Source of the DNA: a virus
Direction: 5' to 3' (one strand)
IMG/VR virus record: IMGVR_UViG_3300022602_000177
Span: 1 to 44,170 of that record
DNA length: 44,170 bases
Shown in pieces: positions 1 through 44,170 of this stretch; within the stretch, counting starts at the first letter, position 1; each line of letters opens with the position of its first letter. A program made the translations under genes and the position numbers. The notes beneath the pieces were generated by a model. It saw nothing but the letters and a program-made list of their open reading frames with translations, searched no databases and was not told the DNA's origin.

Positions 1-18
1 GCAAAAACAACTACACCC

Positions 19-324
19 TTAGATTTTTCTGAGCTTTTTGAGTTCTGCATGTTCATTGTGCCAACGGTTCATTACTTTGTGGTAGTGTTGCTGCGCCTGT
101 ACCAAAAATACCTGTTTATCTACAGCGACGGGATTTTGGTAAGTGTCTTCTAAGTATAGCTCATCTATGGGCCAGGTTGAGACAAACGCCAGCAGTTCGG
201 GTGTGACTTTGAACAAGCCGCCATTATGAACAAAATGTAAATCGGTTTGGATTTTCTCTCGCAGAATCTGTTTGTTCTGCTGATAGCTCGTAGCTTGTTT
301 GATTTGAGTTACTATATCTTGCAT
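19..324 (-). CDS. Small conserved phage protein of unknown function (101 aa)
   Basis: A 101-residue soluble, slightly basic protein with no membrane segment or signal peptide. I do not recognise a domain. The central segment HNGGLFKVTPELLAF and the LEDTYQNP motif resemble, from memory, a hypothetical protein found in T4-like aquatic phages, which I could not check. It ends 18 bases from the window edge. It lies downstream of the late fibre genes on the same strand but has its own consensus sigma70-type promoter, so it is probably expressed early and independently. The ATG is the predicted transcription start and no Shine-Dalgarno sequence precedes it. Confident that it is a gene; function unknown. 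Confidence 0.8.
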   Translation of the reverse strand: MQDIVTQIKQATSYQQNKQILREKIQTDLHFVHNGGLFKVTPELLAFVSTWPIDELYLEDTYQNPVAVDKQVFLVQAQQHYHKVMNRWHNEHAELKKLRKI

Positions 325-351
325 CTATGCAGTATAACAGTTACTGCGTAG
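325..351 (-). repeat. Imperfect 10-bp inverted repeat abutting the start codon
   Basis: Arms at 342-351 and 325-334 pair at 9 of 10 positions (the mismatch is 328/348) around a 7-nt loop. The right arm contains most of the -10 box and ends directly before the ATG. It could be an operator, or a hairpin that forms only in RNA reading through from the late fibre operon. The same arrangement, with a perfect repeat, occurs at gp47. Confidence 0.6.
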
Positions 352-359
352 AGTGTCAA
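331..359 (-). promoter_or_regulatory. Sigma70-type promoter giving a leaderless message for the 101-aa gene
   Basis: On the minus strand there is a perfect -35 TTGACA (354-359), a 17-nt spacer (337-353) and a -10 TATACT (331-336). Only 6 nt separate the -10 from the A of the ATG at 324, so transcription would normally start at the ATG itself. The upstream fibre gene ends at 365, so the promoter fills almost the whole 40-base gap. Confidence 0.8.
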
Positions 360-364
360 GCAGT

Positions 365-1324
365 TTAGGTAATAGTGACAGTTCCCCAACTGTTGCTCAA
401 GTTGGTTGTTTCTGGATAAACTACATCGACTCGATGACCAACTGTGATGTTGATTGTGTCATTGAATAACTGACTCAATGTTGAGTCAGTTCTTGGAGCA
501 GAATAAATTGTTAATGTAATTGTAATTACTGAACCATTGTCACCATTACTGCCTTGGGTACCATTGGTTTGAGTAGTAATGGTAACATAATCACCAGTAT
601 AACCGCTGGTAGTACTAGTAATGTTAATGGCTGTTTGTGGACTAGTAGTCAAAGAATAGTAATAAGGTGGGTTGTTAAGTACCACAGTACCGCCAGATCC
701 TGTTCTACCGCCGGGACTTTGAGCAACTATTTTATTTACTGATGCCAAGTTAGTAGCAAGTAATGTTTGTAGATCAGTTGATCTTGCAGTACCGTCCCCA
801 ACAGTAACTCCTGTAATCACAAAATTAATCTGCCCACCGGAATTGAAGAAGTACCGTGCATGATCACCATCAGCAAACGTTGCTGTGCGAGTAATTGTAA
901 AAGTTTGAGCGATACCGCTATTAGCTGTAGTGTATAAGAAATTTGGACTAATTACAGTACCCGTAGTTGTCGATCCTTGACTGGCATACGAAGTTGATGT
1001 TGCGTTAGTATAAGCTGTACTGAGCGAACTACTGAAAGTGCTAAGATATTGTACCAATGAGCCGGCTGTTGGGGCAGAGATACCTGTGCCAGAACCAGTT
1101 TGATGGGTATAGATCGAATTCAAAGTATTTACCGCTGTGGCCCACTGAGTGGCAGTAACAAGTTGAGTCGAACTTACTTGACTCAATGGAGTTTGACCGT
1201 ATCCATATCGCCCATTCCCCACAGCCCAAATTGTATTAATTTGATTCGCTGTACTACTTGGGCTTGTTCCAACAAACCCGTTATAGTCGGTTGATTGAAT
1301 TAGCCCACCTGATGCGTATGACAT
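365..1324 (-). CDS. Tail fibre / virion structural protein (319 aa)
   Basis: A Ser/Thr/Asn/Gly-rich, beta-strand-rich protein with almost no Lys or Cys, typical of a fibrous virion protein. The N-terminus holds a YGYGQ motif followed by a VTATQWATAVN helix-like segment (about residues 40-66). The middle has a YFFNSGGQINF motif (about 159-170), a combination I associate with fibre-like proteins of T4-like aquatic phages. It is the last gene of the unit that starts at the late promoter near 2569, 12 bases downstream of the 400-aa fibre gene, and has no late promoter of its own. Probably a distal fibre or short structural protein. The family is recalled, not searched. Confidence 0.65.
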   Translation of the reverse strand: MSYASGGLIQSTDYNGFVGTSPSSTANQINTIWAVGNGRYGYGQTPLSQVSSTQLVTATQWATAVNTLNSIYTHQTGSGTGISAPTAGSLVQYLSTFSSSLSTAYTNATSTSYASQGSTTTGTVISPNFLYTTANSGIAQTFTITRTATFADGDHARYFFNSGGQINFVITGVTVGDGTARSTDLQTLLATNLASVNKIVAQSPGGRTGSGGTVVLNNPPYYYSLTTSPQTAINITSTTSGYTGDYVTITTQTNGTQGSNGDNGSVITITLTIYSAPRTDSTLSQLFNDTINITVGHRVDVVYPETTNLSNSWGTVTIT

Positions 1325-1336
1325 GTTATTTTTTCC

Positions 1337-2539
1337 TTACGAATTAATTTTAACTACTGCCTCAACTGTTCCTGCACCCGTAGAGTCTTTATCCTCTAAT
1401 GCACGACCAATTACATTCCAAGTAGTTATTTCTGATTTTTTACCTGCACGAGCATAACCGTTGCCCGCGCTTACCAATCTATCTCCCTTGCGTACTTGTC
1501 CAATTATTTTAACTGGTACACGACCTTGTACTGCAACAGGAGGATGAGTTGAATTATCACCTGCGCGGCTATTCATAACAAATGCCGCATTAGTACTTAT
1601 CACTCCAAACACATTATCACTCAAATCTTCTATAGCTGCTGTAATTTCAGCTTCACCGCCCAATTCAACCACTGTGCCTGGATCGTATTCTGAATCTGCT
1701 TCAAATCGTTCTGCCAAGTCAGCATATTGTGCGTGAATACTTGTACCGTAGATGTTATTCCACCATGATGAGGTACTACCTAGATTATATGATAAGTTTG
1801 CTGCTGGGGTCAAGTCAGATTGAATATTTGTAAAAACAGTGCCACTTTGAAATTGGACTGATCCGATTACTGTCAAGCTATTTGCAGTTAAATTTTTAAC
1901 ATTCGCACTGTTGCTTACTGTTATATTAGAAGTAATTACTGTTGGACTTGTAATAGAAGAATTGGCGACTAGGTTAAACCCAGGATTTATAGTAGTCAAG
2001 CCCCCGATAGTTGTAGCTGGGTTGAAAGAGCTACTTTCGGTACTAACTATGGCGCTTAATTTATTATTAACAATGATGTTACCCACATTGTGTGTAGTTG
2101 ATCCATCAGATACTAAATTAGAAAAAATACCGATTGGTGTAGTACCTGGGGGAGTAGAAGGCCCAATGCCGATCCATTGTGTTCCATTATAAACACTGAA
2201 CTCACTTGTACCCGTGTTAAACCAAAAATCACCAGTCACTGCATATGATGGTGCAGTAGATCCAGTCATACTACTACTGATAACTTTCCAGTTTGTACCT
2301 TGCCATACGTTCAAATGCTTGCTAGTGCTATCCCACCATAGTTGGCCCACAAGAGGGTTAGTCGGAGCAGTTGCACTACTAGCATTTTCTAATAATTTGA
2401 TAAAATTCTCGTTTAAAGCGGATCCGTACCCAGCAAAATTTCTACCTATTAAAGTCAAATTAGTAGTGGTGTTGTCTTCTGTACCATCTGCTACAGTAGT
2501 AAGACTTGCCCCGCTTGTTAAAAATATATTGTAAGACAT
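1337..2539 (-). CDS. Tail fibre protein with C-terminal YADLAE-type domain (400 aa)
   Basis: The N-terminal 130 residues (LIGRNFAGYG..NENFIKLLEN, then LWWD and W repeats) match the N-terminus of the 392-aa fibre at 6159-7337. The C-terminal 130 residues (YGTSIHAQYADLAERFEADSEY, VFGVISTNAAFVMN, VAVQGRVPVK, VRKGDRLVSAG) match the end of the 342-aa protein at 8022-9050. The C-terminal block resembles the intramolecular-chaperone/peptidase G2-like ends of phage fibres and spikes, which can self-cleave after trimerisation in some members; whether this one does is unknown. A GATAAATA late promoter sits 22 nt upstream. Probably a trimeric fibre. Confidence 0.75.
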   Translation of the reverse strand: MSYNIFLTSGASLTTVADGTEDNTTTNLTLIGRNFAGYGSALNENFIKLLENASSATAPTNPLVGQLWWDSTSKHLNVWQGTNWKVISSSMTGSTAPSYAVTGDFWFNTGTSEFSVYNGTQWIGIGPSTPPGTTPIGIFSNLVSDGSTTHNVGNIIVNNKLSAIVSTESSSFNPATTIGGLTTINPGFNLVANSSITSPTVITSNITVSNSANVKNLTANSLTVIGSVQFQSGTVFTNIQSDLTPAANLSYNLGSTSSWWNNIYGTSIHAQYADLAERFEADSEYDPGTVVELGGEAEITAAIEDLSDNVFGVISTNAAFVMNSRAGDNSTHPPVAVQGRVPVKIIGQVRKGDRLVSAGNGYARAGKKSEITTWNVIGRALEDKDSTGAGTVEAVVKINS

Positions 2540-2561
2540 GTTCTATATGTAAGTTATCTCT

Positions 2562-2569
2562 TATTTATC
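2562..2569 (-). promoter_or_regulatory. T4-type late promoter (GATAAATA)
   Basis: The minus-strand octamer GATAAATA differs from the T4 late consensus TATAAATA only in its first base. It lies 22 nt upstream of the 400-aa fibre ATG and overlaps the last codon of the preceding 146-aa gene. No -35 box is visible, as expected for gp55-dependent promoters. Confidence 0.75.
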
Positions 2570-3008
2570 AACTAAGGGCGCCAGTTCCCCACCAAAGGAC
2601 TACACCACCGTCTTGTCCCGGGAAAGCATTTATCTCAATACTGTCTCCCCCAAAGCCGCCTTCGCCATAGGGACCGTACACAACACTGTTCACTGTAACT
2701 TTGGCACCGTTTTGCCCACCACTGCCACCTGGCTGATAACCAGCATATTGATTATCTGCTTGTGCAATATCAGTGGCTGCTACATCAGATAATCTTGCAA
2801 AATTGGCACTACTATTCACCAACTCAGTGGTCAATGGAATTTCTTCTAATGCTATGAATTCACCGATGGTTACAATTACGGCTGCTGCAACAACTAAGCC
2901 GACAACTTCATCAAATAAATTTGCACTATTACTTACTGGGACAGAACCACCTGCGCCACCAGCTACACCATTTGGGCTTCCGCCTGAACCACCGCTGCCA
3001 CCTGCCAT
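2568..3008 (-). CDS. Glycine-rich small virion protein (146 aa)
   Basis: The protein opens with a Gly/Ser-rich tract (residues 2-22), then a hydrophobic segment rich in Val/Ala/Ile (about 32-52) that could be a buried helix or a membrane-interacting stretch. It ends with a second glycine-rich part (YGPYGEGGFGG, PGQDGG). Glycine-rich loops of this kind form receptor-binding tips in T-even adhesins, so a small adhesin or fibre-tip cap is plausible but not shown. AGGGAG precedes the ATG at good spacing. It follows the 109-aa gene by one base, so it is translated in the same operon. Confidence 0.6.
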   Translation of the reverse strand: MAGGSGGSGGSPNGVAGGAGGSVPVSNSANLFDEVVGLVVAAAVIVTIGEFIALEEIPLTTELVNSSANFARLSDVAATDIAQADNQYAGYQPGGSGGQNGAKVTVNSVVYGPYGEGGFGGDSIEINAFPGQDGGVVLWWGTGALS

Positions 3009-3009
3009 G

Positions 3010-3339
3010 TTATTCTCCCTCTAATTCTTCTTCTATTTTTATTAACATGCTACGGACTTTTTCTGTAGCTTCCTGCGAATTTTTTTGTTTAAGACTTGAA
3101 AGAATATCTGTTATATAAGTTGTATAATAATGATTCCAAGTTTCTGAATTATCGCCCCTTTTATTTTTTATTTTGGTCAATAAGTTACCAGTTTTTTCAT
3201 TGTAATATTCTTCATGCAGATTTGGTGGTATACTATCACGAAACTCTTGGAATAGTTTAACATCCGCTATGACTACAGGGGCCCCATTCTTAATTAGGGC
3301 GTTAAAGAAAATACAATTTTGTTCGTTACTCAGCGACAT
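3010..3339 (-). CDS. Hypothetical protein between fibre genes, possible assembly chaperone (109 aa)
   Basis: A charged, mostly helical protein with none of the Ser/Thr/Gly bias of its neighbours. The C-terminal 45 residues (LSSLKQKNSQEATEK..IKIEEELEGE) look like an amphipathic helix or short coiled coil. Its ATG overlaps the stop of the 938-aa adhesin (TAATG), with GGAGAT as ribosome site, so the two are translationally coupled. Small helical proteins directly behind fibre genes are often fibre-assembly chaperones (T4 gp38 and Tfa have this position). The role is inferred from context only; the family is not recognised. Confidence 0.65.
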   Translation of the reverse strand: MSLSNEQNCIFFNALIKNGAPVVIADVKLFQEFRDSIPPNLHEEYYNEKTGNLLTKIKNKRGDNSETWNHYYTTYITDILSSLKQKNSQEATEKVRSMLIKIEEELEGE

Positions 3340-6155
3340 TATTTTATCTCCGCAATCAATCTAAATACCGAGAATACAGCCCATAAAGCATATCCAGTAA
3401 GTTTACTGTTTTTATCTAATTTCTTTTTCCTACGTCCCAAGAATCTACTAATAGTCATACCAATTTTCATGATATAGCGACCAGCACGATTGTCTTCTTT
3501 ACCAACTCCCATTGTATAAGCCATGTGCTCAGCCCACGGAGTAGCGATTTTAACAGTCCAATCAGTGACAAATTTTTGCTGAGCCAATGCTCGTTTTTCT
3601 TTGTCACGGATCCAGATCATAAAGTCAGGACCTTTTGCGTTCATCCAATCAACAACAATTTCTGCCCAGGACAAATATCCTTCGTAAGCATCTGGATCAG
3701 TTGCTCTTAGCATAGCACCAAATTTTTCGTCAGCTTCGTATACATCGTCGGGCAAATAACCTAGTTCATGAAGTTTTGTACAAATTATTGATGCTGCGAC
3801 CGCAATTAGAGCGACCAATGAGACTTCTTCTACGATGTTATATCCGGGTGCAGTATAAGAAGCACCGCCGCCAGGTGATCCACCCGAAGAAGTTATAGTA
3901 CCAAAACTACCACTAATAGTAGTATTTCTACCATTCCCGCCTGCGTTGGGGTCTAAAAGATATTGAGATGTCCAGACAACTGAATTTCCTGGATCAGTGA
4001 TTGTTACGGCCACACCTGCTGGATTTCCAGAAGTATTCATAGCCACAATACCAACAGTGTGATTAACAGCAGATACATTGCAACTGAATGTTGTTATGTT
4101 TGCAAACCCGTCTGCTTCTCCTAGATATACTCCATCAATTGAAACTCTACCAACATCCGATGCCGACATTGATACTGTATAAGTTCCCGCATAAGGAGCA
4201 GACCACAATCTTTTGAAACCTTGCCATGTATTAATAGGATGTATTCCATCACTACTCATCCATACTGCATAGTTGTTCATGAATGTTGTCCATGATGCAT
4301 TTGTTTCGGGATAAACTATACCCGTATTTGTATCAGTACCGCCTGACCCAGTGCCGCCAACTACAACAGTTATTGTCTCTCCGGGGATGACTGGAATACT
4401 AGTGCGAGTCTGATATCCGCCAGAGCCACCGCCACCGCCACCTCCACCATTACTGTAGTATCCTGCGCCGCCACCTGCTCCAGCACCAACAACAAACGCA
4501 TTCAACGAATGTACATGATCTGGTACAATGAATTCATATGTGCCCGCAGTTTCAAACGCTACTATGCCATTGGGGATTTGTACTGCTATGTTTACAGGTA
4601 TAGTAAGTACAGGAGCATTTATAGCATCACTATAAATCTTAATATTATCTGTATAATTTCCTATCGTTGGAATTTCGTAAGGAGTAACTACGAACGAAGC
4701 AGTATTTCCAGTAAATGTGTTGAAATTATAACCAATTGGAGAAGATGGTATATTAGAAACTGTGAATAGGCCATTGGTAGATACAATATTTGAAATGTTT
4801 AAATTAGCACCATTACCAATATTCTGTATAGTAATTGTTTGTTTTGTATTTGTAGAAAGCCCGTATTCTGTTATGAGAATATATCCAGCACCGCCAGAGA
4901 CTCCATTACCTCCACCCGCTGCGCCACCATTATTTGCAGTTGCAGTTGTCCATCCAGACGGTACTAAATTTTGCCCATTTCTACCGCTGTATGATCCGTT
5001 GTCGCCGTAGATGATATCACCCGCTGCTCCGCCGGGATAGCCACCACCACCGCCGCCGGGTCCACCACCATCACTGCCGCCACGATCACCACCTGCTCCG
5101 CCAGCATTGCTGCCACTAGAAGCCCATGATTCTTGACCATAGCCGTAACTATTGTTACCTCCGCCGCCGCCGCCACCACCGCCTGCGGCGACTGCAATCA
5201 ATGTTCCGTTTTTATATAGGGCACTGGCGGCGCCACCTCCGCCGCCTGATCCACTCCAGCCGCTGTATCCGCTAGGACCTCCAGCACCGCCGCCGAAGCC
5301 GTTATCACTATATCCCCCAGGAGCAGTGTAGTTGTGACTGCCACTTGCTCCGCCGCCACCGCCGCCGCCAATATGAGTTACTAAAGTATCTCCAACATTA
5401 ACACTTAATAATCCACTAATAATCTGACCGCTATATCCAGTTGCACCGCCGTGACTATCAGTGGCGCCACCACCCCCACCTGCACCAGAAAGTTTTATAA
5501 ACACATTGCCAACACCAGATGGTACTGTATATGTATTTGACCCCACTGTAGATTGATTAATAGTTTGTGTATTGTCCCCAACATATACTGGTAAGTTAAC
5601 GGGGCTAGAGCTTACGAGTCCTATACCATTATAATCTTGAAGTATGTTTGCAGTTACAGGTATTTGAGAATACACATTTCCAAGATATCCAATACTTGAA
5701 CCTATATCTATGTTTCCAGTAAAGTTACCAACTGAATTACCATAAAGTGTTATTGTTATATTTGCACTTGAACCGGGAGTTATAGTATAGGGTAGTGTTG
5801 GTAACTTTTGTGTATAAAGAGAAGTGTAATTTCCTACACTATCAACGATGCTGAAAGTTTCTATTACAACATCATAATCCCCAGCATTGGAAAGTTGCAC
5901 CGTTCTAGGAGCATCATAATGCCGTTGATAAAACGTGTGATCTATGCTGGCCACATTTGCTACGAGATTGCCTCGAGGAGTGGGATAAATTCTTTCCCAT
6001 GTGCCATCATTATGACAAACCCACCCTGTCTTGACTGGGTGCCAAGTTCCGTCAGCATTTTTAATCCAAGCGCCCTTCAGTGGTTTATAAGTACCAGAAT
6101 CATTTATGTATGTTACGCCCAGACCATACTTAATTGCTGCGTTAGGTATTGTCAT
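3339..6155 (-). CDS. Large glycine-rich adhesin / tail fibre protein (938 aa)
   Basis: Domain order: an N-terminal module with repeated Trp-containing motifs (GAWIKNADGTW, GWVCHNDGTWERIYP; residues 28-55); an immunoglobulin-like beta region (about 60-200); a long glycine-rich domain (about 205-432) with many poly-Gly runs; a second beta region; a shorter glycine-rich stretch (about 552-608); a beta-sandwich-like part resembling PA14/carbohydrate-binding folds (about 612-722); and a quite different C-terminal helical domain (about 760-938) with a hydrophobic segment and a basic RRKKK patch. Glycine-rich domains are the receptor-binding tips of T-even adhesins. The start is 3 bases after the 392-aa gene. 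Likely the receptor-recognition protein; the C-terminal domain is unexplained. Confidence 0.7.
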   Translation of the reverse strand: MTIPNAAIKYGLGVTYINDSGTYKPLKGAWIKNADGTWHPVKTGWVCHNDGTWERIYPTPRGNLVANVASIDHTFYQRHYDAPRTVQLSNAGDYDVVIETFSIVDSVGNYTSLYTQKLPTLPYTITPGSSANITITLYGNSVGNFTGNIDIGSSIGYLGNVYSQIPVTANILQDYNGIGLVSSSPVNLPVYVGDNTQTINQSTVGSNTYTVPSGVGNVFIKLSGAGGGGGATDSHGGATGYSGQIISGLLSVNVGDTLVTHIGGGGGGGASGSHNYTAPGGYSDNGFGGGAGGPSGYSGWSGSGGGGGAASALYKNGTLIAVAAGGGGGGGGGNNSYGYGQESWASSGSNAGGAGGDRGGSDGGGPGGGGGGYPGGAAGDIIYGDNGSYSGRNGQNLVPSGWTTATANNGGAAGGGNGVSGGAGYILITEYGLSTNTKQTITIQNIGNGANLNISNIVSTNGLFTVSNIPSSPIGYNFNTFTGNTASFVVTPYEIPTIGNYTDNIKIYSDAINAPVLTIPVNIAVQIPNGIVAFETAGTYEFIVPDHVHSLNAFVVGAGAGGGAGYYSNGGGGGGGGSGGYQTRTSIPVIPGETITVVVGGTGSGGTDTNTGIVYPETNASWTTFMNNYAVWMSSDGIHPINTWQGFKRLWSAPYAGTYTVSMSASDVGRVSIDGVYLGEADGFANITTFSCNVSAVNHTVGIVAMNTSGNPAGVAVTITDPGNSVVWTSQYLLDPNAGGNGRNTTISGSFGTITSSGGSPGGGASYTAPGYNIVEEVSLVALIAVAASIICTKLHELGYLPDDVYEADEKFGAMLRATDPDAYEGYLSWAEIVVDWMNAKGPDFMIWIRDKEKRALAQQKFVTDWTVKIATPWAEHMAYTMGVGKEDNRAGRYIMKIGMTISRFLGRRKKKLDKNSKLTGYALWAVFSVFRLIAEIK

Positions 6156-6158
6156 ATA

Positions 6159-7337
6159 TTAAATCTGAAACCAAAAATCACCAGGATTGCCTGTGCCATT
6201 TGTCGGAGTAGAAGTACTGATTGTTCGTTGACTACCCAACCATGGGGCAGTATTCCCATTAGCTATAGCGTTCTGTACACTATACATAGTTGCAATGGTG
6301 CCACTATTGTCAAAAGCATTTGCCACATTAGGGGCTGTTGGTATACCAGTAAGTGCAGGACTATAACTTGTTGCCAATGGGGCAATCGCAGTAGCAATAC
6401 TTGAATCACTATATTGTTTTGTGACTACACCCAACGAAGTTGTGGGGTTTTGATTTATAGTGACTTCACCAGTTTGTGCATTTATACTCAATGCTCTTGT
6501 ACTTGTACCAGACAAGTTAACATAAAAACTAATATTACTACTCAAAACAGAATTGACAAATCTACTTGTGCCACCAACATTGGTAGAAATAAGAAGATTT
6601 CCCCCTCCCAGCGTAATATTACCATAAAATAAACTATCGATGTCACGACGAGCATAGTTAACAGCAGCAATGTTACCCAAGTTCTGAGAATTTGTCACAG
6701 TACCATAGATTAGATTATTTGCTTCTGCTGCAAGAGTAAAGCCAGGACTAATTGTACTGAATCCAGTAACTGGATTTGCTGGGCTCAAAGTAAATGCTTG
6801 ATCATAACTAGCAATTGCAATAACATTATTATTTGTATAAAACTTGATAACTGTGTGTGTTGCTCCAGTTGTGTCTAATACATTTTCAACAATTGAACCA
6901 CTTTTGCCATCGGGAGCTTTGTACGCTGGGCCAACTACAGTCCATCCACTACCATTGTACATGTTCAACTGATAGTTTGTTGAATCCCACCATTGTGCGC
7001 CAACTTGTGATGTTGTAGGGGCAGAGTTGGCTACCCACACAGGAGTCACTGGCAACCAAGATGTACCTGTATAAATTCTAAGAACTTGATTTGCAGAATT
7101 GCTAATATCGTACCACAATTCACCCTCTAATGGAGTGCTAGGTGCATTTGCATTGGCAAAATTTTGTAACAGTCTAACGAAATTTTCGTCAAGCAATTGT
7201 CCGTATGTGGGATAATTTTTGCCAAATAAATCTAGATCAGATACATTTAACCCGGGGTTGATATCTGGACCATCTGCCGTTCCATCTTGTAAAGTAATAA
7301 GTACTTCACCTGTTGTCTTATTAAGAATATATGACAT
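6159..7337 (-). CDS. Tail fibre protein (392 aa)
   Basis: The N-terminal 130 residues (LFGKNYPTYGQLLDENFVRLLQN, then LEGELWYD and repeated W-containing units) are paralogous to the N-terminus of the 400-aa fibre at 1337-2539 and probably form the virion-attachment end. The rest is beta-rich, Asn/Thr/Ser-rich and ends in NPGDFWFQI instead of the YADLAE block. It follows the 215-aa gene by 3 bases and precedes the adhesin by 3 bases, so all are in one tightly packed late operon from the promoter at 8011-8018. Confidence 0.7.
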   Translation of the reverse strand: MSYILNKTTGEVLITLQDGTADGPDINPGLNVSDLDLFGKNYPTYGQLLDENFVRLLQNFANANAPSTPLEGELWYDISNSANQVLRIYTGTSWLPVTPVWVANSAPTTSQVGAQWWDSTNYQLNMYNGSGWTVVGPAYKAPDGKSGSIVENVLDTTGATHTVIKFYTNNNVIAIASYDQAFTLSPANPVTGFSTISPGFTLAAEANNLIYGTVTNSQNLGNIAAVNYARRDIDSLFYGNITLGGGNLLISTNVGGTSRFVNSVLSSNISFYVNLSGTSTRALSINAQTGEVTINQNPTTSLGVVTKQYSDSSIATAIAPLATSYSPALTGIPTAPNVANAFDNSGTIATMYSVQNAIANGNTAPWLGSQRTISTSTPTNGTGNPGDFWFQI

Positions 7338-7340
7338 TTA

Positions 7341-7988
7341 TTACCCCACTGAACTTAAATTAGTTAGAGTTTGAATACGCACAGTGTAATCAATTTGAAT
7401 AAGTCTGTTTAATGCTTTTTGTACTGGGTGGAAAATAACATGAGTCAACATTGGACCAGTGCTGCTTAATCCGCTTGTACCATCTGTGCTGCGACCAAAC
7501 AGGCCCAATTCATCAAATGTGTATTCATTCTGCAATGTTGTGTTATTATCAAACGCTACTTGATCTGCTGGTTCGCCGTAATCTAATAGGCAGCTGACCA
7601 AGATATCTGTGTAGACCTGTCCGGGAATGTGACGAATTTGAATATAGTTTTGCGTTGGGTTCGCATTTGCAGCCGCAGTGTCATCTACTACTTTGCTATA
7701 AGTTGCATTATATAAGTTACTGCTTTGACCAGTAGTGTTAGGAGGCAAATATGTGATGACACCTGTTGGATCAACACTGGTACCACCGTTACCAAAATGC
7801 ATTTCGTAGATGTAATTTTGATCTTTGTTTGCCAACATGTATGCCAGTGCTGCGCTTATGTTCTCATAGTGAATCGCATTGCTCTTGTCTATAAGAACTT
7901 CTCCAGTTACTGGATCGCTGATTTTGATGTGACCTCTAACATAGATTCCACTCATTTCATCTGGTTGACGGGTATTGTCTTTGCTCAT
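7341..7988 (-). CDS. Conserved virion/baseplate protein (215 aa)
   Basis: The protein contains GHIKISDPVTGEVL near the N-terminus (residues 19-32), then AIHYENISAALAYML, an HFGNGGTSVDPTG segment, and LTHVIFHPVQKALNRLIQIDYTVRI near the end. I associate this pattern with a structural protein encoded beside fibre genes in T4-like aquatic phages; a baseplate-to-fibre adaptor role would fit but is inference. It is the first gene of the late unit at 8018 and contains no glycine-rich or repeat tracts, unlike its downstream neighbours. Confidence 0.65.
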   Translation of the reverse strand: MSKDNTRQPDEMSGIYVRGHIKISDPVTGEVLIDKSNAIHYENISAALAYMLANKDQNYIYEMHFGNGGTSVDPTGVITYLPPNTTGQSSNLYNATYSKVVDDTAAANANPTQNYIQIRHIPGQVYTDILVSCLLDYGEPADQVAFDNNTTLQNEYTFDELGLFGRSTDGTSGLSSTGPMLTHVIFHPVQKALNRLIQIDYTVRIQTLTNLSSVG

Positions 7989-8010
7989 GTGAATTTCTCT
8001 GAATATATTG

Positions 8011-8018
8011 TATTTATC
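8011..8018 (-). promoter_or_regulatory. T4-type late promoter (GATAAATA)
   Basis: Minus-strand GATAAATA lies 22 nt upstream of the 215-aa gene, the same sequence and spacing as the site at 2562-2569. It sits between the stop of the 342-aa gene (8022) and the next ATG (7988). Confidence 0.78.
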
Positions 8019-8021
8019 GGT

Positions 8022-9050
8022 TTAAACTCTGCCTACCACGACTTCTACTATGCCAACTCCTGTGCCAGAGAAGTTACCCACTGCTTTACCTATGACTGTT
8101 CCAATTTCGGGGTTATTATTTGTCATGGCTACACCTGGAATATCACTGGTGACCATCAAGTCACCTCGTTTTACTACACCAGTGACTTGACATGGAACTC
8201 TTCCTTGCAATGCAACAGGTATCCCACCGTTACCTTCGTTCATTAGATACGCTGGATTTGTAGAAACAACCCCAGCTACTCGTCTGTCATTTGCATTTTG
8301 GCTCACAGTCACTTCAGTGCTATTACCAAAAATTAACACTGTTCCGGCAGGATATTCGCTGTCACTCTCATAAAATTCTGCCAAGTCAGCATATAGTGCA
8401 TGTACTGCTGTACCATAAATGTTGTTAAACCAGCCGCCCGAGCCATTACCAATATTCACAGCAACGTTACTAGAAGGTACAATGTTGCCGCTAACAGTTG
8501 TGACCCCACCAACAGCTAAAGTTGTAATAATATTTGCGCTATATTCAGTAATATTGCCCAATGTAGTAATGTAGGGCTGATTAGGAGCTCTGATTGTTGC
8601 GTATATGTTACCAATAGTCGCAGCCCCACTAACACTAATATTACCAATAGTCAAATTGCCCTGACTGTTTGTTGATCCAATGACTCCACCGGTCACACTG
8701 CCGCTAGAGTAAACATTACCAGAAACATTCAGATCACTACCAAAAGTTCCCACCCCGCTTAGACTTTCACCACCGTATACAACCAAATTTCCCCCAATAA
8801 TTACATCTGAGGTAGTAGTCATACTTTGGGCGCTGATTGCGCCAGTTGTGTTTAGAGAGCCGACTTGCAATGCGTTTGTAATGGTTCCAGAAGCGGCGTT
8901 AATGGAACTAAGTGTCTTTGAACTAATATAAGTTGCTATATCAGTCGCCTGTATGTGTCCAGTGTACGACCCAGTATCAACTGCTAGATAATAAGAATCG
9001 TGTAATGGGGCCGCTGATTGTGGCAGACCGCTAATTGTAACTGTTGTCAT
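8022..9050 (-). CDS. Tail fibre protein with YADLAE-type C-terminal domain (342 aa)
   Basis: The N-terminus (SGLPQSAAPLHDSYYLAVD..YTGHIQATDIATYI) is a short attachment-like module. Residues 60-200 are repetitive beta structure with alternating Gly/Asn/Ile/Ser (ITIGNISVSG-like units), probably a beta-helix or triple-stranded shaft. The C-terminal part (YGTAVHALYADLAEFYESDSEY, VAGVVSTNPAYLMN, VALQGRVPCQV, VKRGDLMV) is paralogous to the 400-aa fibre and resembles chaperone-type ends of fibres. An AATAAATA late promoter lies 23 nt upstream. Likely trimeric fibre; whether it is self-cleaved cannot be seen. Confidence 0.72.
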   Translation of the reverse strand: MTTVTISGLPQSAAPLHDSYYLAVDTGSYTGHIQATDIATYISSKTLSSINAASGTITNALQVGSLNTTGAISAQSMTTTSDVIIGGNLVVYGGESLSGVGTFGSDLNVSGNVYSSGSVTGGVIGSTNSQGNLTIGNISVSGAATIGNIYATIRAPNQPYITTLGNITEYSANIITTLAVGGVTTVSGNIVPSSNVAVNIGNGSGGWFNNIYGTAVHALYADLAEFYESDSEYPAGTVLIFGNSTEVTVSQNANDRRVAGVVSTNPAYLMNEGNGGIPVALQGRVPCQVTGVVKRGDLMVTSDIPGVAMTNNNPEIGTVIGKAVGNFSGTGVGIVEVVVGRV

Positions 9051-9073
9051 TTTGAGTTTCTATGCCTTTACTA

Positions 9074-9081
9074 TATTTATT
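9074..9081 (-). promoter_or_regulatory. T4-type late promoter (AATAAATA)
   Basis: Minus-strand AATAAATA lies 23 nt upstream of the 342-aa fibre gene, immediately after the stop of the giant gene (9082). It gives the fibre gene its own late start instead of reliance on the 12.6-kb gene upstream. Confidence 0.75.
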
Positions 9082-12000
9082 TTAAGTTAAACCCTTGATA
9101 AACAAGGCTTGTTCTGTCGTAGAACCTTGCAACTCTGTTCCGTCTGTGACCGCATTAGCAGAAGATCCAAGTGTTACAAATTGATCACCAGATTCGTCTA
9201 CCCAAGTATATTGATTACCTAAATTATCAAGGAATATCAATTGTGTTGGACCACCTACTGGAGGATTCAACCAAGTAGTCGTATGTGCGGCATTGCCACC
9301 AGGTATTAATTGATTTACTGTTGTGTCAAACAATTGTTCTCCAACTGTATGCACCATTGGGGCTCCAGTACCGTCAACACCGCGACGGATATTAAACAGC
9401 ACATTGTTAACTGGATCTAGTCCCCAGAATACAATTTTTTCACCGTTTATGAATACTGTGCCTGGACGGCGTGTCGCTATGTCAGGAGAAGTCAATGATG
9501 TTGCGTTTGTCACATAGATATTACTATCAGTAATGTTCAAATTTGCAGCCAATGTGGTAGAATGTTTTGCACTAATACCATAATATGTTGGCCATAAGCT
9601 AGTATTTGTACTTGCCGCATTACCTTTCATATTTTGAACAATTCTATATCCAACATTGGATCTGTAACCTTGTGCAATAAGATTTGCGGACACGGGTAGT
9701 CCAACATTGGCAGGAAGATTATCCATACCAGTGTACACGCTCAAATTCAAGTTGTCAAAAGTCACACCGGGAACAAATTCTTCTGGGGCATGGCTACTAT
9801 AAGTGTCATAGTATGCACCACCATCTATCATAGAATGAACATTGGAATTAGTATAAGTGTTACTTATAGACGAATCTAGATAAGTTGGGTTGTTGAAATC
9901 ATAATATTTCAGCGATAGATTTGAACCTAGAGTTGTTGTGGGTAAATCACCACTTACAATTATTCTCCATGTATCAACTTCTGTTATATTCAACTCATAA
10001 CTTGTATTATTATCAGTATCAACTAGAACAATAGGTTCTCCGCCCTGATAATGATATTGAGTGAAATCAACTAAGTTCTGTTCAGTATCTTGATTAAATG
10101 AGTTTGCAGAACTAACAGTTACCCCCAAATTAGCAGAATTGGCACTAATATAAAATCTACTGTTTGTACTAAATGTACCAACAACATCCACTAACACAAT
10201 AGAATTGCCAGTAGATGTTTCGTAAACTACACCAGTTGCTCCAGTATTTGCCTGTGTGACAACGTTTCCAGTATACACAACTGCTGTATTAGAAATTGTT
10301 AGAGACACTGTTGGAATGATAATGTTTGAACTATATATTGCTCTGGTATTTGACCATGTATAGAATAAGTTGCTGCTAAACACAGATGTATTTGCTTCAT
10401 AACTTACGCCTGTGACATTGACTCCGGGATATTCTATACCGCTCATTAACTGAGACAAGTCTTTGCCCGGCATACCTGTTACAGGATTGTAATATGCGAC
10501 TACTCTATCGGCTGCATTGTCAAATGAAGAAGCCTCTAACAATTCATATTTTGTGTAGTCAAACACATTACTTACTACGACAGGTCTTGTACCAGAATCT
10601 GTCCCGTTAATTGAAATATTACCACCTCTGCGAACAAAATTGCTTGTCAGATTACCAACTGTAATAACTTGCAAGTTCGCTGCAATTGATACGATTCTGG
10701 CATTTGCAGTAGTGTTATGTTGTGTTACATAGTCACCAATATTTGCAGACAAATTGCCATTCATAGTCAACACTGCGCTACTATAAACATTTGCAGTTGC
10801 TTTGTATGCTTGATGATTGAAACTAACGATGCTATTGTTTGCCACAGTAATGTTTGGAGCCCATGTAATAACATTGCTACTATATGCAGTACGATCAAAT
10901 TTAATAGTTGTTGAAATGTTTCTAATGGTATTGTAACTACTGTTTACAAATTGTGTATAAGTTGAAACAGATGTTACATTGGTATTCAAGTTTGCAAAGT
11001 CATTGAATACATAATCTTTTTCATTGAACATGCCAACGGTATCAATTAGCGTAATAATATTACCAACACTTGATGCATAAACTGTACCATAAGCATTTGT
11101 GTTTGCTTGAGTAATAATGTTACCAGAGTAAACTGTGACATTACTATGAGTTGTCAATTCAGTTGTGGGCAAACTATCAATTTGATAATGATTTATCAGT
11201 GAAGGATAACCAGCAGCGCCTGTACCAGTTCCATTTATGAAAATAGTCGGTTGACTTGTGTATCCACGACCGGAATCGATAACTTTAAAGGATTCAATAC
11301 CGCCAGTAGTGTAATTTAAGATGGCTTGAATATTTGCACCGCTGCCACCGCCACCAACAACTGTGACAGATGGTACAGATGTGTAATTTGCACCAGTGTT
11401 AGTAACCGTCACAGTACCAATACTATAGCTGTGATTGTTATTCCACATAGCATACTGTGGTAATGTACTTAGCCATATAGCATCACGAGGATCGCTACCG
11501 TCTGGACTACGATATGCACCATATGCTGTAAGATAAGTTGCTGGAATATCAAAGTCTGTGCTATCACCATAGTATTCATCATTGCCTTGATAGTTCAACA
11601 AATATTCACGAATACTTGTTCTATAAGGTTTAACTTCGTTGATATAATTTTCATAGTATGTTTGATCATCTGGTGAGTAAGCTGCGGGCTGACTCAATGT
11701 TTTAAAGTAGTGAACAATACTAATGAAACTTGTTTTAAATGCCCAATCAATACTTGGTTGTTCTGTCAAGATATAGTTTATCAAGAAGAAGAATGTAGAA
11801 TTGTAGTATCGAGACAAAGTACCAATCCAAATATAATTTGAGAATGCTGTTAGTATAATTCTCACTTCTTGTGATGGTGCTTCGGTATACAAAGTACTGT
11901 TAATCTGTATTGTACCATTTTGAATGCCCACGATACTTGTAGACCCGTCTGTGTTAACACGGTATACGGCAAATTCACCGTTACCATTATTCAAAACTTT

Positions 12001-15000
12001 AACAGTGTCTCCGACATTTAATGTTAATTCTGGTACAGCAGATGTGTTATGTACCACATAAGTTGGCAATACGGTACTGTCGTATGTACTATCATACCAA
12101 TCTGCAAATGACCAGTAACGAGGAGTATAATAGCTTTGTTCAGACGCTAGTACCCATTCTGTACCGTTCCAGTTATATGTAGTCCAGATATTACCGTTTG
12201 TCTCGTCTGCTATGACAAGAACAGTATATCCAGCTGCTAGATTGACCGTGTCAATATATGTAAGCTGTGCGTATGTTGCCACTTGAATATCATAAGTTGT
12301 GTAATCTGGCAATGGGGCAGAATCATACAATGGATTTATGTTTCTCTCGTTGACAATTGGATACTGTGTCAAGATACTGTTTGTGTATTCGACCCAGTTT
12401 TGTAATGCCAGAGTTCTATCAACAAACAAACTTTGATTAGGTGCAATTCCCAATCCAATTTTCATTTGAGGGCTTAGAGATGGATCGGGTACAGGATAAC
12501 CATTTGCGTCAATACCACTCAAGCTATCTACGAGTTTTTGTACGATTCTTGCAGGTGCAACACTATTTGGGTTTCCTTCTTGCATCAATTGATACTCACT
12601 GTGAATCACATTTGTATTTTTCAATACATCATAGTCTAAGTGTAGTACAGTACTGTTACCGCTCAAGAGCGCAGAAATACCATGCAAACTTACAGAGTCA
12701 TCACGCACAACAGCAGCATAAGGAATGTCCTGTGCTTGTGGGTTCTCAATCAAATCTTTAATTGTAGAAATTGTATTTCTGTGTACGCTTTGATTTTCTA
12801 GCGTGTTTTTACCAGTGACCCAGAAATAGTAAGTGCTGGTGTTGAGTTTTGTATTTGGATTTACAGTTGTCACAACACTGTATGCACTGTTGTCTGGATA
12901 CAAAGCAGTACCTGGACCAGTATACGCACTAGGAGGAACATCGCTTGCTACCCATTCGCAAATTTGAATTTGGCTTCCTGGGAATGTTGCTCCCCAGTTT
13001 TTAGCACGGTACTCAACATTGCCTTTTTCATAATTCATGTAGCGAACTAAGTCTGTATTCCACCAAGTTTTTGTTACTTGCGCTGGACCCCAATAATAAT
13101 CTAGACTATTTGCAAGATTAGGAGTACTTTCAAACGCAGTGACGCTATTATAAAATGCTGGGTCGTATGAAGTTATAAAGTCTAAGTCTTCTGACGCAGC
13201 ACCAAGAACTTTACCCTTAGCAGGATCGATGTAATCCAAGTGCGTAGTGATTACATTTGTATTTGCGTTGTACAAGTAGATTCTGCTGATACTATTGATA
13301 TCAACTTGGGGTTCTTGTTGTTCTACGATATCCCAACCAACATTGCCGCTAAAGTTGTTGTAGATATAGAATCTGCCTGCGCTTGATATAGCAACAGAAT
13401 TTCCGCTTGCTGGATCAGTTGTAGTCGAATTACTATCTCCGGGTGCACCAATTAACATGGTGTTGCCATTCATAGCAATACTAGTACCAAACTGATCGTT
13501 GGCGCTCAAATTGTTATTTGACAATCTTTCAACAAGTACATACTGATCTTCTGCATAGGATGTAAGATTTTGATCTACGCGACCATACACATAGACTGCG
13601 CCAGTACCAGCAATACCATCGTGATAGATAGTAGATTCGTTGTCAAACAATGTTGTATCTTCGTCAAATGTAACTGTATTATATGAAGCACCTTGACTTG
13701 CACTAATAATCAAAGTATTGCTATCTGGGCTTGTCATGACCGCAGTACCAAAATCAGTTACATCATCAGTTGTAGGATGTAGAATTGCTTGTACATTAGC
13801 AAACACGCCCAGACCCAAGTTGGCCATAACATTACCATTGCCTGGACTAATGATCAATCTTTGATATGGAGTTGTAACATTGCTTGTGATAGTTAATGCA
13901 CCATAAGATTGTGCGATGGCAGTTATACCTGGAATATTTGCACTGTTAATGTTTTGTGCGGCAGTAATTACATTGCCCGCAGTAAATGTAACTGCAATAC
14001 CATTAATTCTAATACTGTCTCCTGCACTAATAACAGGATTGTAATTAGTACCAGTAATCGTACCATAAGCTGCCCCTTCATTAACAAAACGATTAACGAC
14101 CCCGCTGAAATAACCAGGAGCACTATAGCCTGGGCTTGATACTATTATATCTGCGTCATTACCAGACAACCAGATACTTGTACCAAAGTTTGCGCCACTT
14201 TGTGGGGTTGTACTTGTTAATGTCTCTAATGAGTTAAAATGATTTGTTTCAATTGTGATTACACTGCCAATTACAGGAGCGTGTGCAAATGTAATTGTAT
14301 TACCGCTAAGAGTAAATCCAGTGGTAACAACATTGCCATTGACTACAATAGAACTTGTGTTGTTAGGAATGTTATAAGTTGTAGCATAAGATGCTGAACC
14401 ATTGGCAATGAATGATTCTATGCTACGATCAAATACAAACACTGCACCAGCACCAGAGACAATATTACCAAACGATGCTTGTGGGGCACCAATGACAACT
14501 TGATTGCCAGAGCTTGTAGTTTTGATATTGTATCCAAAATTTGGATTGATATTGCTAATCACAGGATTAACAATCGAAGTCAAGTTACTTGTAGAATAAT
14601 AAGTGTTTGCATAAGCGTAGTATGTATCACCGCCAACTGTATATACATTACCTACGCTAATAGTATTTGCGTAAGTGTAATAGTTGGTTGCATTTGCTTG
14701 GTACACATACACATTGGCTGTTTGCGGTGCTCCCACATACAACCATTTTCCATCACTACTTGCACTGACTGATTCACCGTACAAATCACCAACATTGCTC
14801 ATGCTTGGGCTAGACAGTGTTTGTGTCCATGGGAAGCCAGCATTGCCGTTGAATTGATGTATGTGTACACGACCGTATTGTGTTATACCGTCACCTGGGT
14901 TACCGATATACAACAAGTTGCCTGCTATGTCTAAACTTGCGCCAAATCTAGTTCCACCGCTGTATTGTGCGATGTTTGCTGTTAATGTGAATGTGTTTCC

Positions 15001-18000
15001 ATTAGTGACATTGGAAACAAATGCATACACATGCCCATTATTCAAATATTTGCTACTTGCAGCAGCAAATGATCCAGTAGAGTTGATGGCAACAACGCCA
15101 CCATATCCAACATTACTTACATAGCTATTTGCATCCAATTTCAAGTTAGCGTTAAATGTACTTACATTACCAGTCCATGGGGTTGATTTGTTATAAACTA
15201 CCCAACCTTCGGTTTCATAATCACTGTCTATCCACAATTTATCATTGTTTGCCCATTCATGTAATGGTGTGATAGTGTTTATGTCCATTGGAGCTTTAAA
15301 TCTTGTGCTTTGTAGATAGTACAAGGATCCTTTTCCAGTGATTTTCAATGCTTGCTGCATTTGTGTCGCTGCTTGCCCACGGAATACTACGCTAAAATTA
15401 AACGCATCAATTATATTGTAGACAAGATAAAACCCGTCAATTCTGTCATCGAAGTCTTTGATTACAATATAATCACCCTGAGAACGATTGTGGACTGATT
15501 TTGTAGTGATGACCCCAACATTATCAACAGAATATGTTGCTGCGGTTATACTAACATCTGTCTCATTTATTCTATAGATGTTCCAATTATTGGTTGGATC
15601 TTTTGCTGTCCATACTGTGTTGCCTACCCCCACACTAAGAATATTGGCATTCAGCTTAGAAATATTTGACATATCATAGATAGTAAATGTCACATCATTG
15701 ATATCCACATATCCCGCTGTCTGTATATCTTGAGAATAGTCACTAGACTGATCACGGTTTACATAAATCGAAGGAGTATATATGCCTTCAGTTTTGTATA
15801 ATTGATTAGGATATACGCCGATGATATTGTTGCTACTGATAGATGTGCCATTTGCCAACAATGTCAATGTCACTGGGTTTCCATTAAATGTACCTTCAGT
15901 AAGAATCAAATCAACACTTTTATTATTGTCCAATGCTCCATACTCACCAACACGCATTGCCCATTCTTCGTAAACATTAATGTTACTGGTCGCACCGTTT
16001 ACACCCAAAGCGTTAAACGCAATGATAGAGTTTAATGTTCCTTTTTGACGAATATAACCTTGATAGAATTTGGCTTGAGTTACTTCGTCAAGCCCGTATT
16101 GAGTTAAGTAACTTCTTGGTTGGAATCCAATTGTACTGTCGCTATATAAATGAAAGTCACCCAACAATTCAGGATTATCAACATCGTTGAAACGATTAAA
16201 TTTCTCTGCATTATAGCTAAAATTAGGCAACAATCCAGTTTGAATCTGTGAACTTGTCAACTGTGCCCATTTTGTTGTATCAAATGTAGTTGCTGCTGGG
16301 ATGTCTTGTAATGCAGTAAAATTTACATTTTTATATGTAACAAGCGAACCCATCAAGTAGTCAGTGCCTGATTGCCATGCATCGATTGTTTTTTTGTTGA
16401 ACACAAATCCAGGAGGATTCATATCACCAGTCCAAGAACCAGTCTTCTTACCCACAAGTTTTAAACGATATTGTCTGTTACCCAACTCTGGGACATATAT
16501 AACATCATTAAAAATATCCACATTATCAAAAATGATCACATGTTCATATTCAACAACTGCAAGACGAACTAGCGCTATTGTTTGTCCAAGATTTGCAGTT
16601 ATATCAAATAAATTACCCCCAATACTGCTAGAACGGTTAACAGTCATTTGACTATATTTTATGAAATTGTAACTTGTGTCAAGAATACAACTTTGCGTAG
16701 GAGAGTTTTGAATTTTATCAACTATACCACTTGTTGTGTACAGTGAAACATGATTTAATACTGGGCTTAGAACAATAACACTTGATGCGCCCCAACCTTG
16801 CTGTGCCCATGTTAAAAATTCTTTTGTGCTCAAAATCCAATCACGCTGGACTCCCAGATCAGGATCCATGTCTGTAAACACAAACCCGATGCCCTGCAAG
16901 TAGCGTTGATAGCTCACTAAGAAATCTACGACTTGTTGGCGAGTAGTAAACTCGTAACCGTATGGGATAGTGACTTTGTAAGATTGAAAATCTTCATAGA
17001 TCACTGCAACATCATTCAACACAGGAATTTGATAGCTATTACCATTAGACAAACTTGGGATAATAGTAAAGTATGGAGCGGCAGTATCGTACCCGCTTAC
17101 TGAATAACCAGTACTAGTTTTCTCAACAACAACTGCACTATAGGTTACTTGACCAGTAGGAGTTGATTTATTCATTTCGATGGTGTAACTCTCGTTAGGA
17201 ATTACAACGCCCGCATTTGTGCTATTGGGACTACTTTGTTCTGCAATTACTTGAATGAAACTTTGATCAGTATAAGATGCCATTTTATAAGCAAGTTGAA
17301 TAGACAAGTCTTTCAAGTACGACTGCAAGTATGTACCAGGATCAATACCAGTGCCGCGAAGATATTCTGCTACCCAGTTTATGTAACCCGCTGCTCTTGT
17401 AATAGTTGTACCACTTACACCAGTAGTACCATTGATATCCATACCAGTCGGTACAATTCGTTGCAGTGTGTTAGATTGAACATATTGACCAATAGTTGGA
17501 TGTTTGTAGTACTGATTTGTATTCATCAATGTACCAAAATAGAACGCAGGTTTTGCCAATGCAAGTGCTTGGTTAAATGCATATGGGAAATCGCTGCTTC
17601 TTCTCCAAGCAGTCTCAACCGGACCTTGATCGCCAATTTTAAAGTTAGAAGAAGTTTGACTAGTGTTTAACGATTTAACAAGTATTTGACTAGGAGGAAT
17701 TAGTGCGCCAGTATAGTCAACAGGAATAATATTTTGTAATCCTGGACGAATAAAATTGTTATCAGTATAAGGATTGCCGTCATTCCAAATATAGCCATTG
17801 GCCAAATCATCCCACAACACCATGTTACCACTAGTGTATGGGGCAACACCGTAACGACTTTCCCACCAGCTTGGCTCTTGGGAGAATCCCAACATTTCCC
17901 ATGGGCTAGTGTTTGGACGATCGGTATCGTAGAAATATTTGTAGATTGCTCTCCAGTATCCTGGAAGAGACTCACCGTTGGCATCTGTAAACTTGTTATA

Positions 18001-21000
18001 GCACCATGTAAATGGATTGCTTGAAACAAACGCTGTATTTGCGATGTAATCAACTTTGTTGTTACCAACCCACAATAAGAAACTATCCGACAACAATTGT
18101 GTGAATTCAGAATTACTATATTCAGTATCTCTGAACTTGCCCGGTAAGTAATCGTGTATATCAAGAGATAAAACCGAAGGATCAATTTTAATATTGTTAT
18201 AGATTCGTTTTTCGAATTCTAACAATAAGTCATCTCTAAAGTCACCAAACGCAGGGGTAATGCTGCCGTCATGCCCTTGAATTACATAAATTGGGTTCAC
18301 ATATGTAGTATCGTAATACTTAATTGGTGTGAATTTAGGATAAAGCCCCAACTTTGTAGGAGTTTCTGGTATATAGTTACCATCAGTATTACTATATTCA
18401 TAAATCGTGATAGTATCACCAGCAGTTAAGTCTGTAGTTATTGTTACCCCTGCACGATTTTTATCAAAAGTATAGTCTTGGTCTTTTGTTAATTGTACTC
18501 CATTTACATATACAAGAACTGCTTGATTACTCAATGTTGTTGCAGGGAATACCGAACTAATTTCATAGTCGGTAATCTCTGCACTTTGAACGGTATATGT
18601 GATGGTATTTTTAATTTGTCCGTACGGAACCATGTCACTATAATACCATGGGAAAGTTTTGTTCTTTGCACTATTAATAGTGGTTAATAAAGTATCAAGC
18701 AATGCAGGAATATTTGTAAAATCAAGACCAGAAGTTCTCATGCTCAATTCAATGATCTTGTTTTTTAATCTGCCGTATTCTCTACGAGATAAATCTAACG
18801 CACTCAAGAAGTTTGCATTTTGATCTACCAAGAATAGTTCGCTGTAAAGAACTGGGCTTGCATGTTGTAGAATACTACCGCCCTGCTGCTTAATTTGAAT
18901 ATCACGAAGATTGCTGTTACCAGGGAAAATACCAACAACTTGGTTGCTATTTTCAACCATAGTATTCAAGTGATTTCTTAATTGGCCAAGAGTTAATGAT
19001 TCAAAAGGACTGTTGGCGCTATTATAGTTCAAGTTTTCTGGAACTTCATAATATCCAAACTCACTTACTTCATTACTGTTATAAATTTTGATATCGATTT
19101 GATCGCCGGCAGTCAAATTACTATCGATGATTTTAACATAGGTCAATACTCCAACAGTTACCAATTCCCACCCAGTAGTTGGTATAGAATTGCGGTATAC
19201 TCTAAAGTAAGGAACAGTGACTTCTGTATCTTGTTTAATGTCTATTTGGAAATAAGGATTTTTACCGTCATAGACGCCAGAAATAATTTGAAATTGTTTT
19301 GTATTTTCTGTATTTTTAATCCAACTATTTCTAGGGAAATTCTCAGACAGACTAATGTTTTGTCTTAACCAACCGTAATTATTAATTTTGACATCAGTGT
19401 GGATGTCCCCACTACCGTCAGTAAATGTGAAAATATCAGAATCAAAGTTATTAGTGAATTGAATATCACCAATCTGATTGAATGTGCGATAACTTAGCGG
19501 GAACCCCAATATAGAGTCATTGTTGCCTGTGCCAACACTGTAACTGAAAATTTTAGTACCAGCAAATGTACTGTCGGTATAAGTGCTAATGCTTTCGCCG
19601 GTCGTTGCATCAAATGCATCAAACAACGGTTGTTGATTTACAGAGTTCTTTTGTTGTCCTTGCACCCAAGAACTTCCGGTAAAATAGTACTGCAATCCCT
19701 TATAAGGACCTTGTTGTATAATCAGGTTGTTTTTTGCAGCAATATCTGCGTCAGAAGCAGGTTCTAAGTTTATGACATTGCCTCCCAAGTTTTGTATATA
19801 AATTATGTTTACAGTATAAACTTTATTACGAACTGTTGGGTCAAAGTCATTGGCAAATACAACTCTCATGCCCTGAGTGAGAGCTACCCCATCAAGTTCA
19901 TATCCGTATGGTTGTAATTGAACAATATTGCGACTATCTGTTACTGAAAAATTTATTAAATCTACAGGAGCTATGGCAATACTACCAAAATTGAATAATT
20001 GTATACCTGCTTCGAATTCAATGATAGGACGAGTTGCTCGTAGAGATTGATCAAGTATAGGAGTAACACCGTTGTATGTTGCAGACAAGTTAATAACATC
20101 TGCATGGAACCAACAATTACCCCGTGTCCATGGGTTTAAATCAGGACTTGCACGATTGACTGTGATGTAGTCTTGTGAATTCAAACCACTACTTGCAAAT
20201 GTTTCTGGATTCACAAATAAGTCAGTATCTATCAACTGTATACTTGTACCAACCCCCTCAACATAATATGTTTTTTCTTGATATTCGACAGAACCGGCGC
20301 TCAGGTCAAATTGTACTTTCAATCCATTTGTGAATACTACACCATTGGGGCTTTTGTATGTTTTTGCACCAATAATACTTGTTACATCAACTACTGATGT
20401 GTCAGGAGTTAGTAGACTAATTGTTCCAGCATAACTTGCTCCGACACCATCTTGATAATATAGTGTTGTCAAGGGTGCGGTTATGTTTGGCATTAGATTG
20501 AATCTATTGTAAGACAAATAATCAGTTGCCAAATAATAAGTGTATTGTGATCTGGATACCCCACTTCCAACAAAGACTTTTTGCAAACCACTGATACTAA
20601 ATGATTGTAACAATGGGTTCAATGTGACTATAGGGTCAGAATCAACGACACCATTTGTACTGCTTAGTGTGATTTGCCATGCATTTCTACGGATAGCGAC
20701 AGGAGCAGTAACATTGTTAACTGTCCATTTGCTATCATCCAAATCTGTATTAACAAAAATCAAAGATTTTAAATTAATTTGATTAATAGTACTGACACCA
20801 TCAAATCCATTTTCACCAGACGAAATAATTGCGCTTAGGCGCTGACCTTGAACTTGAGTATAACTTAATGCTGTGCTCAAGTCTGCTGTGCCAGCCAATT
20901 GCAGACGAGTATAATAACTTTGTGCAGTTGGTTGAGGTACTTTAAAGGTAATAGTACCAACATCAATACCATTATTTGTTACGCCCAAAACATTGCGACT

Positions 21001-21654
21001 AGACAAGTTAGATTGAGCAGACTGTGTGCCTCGTACTCCTTCTGAACTTTGAATCCAGAATGGGTATCCTGCTTGATTAACAATAAATTTATATGTCCCA
21101 CCATAAGCCAGTTGAATTGATGGGTTTTGTACCCCGCTTGCAGTACTGAACATATAAGTTCCAGTTACTGGATCACGATTTACAATAAATGTTTCTTGTA
21201 TTGGTACTCCTGCTGCTGATATAGTGACTGTTGCCGGACCATCAGCTAACCAGTAATACTGATTGAAATTAACAAATTTGTCAAAGTCAAATGTACCATC
21301 ATAGCTATAACTTTCTGCTGCAAACAATCTAGATTGATTATTTGTAAGCCCACCAGAATATCCCAATTGCTGCAACACATCAATATAGCTACTAAAGAAA
21401 TTAATATTTCCAGTTATTTTATCTTTTACAACAACGCTAGGTTCTAATTGATAGTTTTGTCGAAGTGCTGTTGGTTCTGGAATATAATTGTCTGTGCTTT
21501 TGAATGTGGGTGCGAATTTGCGACCAACATAACCATAGATGTTGCGCAAGTCTGGTTGGGTAACTAATTGATCTAGTGTAGCATTCAAAAACTTTTGATT
21601 TGTGGTTGTTCTGTATGCTTCTGGTAAAAAGTTTGCTGTCTTAATTTGTGCCAT
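9082..21654 (-). CDS. Giant virion/baseplate-associated protein with seven-bladed beta-propeller (4190 aa)
   Basis: This uninterrupted 12.6-kb frame is over a quarter of the window. The N-terminus (ANFLPEAYRT..KFLNATLDQL) begins one base after gp6 stops. The first half is long beta-rich sequence with scattered YYW/W motifs. About residues 2175-2770 hold seven FG-GAP/integrin-type blades, each with an FG or YG start, an IGAPG-like core and a (G)VYVY-like exit; an extra domain is inserted between blades 5 and 6. A NYTSVPSVTVVGGGGSGA module and its partner lie near 3415-3480. Two copies of a VYxGNxxTQANTxAxGxVY unit lie near 3505 and 3790. Encoded where T4 has gp7, so a large wedge, fibre-network or host-adhesion protein is likely. 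The exact role is unknown. Confidence 0.75.
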   Translation of the reverse strand: MAQIKTANFLPEAYRTTTNQKFLNATLDQLVTQPDLRNIYGYVGRKFAPTFKSTDNYIPEPTALRQNYQLEPSVVVKDKITGNINFFSSYIDVLQQLGYSGGLTNNQSRLFAAESYSYDGTFDFDKFVNFNQYYWLADGPATVTISAAGVPIQETFIVNRDPVTGTYMFSTASGVQNPSIQLAYGGTYKFIVNQAGYPFWIQSSEGVRGTQSAQSNLSSRNVLGVTNNGIDVGTITFKVPQPTAQSYYTRLQLAGTADLSTALSYTQVQGQRLSAIISSGENGFDGVSTINQINLKSLIFVNTDLDDSKWTVNNVTAPVAIRRNAWQITLSSTNGVVDSDPIVTLNPLLQSFSISGLQKVFVGSGVSRSQYTYYLATDYLSYNRFNLMPNITAPLTTLYYQDGVGASYAGTISLLTPDTSVVDVTSIIGAKTYKSPNGVVFTNGLKVQFDLSAGSVEYQEKTYYVEGVGTSIQLIDTDLFVNPETFASSGLNSQDYITVNRASPDLNPWTRGNCWFHADVINLSATYNGVTPILDQSLRATRPIIEFEAGIQLFNFGSIAIAPVDLINFSVTDSRNIVQLQPYGYELDGVALTQGMRVVFANDFDPTVRNKVYTVNIIYIQNLGGNVINLEPASDADIAAKNNLIIQQGPYKGLQYYFTGSSWVQGQQKNSVNQQPLFDAFDATTGESISTYTDSTFAGTKIFSYSVGTGNNDSILGFPLSYRTFNQIGDIQFTNNFDSDIFTFTDGSGDIHTDVKINNYGWLRQNISLSENFPRNSWIKNTENTKQFQIISGVYDGKNPYFQIDIKQDTEVTVPYFRVYRNSIPTTGWELVTVGVLTYVKIIDSNLTAGDQIDIKIYNSNEVSEFGYYEVPENLNYNSANSPFESLTLGQLRNHLNTMVENSNQVVGIFPGNSNLRDIQIKQQGGSILQHASPVLYSELFLVDQNANFLSALDLSRREYGRLKNKIIELSMRTSGLDFTNIPALLDTLLTTINSAKNKTFPWYYSDMVPYGQIKNTITYTVQSAEITDYEISSVFPATTLSNQAVLVYVNGVQLTKDQDYTFDKNRAGVTITTDLTAGDTITIYEYSNTDGNYIPETPTKLGLYPKFTPIKYYDTTYVNPIYVIQGHDGSITPAFGDFRDDLLLEFEKRIYNNIKIDPSVLSLDIHDYLPGKFRDTEYSNSEFTQLLSDSFLLWVGNNKVDYIANTAFVSSNPFTWCYNKFTDANGESLPGYWRAIYKYFYDTDRPNTSPWEMLGFSQEPSWWESRYGVAPYTSGNMVLWDDLANGYIWNDGNPYTDNNFIRPGLQNIIPVDYTGALIPPSQILVKSLNTSQTSSNFKIGDQGPVETAWRRSSDFPYAFNQALALAKPAFYFGTLMNTNQYYKHPTIGQYVQSNTLQRIVPTGMDINGTTGVSGTTITRAAGYINWVAEYLRGTGIDPGTYLQSYLKDLSIQLAYKMASYTDQSFIQVIAEQSSPNSTNAGVVIPNESYTIEMNKSTPTGQVTYSAVVVEKTSTGYSVSGYDTAAPYFTIIPSLSNGNSYQIPVLNDVAVIYEDFQSYKVTIPYGYEFTTRQQVVDFLVSYQRYLQGIGFVFTDMDPDLGVQRDWILSTKEFLTWAQQGWGASSVIVLSPVLNHVSLYTTSGIVDKIQNSPTQSCILDTSYNFIKYSQMTVNRSSSIGGNLFDITANLGQTIALVRLAVVEYEHVIIFDNVDIFNDVIYVPELGNRQYRLKLVGKKTGSWTGDMNPPGFVFNKKTIDAWQSGTDYLMGSLVTYKNVNFTALQDIPAATTFDTTKWAQLTSSQIQTGLLPNFSYNAEKFNRFNDVDNPELLGDFHLYSDSTIGFQPRSYLTQYGLDEVTQAKFYQGYIRQKGTLNSIIAFNALGVNGATSNINVYEEWAMRVGEYGALDNNKSVDLILTEGTFNGNPVTLTLLANGTSISSNNIIGVYPNQLYKTEGIYTPSIYVNRDQSSDYSQDIQTAGYVDINDVTFTIYDMSNISKLNANILSVGVGNTVWTAKDPTNNWNIYRINETDVSITAATYSVDNVGVITTKSVHNRSQGDYIVIKDFDDRIDGFYLVYNIIDAFNFSVVFRGQAATQMQQALKITGKGSLYYLQSTRFKAPMDINTITPLHEWANNDKLWIDSDYETEGWVVYNKSTPWTGNVSTFNANLKLDANSYVSNVGYGGVVAINSTGSFAAASSKYLNNGHVYAFVSNVTNGNTFTLTANIAQYSGGTRFGASLDIAGNLLYIGNPGDGITQYGRVHIHQFNGNAGFPWTQTLSSPSMSNVGDLYGESVSASSDGKWLYVGAPQTANVYVYQANATNYYTYANTISVGNVYTVGGDTYYAYANTYYSTSNLTSIVNPVISNINPNFGYNIKTTSSGNQVVIGAPQASFGNIVSGAGAVFVFDRSIESFIANGSASYATTYNIPNNTSSIVVNGNVVTTGFTLSGNTITFAHAPVIGSVITIETNHFNSLETLTSTTPQSGANFGTSIWLSGNDADIIVSSPGYSAPGYFSGVVNRFVNEGAAYGTITGTNYNPVISAGDSIRINGIAVTFTAGNVITAAQNINSANIPGITAIAQSYGALTITSNVTTPYQRLIISPGNGNVMANLGLGVFANVQAILHPTTDDVTDFGTAVMTSPDSNTLIISASQGASYNTVTFDEDTTLFDNESTIYHDGIAGTGAVYVYGRVDQNLTSYAEDQYVLVERLSNNNLSANDQFGTSIAMNGNTMLIGAPGDSNSTTTDPASGNSVAISSAGRFYIYNNFSGNVGWDIVEQQEPQVDINSISRIYLYNANTNVITTHLDYIDPAKGKVLGAASEDLDFITSYDPAFYNSVTAFESTPNLANSLDYYWGPAQVTKTWWNTDLVRYMNYEKGNVEYRAKNWGATFPGSQIQICEWVASDVPPSAYTGPGTALYPDNSAYSVVTTVNPNTKLNTSTYYFWVTGKNTLENQSVHRNTISTIKDLIENPQAQDIPYAAVVRDDSVSLHGISALLSGNSTVLHLDYDVLKNTNVIHSEYQLMQEGNPNSVAPARIVQKLVDSLSGIDANGYPVPDPSLSPQMKIGLGIAPNQSLFVDRTLALQNWVEYTNSILTQYPIVNERNINPLYDSAPLPDYTTYDIQVATYAQLTYIDTVNLAAGYTVLVIADETNGNIWTTYNWNGTEWVLASEQSYYTPRYWSFADWYDSTYDSTVLPTYVVHNTSAVPELTLNVGDTVKVLNNGNGEFAVYRVNTDGSTSIVGIQNGTIQINSTLYTEAPSQEVRIILTAFSNYIWIGTLSRYYNSTFFFLINYILTEQPSIDWAFKTSFISIVHYFKTLSQPAAYSPDDQTYYENYINEVKPYRTSIREYLLNYQGNDEYYGDSTDFDIPATYLTAYGAYRSPDGSDPRDAIWLSTLPQYAMWNNNHSYSIGTVTVTNTGANYTSVPSVTVVGGGGSGANIQAILNYTTGGIESFKVIDSGRGYTSQPTIFINGTGTGAAGYPSLINHYQIDSLPTTELTTHSNVTVYSGNIITQANTNAYGTVYASSVGNIITLIDTVGMFNEKDYVFNDFANLNTNVTSVSTYTQFVNSSYNTIRNISTTIKFDRTAYSSNVITWAPNITVANNSIVSFNHQAYKATANVYSSAVLTMNGNLSANIGDYVTQHNTTANARIVSIAANLQVITVGNLTSNFVRRGGNISINGTDSGTRPVVVSNVFDYTKYELLEASSFDNAADRVVAYYNPVTGMPGKDLSQLMSGIEYPGVNVTGVSYEANTSVFSSNLFYTWSNTRAIYSSNIIIPTVSLTISNTAVVYTGNVVTQANTGATGVVYETSTGNSIVLVDVVGTFSTNSRFYISANSANLGVTVSSANSFNQDTEQNLVDFTQYHYQGGEPIVLVDTDNNTSYELNITEVDTWRIIVSGDLPTTTLGSNLSLKYYDFNNPTYLDSSISNTYTNSNVHSMIDGGAYYDTYSSHAPEEFVPGVTFDNLNLSVYTGMDNLPANVGLPVSANLIAQGYRSNVGYRIVQNMKGNAASTNTSLWPTYYGISAKHSTTLAANLNITDSNIYVTNATSLTSPDIATRRPGTVFINGEKIVFWGLDPVNNVLFNIRRGVDGTGAPMVHTVGEQLFDTTVNQLIPGGNAAHTTTWLNPPVGGPTQLIFLDNLGNQYTWVDESGDQFVTLGSSANAVTDGTELQGSTTEQALFIKGLT

Positions 21655-21655
21655 A

Positions 21656-24600
21656 TTAAATTACGATTCCCAATCCTGCTAAGGTTTGATTAATTTGCGC
21701 TGCTGTAATTGCGCTGATAATTTGTACATTTTCTGCTGTTGCAGCACTCACCATGATTTCATTTGGATTGCTGTTAATCTGTAATAAACCACCAAATGCA
21801 ATGTCAGTGCTTGCTGGTACAATAATAACACTTGCCACATTAGGGGCGAGTGTATTATGCAAATAGGTACTCAATTCACTAAAATAGAATGTGTCCCCAA
21901 AACTCCAGTTTGCTGTGTTAAAAAATTCGTTAATAGCAGCAACCGTGCCACTGATAACATCATTGTCGCTGACATTAACATTAGGATTTTTAACAATCTT
22001 AAATGTTGCTTGCAAACTTGGATCTGCTTTTGCGCCAAACAATGGTTTGAATTTACCAGTGTTATAAACTAATGTATCACTGATTGCCTTGAAGTTCTCT
22101 AGACTTGTGCTGCCAGTACCATACTCAGTTTTCAATTCATCGTTTGTTGGCAAAGTAGGTTCAGTGACTGTTCCAGTGGTATCTTGAATCCATGCTAGAT
22201 AATCCGCACTATATTGAGTTGTCAAAATATACAAGTCAATAATGTTGTTAGGAGCTGGATCGATACGACGGTCATTTGGGCTACTATGACGATATTGGAA
22301 CTGCAAATCTTGTCTACCTACTTCAGCAACATAGTCAGTTAATTGTGACAGACTTCTGACATTTGAGCCATTAATACTCAGTTGATAGAATTTATTTTCG
22401 CCTGTTGCATAGAAAATTTGTCCGCTAACATACAAGTTCCAGTTAGCAGTAATGTCTGCTTTGGTTGCATATATAGAAACAACTTTGGTATTGTCCACTG
22501 GAGCAGTTGTCAAGAAATTATTAGTCCCAGTAATCTCTTGGAAATAAACATACTTGAAGTTAGGGTTTACTGTTGGGTTTACTATGTTTGAAAACAAATC
22601 AGGATCGTTTGGAACCCCTGCATTAGTTGTTTCTGGGAAAGTAACTTTAACTTGTGTGTTGTCTACATAACCGTCTTGGTCAATTACTTGATCATAAATG
22701 TACCATGTTTGATTTTGTCCCAATGGCGAAGAGCTATCAGACTGTGTGTTTGTTTGTAGCACAACAATCTGATCGTTAATTGTCAATCCAGTTGAACTAT
22801 CATAAGTTTTAACTTCTGGATCAAAATAAAATACTGTTTGTCCTGCACTTTGGAAGATATACTCTACACCTCGTTGTGTAATATTGTAGTTGATACCGTT
22901 GTAAGTAAAGGCCAATAGCCAGCTGCTGTCAAGCCCTGCCCCACTTGTGTCACCTTGATGTGTGAGACTAAATGCACCAAGATTCAAATCTTTAGATTGA
23001 ATAATTTGCCAAGTTTGTGTTGCATTGTTGTAGCTCAATCCAATATTTTGATAAGTCTGTAATAAGTTAATAACAGAAGACAAGAATGCACCAGATGGAA
23101 TTGCATCGTTGAATATTGGGATAATACTTTCAACTATAGCATTTGACGGGATATTTTGACTCAATTGTGATTGATATCCAGATTTTGATATAGCAACACT
23201 TGCCCACAAATATTCGTGCTGGTTTGCGTATTGCGGGGTCCCAGTTTGAATATTGTTTTGAGCATCAAAATATTTACCTGTCCCTGGGCCAAATTTAATT
23301 AGTGATCCAGAATTAATATATTGTAAATTTGTTCCGCTAACACCTAACCCAGTTTGTTGTACAATATTACTACCATTAACAAAATACCCAAGACTATTAC
23401 TGCCAGTAGCACTTACTTGATTCCACAATGTAGTATTTGTGGGGGTGTATCTTGGGAAATTAGCATAGTAAAAATGCAACAATGATGTGCTGGTCAACAT
23501 CGGTGCAACTGTGTTATAAATTACTTGATATATGTCTCTTGCTGTATTAAAGCCAAAAGTCGCTGTTGGCAAAATAGTATTTTGATACAAAATACCATCA
23601 CTACCAAAAATATTTGTACTACTGTATTTGCCAGTAACATCAAGCACATCCAAGAAGCGACTTGTTCCAGCACTTGCTCTGTTCACTGCTTTAGCTTTAA
23701 GAATGCTGCTAAAGTTTGTGTAAGGCAACAAGTTGTAGTCTTCCCCAGTAACCATACGGTTTTGAGTGTAATACTGAGCAGGGGCTTTGGTCCTAATATC
23801 GTCAATGGTCTCACGAGTTTGTGCGTTTGACACTGTGTAGTGCAAACTTGCAGTGATCGTCAATGTTTCAACAGAATTTGTACGACTTACATATGGAATA
23901 TTAAATGTCACACTTTGAATTTCATCAGGAGTGACTTTATATTGCAATCCGTTGCTTGTTCTATAGTAAAGTCTGTACACGCCGTTTGGTATGTTGGCAA
24001 AACTGCCATCGCCAAACACTAGATCAATTTGATCATTGCTGCGGCTGTTAACTTGAAACAAGTTACGGTCTGTACTTTGATTGTAGATAACATTGATGCC
24101 TGCTACTGCTGGTACTTGGCTCCAAGCTGTTGTTGGATTTCCGTTAGCATCTAATTGATATAACCACACATCGTCATTGTTGATGTTATTGTAGTTTACA
24201 CTAACAACACGGTTAGGAAGGCTTTGATCTAAGTTGAAATCTTGTGTCGCCAAAGTTCCCTGTTTGAAGTATAAGAAATAGCCAGTATTAATACTGTTGT
24301 TACCCAAATTATCGTTTCTGTAAAGGAAATTGAATTTGCCATTTGGGGTTGGAGCAGGTTCATATATATAACTTTGTCCCGCTGTTGTAGCGCTGACAAC
24401 TTCAAAATCCATTTGTGTATTTTCAACAATAGCGCTGAAACTTTGTCTTGGTAACACATTTGGAACTAAGTTAACACTGTATTCGTCAGTGCGAATACTA
24501 TTAATAGTATTAGTGTTTCCAGGAACTCCGATTTGCTGATTGCTAATCAAAGTTGCATTTAAAATAAGAGAGAATTGCTCTTGCCAATCTTGATTTGCGC

Positions 24601-25039
24601 TATCATTCCAACTTATTAGCACATTACTAAGATTTAACCCGTTGCTATCATAGATAGTTTCTGTTGTATTAACGCTATCAATTTTTAGATAACCGCTTGC
24701 TTCAATGTTTCTTTTTGGATTATAACTAATCAAACGAGCAAGTTTAAGAATACTGTCACGGCGTTCTGCTGTATCAAAGAAGTTTTCACGAGCATTCATG
24801 TCGGTTCTGAATGCCAAACTTTGACCCAAGAATGCGATCAAGTCAATCAAAGCAATATATTCGCTTGATTCTGTAAAGTCGTTAAAATCTTCTGGATAGT
24901 ATGTACGCAAGTAATCAATCATGGTCTTGCGTAGAGTTTCAAAGTCGTAACTTTGAAAATTTGCTTGCTTAAATGTTTGGTAAAGCGTTGTCCAGTCTTG
25001 GTTTACCAGTAAGTTAGTCTGACGAGTTGTGATTGACAT
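21656..25039 (-). CDS. 6: Baseplate wedge protein gp6 (1127 aa)
   Basis: The N-terminal 125 residues carry the gp6 pattern: LRKTMIDYLRTYYPEDFNDFTESSEYIALIDLIAFLGQSLAFRTDMNARENFF, followed by RRDSILKLARLISYNPKR (given in parts: residues about 39-91 and 93-110). gp6 forms the inner ring of the contractile-tail baseplate and belongs to the same superfamily as phage P2 gpJ. At 1127 residues it is much longer than T4 gp6 (660), the extra being beta-rich insertions in the middle and C-terminal half. It has its own late promoter 23 nt upstream and is followed after one base by the giant gene, so those two are translated together. Confidence 0.9.
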   Translation of the reverse strand: MSITTRQTNLLVNQDWTTLYQTFKQANFQSYDFETLRKTMIDYLRTYYPEDFNDFTESSEYIALIDLIAFLGQSLAFRTDMNARENFFDTAERRDSILKLARLISYNPKRNIEASGYLKIDSVNTTETIYDSNGLNLSNVLISWNDSANQDWQEQFSLILNATLISNQQIGVPGNTNTINSIRTDEYSVNLVPNVLPRQSFSAIVENTQMDFEVVSATTAGQSYIYEPAPTPNGKFNFLYRNDNLGNNSINTGYFLYFKQGTLATQDFNLDQSLPNRVVSVNYNNINNDDVWLYQLDANGNPTTAWSQVPAVAGINVIYNQSTDRNLFQVNSRSNDQIDLVFGDGSFANIPNGVYRLYYRTSNGLQYKVTPDEIQSVTFNIPYVSRTNSVETLTITASLHYTVSNAQTRETIDDIRTKAPAQYYTQNRMVTGEDYNLLPYTNFSSILKAKAVNRASAGTSRFLDVLDVTGKYSSTNIFGSDGILYQNTILPTATFGFNTARDIYQVIYNTVAPMLTSTSLLHFYYANFPRYTPTNTTLWNQVSATGSNSLGYFVNGSNIVQQTGLGVSGTNLQYINSGSLIKFGPGTGKYFDAQNNIQTGTPQYANQHEYLWASVAISKSGYQSQLSQNIPSNAIVESIIPIFNDAIPSGAFLSSVINLLQTYQNIGLSYNNATQTWQIIQSKDLNLGAFSLTHQGDTSGAGLDSSWLLAFTYNGINYNITQRGVEYIFQSAGQTVFYFDPEVKTYDSSTGLTINDQIVVLQTNTQSDSSSPLGQNQTWYIYDQVIDQDGYVDNTQVKVTFPETTNAGVPNDPDLFSNIVNPTVNPNFKYVYFQEITGTNNFLTTAPVDNTKVVSIYATKADITANWNLYVSGQIFYATGENKFYQLSINGSNVRSLSQLTDYVAEVGRQDLQFQYRHSSPNDRRIDPAPNNIIDLYILTTQYSADYLAWIQDTTGTVTEPTLPTNDELKTEYGTGSTSLENFKAISDTLVYNTGKFKPLFGAKADPSLQATFKIVKNPNVNVSDNDVISGTVAAINEFFNTANWSFGDTFYFSELSTYLHNTLAPNVASVIIVPASTDIAFGGLLQINSNPNEIMVSAATAENVQIISAITAAQINQTLAGLGIVI

Positions 25040-25062
25040 TTAAAAATACATCCGTTATTATG

Positions 25063-25070
25063 TATTTATT
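25063..25070 (-). promoter_or_regulatory. T4-type late promoter (AATAAATA) for gp6
   Basis: Minus-strand AATAAATA lies 23 nt upstream of the gp6 ATG, in the 50-base gap after gp25. Sequence and spacing are like the other sites of the set. Confidence 0.75.
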
Positions 25071-25089
25071 AAATTCATAAAGTGCGTAG

Positions 25090-25476
25090 TTAATAAACGC
25101 TGCCAGTAGTAATCGTTAAAGAATCAGAATCAAACTGCAAACTCATGCTAGTTGCTTCGTTTGTAGCAAGGAAAGTCAAGTCTATTTGTATTAGCAACCC
25201 TTTATCTTGTTCAACAAGATTGATATTTGTAAGACTTACTCGTGGATCATACCCAACAATGTTTTTAACATCGTCAAGCACCAATTGTTCAGTATAATCA
25301 TCCAACGGATCAAACAAAACTCCCCAAATTATTGTACCAAAATTTGGATTCATCAAGCGTTCACCTTTACGGATACTAAAATGATTTAACAAGTCTTGTT
25401 TAACCAATTCAATGTCAGTGATGCGAAACTTCTTGTTTCTGTTTATTGTGCTAAATCCGCGATATAAAGTTGCCAT
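25090..25476 (-). CDS. 25: Baseplate wedge protein gp25 (128 aa)
   Basis: A short protein matching the gp25/GPW family: IKTD-like ITDIELVKQDLLNHF (residues 20-34), then IRKGERLMNPNFGTIIWGVLFDP (about 36-58, including the conserved GER and FG motifs), and a C-terminal beta part. gp25 is a core wedge component conserved in contractile tails and type VI secretion (TssE), where the E-R pair stabilises sheath attachment; E and R are both present. Encoded between the gp5 and gp6 genes, which fits T4-like baseplate clusters. Confidence 0.9.
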   Translation of the reverse strand: MATLYRGFSTINRNKKFRITDIELVKQDLLNHFSIRKGERLMNPNFGTIIWGVLFDPLDDYTEQLVLDDVKNIVGYDPRVSLTNINLVEQDKGLLIQIDLTFLATNEATSMSLQFDSDSLTITTGSVY

Positions 25477-25483
25477 AGTATAT

Positions 25484-25491
25484 TATTTATT
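25484..25491 (-). promoter_or_regulatory. Possible late promoter (AATAAATA) close to gp25 start
   Basis: Minus-strand AATAAATA matches the late motif but overlaps the gp5 stop codon and is only 7 nt upstream of the gp25 ATG, against 20-32 nt at the other sites. If used, the gp25 message would be leaderless or nearly so. It may be chance. Confidence 0.3.
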
Positions 25492-28400
25492 GTGTAAAAT
25501 TGGCTAATTGTATGTGTACTGCATCGGGTTTATTGAATGTACCACCCCAACGAAGACCATAACTTGGAAGATCGACTGTTCTAGCGACCAACGCCATTTG
25601 ACCGCTGTCGATAGCAACTCCACTATTATGTGCTGTTGCTGTACCACCTTTGCTTGCTGGTCTTGCTGGGGTAGTGATGCCGCCGGCTGTAGGATTATTT
25701 GGACCGCCACCAGCATCTAACCATCGTTGATAAACTGCTTCCTGATCCGCTTCACTTCTATATGCACTGGTAATAGCAATCTTGGCTCCAGTTTTTGCTT
25801 TATAGTCCTGAGCCATTTTTAGTATAGAATCTTTGAATGTGCCATTCAATTGATCGAATCGTTCTCTGGTACCAGTACCAGATGACTGGAATGTAAACAC
25901 TAAATCTGGATCAATACCAGTAGTATTTGGCCCATTCAAACCAACTGATTGCGCAGAACTTGCCACTGCACCGCCCGAAGCTAATACATCAACAGCATAA
26001 CGACCTTGTGTATACATTATTGATCCAACTAATGCCGAATCCATCAACTTGGATGTAGCTACTGCTGAATCACCACCGTTACGCCATTGCTTTGCTAAAT
26101 CTGCTGTACGGTATTCATGCATGACAAACATCATTCCAGCTGCTGTACAAACATCGTCATCGGGTTTAATGCCACCACTGGCTACTAATGCTGCGTAACT
26201 TGCTGTAAATTCATTTAATTGAATAGTGTCTTGTATGTTTGGACTATTAAAGAAATCATCTTGACTACTGATATTATCTCTACCAGTCCAACTGTTGTTA
26301 TTGGATAATGCCTTATTGCCATACTGTGTGACAGCATCTGGCTTGATGTATCCAGCACTTGCTAGATATGTTGCATCAACTGCATATTTACCTATTTTAG
26401 TACCGTCAGTTGACACATAGCTATAATTGAATTGACTCAAGAAATAGCCCAGTTCTGCCATCATGGCCTTAGCCTGTAATTGGCTTAAGTTAGGAGTAGA
26501 AGCTCCAAAGTTGTTTGGAGGACTAAAAGTAGTTGTTTTTGCCATGTATTCTGCTGGACAAGTCGGCTGTGCGACAGCCTGACCAGAAGCATTTGTTATG
26601 CCTATATCGGCGGTAGAACCTGTAGTAGTTGTACCAGTTGATACTGGTCTACCGCTACTGTCAGTAACAGGTTTGCCTGTACCATCAACCAATACCCCAG
26701 CTGGTGTTGCAGGAGTTTGATTTTGTACACCAGCATTAGCAAGACATTGTTGAATTACTGGCAACCATTTAGCTGCTGCTGCACCGACACTCGCACAGGT
26801 AATGCTACCGTCTGCTGCTTGCAAAGATTTATTCTGCATTGCTTGTGGGCTACCAGCTGGATTAACAACATAATTGTCTGGCTTACCAACTGCTGCGGGC
26901 CAGTAGATACACAAGTACAAGTCTTGTAGTTTAGGAGTAGGAGCTTTTTGATTCAAATTCTTCAACTGGAAGAATTTTTGTACCCAAGTCATTTGGTCTA
27001 CTCTACTTAGTTGTCGTAGTGCATCAGTTGTTGTTCTAAGATCGATACAAACTGCTTTACCAAATTGAATCAAGCCTGTATAGCCCAGACTGTTGGTGAT
27101 CGCTGGATCAAATGTTGCACCAGTTTCATTTGCCATACAAGCCAACAAATCAATATAGTTACAGTTCAACGCACTAGCAACTGATTGCACTGCTGAAATG
27201 AATGCTGTATCATTGCTCCACGGAGTAGGGACACCATTGACTTTACCGTTGTCTTTTGTATTTTTATTTGGTGCAGGTAATGTGTAGCTACCAGGAGTTC
27301 CAGCAGTTTTGGGAGCACATACACTGCTACTAACAGATTTAGTCAGCGGTGCAGGGGTCGTGCCAGCACCATTAACACCTTCTCTAGGCCATGGTTCATG
27401 ACTTGGAAGAAGAGTTACTACACTGTCAACACTGTCTGGTACACTATACCACAACTTGGTTGTCTTGTCGTCAAATGTTGTATCTGCAAGTTTGTTTTTT
27501 GCAACAGTCGGCATACTAACACTATTGCCCCCACCTGAACTATTCAGTGCAATACTGCTGCTATTCAATGCAATGCTTCCACCGCTGCTTATACCAATTT
27601 TACCATCTGCGCTTACAGTTAGTTGACTTCCACCAATACTTGTTTTTGTACCGTATATCAACATTTTTTCACTACCACCAAGACTAACTTGAGCACTATT
27701 CAAATTGAATGCAGCATCGCTGACCATGTTAATGGTACCACCACTTTGAATATTAATATCTTTATCAGCATGTAAGTTAAATGTACCCTCTGCTCGTACA
27801 CTATAGTCCCCTGCTGTATACATTTTAATACCAGTACCGTCAATCTCGATCCAAGTAGTACCGTCGCAATGACCAACATAAATCGTTGACTGATCATCAC
27901 TCATTGTTATTTGATGACCACCGGCAGTACGGAATCGCATCATTTGATTGCCACCTGTAGAATCTCCGTCATCCATAATAAGTGTATGACCACCTTTGCG
28001 AGTTGGCACTGAGTATTGATCTACTGGAACTGTACCAGAATTTACTTTGTTTTCATAATCGGGATCATCAGCTGGATCTTTAGTTAATGGTCTGCCAGGA
28101 GTACTAATACCAAATACATGACTTGGGGTTTCTCGCTGTGCGCTACTGGTAACAGCCCCTCTAAATGTATCTCTATCTAGACCTTGTTTAAACAATATAT
28201 TTGCTTGAAATTCATGTATGGGTTTTTTGTTTGTAAAAAATGTGCTGTTGATGGAACCATCAACATTCTCGTTAAATTCTACAACAGGTAGTACTTGAGT
28301 AGGAACATGTGAGCTGGGCAGTATGCTTGACTTGATGCCATCACTTACCATTGAAGTATCAATGTTATTACTTGTGCCTATGCCCGGCACCATCCAGTTA

Positions 28401-28789
28401 CTGACCCCTCCCTGAACGCAAGCAAACCAAAAGCCACGCTCAGGGTCGCCGTTGACAAATGTGCATAATACTTCATTACCTATATCAGGAGGTATAGCCC
28501 ACATACCATATGTGTGGGAAACCCCTGTAAAATTGTTGTTCTGACTGCTCTCAGGCTGATATGTCGAACCCATGTAGGGATTAGCATAGTTCACTGTGCG
28601 CCAGAATAGTGGATTCGATTCGTCACCACCAAAGTCTGGGATCCATACACGAAGTCTACCGTCTCTTGCAGGGCTTAGATTGTCTTTTACGATACCTATC
28701 TGTGTTGCTGTGTCGTATCTGATTCCAGGAACTTTATTTCTGTCGTAATAACTTGCTGGTTTAGAGCTATGTATACTATTTTGTGGCAT
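25487..28789 (-). CDS. 5: Baseplate spike gp5 with lytic and peptidase domains (1100 aa)
   Basis: An OB-fold domain (about residues 20-130; IVKDNLSPARDGRLRVWIP and GNEVLCTFVNGDPERG) is followed by a gp5/VgrG-type beta-helix needle (about 281-416; GGHQITMSDDQS, then repeats such as DINIQSGGTINM). About 523-683 is a lysozyme/transglycosylase-like module with LLACMANETGATFDP and GLIQFGKA; the Glu near 555 is the likely catalytic acid. About 743-936 looks like another muramidase-type module (IGKYAVDATYLASAGYIK, WTGRDNIS). About 974-1100 is an M15/VanY-type zinc peptidase (SAYRSEADQEAVY, AHNSGVAIDSG, DAVHIQL). It punctures the envelope and degrades peptidoglycan during DNA entry. T4 gp5 (575 aa) has one lysozyme only. 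Confidence 0.88.
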   Translation of the reverse strand: MPQNSIHSSKPASYYDRNKVPGIRYDTATQIGIVKDNLSPARDGRLRVWIPDFGGDESNPLFWRTVNYANPYMGSTYQPESSQNNNFTGVSHTYGMWAIPPDIGNEVLCTFVNGDPERGFWFACVQGGVSNWMVPGIGTSNNIDTSMVSDGIKSSILPSSHVPTQVLPVVEFNENVDGSINSTFFTNKKPIHEFQANILFKQGLDRDTFRGAVTSSAQRETPSHVFGISTPGRPLTKDPADDPDYENKVNSGTVPVDQYSVPTRKGGHTLIMDDGDSTGGNQMMRFRTAGGHQITMSDDQSTIYVGHCDGTTWIEIDGTGIKMYTAGDYSVRAEGTFNLHADKDINIQSGGTINMVSDAAFNLNSAQVSLGGSEKMLIYGTKTSIGGSQLTVSADGKIGISSGGSIALNSSSIALNSSGGGNSVSMPTVAKNKLADTTFDDKTTKLWYSVPDSVDSVVTLLPSHEPWPREGVNGAGTTPAPLTKSVSSSVCAPKTAGTPGSYTLPAPNKNTKDNGKVNGVPTPWSNDTAFISAVQSVASALNCNYIDLLACMANETGATFDPAITNSLGYTGLIQFGKAVCIDLRTTTDALRQLSRVDQMTWVQKFFQLKNLNQKAPTPKLQDLYLCIYWPAAVGKPDNYVVNPAGSPQAMQNKSLQAADGSITCASVGAAAAKWLPVIQQCLANAGVQNQTPATPAGVLVDGTGKPVTDSSGRPVSTGTTTTGSTADIGITNASGQAVAQPTCPAEYMAKTTTFSPPNNFGASTPNLSQLQAKAMMAELGYFLSQFNYSYVSTDGTKIGKYAVDATYLASAGYIKPDAVTQYGNKALSNNNSWTGRDNISSQDDFFNSPNIQDTIQLNEFTASYAALVASGGIKPDDDVCTAAGMMFVMHEYRTADLAKQWRNGGDSAVATSKLMDSALVGSIMYTQGRYAVDVLASGGAVASSAQSVGLNGPNTTGIDPDLVFTFQSSGTGTRERFDQLNGTFKDSILKMAQDYKAKTGAKIAITSAYRSEADQEAVYQRWLDAGGGPNNPTAGGITTPARPASKGGTATAHNSGVAIDSGQMALVARTVDLPSYGLRWGGTFNKPDAVHIQLANFTQ

Positions 28790-28808
28790 ATTCTATTTTC
28801 TGTTACCT

Positions 28809-31448
28809 TTATGGTGCAATTACTGGGCCACCTGTTGTTGGGGCTGCGTCATCTATTGAGACTGTTTTACCATTGTTTATTACACCAGATAATGCCGCTG
28901 GCGGAGCAAATTCTGGTTTATTAATATTTAAAGGAGAGTTAAATCCGTTTGTTGGGTTGGCAGATGTTACCGCACCGTCACCATCTGGTCCAGAAGAAGC
29001 AGTTGTGCTTGGGCTTGTGGTCTCAGTTGCCGCTGGACTTGGTGAAGGGTTTACATTATTTGACTGCACAGCTGGGTTTGCAGTTTGTTGTGATTTTTGT
29101 GTAAGTTCTGTGCGCTGATTGTCACCATCTGTTTTAATATCAGTATTTGTAGCTTTGTTTTTATTGATAGGTTCTTGCATGGCTTGTCGAACCATCTCTA
29201 ATGTTTGCGTGAATTTTCCTCCACGAAATTCATTTGATACTTTAATTACCTTGTAAAACCCACTCATCTCACTTACACTGTATTTGTTAGTACTATTCAG
29301 ATCGTACATCCCAGTTTTATCATTAAAATCTTTTGGTGTTCTGAATGTCACATAAGTGTAAATATCACTCAGGTCCATACTAAGACTTTTTGTCCCAGGA
29401 ACATATGGACTGTTTGTATCTTGTGGTTGATTGGCTGTTAAAATGTTCCCGGGGTTTATAAACAAATCATCTTGTTTGATAAATTCTGGATCACCAATTA
29501 TTTGCATTTTTAAATTAATCATGTCACCACCGGCACTTGTATAGATGCTTTGTAAAGCGCTTCTAGCGTTTTGAGTTTCACTTCTTTGTGCACCGCCCCC
29601 AGCTCCAGCATTTTGATCGCCTGATGTGACATGTACTATTTCTGGCTGAATCTGATTCTTATTGGCATTACTGTCGGCTTTAGAATTATTGATTCTATCT
29701 TCTGGTTTTTGACTTGCGCCTGCCCCAGTTGTAGTGGCACCGCGATCAGCATTTTTAGCAGTAAAGTATAATGCATTGTAATCAATATCAAAGTTAATAA
29801 CGCTGCTATTTTTACCTGTATAAAAATAATCGTATCGTTTCACTGGGTTTGGAGGAGGACTTTTTGGCAATCTATCATCACGCTGTTGAAAAACAGTGTA
29901 TACGCTAACATAAAAAGTTATCTTTTTGGCCCACTGATTTCGTTCTGAATCAAAATCAAGCAATTCAATACTGGGAACTATTTTCCATACTTTTAAAGGT
30001 TTAGCTTGTTGTTGGACTGTTGTTGAATCTGCTGACTGTGCTTTTGGGTCTTTATTAGACAATGATGAATCTACCACTTGATCTAGAAAATACTTGCTTT
30101 GAGATAAAACTAAATTTATCACATCATTTACTTTTGTTCCAGGTTCAAGATCGTGTACTATCGAACTAAAATCTGTTGTAGTGGCATCTTTGCCTTCATT
30201 TGCTTTGGCAGTTGTTTGCGTGTCAGTGCTGCCCACTCTGCGTACACTATTCTTTTTTGCATCAACAATGGGCGAATTACTTATTTCCCCGTCTGCACTT
30301 TCGTTAAACACAAAAGCTATTTGATCTGGTTGTCCTAGATTGCCCTTTTTGTTTTCTGAAGCCATCCAACCATTCCAGGCTGTTGTGAAACTTGTTGTAT
30401 TAAATGAAGTCGGCGCTGTGGCCGCAGACACCGAAGTTACTCCAGGTGCATCTGTGCTACCAACAATTCGAGGATCTCTGTATCCCGGGGTACTTCTGCC
30501 GCCGCCAGCACCATTTTGACCAGATTGATATGCGTATGCGTCTGCATTATTCCTATAACTATCAGCCGATGCTGTGGACTGAGCTATATCACCCGAGGAG
30601 AAATATTCTCCCACAGTTGAGGCAGTTATGTGCATTCTGGTCTTGATGCTTTGAAGTGTCTCAAGATTTGCTGAGTGATTGAATGGCACTGCTGTTATGT
30701 TATATTCAGATCCTTTGACTGATGCCTTGATCTTGAATCCAGTCAATTTCATTGGAATCCATTTAGTCTGATCTGTGATTTTTTTAGTACTGCCTGATCT
30801 ATCTTCACCAAAGAAATTAATTTCCAGCAAATATGGCATATCAAGATAGTTTTTGCCGTTGAGACCATTGTTATTAACATTCATTATGCGGTCAAGCAAA
30901 GTCATACCATAAGGCTCTATAATTGTAAATTCCAGTGTTATTACATTAGTACCTCTTGTATTTGCATTCACCCCAATTACAGTATCAAATTTTAAATTGT
31001 CAAAATAAAAATCATCACTGAATTCTGGATCTCTTGTTCCTCTGTATCTTCCAGCGCTGCTGATCAATGTTTTTGTTGGTTTAAAATTGTTAGGAGTACT
31101 TACTAATGTATTGTAGTCTTCACGAGTTAGCACATGCAATGTAAGTCCATAAGTATAACTTGCATACTCATCAAGCGGATTTGTTGACGGAGCATATGTT
31201 TTTGTTTTATTTCCACCAACTTTTGTTATACCATTTGCAATATTTCTATTAAGTTCTTCTGCTTGTTGAAGGTTTGGACCTCCCTGACCACCTCGACCTC
31301 CGCCAGGACCGCCTGCATATTTTTCAACATTTGCAGTAGGTGTAGTAGCGATGTTTTGCGCTTCTTGTTTGGTCACAACTTGTGTAGTTGGAGATGATGT
31401 TGTCGCGGTTTGATTTGCGGCTGCAATCTGATCAGGGGATAATGTCAT
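28809..31448 (-). CDS. Putative baseplate hub protein, gp27 position (879 aa)
   Basis: After a Gln/Ala/Gly-rich N-terminal linker (residues 1-70), the domain around 75-290 reads YTYGLTLHVLTREDYN.. FEFTIIEP-like, then MKLTGFKIKASVKGSEYNITAVPFNHSA, the style of tail hub proteins. A disordered, Thr/Ser/Gly-rich segment follows. A C-terminal domain has MINLKMQIIGDPEFIKQDDLFINPG and SEMSGFYKVIKVSNEFRGGKFTQTLEM, again hub-like. The last 130 residues are a low-complexity Asn/Pro/Thr/Ser tail. It is encoded between gp53 and the gp5 spike, where a gp27-type hub would be needed, and no other hub candidate is in the block. The assignment rests on context and pattern. Confidence 0.6.
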   Translation of the reverse strand: MTLSPDQIAAANQTATTSSPTTQVVTKQEAQNIATTPTANVEKYAGGPGGGRGGQGGPNLQQAEELNRNIANGITKVGGNKTKTYAPSTNPLDEYASYTYGLTLHVLTREDYNTLVSTPNNFKPTKTLISSAGRYRGTRDPEFSDDFYFDNLKFDTVIGVNANTRGTNVITLEFTIIEPYGMTLLDRIMNVNNNGLNGKNYLDMPYLLEINFFGEDRSGSTKKITDQTKWIPMKLTGFKIKASVKGSEYNITAVPFNHSANLETLQSIKTRMHITASTVGEYFSSGDIAQSTASADSYRNNADAYAYQSGQNGAGGGRSTPGYRDPRIVGSTDAPGVTSVSAATAPTSFNTTSFTTAWNGWMASENKKGNLGQPDQIAFVFNESADGEISNSPIVDAKKNSVRRVGSTDTQTTAKANEGKDATTTDFSSIVHDLEPGTKVNDVINLVLSQSKYFLDQVVDSSLSNKDPKAQSADSTTVQQQAKPLKVWKIVPSIELLDFDSERNQWAKKITFYVSVYTVFQQRDDRLPKSPPPNPVKRYDYFYTGKNSSVINFDIDYNALYFTAKNADRGATTTGAGASQKPEDRINNSKADSNANKNQIQPEIVHVTSGDQNAGAGGGAQRSETQNARSALQSIYTSAGGDMINLKMQIIGDPEFIKQDDLFINPGNILTANQPQDTNSPYVPGTKSLSMDLSDIYTYVTFRTPKDFNDKTGMYDLNSTNKYSVSEMSGFYKVIKVSNEFRGGKFTQTLEMVRQAMQEPINKNKATNTDIKTDGDNQRTELTQKSQQTANPAVQSNNVNPSPSPAATETTSPSTTASSGPDGDGAVTSANPTNGFNSPLNINKPEFAPPAALSGVINNGKTVSIDDAAPTTGGPVIAP

Positions 31449-31449
31449 C

Positions 31450-31755
31450 TTATAATCCCAAATTATCTATTAGAGTTGTCTTTTTAGGAATCATGATAGT
31501 GACACCCGCTTGAAAATCAAAAATAGGATCGTCAATTACATTGGGATTTCTAGCACGAAATACCCACCATAGGGCGCTGTCGCCGTACAAGTCAAATGCC
31601 AGCAAGTCTGGACGGTATTGATAAATTCCGTTAATTGTAAAGGGTACATCATCAATTTGTTTGTCTATTGGATTATAGACCAACAAATCTAAAAACTTAC
31701 CACCGAATAGTCCAGTACTGAAATAAGGACTTGATTTAGAATATTCAACTGTCAT
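31450..31755 (-). CDS. 53: Baseplate wedge protein gp53 (101 aa)
   Basis: The protein is recognised by IYQYRPDLLAFDLYGDSALWWVFRARNPNVIDDPIFDFQAG (spread over residues 44-84), the LysM-like core of gp53, ending in VTIMIPKKTTL. gp53 links adjacent wedges in the T4 baseplate. At 101 residues it is shorter than T4 gp53 (196) but of the size seen in related aquatic phages as I recall. It overlaps the upstream 285-aa gene by ATGA, so translation is coupled, and is followed after one base by the hub-like gene. Confidence 0.88.
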   Translation of the reverse strand: MTVEYSKSSPYFSTGLFGGKFLDLLVYNPIDKQIDDVPFTINGIYQYRPDLLAFDLYGDSALWWVFRARNPNVIDDPIFDFQAGVTIMIPKKTTLIDNLGL

Positions 31756-32609
31756 AGGAATCCACCATTCTTAGCCAATAATTTACCTTGACTGAAATTA
31801 GTCAACGACATGTTGTTGGCAGTATTTTTTCTACTGTAAATAGGCTGTAATGTCACATTGAATTGACTCATTAATGGAATTCTTGCAGTTTGCATAGTTG
31901 ATCCAGCGCTTACCGGAGATGTGTTGTTGCTTGATCCACTGTAAGAAACTTCCATGTAATCAACATCCGATGGCATAGTATGTTGGAAACTTGTAACAAC
32001 GCAAGTGACACTTGGAAAATAAAAATCCCCATAACCATCAAGAATTACTATTGGGGGAGGGTTTCCAGCGTTAGCATCTTTCCCCCAAAACATTTTTGTA
32101 CAACTACGAAAAAAGTACAGTGATGCTAATACATACAATGCATCATCTTTGTTTTGTACTGTGAAGTCTCCAACTATGTTAATGGCAGAAACATCACTGC
32201 CCTCATAAAAATAATTTTTATAGTTAGCATGAGTCAGCGCTTGTTCCTGGTATCTAGCATTGTGAGTTACTGTAATGTTTGGCGTGTATGGGAAAATCAC
32301 CCCATTGACTTCATTTCTGGCCAAAATGCTCAACAAAGGGTTCGAAGCTATTTTCAAGCCGCTGCCAGAAGGCAATGTCACTTTGACACGCCAATCATTT
32401 ACTTTACTATTTTTTCCAGATGCTTTGGTAACATTGCTAGTAGGGCTACTTTTCTTGGGGTCGCTTGACAAACCACCTTCAAACAATCGTGAAATCTGTT
32501 TTCTAGCATTACCAGGATCAAGCACATTTAGCACTGAATCTAGTATTCCACCAGAAGACGCACCCTTGGCTGCTGTTGGGTCATTGCCTGGAATCGGGGT
32601 TAATGGCAT
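31752..32609 (-). CDS. Baseplate / tail-tube cap-like protein (285 aa)
   Basis: The N-terminal 70 residues are polar and probably disordered. From about 75 on comes WRVKVTLPSGSGLKI, then GVIFPYTPNITVTHNARYQ, THANYKNYFYEGS, FTVQNKDDALYVLASLYFFRSCTKMFWG and ILDGYGDFYFPSVTCVVTSFQH (each a conserved-looking block). This pattern is common in contractile-tailed phages next to gp53, where a tail-tube initiator or cap (gp54/gp48 role) is expected, so that is my best guess. It is the first gene of the tail operon. The late promoter is 20 nt upstream and an AGGA ribosome site is well placed. Confidence 0.6.
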   Translation of the reverse strand: MPLTPIPGNDPTAAKGASSGGILDSVLNVLDPGNARKQISRLFEGGLSSDPKKSSPTSNVTKASGKNSKVNDWRVKVTLPSGSGLKIASNPLLSILARNEVNGVIFPYTPNITVTHNARYQEQALTHANYKNYFYEGSDVSAINIVGDFTVQNKDDALYVLASLYFFRSCTKMFWGKDANAGNPPPIVILDGYGDFYFPSVTCVVTSFQHTMPSDVDYMEVSYSGSSNNTSPVSAGSTMQTARIPLMSQFNVTLQPIYSRKNTANNMSLTNFSQGKLLAKNGGFL

Positions 32610-32629
32610 AAATTATATCCTGTTTCATC

Positions 32630-32637
32630 TATTTATT
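32630..32637 (-). promoter_or_regulatory. T4-type late promoter (AATAAATA) of the tail operon
   Basis: Minus-strand AATAAATA lies 20 nt upstream of the 285-aa gene. It starts the baseplate block and faces away from the gp55 promoter 32 bp to its right. Confidence 0.78.
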
Positions 32638-32669
32638 GTTAAATATTATGTGCTACTATTATAAAACAC

Positions 32670-32698
32670 TTGACAAATCTGTAATACTTTGCTATTAT
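32670..32698 (+). promoter_or_regulatory. Consensus sigma70 promoter for gp55
   Basis: A perfect -35 TTGACA (32670-32675), a 17-nt spacer (32676-32692) and a -10 TATTAT (32693-32698). The ATG at 32718 follows after 19 nt, with GGAG at 32708-32711 as ribosome site. This should be read by unmodified host polymerase and so makes the late sigma factor early. Confidence 0.85.
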
Positions 32699-32717
32699 TG
32701 TAAAAACGGAGATACAC

Positions 32718-33611
32718 ATGAACCCAGGGAAAAAAGTCAACTACTTAAACAATAAGGACATTCTTAAAGAAATTCATCGAAGCAAGACAACTTATTGTAA
32801 GTTTACCAAACCAGAATACGCAGATTACGACATGATTCTGCCGGATTTTAATAAAATCAACAAGAAAAACATTCTGGAAGCACGAAAATTAAGAGCAGAA
32901 CGGTTAGCAAAAGTAGCACATGAAGCTGCAATTGTCGACGGAGTAAAGCGTAAACTAGATGAATTTGAAGTAAAACTCAAGGATGTCAAGGACACGGATG
33001 TAATTTTTAGAGTCATGACCTGGGATCATATTCCACTAGATGATGTAAAGACCAAGAAGGCAAAGATGGCTGCATTAGAAATCGAAGATGAGAATGATCC
33101 AATTCTTGATGATTTTGATGTGAATGACAAAGAACATAACAAATATGTCAAAGTAAACTTTCCACCATTTCAGCATTTCATGATTGATGAAAACAGTGAA
33201 CCATACTGTGTTGGCAAATCACATTGGAAAGGTAGTTTGGAAGATGGGGAATTCTCCAAAGATCACGGAACTATGACAAACAAGCTAGCCAATATGTATA
33301 TCAAACTGTGTGAACGCTATGGTACTCGTTCAAATTGGCGTGGTTACACATACAATGATGAGATGAGAGCACAGGCCTTACTTCAACTAACTTATATTGG
33401 ATTACGCTTTGATGAATCAAAATCGCAGAACCCTTTTGCTTATTATACTGCCGCTGTTACTAATAGCTTTACTCGTGTTTTAAACATTGAGAAACGCAAC
33501 CAAAATATTCGTGATGATATTTTGGAGTTGAATGGTCTTAACCCAAGTTACACTCGTCAAGGCATGTCGGGTGGTTATGTTAATTACGAGGGTGGTGGAC
33601 ATGATGACTAA
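32718..33611 (+). CDS. 55: Late-transcription sigma factor gp55 (297 aa)
   Basis: Residues about 188-280 hold the divergent sigma region 2 of T4 gp55: LANMYIKLCERYG, then YTYNDEMRAQALLQL, FDESKSQNPFAYYTAAVTNSF and RVLNIEKRNQNIRDD. gp55 replaces the host sigma and directs polymerase to TATAAATA sites, which are present upstream of the structural genes here. The protein is longer than T4 gp55 (185 aa) because of a 185-residue charged N-terminal part, including FRVMTWDHIPLDD and a DENDPILDDFDVND acidic stretch, whose role I do not know. The ATG is fixed by GGAG and the promoter. Confidence 0.9.
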   Translation: MNPGKKVNYLNNKDILKEIHRSKTTYCKFTKPEYADYDMILPDFNKINKKNILEARKLRAERLAKVAHEAAIVDGVKRKLDEFEVKLKDVKDTDVIFRVMTWDHIPLDDVKTKKAKMAALEIEDENDPILDDFDVNDKEHNKYVKVNFPPFQHFMIDENSEPYCVGKSHWKGSLEDGEFSKDHGTMTNKLANMYIKLCERYGTRSNWRGYTYNDEMRAQALLQLTYIGLRFDESKSQNPFAYYTAAVTNSFTRVLNIEKRNQNIRDDILELNGLNPSYTRQGMSGGYVNYEGGGHDD

Positions 33612-33617
33612 ATGGGC

Positions 33618-33647
33618 TTGACATTCAACTTATACTTTTGTTACACT
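33618..33647 (+). promoter_or_regulatory. Sigma70-type promoter giving a leaderless gp47 message
   Basis: -35 TTGACA (33618-33623), an 18-nt spacer, and -10 TACACT (33642-33647) with an extended TG motif one base before it (33639-33640). Six bases separate the -10 from the ATG at 33654, the same distance as at the 101-aa gene, so the start should be at the A of ATG. No Shine-Dalgarno sequence precedes gp47. Confidence 0.78.
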
Positions 33648-33658
33648 AGTTGAATGTC
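33620..33658 (+). repeat. Perfect 11-bp inverted repeat enclosing the -10 box and the gp47 start codon
   Basis: GACATTCAACT (33620-33630) and AGTTGAATGTC (33648-33658) are exact reverse complements, 17 nt apart. The left arm overlaps the -35 box, the loop contains the -10 box, and the right arm contains the ATG at 33654-33656. RNA reading through from gp55 could fold it and hide the start codon; RNA started at the internal promoter lacks the left arm and cannot. It could instead act as a DNA operator. Confidence 0.85.
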
Positions 33659-34670
33659 TAACCTATTTAAAAAAGCAGCCCTATTCACAGATATTCATTT
33701 TGGACTTAAAAGCAATAGCCAATTACACAACGAAGATTGTTTAAACTTCGTCAAATGGGCTGTTGCCAAAGCAAAGGAAGAGGGCTGCGAAACTTGTATG
33801 TTTCTTGGCGATTGGCACAATAATCGTGCCAGTATTAATATCGTCACCTTACAATATAGCCTCAGAGCACTAGAGCATTTAAATGAAAACTTTGATCGGG
33901 TCTATTTTATTCCTGGTAATCATGATTTATATTATCGTGATAAGCGGGATGTCCAAAGTGTTGAATGGGCCAAGCACCTCCCTAATATACAGATATGCAA
34001 CGACTGGTTTAATAGTGGCGACGTGGTTATCGCTCCTTGGCTTTGTGCTGACGATCATAAACATCTACGTAAGTTAAAAGGCAAATATATCTTTGGTCAT
34101 TTCGAGTTGCCGGGCTATCTTATGAATGCTATGGTAGAAATGCCAGAACATGGTGAGTTCCGAGCAAGCGATCTTGACCATTTTGGTCATGTGTTTACTG
34201 GACACTTTCACAAACGACAAACACGCAAGAATGTAACCTACATTGGTAATGCGTTCCCGCACAATTATGCAGATGCGGGAGACGATGAGCGTGGTCTTAC
34301 AATTTTAGAATGGGGTCGAGATCCAGAGTATCATGCTTGGCCCGATCAACCGCGATATCGTGTGTTCCAACTCAGCGATGTGCTAAAACACACTGAAGCC
34401 ATGTTACAGCCCGGTATGCATGTACGAGTCAACTTGGATGTTGACCTCAGTTATGAAGAAGCAAGTTTCGTCAAAGAAACATTCATCGATACATACAAAC
34501 TGCGTGAGCTTACACTGATCCCTGCCAAGGTCACTGATTTAACTGAGTATGAGCTACAGGGCAATATAGAATTTGAAAGTGTTGATCAGATTGTTACAGG
34601 TCAACTTACTGCTTTAGAGAATGGCAAATTTAATAAATCACTGCTGCTAGACATTTATAGAAATCTATAA
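33654..34670 (+). CDS. 47: Recombination nuclease subunit gp47, Mre11-like (338 aa)
   Basis: A calcineurin-type metallophosphoesterase. Motifs in order: TDIHFG (D13, H15), FLGDWHNNR (D53), IPGNHD (N89, H90), IFGHFELPG (H149) and FTGHFHKRQ (H184, H186), which together form the two-metal site of Mre11/SbcD nucleases. With gp46 it makes the exonuclease complex that resects DNA ends for recombination-dependent replication and degrades host DNA in T4. The start is set by the first beta-strand, which begins within a few residues of Met1. The length equals T4 gp47 (339). It is normally adjacent to gp46, but here three other genes intervene. Confidence 0.93.
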   Translation: MSNLFKKAALFTDIHFGLKSNSQLHNEDCLNFVKWAVAKAKEEGCETCMFLGDWHNNRASINIVTLQYSLRALEHLNENFDRVYFIPGNHDLYYRDKRDVQSVEWAKHLPNIQICNDWFNSGDVVIAPWLCADDHKHLRKLKGKYIFGHFELPGYLMNAMVEMPEHGEFRASDLDHFGHVFTGHFHKRQTRKNVTYIGNAFPHNYADAGDDERGLTILEWGRDPEYHAWPDQPRYRVFQLSDVLKHTEAMLQPGMHVRVNLDVDLSYEEASFVKETFIDTYKLRELTLIPAKVTDLTEYELQGNIEFESVDQIVTGQLTALENGKFNKSLLLDIYRNL

Positions 34671-34671
34671 A
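34654..34671 (+). other. Small AT-rich hairpin at the gp47 stop codon
   Basis: TTTATAG and CTATAAA pair over a 4-nt loop and include the gp47 stop codon. It lacks a U-tract, so it is a weak pause or mRNA 3'-end structure at most, before the epimerase gene 22 nt further on. Confidence 0.3.
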
Positions 34672-34692
34672 GAAAGTCATTTTGATAATTTT

Positions 34693-35658
34693 ATGAAAAG
34701 AATTTTAGTTTTCGGCGCTGGGGGATTCATAGGACATCATTTAGTTCGCAGACTAAAAAATGATGGGCATTGGGTATGCGGAGTGGATTTAAAATACCCA
34801 GAATTTTCCAAAACTGACGCAGACGAATTTATTTTGGGTGATTTGTCACTTCTTGAGACATTTAGCAAAATTCCAAATGTTCGTTTTAATGAAATATATC
34901 AACTTGCCGCAGATATGGGTGGGGCCGAGTACATTTTTACTGGGGTTAATGATGCAAGAATAGTTCATAACAGTTCGTTAATTAATTTAAACACTGCACA
35001 ATTTTGCATTGATAAAAAAATTAAAAAAGTTTTCTTTTCAAGCAGTGCTTGCGTATATCCATTACACAATCAGTTAGACCCAAATAATCCAATTTGTAAA
35101 GAGAGTACCGCCTACCCCGCCAGCCCAGACAGTGAATATGGATGGGAGAAAATTTTTAGCGAAAGACTATATCTTTCATACGCAAGAAACTATGGACTAG
35201 AAGTTCGTATAGCTAGATTTCATAATGTATACGGACCAGAGAGTGTCTGGCAGGGTGGGAAAGAAAAATCCCCAGCGGCCATTTGTCGAAAGATAATACT
35301 GTGTGAAGAAAACGGTAGTATAGAAATATTTGGCGACGGGACTCAAACCAGAAGTTTTTTATATATTGATGATTGTATAGATGGAGTCATGAGTCTTATG
35401 AACAGTTCTTACAAAGAACCTGTTAATATTGGCTCTGAGGAAATGATTTCAATAAACGGATTGGCTGATCTAGTAATCAAAATTTCACAAAAAGTTTGTA
35501 ACAAAGTACACATACCCGGGCCCATCGGAGTAATGGGAAGATGCAGTGATAATACGTTATCCAAGTACAATTTAGGTTGGGATCCAAAAATAAATTTAGC
35601 TTCTGGTATATCAACCACTTATAAGTGGATCAAAGATCAAATCCTAATAGGTTCATAA
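34693..35658 (+). CDS. GDP-mannose 3,5-epimerase-like SDR enzyme (321 aa)
   Basis: An extended short-chain dehydrogenase. The NAD-binding GAGGFIG is at residues 8-14, and AADMGGAEYI at 72-81 is typical of GDP-mannose 3,5-epimerase. SSSACVYP (116-123) supplies Cys120. Y149 and K153 form the YxxxK pair. RFHNVYGPESVWQGGKEKSP (175-194) supplies Lys192. Then come GDGTQTRSF (214-222), EPVNIGSEEMIS, and HIPGPIGVMGRCSDNT. In plant GME the corresponding Cys and Lys are the acid-base pair that converts GDP-mannose to GDP-L-galactose and GDP-L-gulose. The full length is kept, so it is probably active. It may alter host surface sugar or a virion glycan. No clear ribosome site is seen before the ATG. Confidence 0.88.
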   Translation: MKRILVFGAGGFIGHHLVRRLKNDGHWVCGVDLKYPEFSKTDADEFILGDLSLLETFSKIPNVRFNEIYQLAADMGGAEYIFTGVNDARIVHNSSLINLNTAQFCIDKKIKKVFFSSSACVYPLHNQLDPNNPICKESTAYPASPDSEYGWEKIFSERLYLSYARNYGLEVRIARFHNVYGPESVWQGGKEKSPAAICRKIILCEENGSIEIFGDGTQTRSFLYIDDCIDGVMSLMNSSYKEPVNIGSEEMISINGLADLVIKISQKVCNKVHIPGPIGVMGRCSDNTLSKYNLGWDPKINLASGISTTYKWIKDQILIGS

Positions 35659-35672
35659 CAGGGGTTTCATAT

Positions 35673-36215
35673 ATGACCATATTGTCCAAAGAAGCAGAAG
35701 AAATTTTAAAGAAATATTTTATATACGATGAGTTGATTGATTTGCTAGATTATGACCTAGATATGTACAAGTTGCAAGATAAACTGAATCAACTAAAGAA
35801 AGATTCTTATCCCCCCAACTACAGATTTATATTTCTCTTGTATGACACAGAGTACTATTTGGATCACCGCTTGCCTGGATTCACTGTGCTAAATTTACAA
35901 AGGTTACTGTCTAGCCTAGACATCCCAAACTACTTTTGTCTGATCTTGTCTCAGCAAGACATTACAGACAAGTTGAAATATGCACAAGAAACACAATCCA
36001 ATGATACTGTGCCAATAGCAAACATAACCAATATGTTGAATTGGCCGATATATCATCCCCTAGATGACGATAAAACATTGAGTAATGATTTAATTTCCAA
36101 AAAATTCATAACATTGAATAGAATTACTCGATTCCATAGACGAGTACTTGTTAGTTTGTTATTGAAAAGAAATTTAGCAGATGATGGTATGGTGAGTTAT
36201 AACAATGCAGAATAA
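35673..36215 (+). CDS. Unknown protein, probable N-terminal half of a split gene (180 aa)
   Basis: The start at 35673 is preferred because AGGGG (35660-35664) lies 8 nt upstream and because an earlier ATG (35625) would overlap the epimerase by 34 bases. The protein is helical and alpha/beta-like with no signal peptide; FIFLLYDTEYYLDHRLPGF suggests a buried beta-strand. It ends KFITLNRITRFHRRVLVSLL and GMVSYNNAE, which resembles the middle of a larger phage and cyanobacterial family whose C-terminal half matches the next ORF. I cannot name the family; a sugar-related role is suggested only by the epimerase upstream. Confidence 0.6.
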   Translation: MTILSKEAEEILKKYFIYDELIDLLDYDLDMYKLQDKLNQLKKDSYPPNYRFIFLLYDTEYYLDHRLPGFTVLNLQRLLSSLDIPNYFCLILSQQDITDKLKYAQETQSNDTVPIANITNMLNWPIYHPLDDDKTLSNDLISKKFITLNRITRFHRRVLVSLLLKRNLADDGMVSYNNAE

Positions 36216-36795
36216 TATGAATTACGCAGTCGATCTGTGTTACCTTAGTACAAATACCAGAATCAATGAAAAATGGAATTTGAAATCAGATGAGTTTCGA
36301 GCAATCGTGTCTGCATTCCCAGCGAATTCCAAATATAAAAACTTTTTTGAACCTAAAGTAGAAGATGCAATAAGTTCAGACCATGCACTGAACAAACAAG
36401 CATTTCTGCATGTGGTAACTGAAACTGTTTTTAATTATCCAACACCGTTTTTCAGTGAGAAGACTTTTAAGCCGATATCTAGTAAAAGACCTTTTGTAAT
36501 CGTAGGAGCACAAGGAACATTGAGTGTATTGCGCTCAGTAGGTTTCAAAACTTTTTCAGACTATTGGGATGAAAGTTACGATGAAACATCAGACCCCGAA
36601 GATAGACTAGCCAAAGTAGTAGATGTGATAGAAGACATTTGTGATAGGTCAGTTGATGATCTCCGAAAACTTTGTTTAAGTATGGAAGATGTGCTAAACT
36701 ATAATTTAAATCATTATTCTCATAACCTTAAAATTTCAGAATTAGAAAAATTTGAAAACGCTTGCCAAGAAAATTTAAATCCAAGACATGTTTAA
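36205..36795 (+). CDS. Unknown protein, probable C-terminal half of a split gene (196 aa)
   Basis: The frame is +1 relative to the previous ORF, overlapping it by 11 bases; ATGs lie at 36205 and 36217, the latter just past the upstream stop TAA (36213-36215), as in termination-reinitiation. Conserved-looking core: HVVTETVFNY, FFSEKTFKPISSKRPFVIVG, GTLSVLRSVGFKTFSDYWDESYDE, then DRLAKVVDVI. I recall this as the C-terminal part of one longer protein in other phages. Its end overlaps gp46 by 8 bases. Function is unknown; possibly a glycosyltransferase-like enzyme working with the epimerase, at low confidence. Confidence 0.6.
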   Translation: MQNNMNYAVDLCYLSTNTRINEKWNLKSDEFRAIVSAFPANSKYKNFFEPKVEDAISSDHALNKQAFLHVVTETVFNYPTPFFSEKTFKPISSKRPFVIVGAQGTLSVLRSVGFKTFSDYWDESYDETSDPEDRLAKVVDVIEDICDRSVDDLRKLCLSMEDVLNYNLNHYSHNLKISELEKFENACQENLNPRHV

Positions 36796-38557
36796 GATAA
36801 AAGACCTAACAGTAAAAAATTTCATGAGTGTGGGTAATACTACACAAGCAATCAACTTTGATCGCAACGACTTAACACTAGTATTAGGTGAGAACTTAGA
36901 CTTGGGCGGGGATGACTCTGGTGCTCGTAATGGTACTGGCAAGACCACTATTGTTAATGCACTAAGTTATGGCTTATATGGTAATGCTCTGACCAATATC
37001 AAGAAAGATAACTTGATAAACAAGACCAACGGCAAGAGCATGATGGTCACTGTTGACTTTGAGGTCAATGGTATTGACTACCGTATTGAACGAGGTCGTA
37101 AACCAGGCGTTATGAAGTTTTTTGTCTCTGGTAGTGAGAAGGAGATCACTGATGATGCGCAAGGTGACAGTCGTGAAACTCAAGCAGAGATTGAGCGTAT
37201 GCTTGGTATGAGTCACGAAATGTTCAAGCACATTGTTGCTCTTAACACTTATACTGAACCTTTTTTAAGTCTAAAGGCAAACGATCAAAGATTGATGATC
37301 GAACAATTATTGGGCATTACGCTGCTTTCTGAAAAAGCAGATAAACTCAAAGAACAAATCAAAGAAACCAAAGACTTGATTACTAAAGAAGAATTTAGAA
37401 TCAAGGCAGTGTCTGATGCAAATAAAAGAATTGAAGAACAGATTGAAGCGACTCGCAGACGCCAAAGCATTTGGAAAAAGAAACATGATGACGATTTGTT
37501 GAATTTACAAGCGGCATACGATCAACTTGCAGAACTTGACATTGATGCAGAACTTCAAGCACATAAAGCACTGACTGATCATAGCAATAAAGCCAAGCAG
37601 ATCAAAGAATTAGACGGCTATATCAAGCGTTGTCAGTTGGATGAAACTCGTGAAAATAAGGATATTGAACGGTTAAAGAAAGAAATTGCATCTCTAGAGA
37701 ATCATACTTGCCACGCATGTGGTCAAGGGTTTCATGATGAAAAGCAAGAAGCATTGTTAGAAGAAAAACGAAAATCACTACAAGAAGCAGCGTTACAAGC
37801 ACTATCAACAAACACTCAATTGATGGAAAACATAGATGCTCGTCGAGCATTGGGTGAATTAGGTTCTACTCCAGTGGTTTTTTACGATAAAGAAGAAGAT
37901 GCATTTGAGCACCGTAGCAGTATGGCAACATTGCTAAGTCAGATATCTAACAAGCAAAACGAATTCGATCCATACGCCGAACAAATTAAAGAAATGAGCG
38001 AACAAGCATTGGAAGTTATTGAATATGACACAATGAATGCGCTAGATGAACTTAAGAATCATCAAGAATTCTTGTTGAAATTATTGACAAACAAAGATTC
38101 GTTTATTCGCAAGCGTATCATTGACCAAAACTTGAGTTATTTGAATGGTAGACTTGGGCAGTATCTTGATCGCATTGGTCTACCTCATACTGTTAAATTT
38201 AATAACGATTTATCTGTTAGCATCACAGAATTGGGTCGTGATCTTGACTTTGACAATCTAAGTCGCGGTGAACGCAACAGATTGATTTTGTCTTTGTCAT
38301 GGGCTTTCCGTGATGTATGGGAAAGTTTATATCAACCAATCAACTTATTGTTTATTGATGAACTTGTTGATTCAGGTATGGATAGTAGTGGGGTTGAGAA
38401 TGCTTTGAGCATTTTGAAAAAGATGAGTAGAGATCATCACAAGTCCATTTGGCTCGTGAGTCACAAAGATGAATTGGCGGGTCGAGTAAACAACACATTA
38501 AAAGTTGTTAAGGAAAATGGTTATACAAGTTATAATACAGACATTGACATAATTTAG
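36788..38557 (+). CDS. 46: Recombination nuclease subunit gp46, Rad50-like ATPase (589 aa)
   Basis: An SMC/Rad50-type ATPase. The Walker A GARNGTGKTT (residues 45-54) follows the typical start VKNFMSVGN. Two coiled-coil arms (about 170-300 and 315-440) flank a zinc-hook CHAC (C308, C311). The ABC signature LSRGERNR lies near 491-498 and the Walker B NLLFIDELVDSG near 519-530, followed by a D-loop-like SGMDSSG and a switch His in WLVSHKDEL. It pairs with gp47 to process DNA ends. The start overlaps the preceding ORF (ATGTTTAA), so expression is coupled to the inserted cassette. The length is near T4 gp46 (560). Confidence 0.93.
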   Translation: MFKIKDLTVKNFMSVGNTTQAINFDRNDLTLVLGENLDLGGDDSGARNGTGKTTIVNALSYGLYGNALTNIKKDNLINKTNGKSMMVTVDFEVNGIDYRIERGRKPGVMKFFVSGSEKEITDDAQGDSRETQAEIERMLGMSHEMFKHIVALNTYTEPFLSLKANDQRLMIEQLLGITLLSEKADKLKEQIKETKDLITKEEFRIKAVSDANKRIEEQIEATRRRQSIWKKKHDDDLLNLQAAYDQLAELDIDAELQAHKALTDHSNKAKQIKELDGYIKRCQLDETRENKDIERLKKEIASLENHTCHACGQGFHDEKQEALLEEKRKSLQEAALQALSTNTQLMENIDARRALGELGSTPVVFYDKEEDAFEHRSSMATLLSQISNKQNEFDPYAEQIKEMSEQALEVIEYDTMNALDELKNHQEFLLKLLTNKDSFIRKRIIDQNLSYLNGRLGQYLDRIGLPHTVKFNNDLSVSITELGRDLDFDNLSRGERNRLILSLSWAFRDVWESLYQPINLLFIDELVDSGMDSSGVENALSILKKMSRDHHKSIWLVSHKDELAGRVNNTLKVVKENGYTSYNTDIDII

Positions 38558-38596
38558 TAATATTTTTAATCCGATCATTATGGCATAAGTAGGTTT

Positions 38597-39037
38597 ATGA
38601 CATGGATATTTCAAGGAAACCCTATAGAAACTTTACCAGAGGACTGTGTGGGATTCGTATATCTAATCACTAACCTAGTATCAGGGCGCAAATACATAGG
38701 CAAAAAACTAGCAAAATTTTCTAAAACAACATATAAAACAGTCAAGCTGAAAAACGGCAACAAAAAACGCAAAAAAATTCGATCTAAAATAGACTCCGAC
38801 TGGCTCACTTATTATGGCTCAAATCTTGAACTTCAAAAAGATGTAGAAACATTGAGTGCTGAAAATTTTACAAGGGAAATACTATACCTTTGTAAGAGTA
38901 AAGCAGAATGTAGTTACATTGAAGCTAGAGAACAATTCACACACAGAGTTTTAGAATCTTCTGATTGGTACAATGGACAGATATCAGTCAGAGTACATGG
39001 CTCCCATATTTTAAACAAAATTCAGTTAAACGGTTAA
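38597..39037 (+). CDS. GIY-YIG family nuclease-like protein (146 aa)
   Basis: VGFVYLITNLVSGRKYIGKK (residues 18-37) is the GIY-YIG motif in VYL-YIG form, with the downstream DWLTYYGSN and TREILYLCKSKAECSYIEAREQF segments of the fold; the Glu near 110 is in the metal-binding position. A lysine-rich insertion (KLKNGNKKRKKIRSK) may contact DNA. T4-like phages carry both homing-type (Seg, I-Tev) and repair-type GIY-YIG proteins; no separate DNA-binding domain or intron is seen here, so a free-standing nuclease is most likely. AGG stands 4 nt before the ATG. It is the last plus-strand gene before the 450-base non-coding region. Confidence 0.75.
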   Translation: MTWIFQGNPIETLPEDCVGFVYLITNLVSGRKYIGKKLAKFSKTTYKTVKLKNGNKKRKKIRSKIDSDWLTYYGSNLELQKDVETLSAENFTREILYLCKSKAECSYIEAREQFTHRVLESSDWYNGQISVRVHGSHILNKIQLNG

Positions 39038-39039
39038 GG

Positions 39040-39495
39040 CTCACACAGGCTAATCTCATGTGTATATGACAACAGGATCTCGGATCGCTGGGACATAAAT
39101 CTCTTGCCGTTAAGAGTGCTCAACCACTACCCAATTGGATGTAGATCGCTTAAATGCCGCGATTTGGTTGTTTGAACAGGATTAATAAAAGGCTAAAAGA
39201 CGTAGCAGCGATGCTACACGGTTTATATGTATGTTAGCGTATAGATATAAATCCGCCGTTGAAATAAGACGGAGCTCGAGGTACCGGTCAACCGCCTCTG
39301 TAATTGCTCTAACGCTAGGTGATGTGCTACTCAGATGAAAGCAACTCTTTCCTTTTGTCCCGGGAAACCGGGCAAAGTGTGACGATTAATCTAGATGAAC
39401 AGTAATGTCGCTTCGCTCCCCTTGAGTATTATTACGTTTAAATGAAAAATATTGTTGTTGAGCGTAAGCGAAACAACTGGTCTACGAAGTAGACC
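39040..39495 (+). ncRNA. Candidate structured non-coding RNA in a gene-free region
   Basis: No gene lies between the convergent stops at 39037 and 39496. Strong hairpins on the plus strand: CTCTT/AAGAG (39101-39116); CAACCA/TGGTTG (39121-39126 with 39165-39170) enclosing GATCGC/GCGATT; GTAGCA-GCGA-TGCTAC (39202-39217); a 9-bp stem with one bulge (39220-39254); ACGGAG/CTCTGT (39269-39301) enclosing CGG-TCAA-CCG; CCCGG-GAAA-CCGGG extended by UUUG/CAAA (39354-39376); a 6-bp stem, tandem G-A mismatches and a GUAA loop (39454-39477); and GGTCTAC-GAA-GTAGACC (39479-39495). Three GNRA loops occur on the plus strand only, which sets the orientation. The ends, promoter and function are not defined. 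No tRNA, tmRNA or RNase P signature was found. Confidence 0.6.
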
Positions 39496-39714
39496 TCAAA
39501 AGTATGGAAGTTTAGTATCTTTGGTGATATCTATATTTTCTTGCATTATGGAAGAAACAATTTCTCTTTCTGCTTGACTGAGCAGCATAGCATCTTCATA
39601 TGACAGTCCACCTCTCATACCCCAACTAGCTCTTAGTGCTTCGTGTCTTATGGCTCTTGTATCTTTATCATAACTATCAATCATAGCTATGATTTCAGGG
39701 GTTTTTAGTTTCAA
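39496..39714 (-). CDS. Small conserved phage protein (72 aa), TTG start
   Basis: A short helical, charged protein with core SWGMRGGLSYEDAMLLSQAEREIVSSIMQENI (residues about 30-61), which I recall as a small conserved protein beside gp26-type genes in T4-like aquatic phages. The start is TTG, overlapping the stop of the upstream gene in TTGA, so translation is coupled. The size and position, near the tape-measure gene, suggest a tail-assembly chaperone or baseplate hub accessory, but that is inference. A 7-bp hairpin begins at its stop codon. Confidence 0.65.
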   Translation of the reverse strand: MKLKTPEIIAMIDSYDKDTRAIRHEALRASWGMRGGLSYEDAMLLSQAEREIVSSIMQENIDITKDTKLPYF

Positions 39715-40562
39715 GAGCCTACTGCGAAAAAACTTGCATAATCAAATGTAAGTGTTATTGGGTATTCTTTTCCACAGTTGTTGCAAGGGGCATTTTGTGG
39801 TTTTAATCCGCCATCAGTATTGAATTGTGCCAGTTGCTTTTGAATAAGTTTGACTACGCTGCTGGCGGCTTCTTTGTAGAATTCTCGAATGTGCTCACTG
39901 TTGTTTACAATAGTACCATCATCCATTTCTATGTAGTCTGTACTGTTAGTGATAGTATCCAATGCTACATCTACCAGTTTACTCATGCTGTCATTGATCT
40001 CGTTTGCACGGACTTCTGGATCGATATCCGGACCTTCCAGTGCTTTGATAAGTCTTTGTTGTTGGTAATCAATGATGTTTTGCTTATTAAATCCAAAATA
40101 ATGCTGTGGTTTAAGTTTTATTTTCAAACCCGTTAACTCTAATTTTTGTGCATAATTGGGGGCAGTAATGTTGGACAAAGTTGTTTGCAGATCAATACCG
40201 TGAGTATTCTCTGATTTACAATATGGACATGCTGTATCAACATCCATTTGATTGCCGTAACTTGCAATTCTAATAGCAATCAGTACTGCATCAATATCAA
40301 TGCTTGGCATTTTCCATGCGTCTTTTATATTGGGGCAGCAACTGTGAATTACATCTACTACCCCTGAACCATTCATAAGAGCGTCCGGGGTACGCAAAGT
40401 CACTTCATCTCTAGCAGTCAGCGGATAAACTGGTAATTCCCCTGTGATGGGCAAGTCAATAGTGCCTTCGGGCCAGAATTTACCCCCGCTGGGTAATTTC
40501 ATGTGAATTGCTGGTTGTCTAAAGTGTTTGACCAGCGGGTTTGACGAATGTTGATTTTCCAT
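39711..40562 (-). CDS. Baseplate hub assembly protein, gp26-like (283 aa)
   Basis: The pattern HMKLPSGGKFWPEG (residues 20-33), then VYPLTARDEVTLRTPDALMNG, VIHSCCPNIKDAW and DAVLIAIRIASYG is characteristic of the T4 baseplate protein family (gp26-type) as I recall it. Two CxxC pairs, CPYC (near 112) and CNNC (near 259), suggest a zinc ribbon that closes the fold. Such proteins help build the central hub but are not all in the finished virion. It starts from the late site at 40595-40602. The specific number (26 versus 28 or 51) is uncertain. Confidence 0.68.
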   Translation of the reverse strand: MENQHSSNPLVKHFRQPAIHMKLPSGGKFWPEGTIDLPITGELPVYPLTARDEVTLRTPDALMNGSGVVDVIHSCCPNIKDAWKMPSIDIDAVLIAIRIASYGNQMDVDTACPYCKSENTHGIDLQTTLSNITAPNYAQKLELTGLKIKLKPQHYFGFNKQNIIDYQQQRLIKALEGPDIDPEVRANEINDSMSKLVDVALDTITNSTDYIEMDDGTIVNNSEHIREFYKEAASSVVKLIQKQLAQFNTDGGLKPQNAPCNNCGKEYPITLTFDYASFFAVGS

Positions 40563-40574
40563 AGTTTTTGATCC

Positions 40575-40582
40575 GATAAATA
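40575..40582 (+). promoter_or_regulatory. T4-type late promoter (GATAAATA) for the tape measure
   Basis: GATAAATA lies 30 nt before the tape-measure ATG (40613). Its predicted transcription start, about 40588, falls on the same bases as that of the opposing promoter. Confidence 0.7.
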
Positions 40583-40594
40583 ATGATACTTAGA

Positions 40595-40602
40595 TATTTA
40601 TG
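40595..40602 (-). promoter_or_regulatory. T4-type late promoter (CATAAATA) for the gp26-like gene
   Basis: Minus-strand CATAAATA lies 32 nt before the gp26-like ATG (40562). It faces the plus-strand site at 40575-40582 with 12 bases between the two boxes, so both cannot easily be occupied at once. Confidence 0.68.
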
Positions 40603-40612
40603 GATATAAAAA

Positions 40613-42958
40613 ATGGCTGATGGAATTAACAAATCAGAGATGCAGGACCTGTTTGAGAAGTTTTTTGGGTTGAACCCTTCTTCTCGCTTTGATCCGGAAA
40701 AAATGGATGCCTTTCTTGAAAACATACAAAAAAGCACCAAACAGCTAAAGGATAGTTTACCCATCAGTAAACAGTTCATGAATACACTTACGGGTACTAC
40801 TCAAAAGTATGTTGATATCACTGAGGAGCTTGAGAATCTAGAAGAAGCAATAGAAAAAGCCCGTAAAGAAGCTGAAAAAACAGGTGACTATACTAAATCT
40901 GAAACACTAATACAAGAAAAACTAGACAAACAAAAAACTGCTGCCACAATCAATGCAAAGATAGCATTGAATAACTTTGCTACTGGGGCATTCAGTGTAC
41001 TTGGTTCGATTGTTGACGCTAGTTTGGATTATGCCAAAAGTTTGCAGGGTGGTGCGGGTGGTGTACAAAGCGCTACCCAAGCAATGGTTAACAAATACAA
41101 GATCGAGGGAGAAACTGTTGGTCTCGCTGGTAATGCCTTGAGCGGACTTGGCTCTATTGCTATGGCAGTTGGTGGCAAAAAGTTAATGATGCTTGGCACA
41201 GTGGCACAAGTCGCTGGGGAAGCTCTGGGTATCTTTGGTAAGAAAGCAGCAGAATACGCTGGTAAGGCCGCACAATATCTTGGTGATGAACTAGTCAAAA
41301 CACAAAAAGCATATACCACTACCACACAAAGTGGTGCAATGTTGGCTGGTGGCATGACAGAGTTACGACAACGAGCCGCGGATGCCGGTCTCGATGTAGA
41401 GCAATTTGCCAATGTGATCAAGCAAAGTACTGAGAGCCTACAACTGATGGGTTTGGGTCAAGGCGAAGGTGCAAAGCGCATAGGTGCTGTAAACAAAGAA
41501 TTGCGCAACAGTCAATTTGGCACACAACTACAAAAGCTGGGCTACAGCATGGAAGAGCAAGGCGAGTTGGCTGCTCAAGTCATGGCAAACAATAATGCTG
41601 CTGGCAACAAAAGAGCAATGAGCGATAGAGAAATTGCTCAACAAACTGCTGATTATGGTAAGACTTTGAAAGTTCTTCAAGACATTACTGGTGAAGATGC
41701 TAAAAAAGCAATGGAAAAAGCCAGAACACAGGCTATGGAAGCTGACTTATTGGCAGAAGCATACAATAAAGGTGGCCCAGAAGCAGTCAAGAAGTTGCAA
41801 GCACAGTTGGCTACGATGCCAGAAAGTCTGAAAAAAGGTTACATGGAGTTTGTTAGTACTGGTGGAAGTGCTATTGCTGATGCTGCTACCAACGTTGCCA
41901 TCACTCAAAACCCCAAGATCATGGAACAGTATCGCAAACAATACCAAGATTTGGGTGATTCATCAGTCGATCAAAAGAGAGCATTGGAAAATGCTGGCAA
42001 GTACACAGAACAAACTGGTAAGTTTGCCAAAGATAATGCTGAGAATACAAGAATAATTAACATGGCTGGTCGTTTGACCGGTGATGCATTAACTACTGGA
42101 GCAGGCGCAATTAACAATGCCTTGATTCTCAGCGGTACAAAAATTGGTGATGGTGCAACAGCAGCAGCAGCAAAAGCAACAGAAGGCGCGGCAGTCAATA
42201 CCGCACCACTTGATCAAGCAGTTACTGATTTAGAATCTGAAACACAAAGAACAAAAGCTGCATTGACAAAAGAACTTACTCCTGCAATTTCTGATTTTGC
42301 AAATCAACTTCGTGGCTTAGCCAAAGGAGTCAAAGAAACACTGGACGAGCTTGGAATCAGGAAAAAGTCTACTGGCGAAAAAGTTGGCGGAGCTGTTGGT
42401 GGTGTAACAGGCAGTGTTGCGGGCGGCTCATTGGCTGGGTTAGCTGCTGGCGCGGCACTGACTGCAACTGGTGCTGGGGCCGCAGTTGGTATACCTTTGA
42501 TGTTGGCGGCGATAGCTGGTGGTGGTTGGCTTGGTGAAAAAGCAGGTGAGACTGGCGGCGAATGGTTGGGCGCCAAGTTTGCAACTGGTGGTATGGTCAC
42601 TCAACCAACCAAAGCTCTTGTGGGTGAAGCCGGACCAGAAGCTATCGTGCCTTTACCAGACGGAAAATCTATCCCAGTACAATTGGGGGGAGATATTGCA
42701 GCGTTGACAGCAAAAATTGATCAATTGATTAACACTATGGGTTCTAATGCTTCAACGAGTCACGATGACATGACTTCTAAGATTGAGAAATTGGTAGAAA
42801 CAGTTGCTGTTGCGACCCCAATGGGCACAGTTCTTGAAACTGCGTTTAATGGTATGCAAGAAATGATGAATAAACAGTTAGATGTTCATAAAGAAATGGC
42901 ATCTCACATGCGGGACAACAAAGACTTGACACAAAAACTTCTTAATGTGAGCATGTAA
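40613..42958 (+). CDS. Tail tape-measure protein, gp29-like (781 aa)
   Basis: The N-terminal 130 residues are charged with coiled-coil character (TEELENLEEAIEKARKEAEK). The middle is long Ala/Gly/Gln-rich helix. A Gly/Ala-rich hydrophobic segment (about 587-642) may insert into the membrane. The block FATGGMVTQPTKALVGEAGPEAIVPL (about 655-681, quoted here in part as GGMVTQPTKALVGEAGPEAI) is a widespread tape-measure C-terminal motif. T4 gp29 is 590 residues; the extra length implies a longer tail if length scales as usual. It stands apart from the baseplate block and has its own late promoter. Confidence 0.82.
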   Translation: MADGINKSEMQDLFEKFFGLNPSSRFDPEKMDAFLENIQKSTKQLKDSLPISKQFMNTLTGTTQKYVDITEELENLEEAIEKARKEAEKTGDYTKSETLIQEKLDKQKTAATINAKIALNNFATGAFSVLGSIVDASLDYAKSLQGGAGGVQSATQAMVNKYKIEGETVGLAGNALSGLGSIAMAVGGKKLMMLGTVAQVAGEALGIFGKKAAEYAGKAAQYLGDELVKTQKAYTTTTQSGAMLAGGMTELRQRAADAGLDVEQFANVIKQSTESLQLMGLGQGEGAKRIGAVNKELRNSQFGTQLQKLGYSMEEQGELAAQVMANNNAAGNKRAMSDREIAQQTADYGKTLKVLQDITGEDAKKAMEKARTQAMEADLLAEAYNKGGPEAVKKLQAQLATMPESLKKGYMEFVSTGGSAIADAATNVAITQNPKIMEQYRKQYQDLGDSSVDQKRALENAGKYTEQTGKFAKDNAENTRIINMAGRLTGDALTTGAGAINNALILSGTKIGDGATAAAAKATEGAAVNTAPLDQAVTDLESETQRTKAALTKELTPAISDFANQLRGLAKGVKETLDELGIRKKSTGEKVGGAVGGVTGSVAGGSLAGLAAGAALTATGAGAAVGIPLMLAAIAGGGWLGEKAGETGGEWLGAKFATGGMVTQPTKALVGEAGPEAIVPLPDGKSIPVQLGGDIAALTAKIDQLINTMGSNASTSHDDMTSKIEKLVETVAVATPMGTVLETAFNGMQEMMNKQLDVHKEMASHMRDNKDLTQKLLNVSM

Positions 42959-42960
42959 TC

Positions 42961-42968
42961 TATAAATA
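42961..42968 (+). promoter_or_regulatory. Perfect T4 late promoter (TATAAATA) for the portal gene
   Basis: An exact TATAAATA, the T4 late consensus, lies 21 nt before the portal ATG and directly after the tape-measure stop. CAGGATA supplies the ribosome site, as it does at the 285-aa tail gene. Confidence 0.85.
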
Positions 42969-42989
42969 TAGCATTACAGGATAATATTC

Positions 42990-44170
42990 ATGGCAGGTTG
43001 GAAAAAGTATTTTAAGACAGGTAACTTTCAGGGTGCAGTAAGCCCAATTGGAAGTACTGGATCTTCGCAATCAGTAAACCCTGCGTATCGTGCTACGGCT
43101 AGCACATTACCAGAAGTTTATATTGGTCACCCAAATCGTATCGAACGATATAATCAATACGAACAAATGGATATGGACAGCGAAGTTAACGCTGCATTAG
43201 ATATTCTTGCAGAGTTTTCTACTCAAAAGAATGTAGAGAATCTGAGTTCATTTGATGTTCATTATCACGAAAAACCAACTGATAACGAAGTTAAAATTAT
43301 CAAAGAACAACTGCAACAATGGGTTGTTTTGAATGAATTTAACAAGCGTATCTTCAAGATTTTCCGCAATACTATCAAGTATGGCGATCAAGTATTCATT
43401 CGTGATCCAGAAACATTTAAGTTATTTTGGGTTGAAATGTCTAAGGTTGTTAAAGTTATTGTCAACGAAAGTGATGGTAAAAAGCCAGAACAATATGTTG
43501 TCAAAGATATTAACCCTAACTTTCAAAACTTAACAGTCACCGCAGTTAGTACGAGTGACACATTCACCAATCATCCACAAGTGGGTGGACCCAGTGGATC
43601 TTATGTTCAACCTCGCAGCCCTTACAGCGGCGGTAGTCGTTTCTCTCATGCACAAAATGAAGCAGTTGTCAACGCAGAACATGTGGTACATTTGAGCTTG
43701 ACAGAAGGTTTGGATATTTTTTGGCCTTTTGGTAACTCAGTTTTGGAAAATATCTTTAAAGTATTCAAACAAAAAGAATTGCTTGAAGACAGTATCATTA
43801 TTTACCGTGTACAGCGTGCTCCTGAACGCCGTATGTTTAAAATTGATGTGGGTAACATGCCAACTCATATGGCTATGGCATTTATCGAGCGTGTCAAGAA
43901 CGAAATTAATCAACGTCGTATCCCAACACAAAGTGCTAGTGGTCAGAACATGATGGATGCTACATACAATCCATTGCAAACAAACGAAGACTTTTTCTTC
44001 CCACAAACTGCTGACGGTCGTGGATCGAGTGTTGAAATTTTACCTGGCGGACAAAACTTGGGCGAGATCACAGATTTGAAGTTCTTTACTAACAAATTGT
44101 TCCGTGGTCTTCGTATTCCAGCAAGCTATTTGCCAACAGGCATCGATGACGGTACACAATCTATCAGTGA
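42990..44170 (+). CDS. 20: Portal vertex protein gp20, N-terminal part (cut by window end)
   Basis: 393 codons are present and the frame is open at the window edge; T4 gp20 is 524 residues, so roughly a quarter is missing. Recognised by YNQYEQMDMDSEVNAALDI near 50, IKYGDQVFIRD, LTEGLDIFWPFGNSVLE, IIIYRVQRAPERRMFKIDVGN, VKNEINQRRIP, YNPLQTNEDFFFPQTADGRG and PGGQNLGEITDLKFFTNKLFRGLRIP (listed as separate blocks). The portal forms the dodecameric ring through which DNA enters the head and onto which the tail docks. A perfect late promoter drives it. Capsid genes presumably follow. Confidence 0.95.
   Translation, partial: MAGWKKYFKTGNFQGAVSPIGSTGSSQSVNPAYRATASTLPEVYIGHPNRIERYNQYEQMDMDSEVNAALDILAEFSTQKNVENLSSFDVHYHEKPTDNEVKIIKEQLQQWVVLNEFNKRIFKIFRNTIKYGDQVFIRDPETFKLFWVEMSKVVKVIVNESDGKKPEQYVVKDINPNFQNLTVTAVSTSDTFTNHPQVGGPSGSYVQPRSPYSGGSRFSHAQNEAVVNAEHVVHLSLTEGLDIFWPFGNSVLENIFKVFKQKELLEDSIIIYRVQRAPERRMFKIDVGNMPTHMAMAFIERVKNEINQRRIPTQSASGQNMMDATYNPLQTNEDFFFPQTADGRGSSVEILPGGQNLGEITDLKFFTNKLFRGLRIPASYLPTGIDDGTQSIS

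Follow-up and report, generated by a model that had tools for sequence, protein, structure and literature searches.

A large structured RNA of T4-like phages with the Polynucleobacter-1 motif as its 5′ domain and twin seven-nucleotide repeats that vary in concert

A structured RNA is encoded on the plus strand at positions 39038–39402, possibly reaching 39496, of a 44,170-nucleotide stretch of viral DNA (IMG/VR record IMGVR_UViG_3300022602_000177, positions 1 to 44,170; hereafter ‘the window’). Working from its 5′ end, the conserved body of this ‘type I’ phage RNA (39038–39402, ~365 nt; total RNA length ~365–460 nt) consists of a 5′ domain, a pseudoknot domain, an invariant core hairpin and a twin-repeat domain. 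The last of these carries one seven-nucleotide sequence twice, and the pattern of its variation leads us to favour, at even chances, a trans-acting RNA of T4-like phages that would show two identical sites to one partner.

Homologs and genomic setting

The RNA lies between two convergent genes. Upstream is a SegE-type GIY-YIG endonuclease gene (38597–39037, plus strand; PF19835, 113 bits), the usual upstream neighbour, with its stop codon at 39037; downstream is a 72-aa convergent ORF (39496–39714, minus strand), the usual downstream neighbour, which stops at 39496 and whose cluster recurs in 144 of 220 loci. Since ORF listing finds merely short chance ORFs between the two stops, the gene-free gap described in the sequence-only reading is real. 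The record is a viral contig, and its neighbouring genes, which encode an SbcC/gp46-like protein, the GIY-YIG endonuclease SegE and a baseplate hub protein of T4 type, mark it as that of a T4-like phage. The aquatic, T4-like setting beside gp46/GIY-YIG genes that was proposed earlier is upheld, with baseplate genes on the other side.

A search with the SegE protein returned 80 viral loci and, where a convergent gene was near, the gap mostly measured 420–670 nt. Twenty such gaps were aligned: 19 are alike from end to end, with one (L033, belonging to the ‘type II’ RNAs described below) diverging in its 5′ part. A pattern built from the most conserved stretch, AGGTAYMGGWCAACCGCCT, matched at least 120 viral stretches, and a second pattern, without the leading A, at least 120 further viral stretches, many of them type II. 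A search for relatives beside gp46/GIY-YIG genes had been suggested, and there they are, on viral contigs and with an alignable gap. All 220 of the copies analysed sit on viral contigs, the carriers being T4-like phages mainly from freshwater samples, and 15 of 16 long phage contigs hold exactly one core match; the two patterns gave zero matches in GTDB species genomes, and no copy was found in the cultured phages or the plasmids scanned. At one locus, in a 178-kb phage contig (L244; G010:C1:70226–70242), the core hairpin pattern is matched and the twin repeats are absent; this may be a third subtype, or the pattern may match there by chance.

A structured RNA on the plus strand

Folding the window's sequence by itself gives an energy z-score of −1.45 on the plus strand and −3.28 on the minus strand; with the plus-strand value weak and the minus-strand value stronger, a lone sequence is no proof of an RNA, and it is the comparative evidence that carries the case. 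Our type I alignment comprises 100 non-redundant sequences, each below 95% identity. In a covariation test that imitates R-scape, as distinct from R-scape itself (FastTree null, 40 replicates), covariation exceeds the tree-based null at E ≤ 0.05 for 31 column pairs; all but five are consistent with base-pairing, and they run the length of the RNA, 5′ hairpin and terminal hairpin included, with conservation and covariation reaching column 440 (about window position 39493). Type II sequences, tested separately, yield nine significant pairs, seven of them base-pair consistent. Covariation among homologs was one of the checks suggested by the sequence-only reading, and the type I family shows it.

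Over the alignment, structure pairs include 1044 G-U as opposed to 278 A-C cells, an excess that identifies the plus strand as the RNA. Together with the homologs, the covariation and the pseudoknot (see below), this bears out the earlier proposal of a structured plus-strand RNA. Protein-coding on either strand was rejected, because only 28 of 437 alignment gaps are divisible by three; the longest stop-free run has a median of 67 of 121 codons.

RF01718 forms an exchangeable 5′ domain

Positions 39038–39173 of the plus strand match Rfam family RF01718, ‘Polynucleobacter-1’, at 98.6 bits (cmscan; gathering score 37, E = 3.2e-20), covering the model completely from 1 to 141. This is the sole family matched in the whole window, and it is also matched in 12 of 15 viral loci. 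The Rfam/Infernal search suggested earlier thus leaves tRNA, tmRNA and other families absent at gathering scores: no scan gave any Rfam family besides RF01718 at that level, a scan at E ≤ 1 produced one chance mir-357 match, and ARAGORN reported zero tRNA or tmRNA genes in the window. The label ‘undescribed’ is not supported for the first 136 bases; the other two thirds, as well as type II, lie outside any Rfam family.

RF01718 is not the whole RNA, for the unit continues for 230–320 nt beyond the end of the model and there carries the pseudoknot, the core hairpin and the twin repeats; the 141-nt motif makes up just the 5′ domain within a phage RNA of ~365–460 nt. Polynucleobacter-1 was defined as a probable RNA, probably cis-regulatory (Table 1 entry ‘y y ?’; PMC2864571), and listed for Burkholderiales and for fresh water/estuary samples (Weinberg et al. 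2010, PMC2864571). While the window holds a full-length, high-scoring member of that family, the homologs found here differ from the listing in that every one lies on a viral contig, in most cases with a convergent gene following.

Type II RNAs possess the core hairpin and repeats as in type I, together with a different 5′ region that has no Rfam match. RF01718 is absent from type II loci L009, L033, L063, L205, L217, L223, L276, L277 and others, with L203, a type I locus, alone giving a match; likewise, it occurs once in each of four type I contigs, just upstream of the core, and is missing from type II contig G011. The 5′ domain is thus exchangeable (RF01718 in type I) and the 3′ core conserved.

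In the RF01718 part of the alignment, columns 95 and 107 (window 39130–39140) undergo an almost perfect U/C to C/U swap, dividing the 100 rows 58 to 41; this non-canonical covariation may reflect a tertiary contact or a two-lineage effect.

Pseudoknot, core hairpin and junction hairpins

The hairpins named in the sequence-only reading—those with GCGA, GAAA and GUAA loops, the last above tandem G-A mismatches—are all present in the sequence, and the comparison separates them. The first (39202–39217, plus strand; loop 39208–39211) is supported by covarying pairs 168–181, 169–180, 170–179 and 171–178, and its loop is kept family-wide as GYGA. The hairpin at 39353–39377 of the plus strand, which separates the two repeats, shows compensatory changes (columns 318–338), and its GAAA loop (39364–39367) is peculiar to the window member, relatives having other loops in this place.

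Next to the GCGA hairpin is a 14-bp hairpin (39220–39253, plus strand), with compensatory change in 13 of its 14 pairs, whose loop UUAGCG (39234–39239) forms one side of a pseudoknot. The other side, CGCUAG (39313–39318, plus strand), reads CGCUAA in most relatives, and the two sides covary through variants such as CUAGUAU/AUACUAG, AUAGUGU/ACACUAU, AUAGCAG/CUGCUGU and CUGAUAU/AUAUCAG. In a column-based test the mean helix length is 7.35 pairs, versus 5.96 (sd 0.09) with permuted partners; an alignment-free test over wide windows gave no type I signal, owing to AU-rich noise. A second unusual covarying pair borders the pseudoknot hairpin: columns 184 and 219, near window positions 39219 and 39254, are C:C in 65 rows but G:U in another 31.

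The core hairpin, at 39278–39298 of the plus strand around GGUACCGGUCAACCGCC, is common to types I and II in our pattern scans, and all 55 sequences compared from the two types keep its G-C pairs unchanged.

Two further hairpins with covarying stems occupy the junction with the convergent gene (39454–39496), where they would represent the 3′ end of the RNA and/or a terminator. Read on the plus strand, this segment has the GUAA loop (39464–39467) with tandem G-A beneath; read on the minus strand, it gives a hairpin followed by a U tract, with a terminator-like match at 39495–39479. As A-C cells here outnumber G-U cells (52 versus 24) and the U tract lies on the minus strand, the last hairpin pair may also, or instead, be a terminator of the convergent genes, and could serve both strands.

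Twin seven-nucleotide repeats

The 3′ domain contains, twice, the motif A-[CUC or UCU]-N7-[G/A]-Y, the copies mostly 50–58 nt apart with a hairpin between them; in fuller form, the module is approximately UGAC-Y-N5-6-A-[CUC/UCU]-N7-[G/A]-Y, where copy 1 has CUC and G, and copy 2 has UCU and A. In the window, copy 1 is A-CUC-AGAUGAA (39329–39339, plus strand; N7 at 39333–39339) and copy 2 is A-UCU-AGAUGAA (39389–39399, plus strand; N7 at 39393–39399).

In both subtypes N7 varies between phages and is the same within each RNA, the two copies changing in concert. This appears as covariation that is not base-pairing, between columns 299 and 355 (GG/AA), 303 and 359 (GG/AA), and 305 and 361 (TT/AA/GG). 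Of the 100 rows of the unselected alignment, 98 have matching copies at all three variable positions and the other two are divergent rows; parsimony counts 16, 5 and 14 changes at these columns and 30 for the whole seven-nucleotide ‘guide’. Most N7 sequences conform to RGAURAD; the outliers AGACGAA, ACGAAAU, GUCGGAA, GAAUGAU and AGAUCAA are likewise duplicated, although these pairs were picked by identity and the unbiased figure is that of 98 in 100 from the alignment. Sameness ends sharply at the borders of N7, with CUC versus UCU before it and G versus A after it staying different; plain block copying thus fails as an explanation, and selection for sameness accounts for the pattern. CsrA-type GGA sites were considered and dropped, since many members have AGA. 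In type II loci L267 and L277 the repeats read CUA-ACAUGAAG and UCU-ACAUGAAG, escaping the CTC/TCT rule, which suggests that the flanking trinucleotides are able to drift too.

Two alternatives make direct use of the repeats. One, which we regard as unlikely, is a self-assembling structural RNA in the manner of GOLLD and ROOL, forming homo-oligomers in which the twin repeats are symmetric subunit docking sites. The phage carriers, the ornate pseudoknotted fold and a conserved 3′ with a variable 5′ region, as in GOLLD (PMC12286853), are all in keeping with it, as are the RNA-only multimers seen by cryo-EM for GOLLD, ROOL and OLE (PMC12286853). Identical, non-palindromic sites are, however, unable to pair mutually; the copy 1–copy 2 helix drawn by RNAalifold was rejected, having zero compensatory changes and failing in the outliers ACGAAAU and GUCGGAA; and no other site in the RNA covaries with N7. 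The other, which we hold to be very improbable, is that the stretch works as DNA, for example as an origin or a recombination site, with a phage protein binding its direct repeats. Concerted direct repeats do resemble sites for one DNA-binding protein, and each of 15 phage contigs has a single core match, but the strand-specific G-U bias, GNRA loops and compensatory pairs speak of selection on RNA, and the repeats hold a fixed place within the RNA fold.

Partner and possible mode of action

Twin identical 7-mers imply that whatever recognises them must read the same seven nucleotides twice. Within the RNA itself, complements of N7 show no own-complement excess and indeed a slight depletion; in 1.8 Mb of flanking sequence, own counts of complement or sense copies equal permuted counts; and at homologous genes of nine phage genomes, a comparison of low power, no convincing target was found. 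These negatives place the partner outside the RNA gene: candidates would be DNA, a protein, an RNA of the host, or a phage RNA whose sites are not homologous between phages.

Returning to the trans-acting RNA that we favour, the molecule would stand alone, its core presenting two copies of one 7-nt sequence. Both would be read by a single partner—either RNA or DNA that is complementary to them and lies outside the gene, or an RNA-binding protein acting as a dimer—such that a change in the partner would force both copies to change. The RNA might then serve during infection as a bivalent capture or scaffold molecule, with sequestration, regulation or assembly as the outcome. More specific, and correspondingly more tentative, is a bivalent, programmable adaptor in which twin, lineage-set 7-nt guides would together bind two molecules of a single trans nucleic acid; its target would be host or phage RNA or DNA, and guide specificity would evolve by paired changes. 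To our knowledge, no known RNA class has duplicated guides maintained identical in this way and, should the partner prove to be a nucleic acid, the guide-RNA architecture would be new.

An Rfam entry filed under bacteria and thought probably cis-regulatory now forms the 5′ part of a large RNA of phages, which has at least two subtypes, is common in freshwater viromes and had earlier been catalogued for its first third alone. The concerted 7-mers supply a sharp, testable functional handle of a kind so far missing for GOLLD- and ROOL-like RNAs.

Comparison with other large phage RNAs

GOLLD and ROOL RNAs are frequently, though not universally, located near phage tRNA genes, ROOL often near tRNA islands. 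Such proximity does not extend to the present RNA: the tRNAs of contigs G002, G005 and G011 are more than 70 kb from it, and the window and contigs G004, G006, G007, G008 and G013 have no tRNA. The GOLLD-like character suspected from the sequence survives as an analogy of kind, both being large, ornate phage RNAs with a conserved 3′ and a variable 5′ region (PMC12286853), and not as membership; the GOLLD model has no match, and our RNA is about half the length of GOLLD and sits beside segE/gp46. ROOL, whose solved member is 659 nt (PMC12286853), is similarly a large pseudoknotted phage RNA with its model unmatched here, so that by the tests made the RNA belongs to neither family. By description only, we also set beside it the abundant noncoding RNA of ICP1, phage-encoded in an ORF-less gap like ours but ~800 nt long and from a Vibrio phage (PMC7567579).

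Genomic layout and the ends of the transcript

The ORF nearest to the RNA on its upstream side shares its strand in 195 of 196 loci, at a median gap of 4 nt, and is of the SegE family in 181 of 220, a figure that is partly by construction, one of the three locus collections having been gathered with SegE. On the downstream side, 154 of 208 loci, the window included, have a convergent ORF as the nearest neighbour, and the other 54 have one on the same strand; by neighbour clustering, downstream gene families differ among loci. A cis-regulatory leader, the role to which the ‘y y ?’ of the 2010 table points (PMC2864571), is very improbable and largely contradicted already, as in most loci this layout is incompatible with a leader acting on the downstream gene, and the downstream families vary.

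These locations leave room for a different origin, in that the RNA may be processed from the 3′ end of the segE transcript instead of being an independent gene: type I RNAs start no more than 10 nt from the upstream stop codon in 51 of 100 loci, and no sigma-70-type promoter is seen ahead of the RNA on the plus strand. Taken further, the RNA would be a processed 3′ UTR of a gp46-segE transcript, governing RNA stability or blocking convergent read-through, a reading we rank a little below self-assembly. The close spacing from a same-strand upstream ORF and the terminator-like hairpin at the convergent end agree with it, yet the RNA is much more elaborate than a terminator, lies ~2 kb from segE at some loci (L032, for example), and has a same-strand gene after it in about a quarter of loci, as counted above. 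Directly 5′ of the RNA start, the motif ACAGTA occurs in loci L014, L017, L073, L097, L103 and L192, staying at the start even where the upstream gene ends 27–50 nt before; it might act as a promoter element of the phage or mark the true 5′ end.
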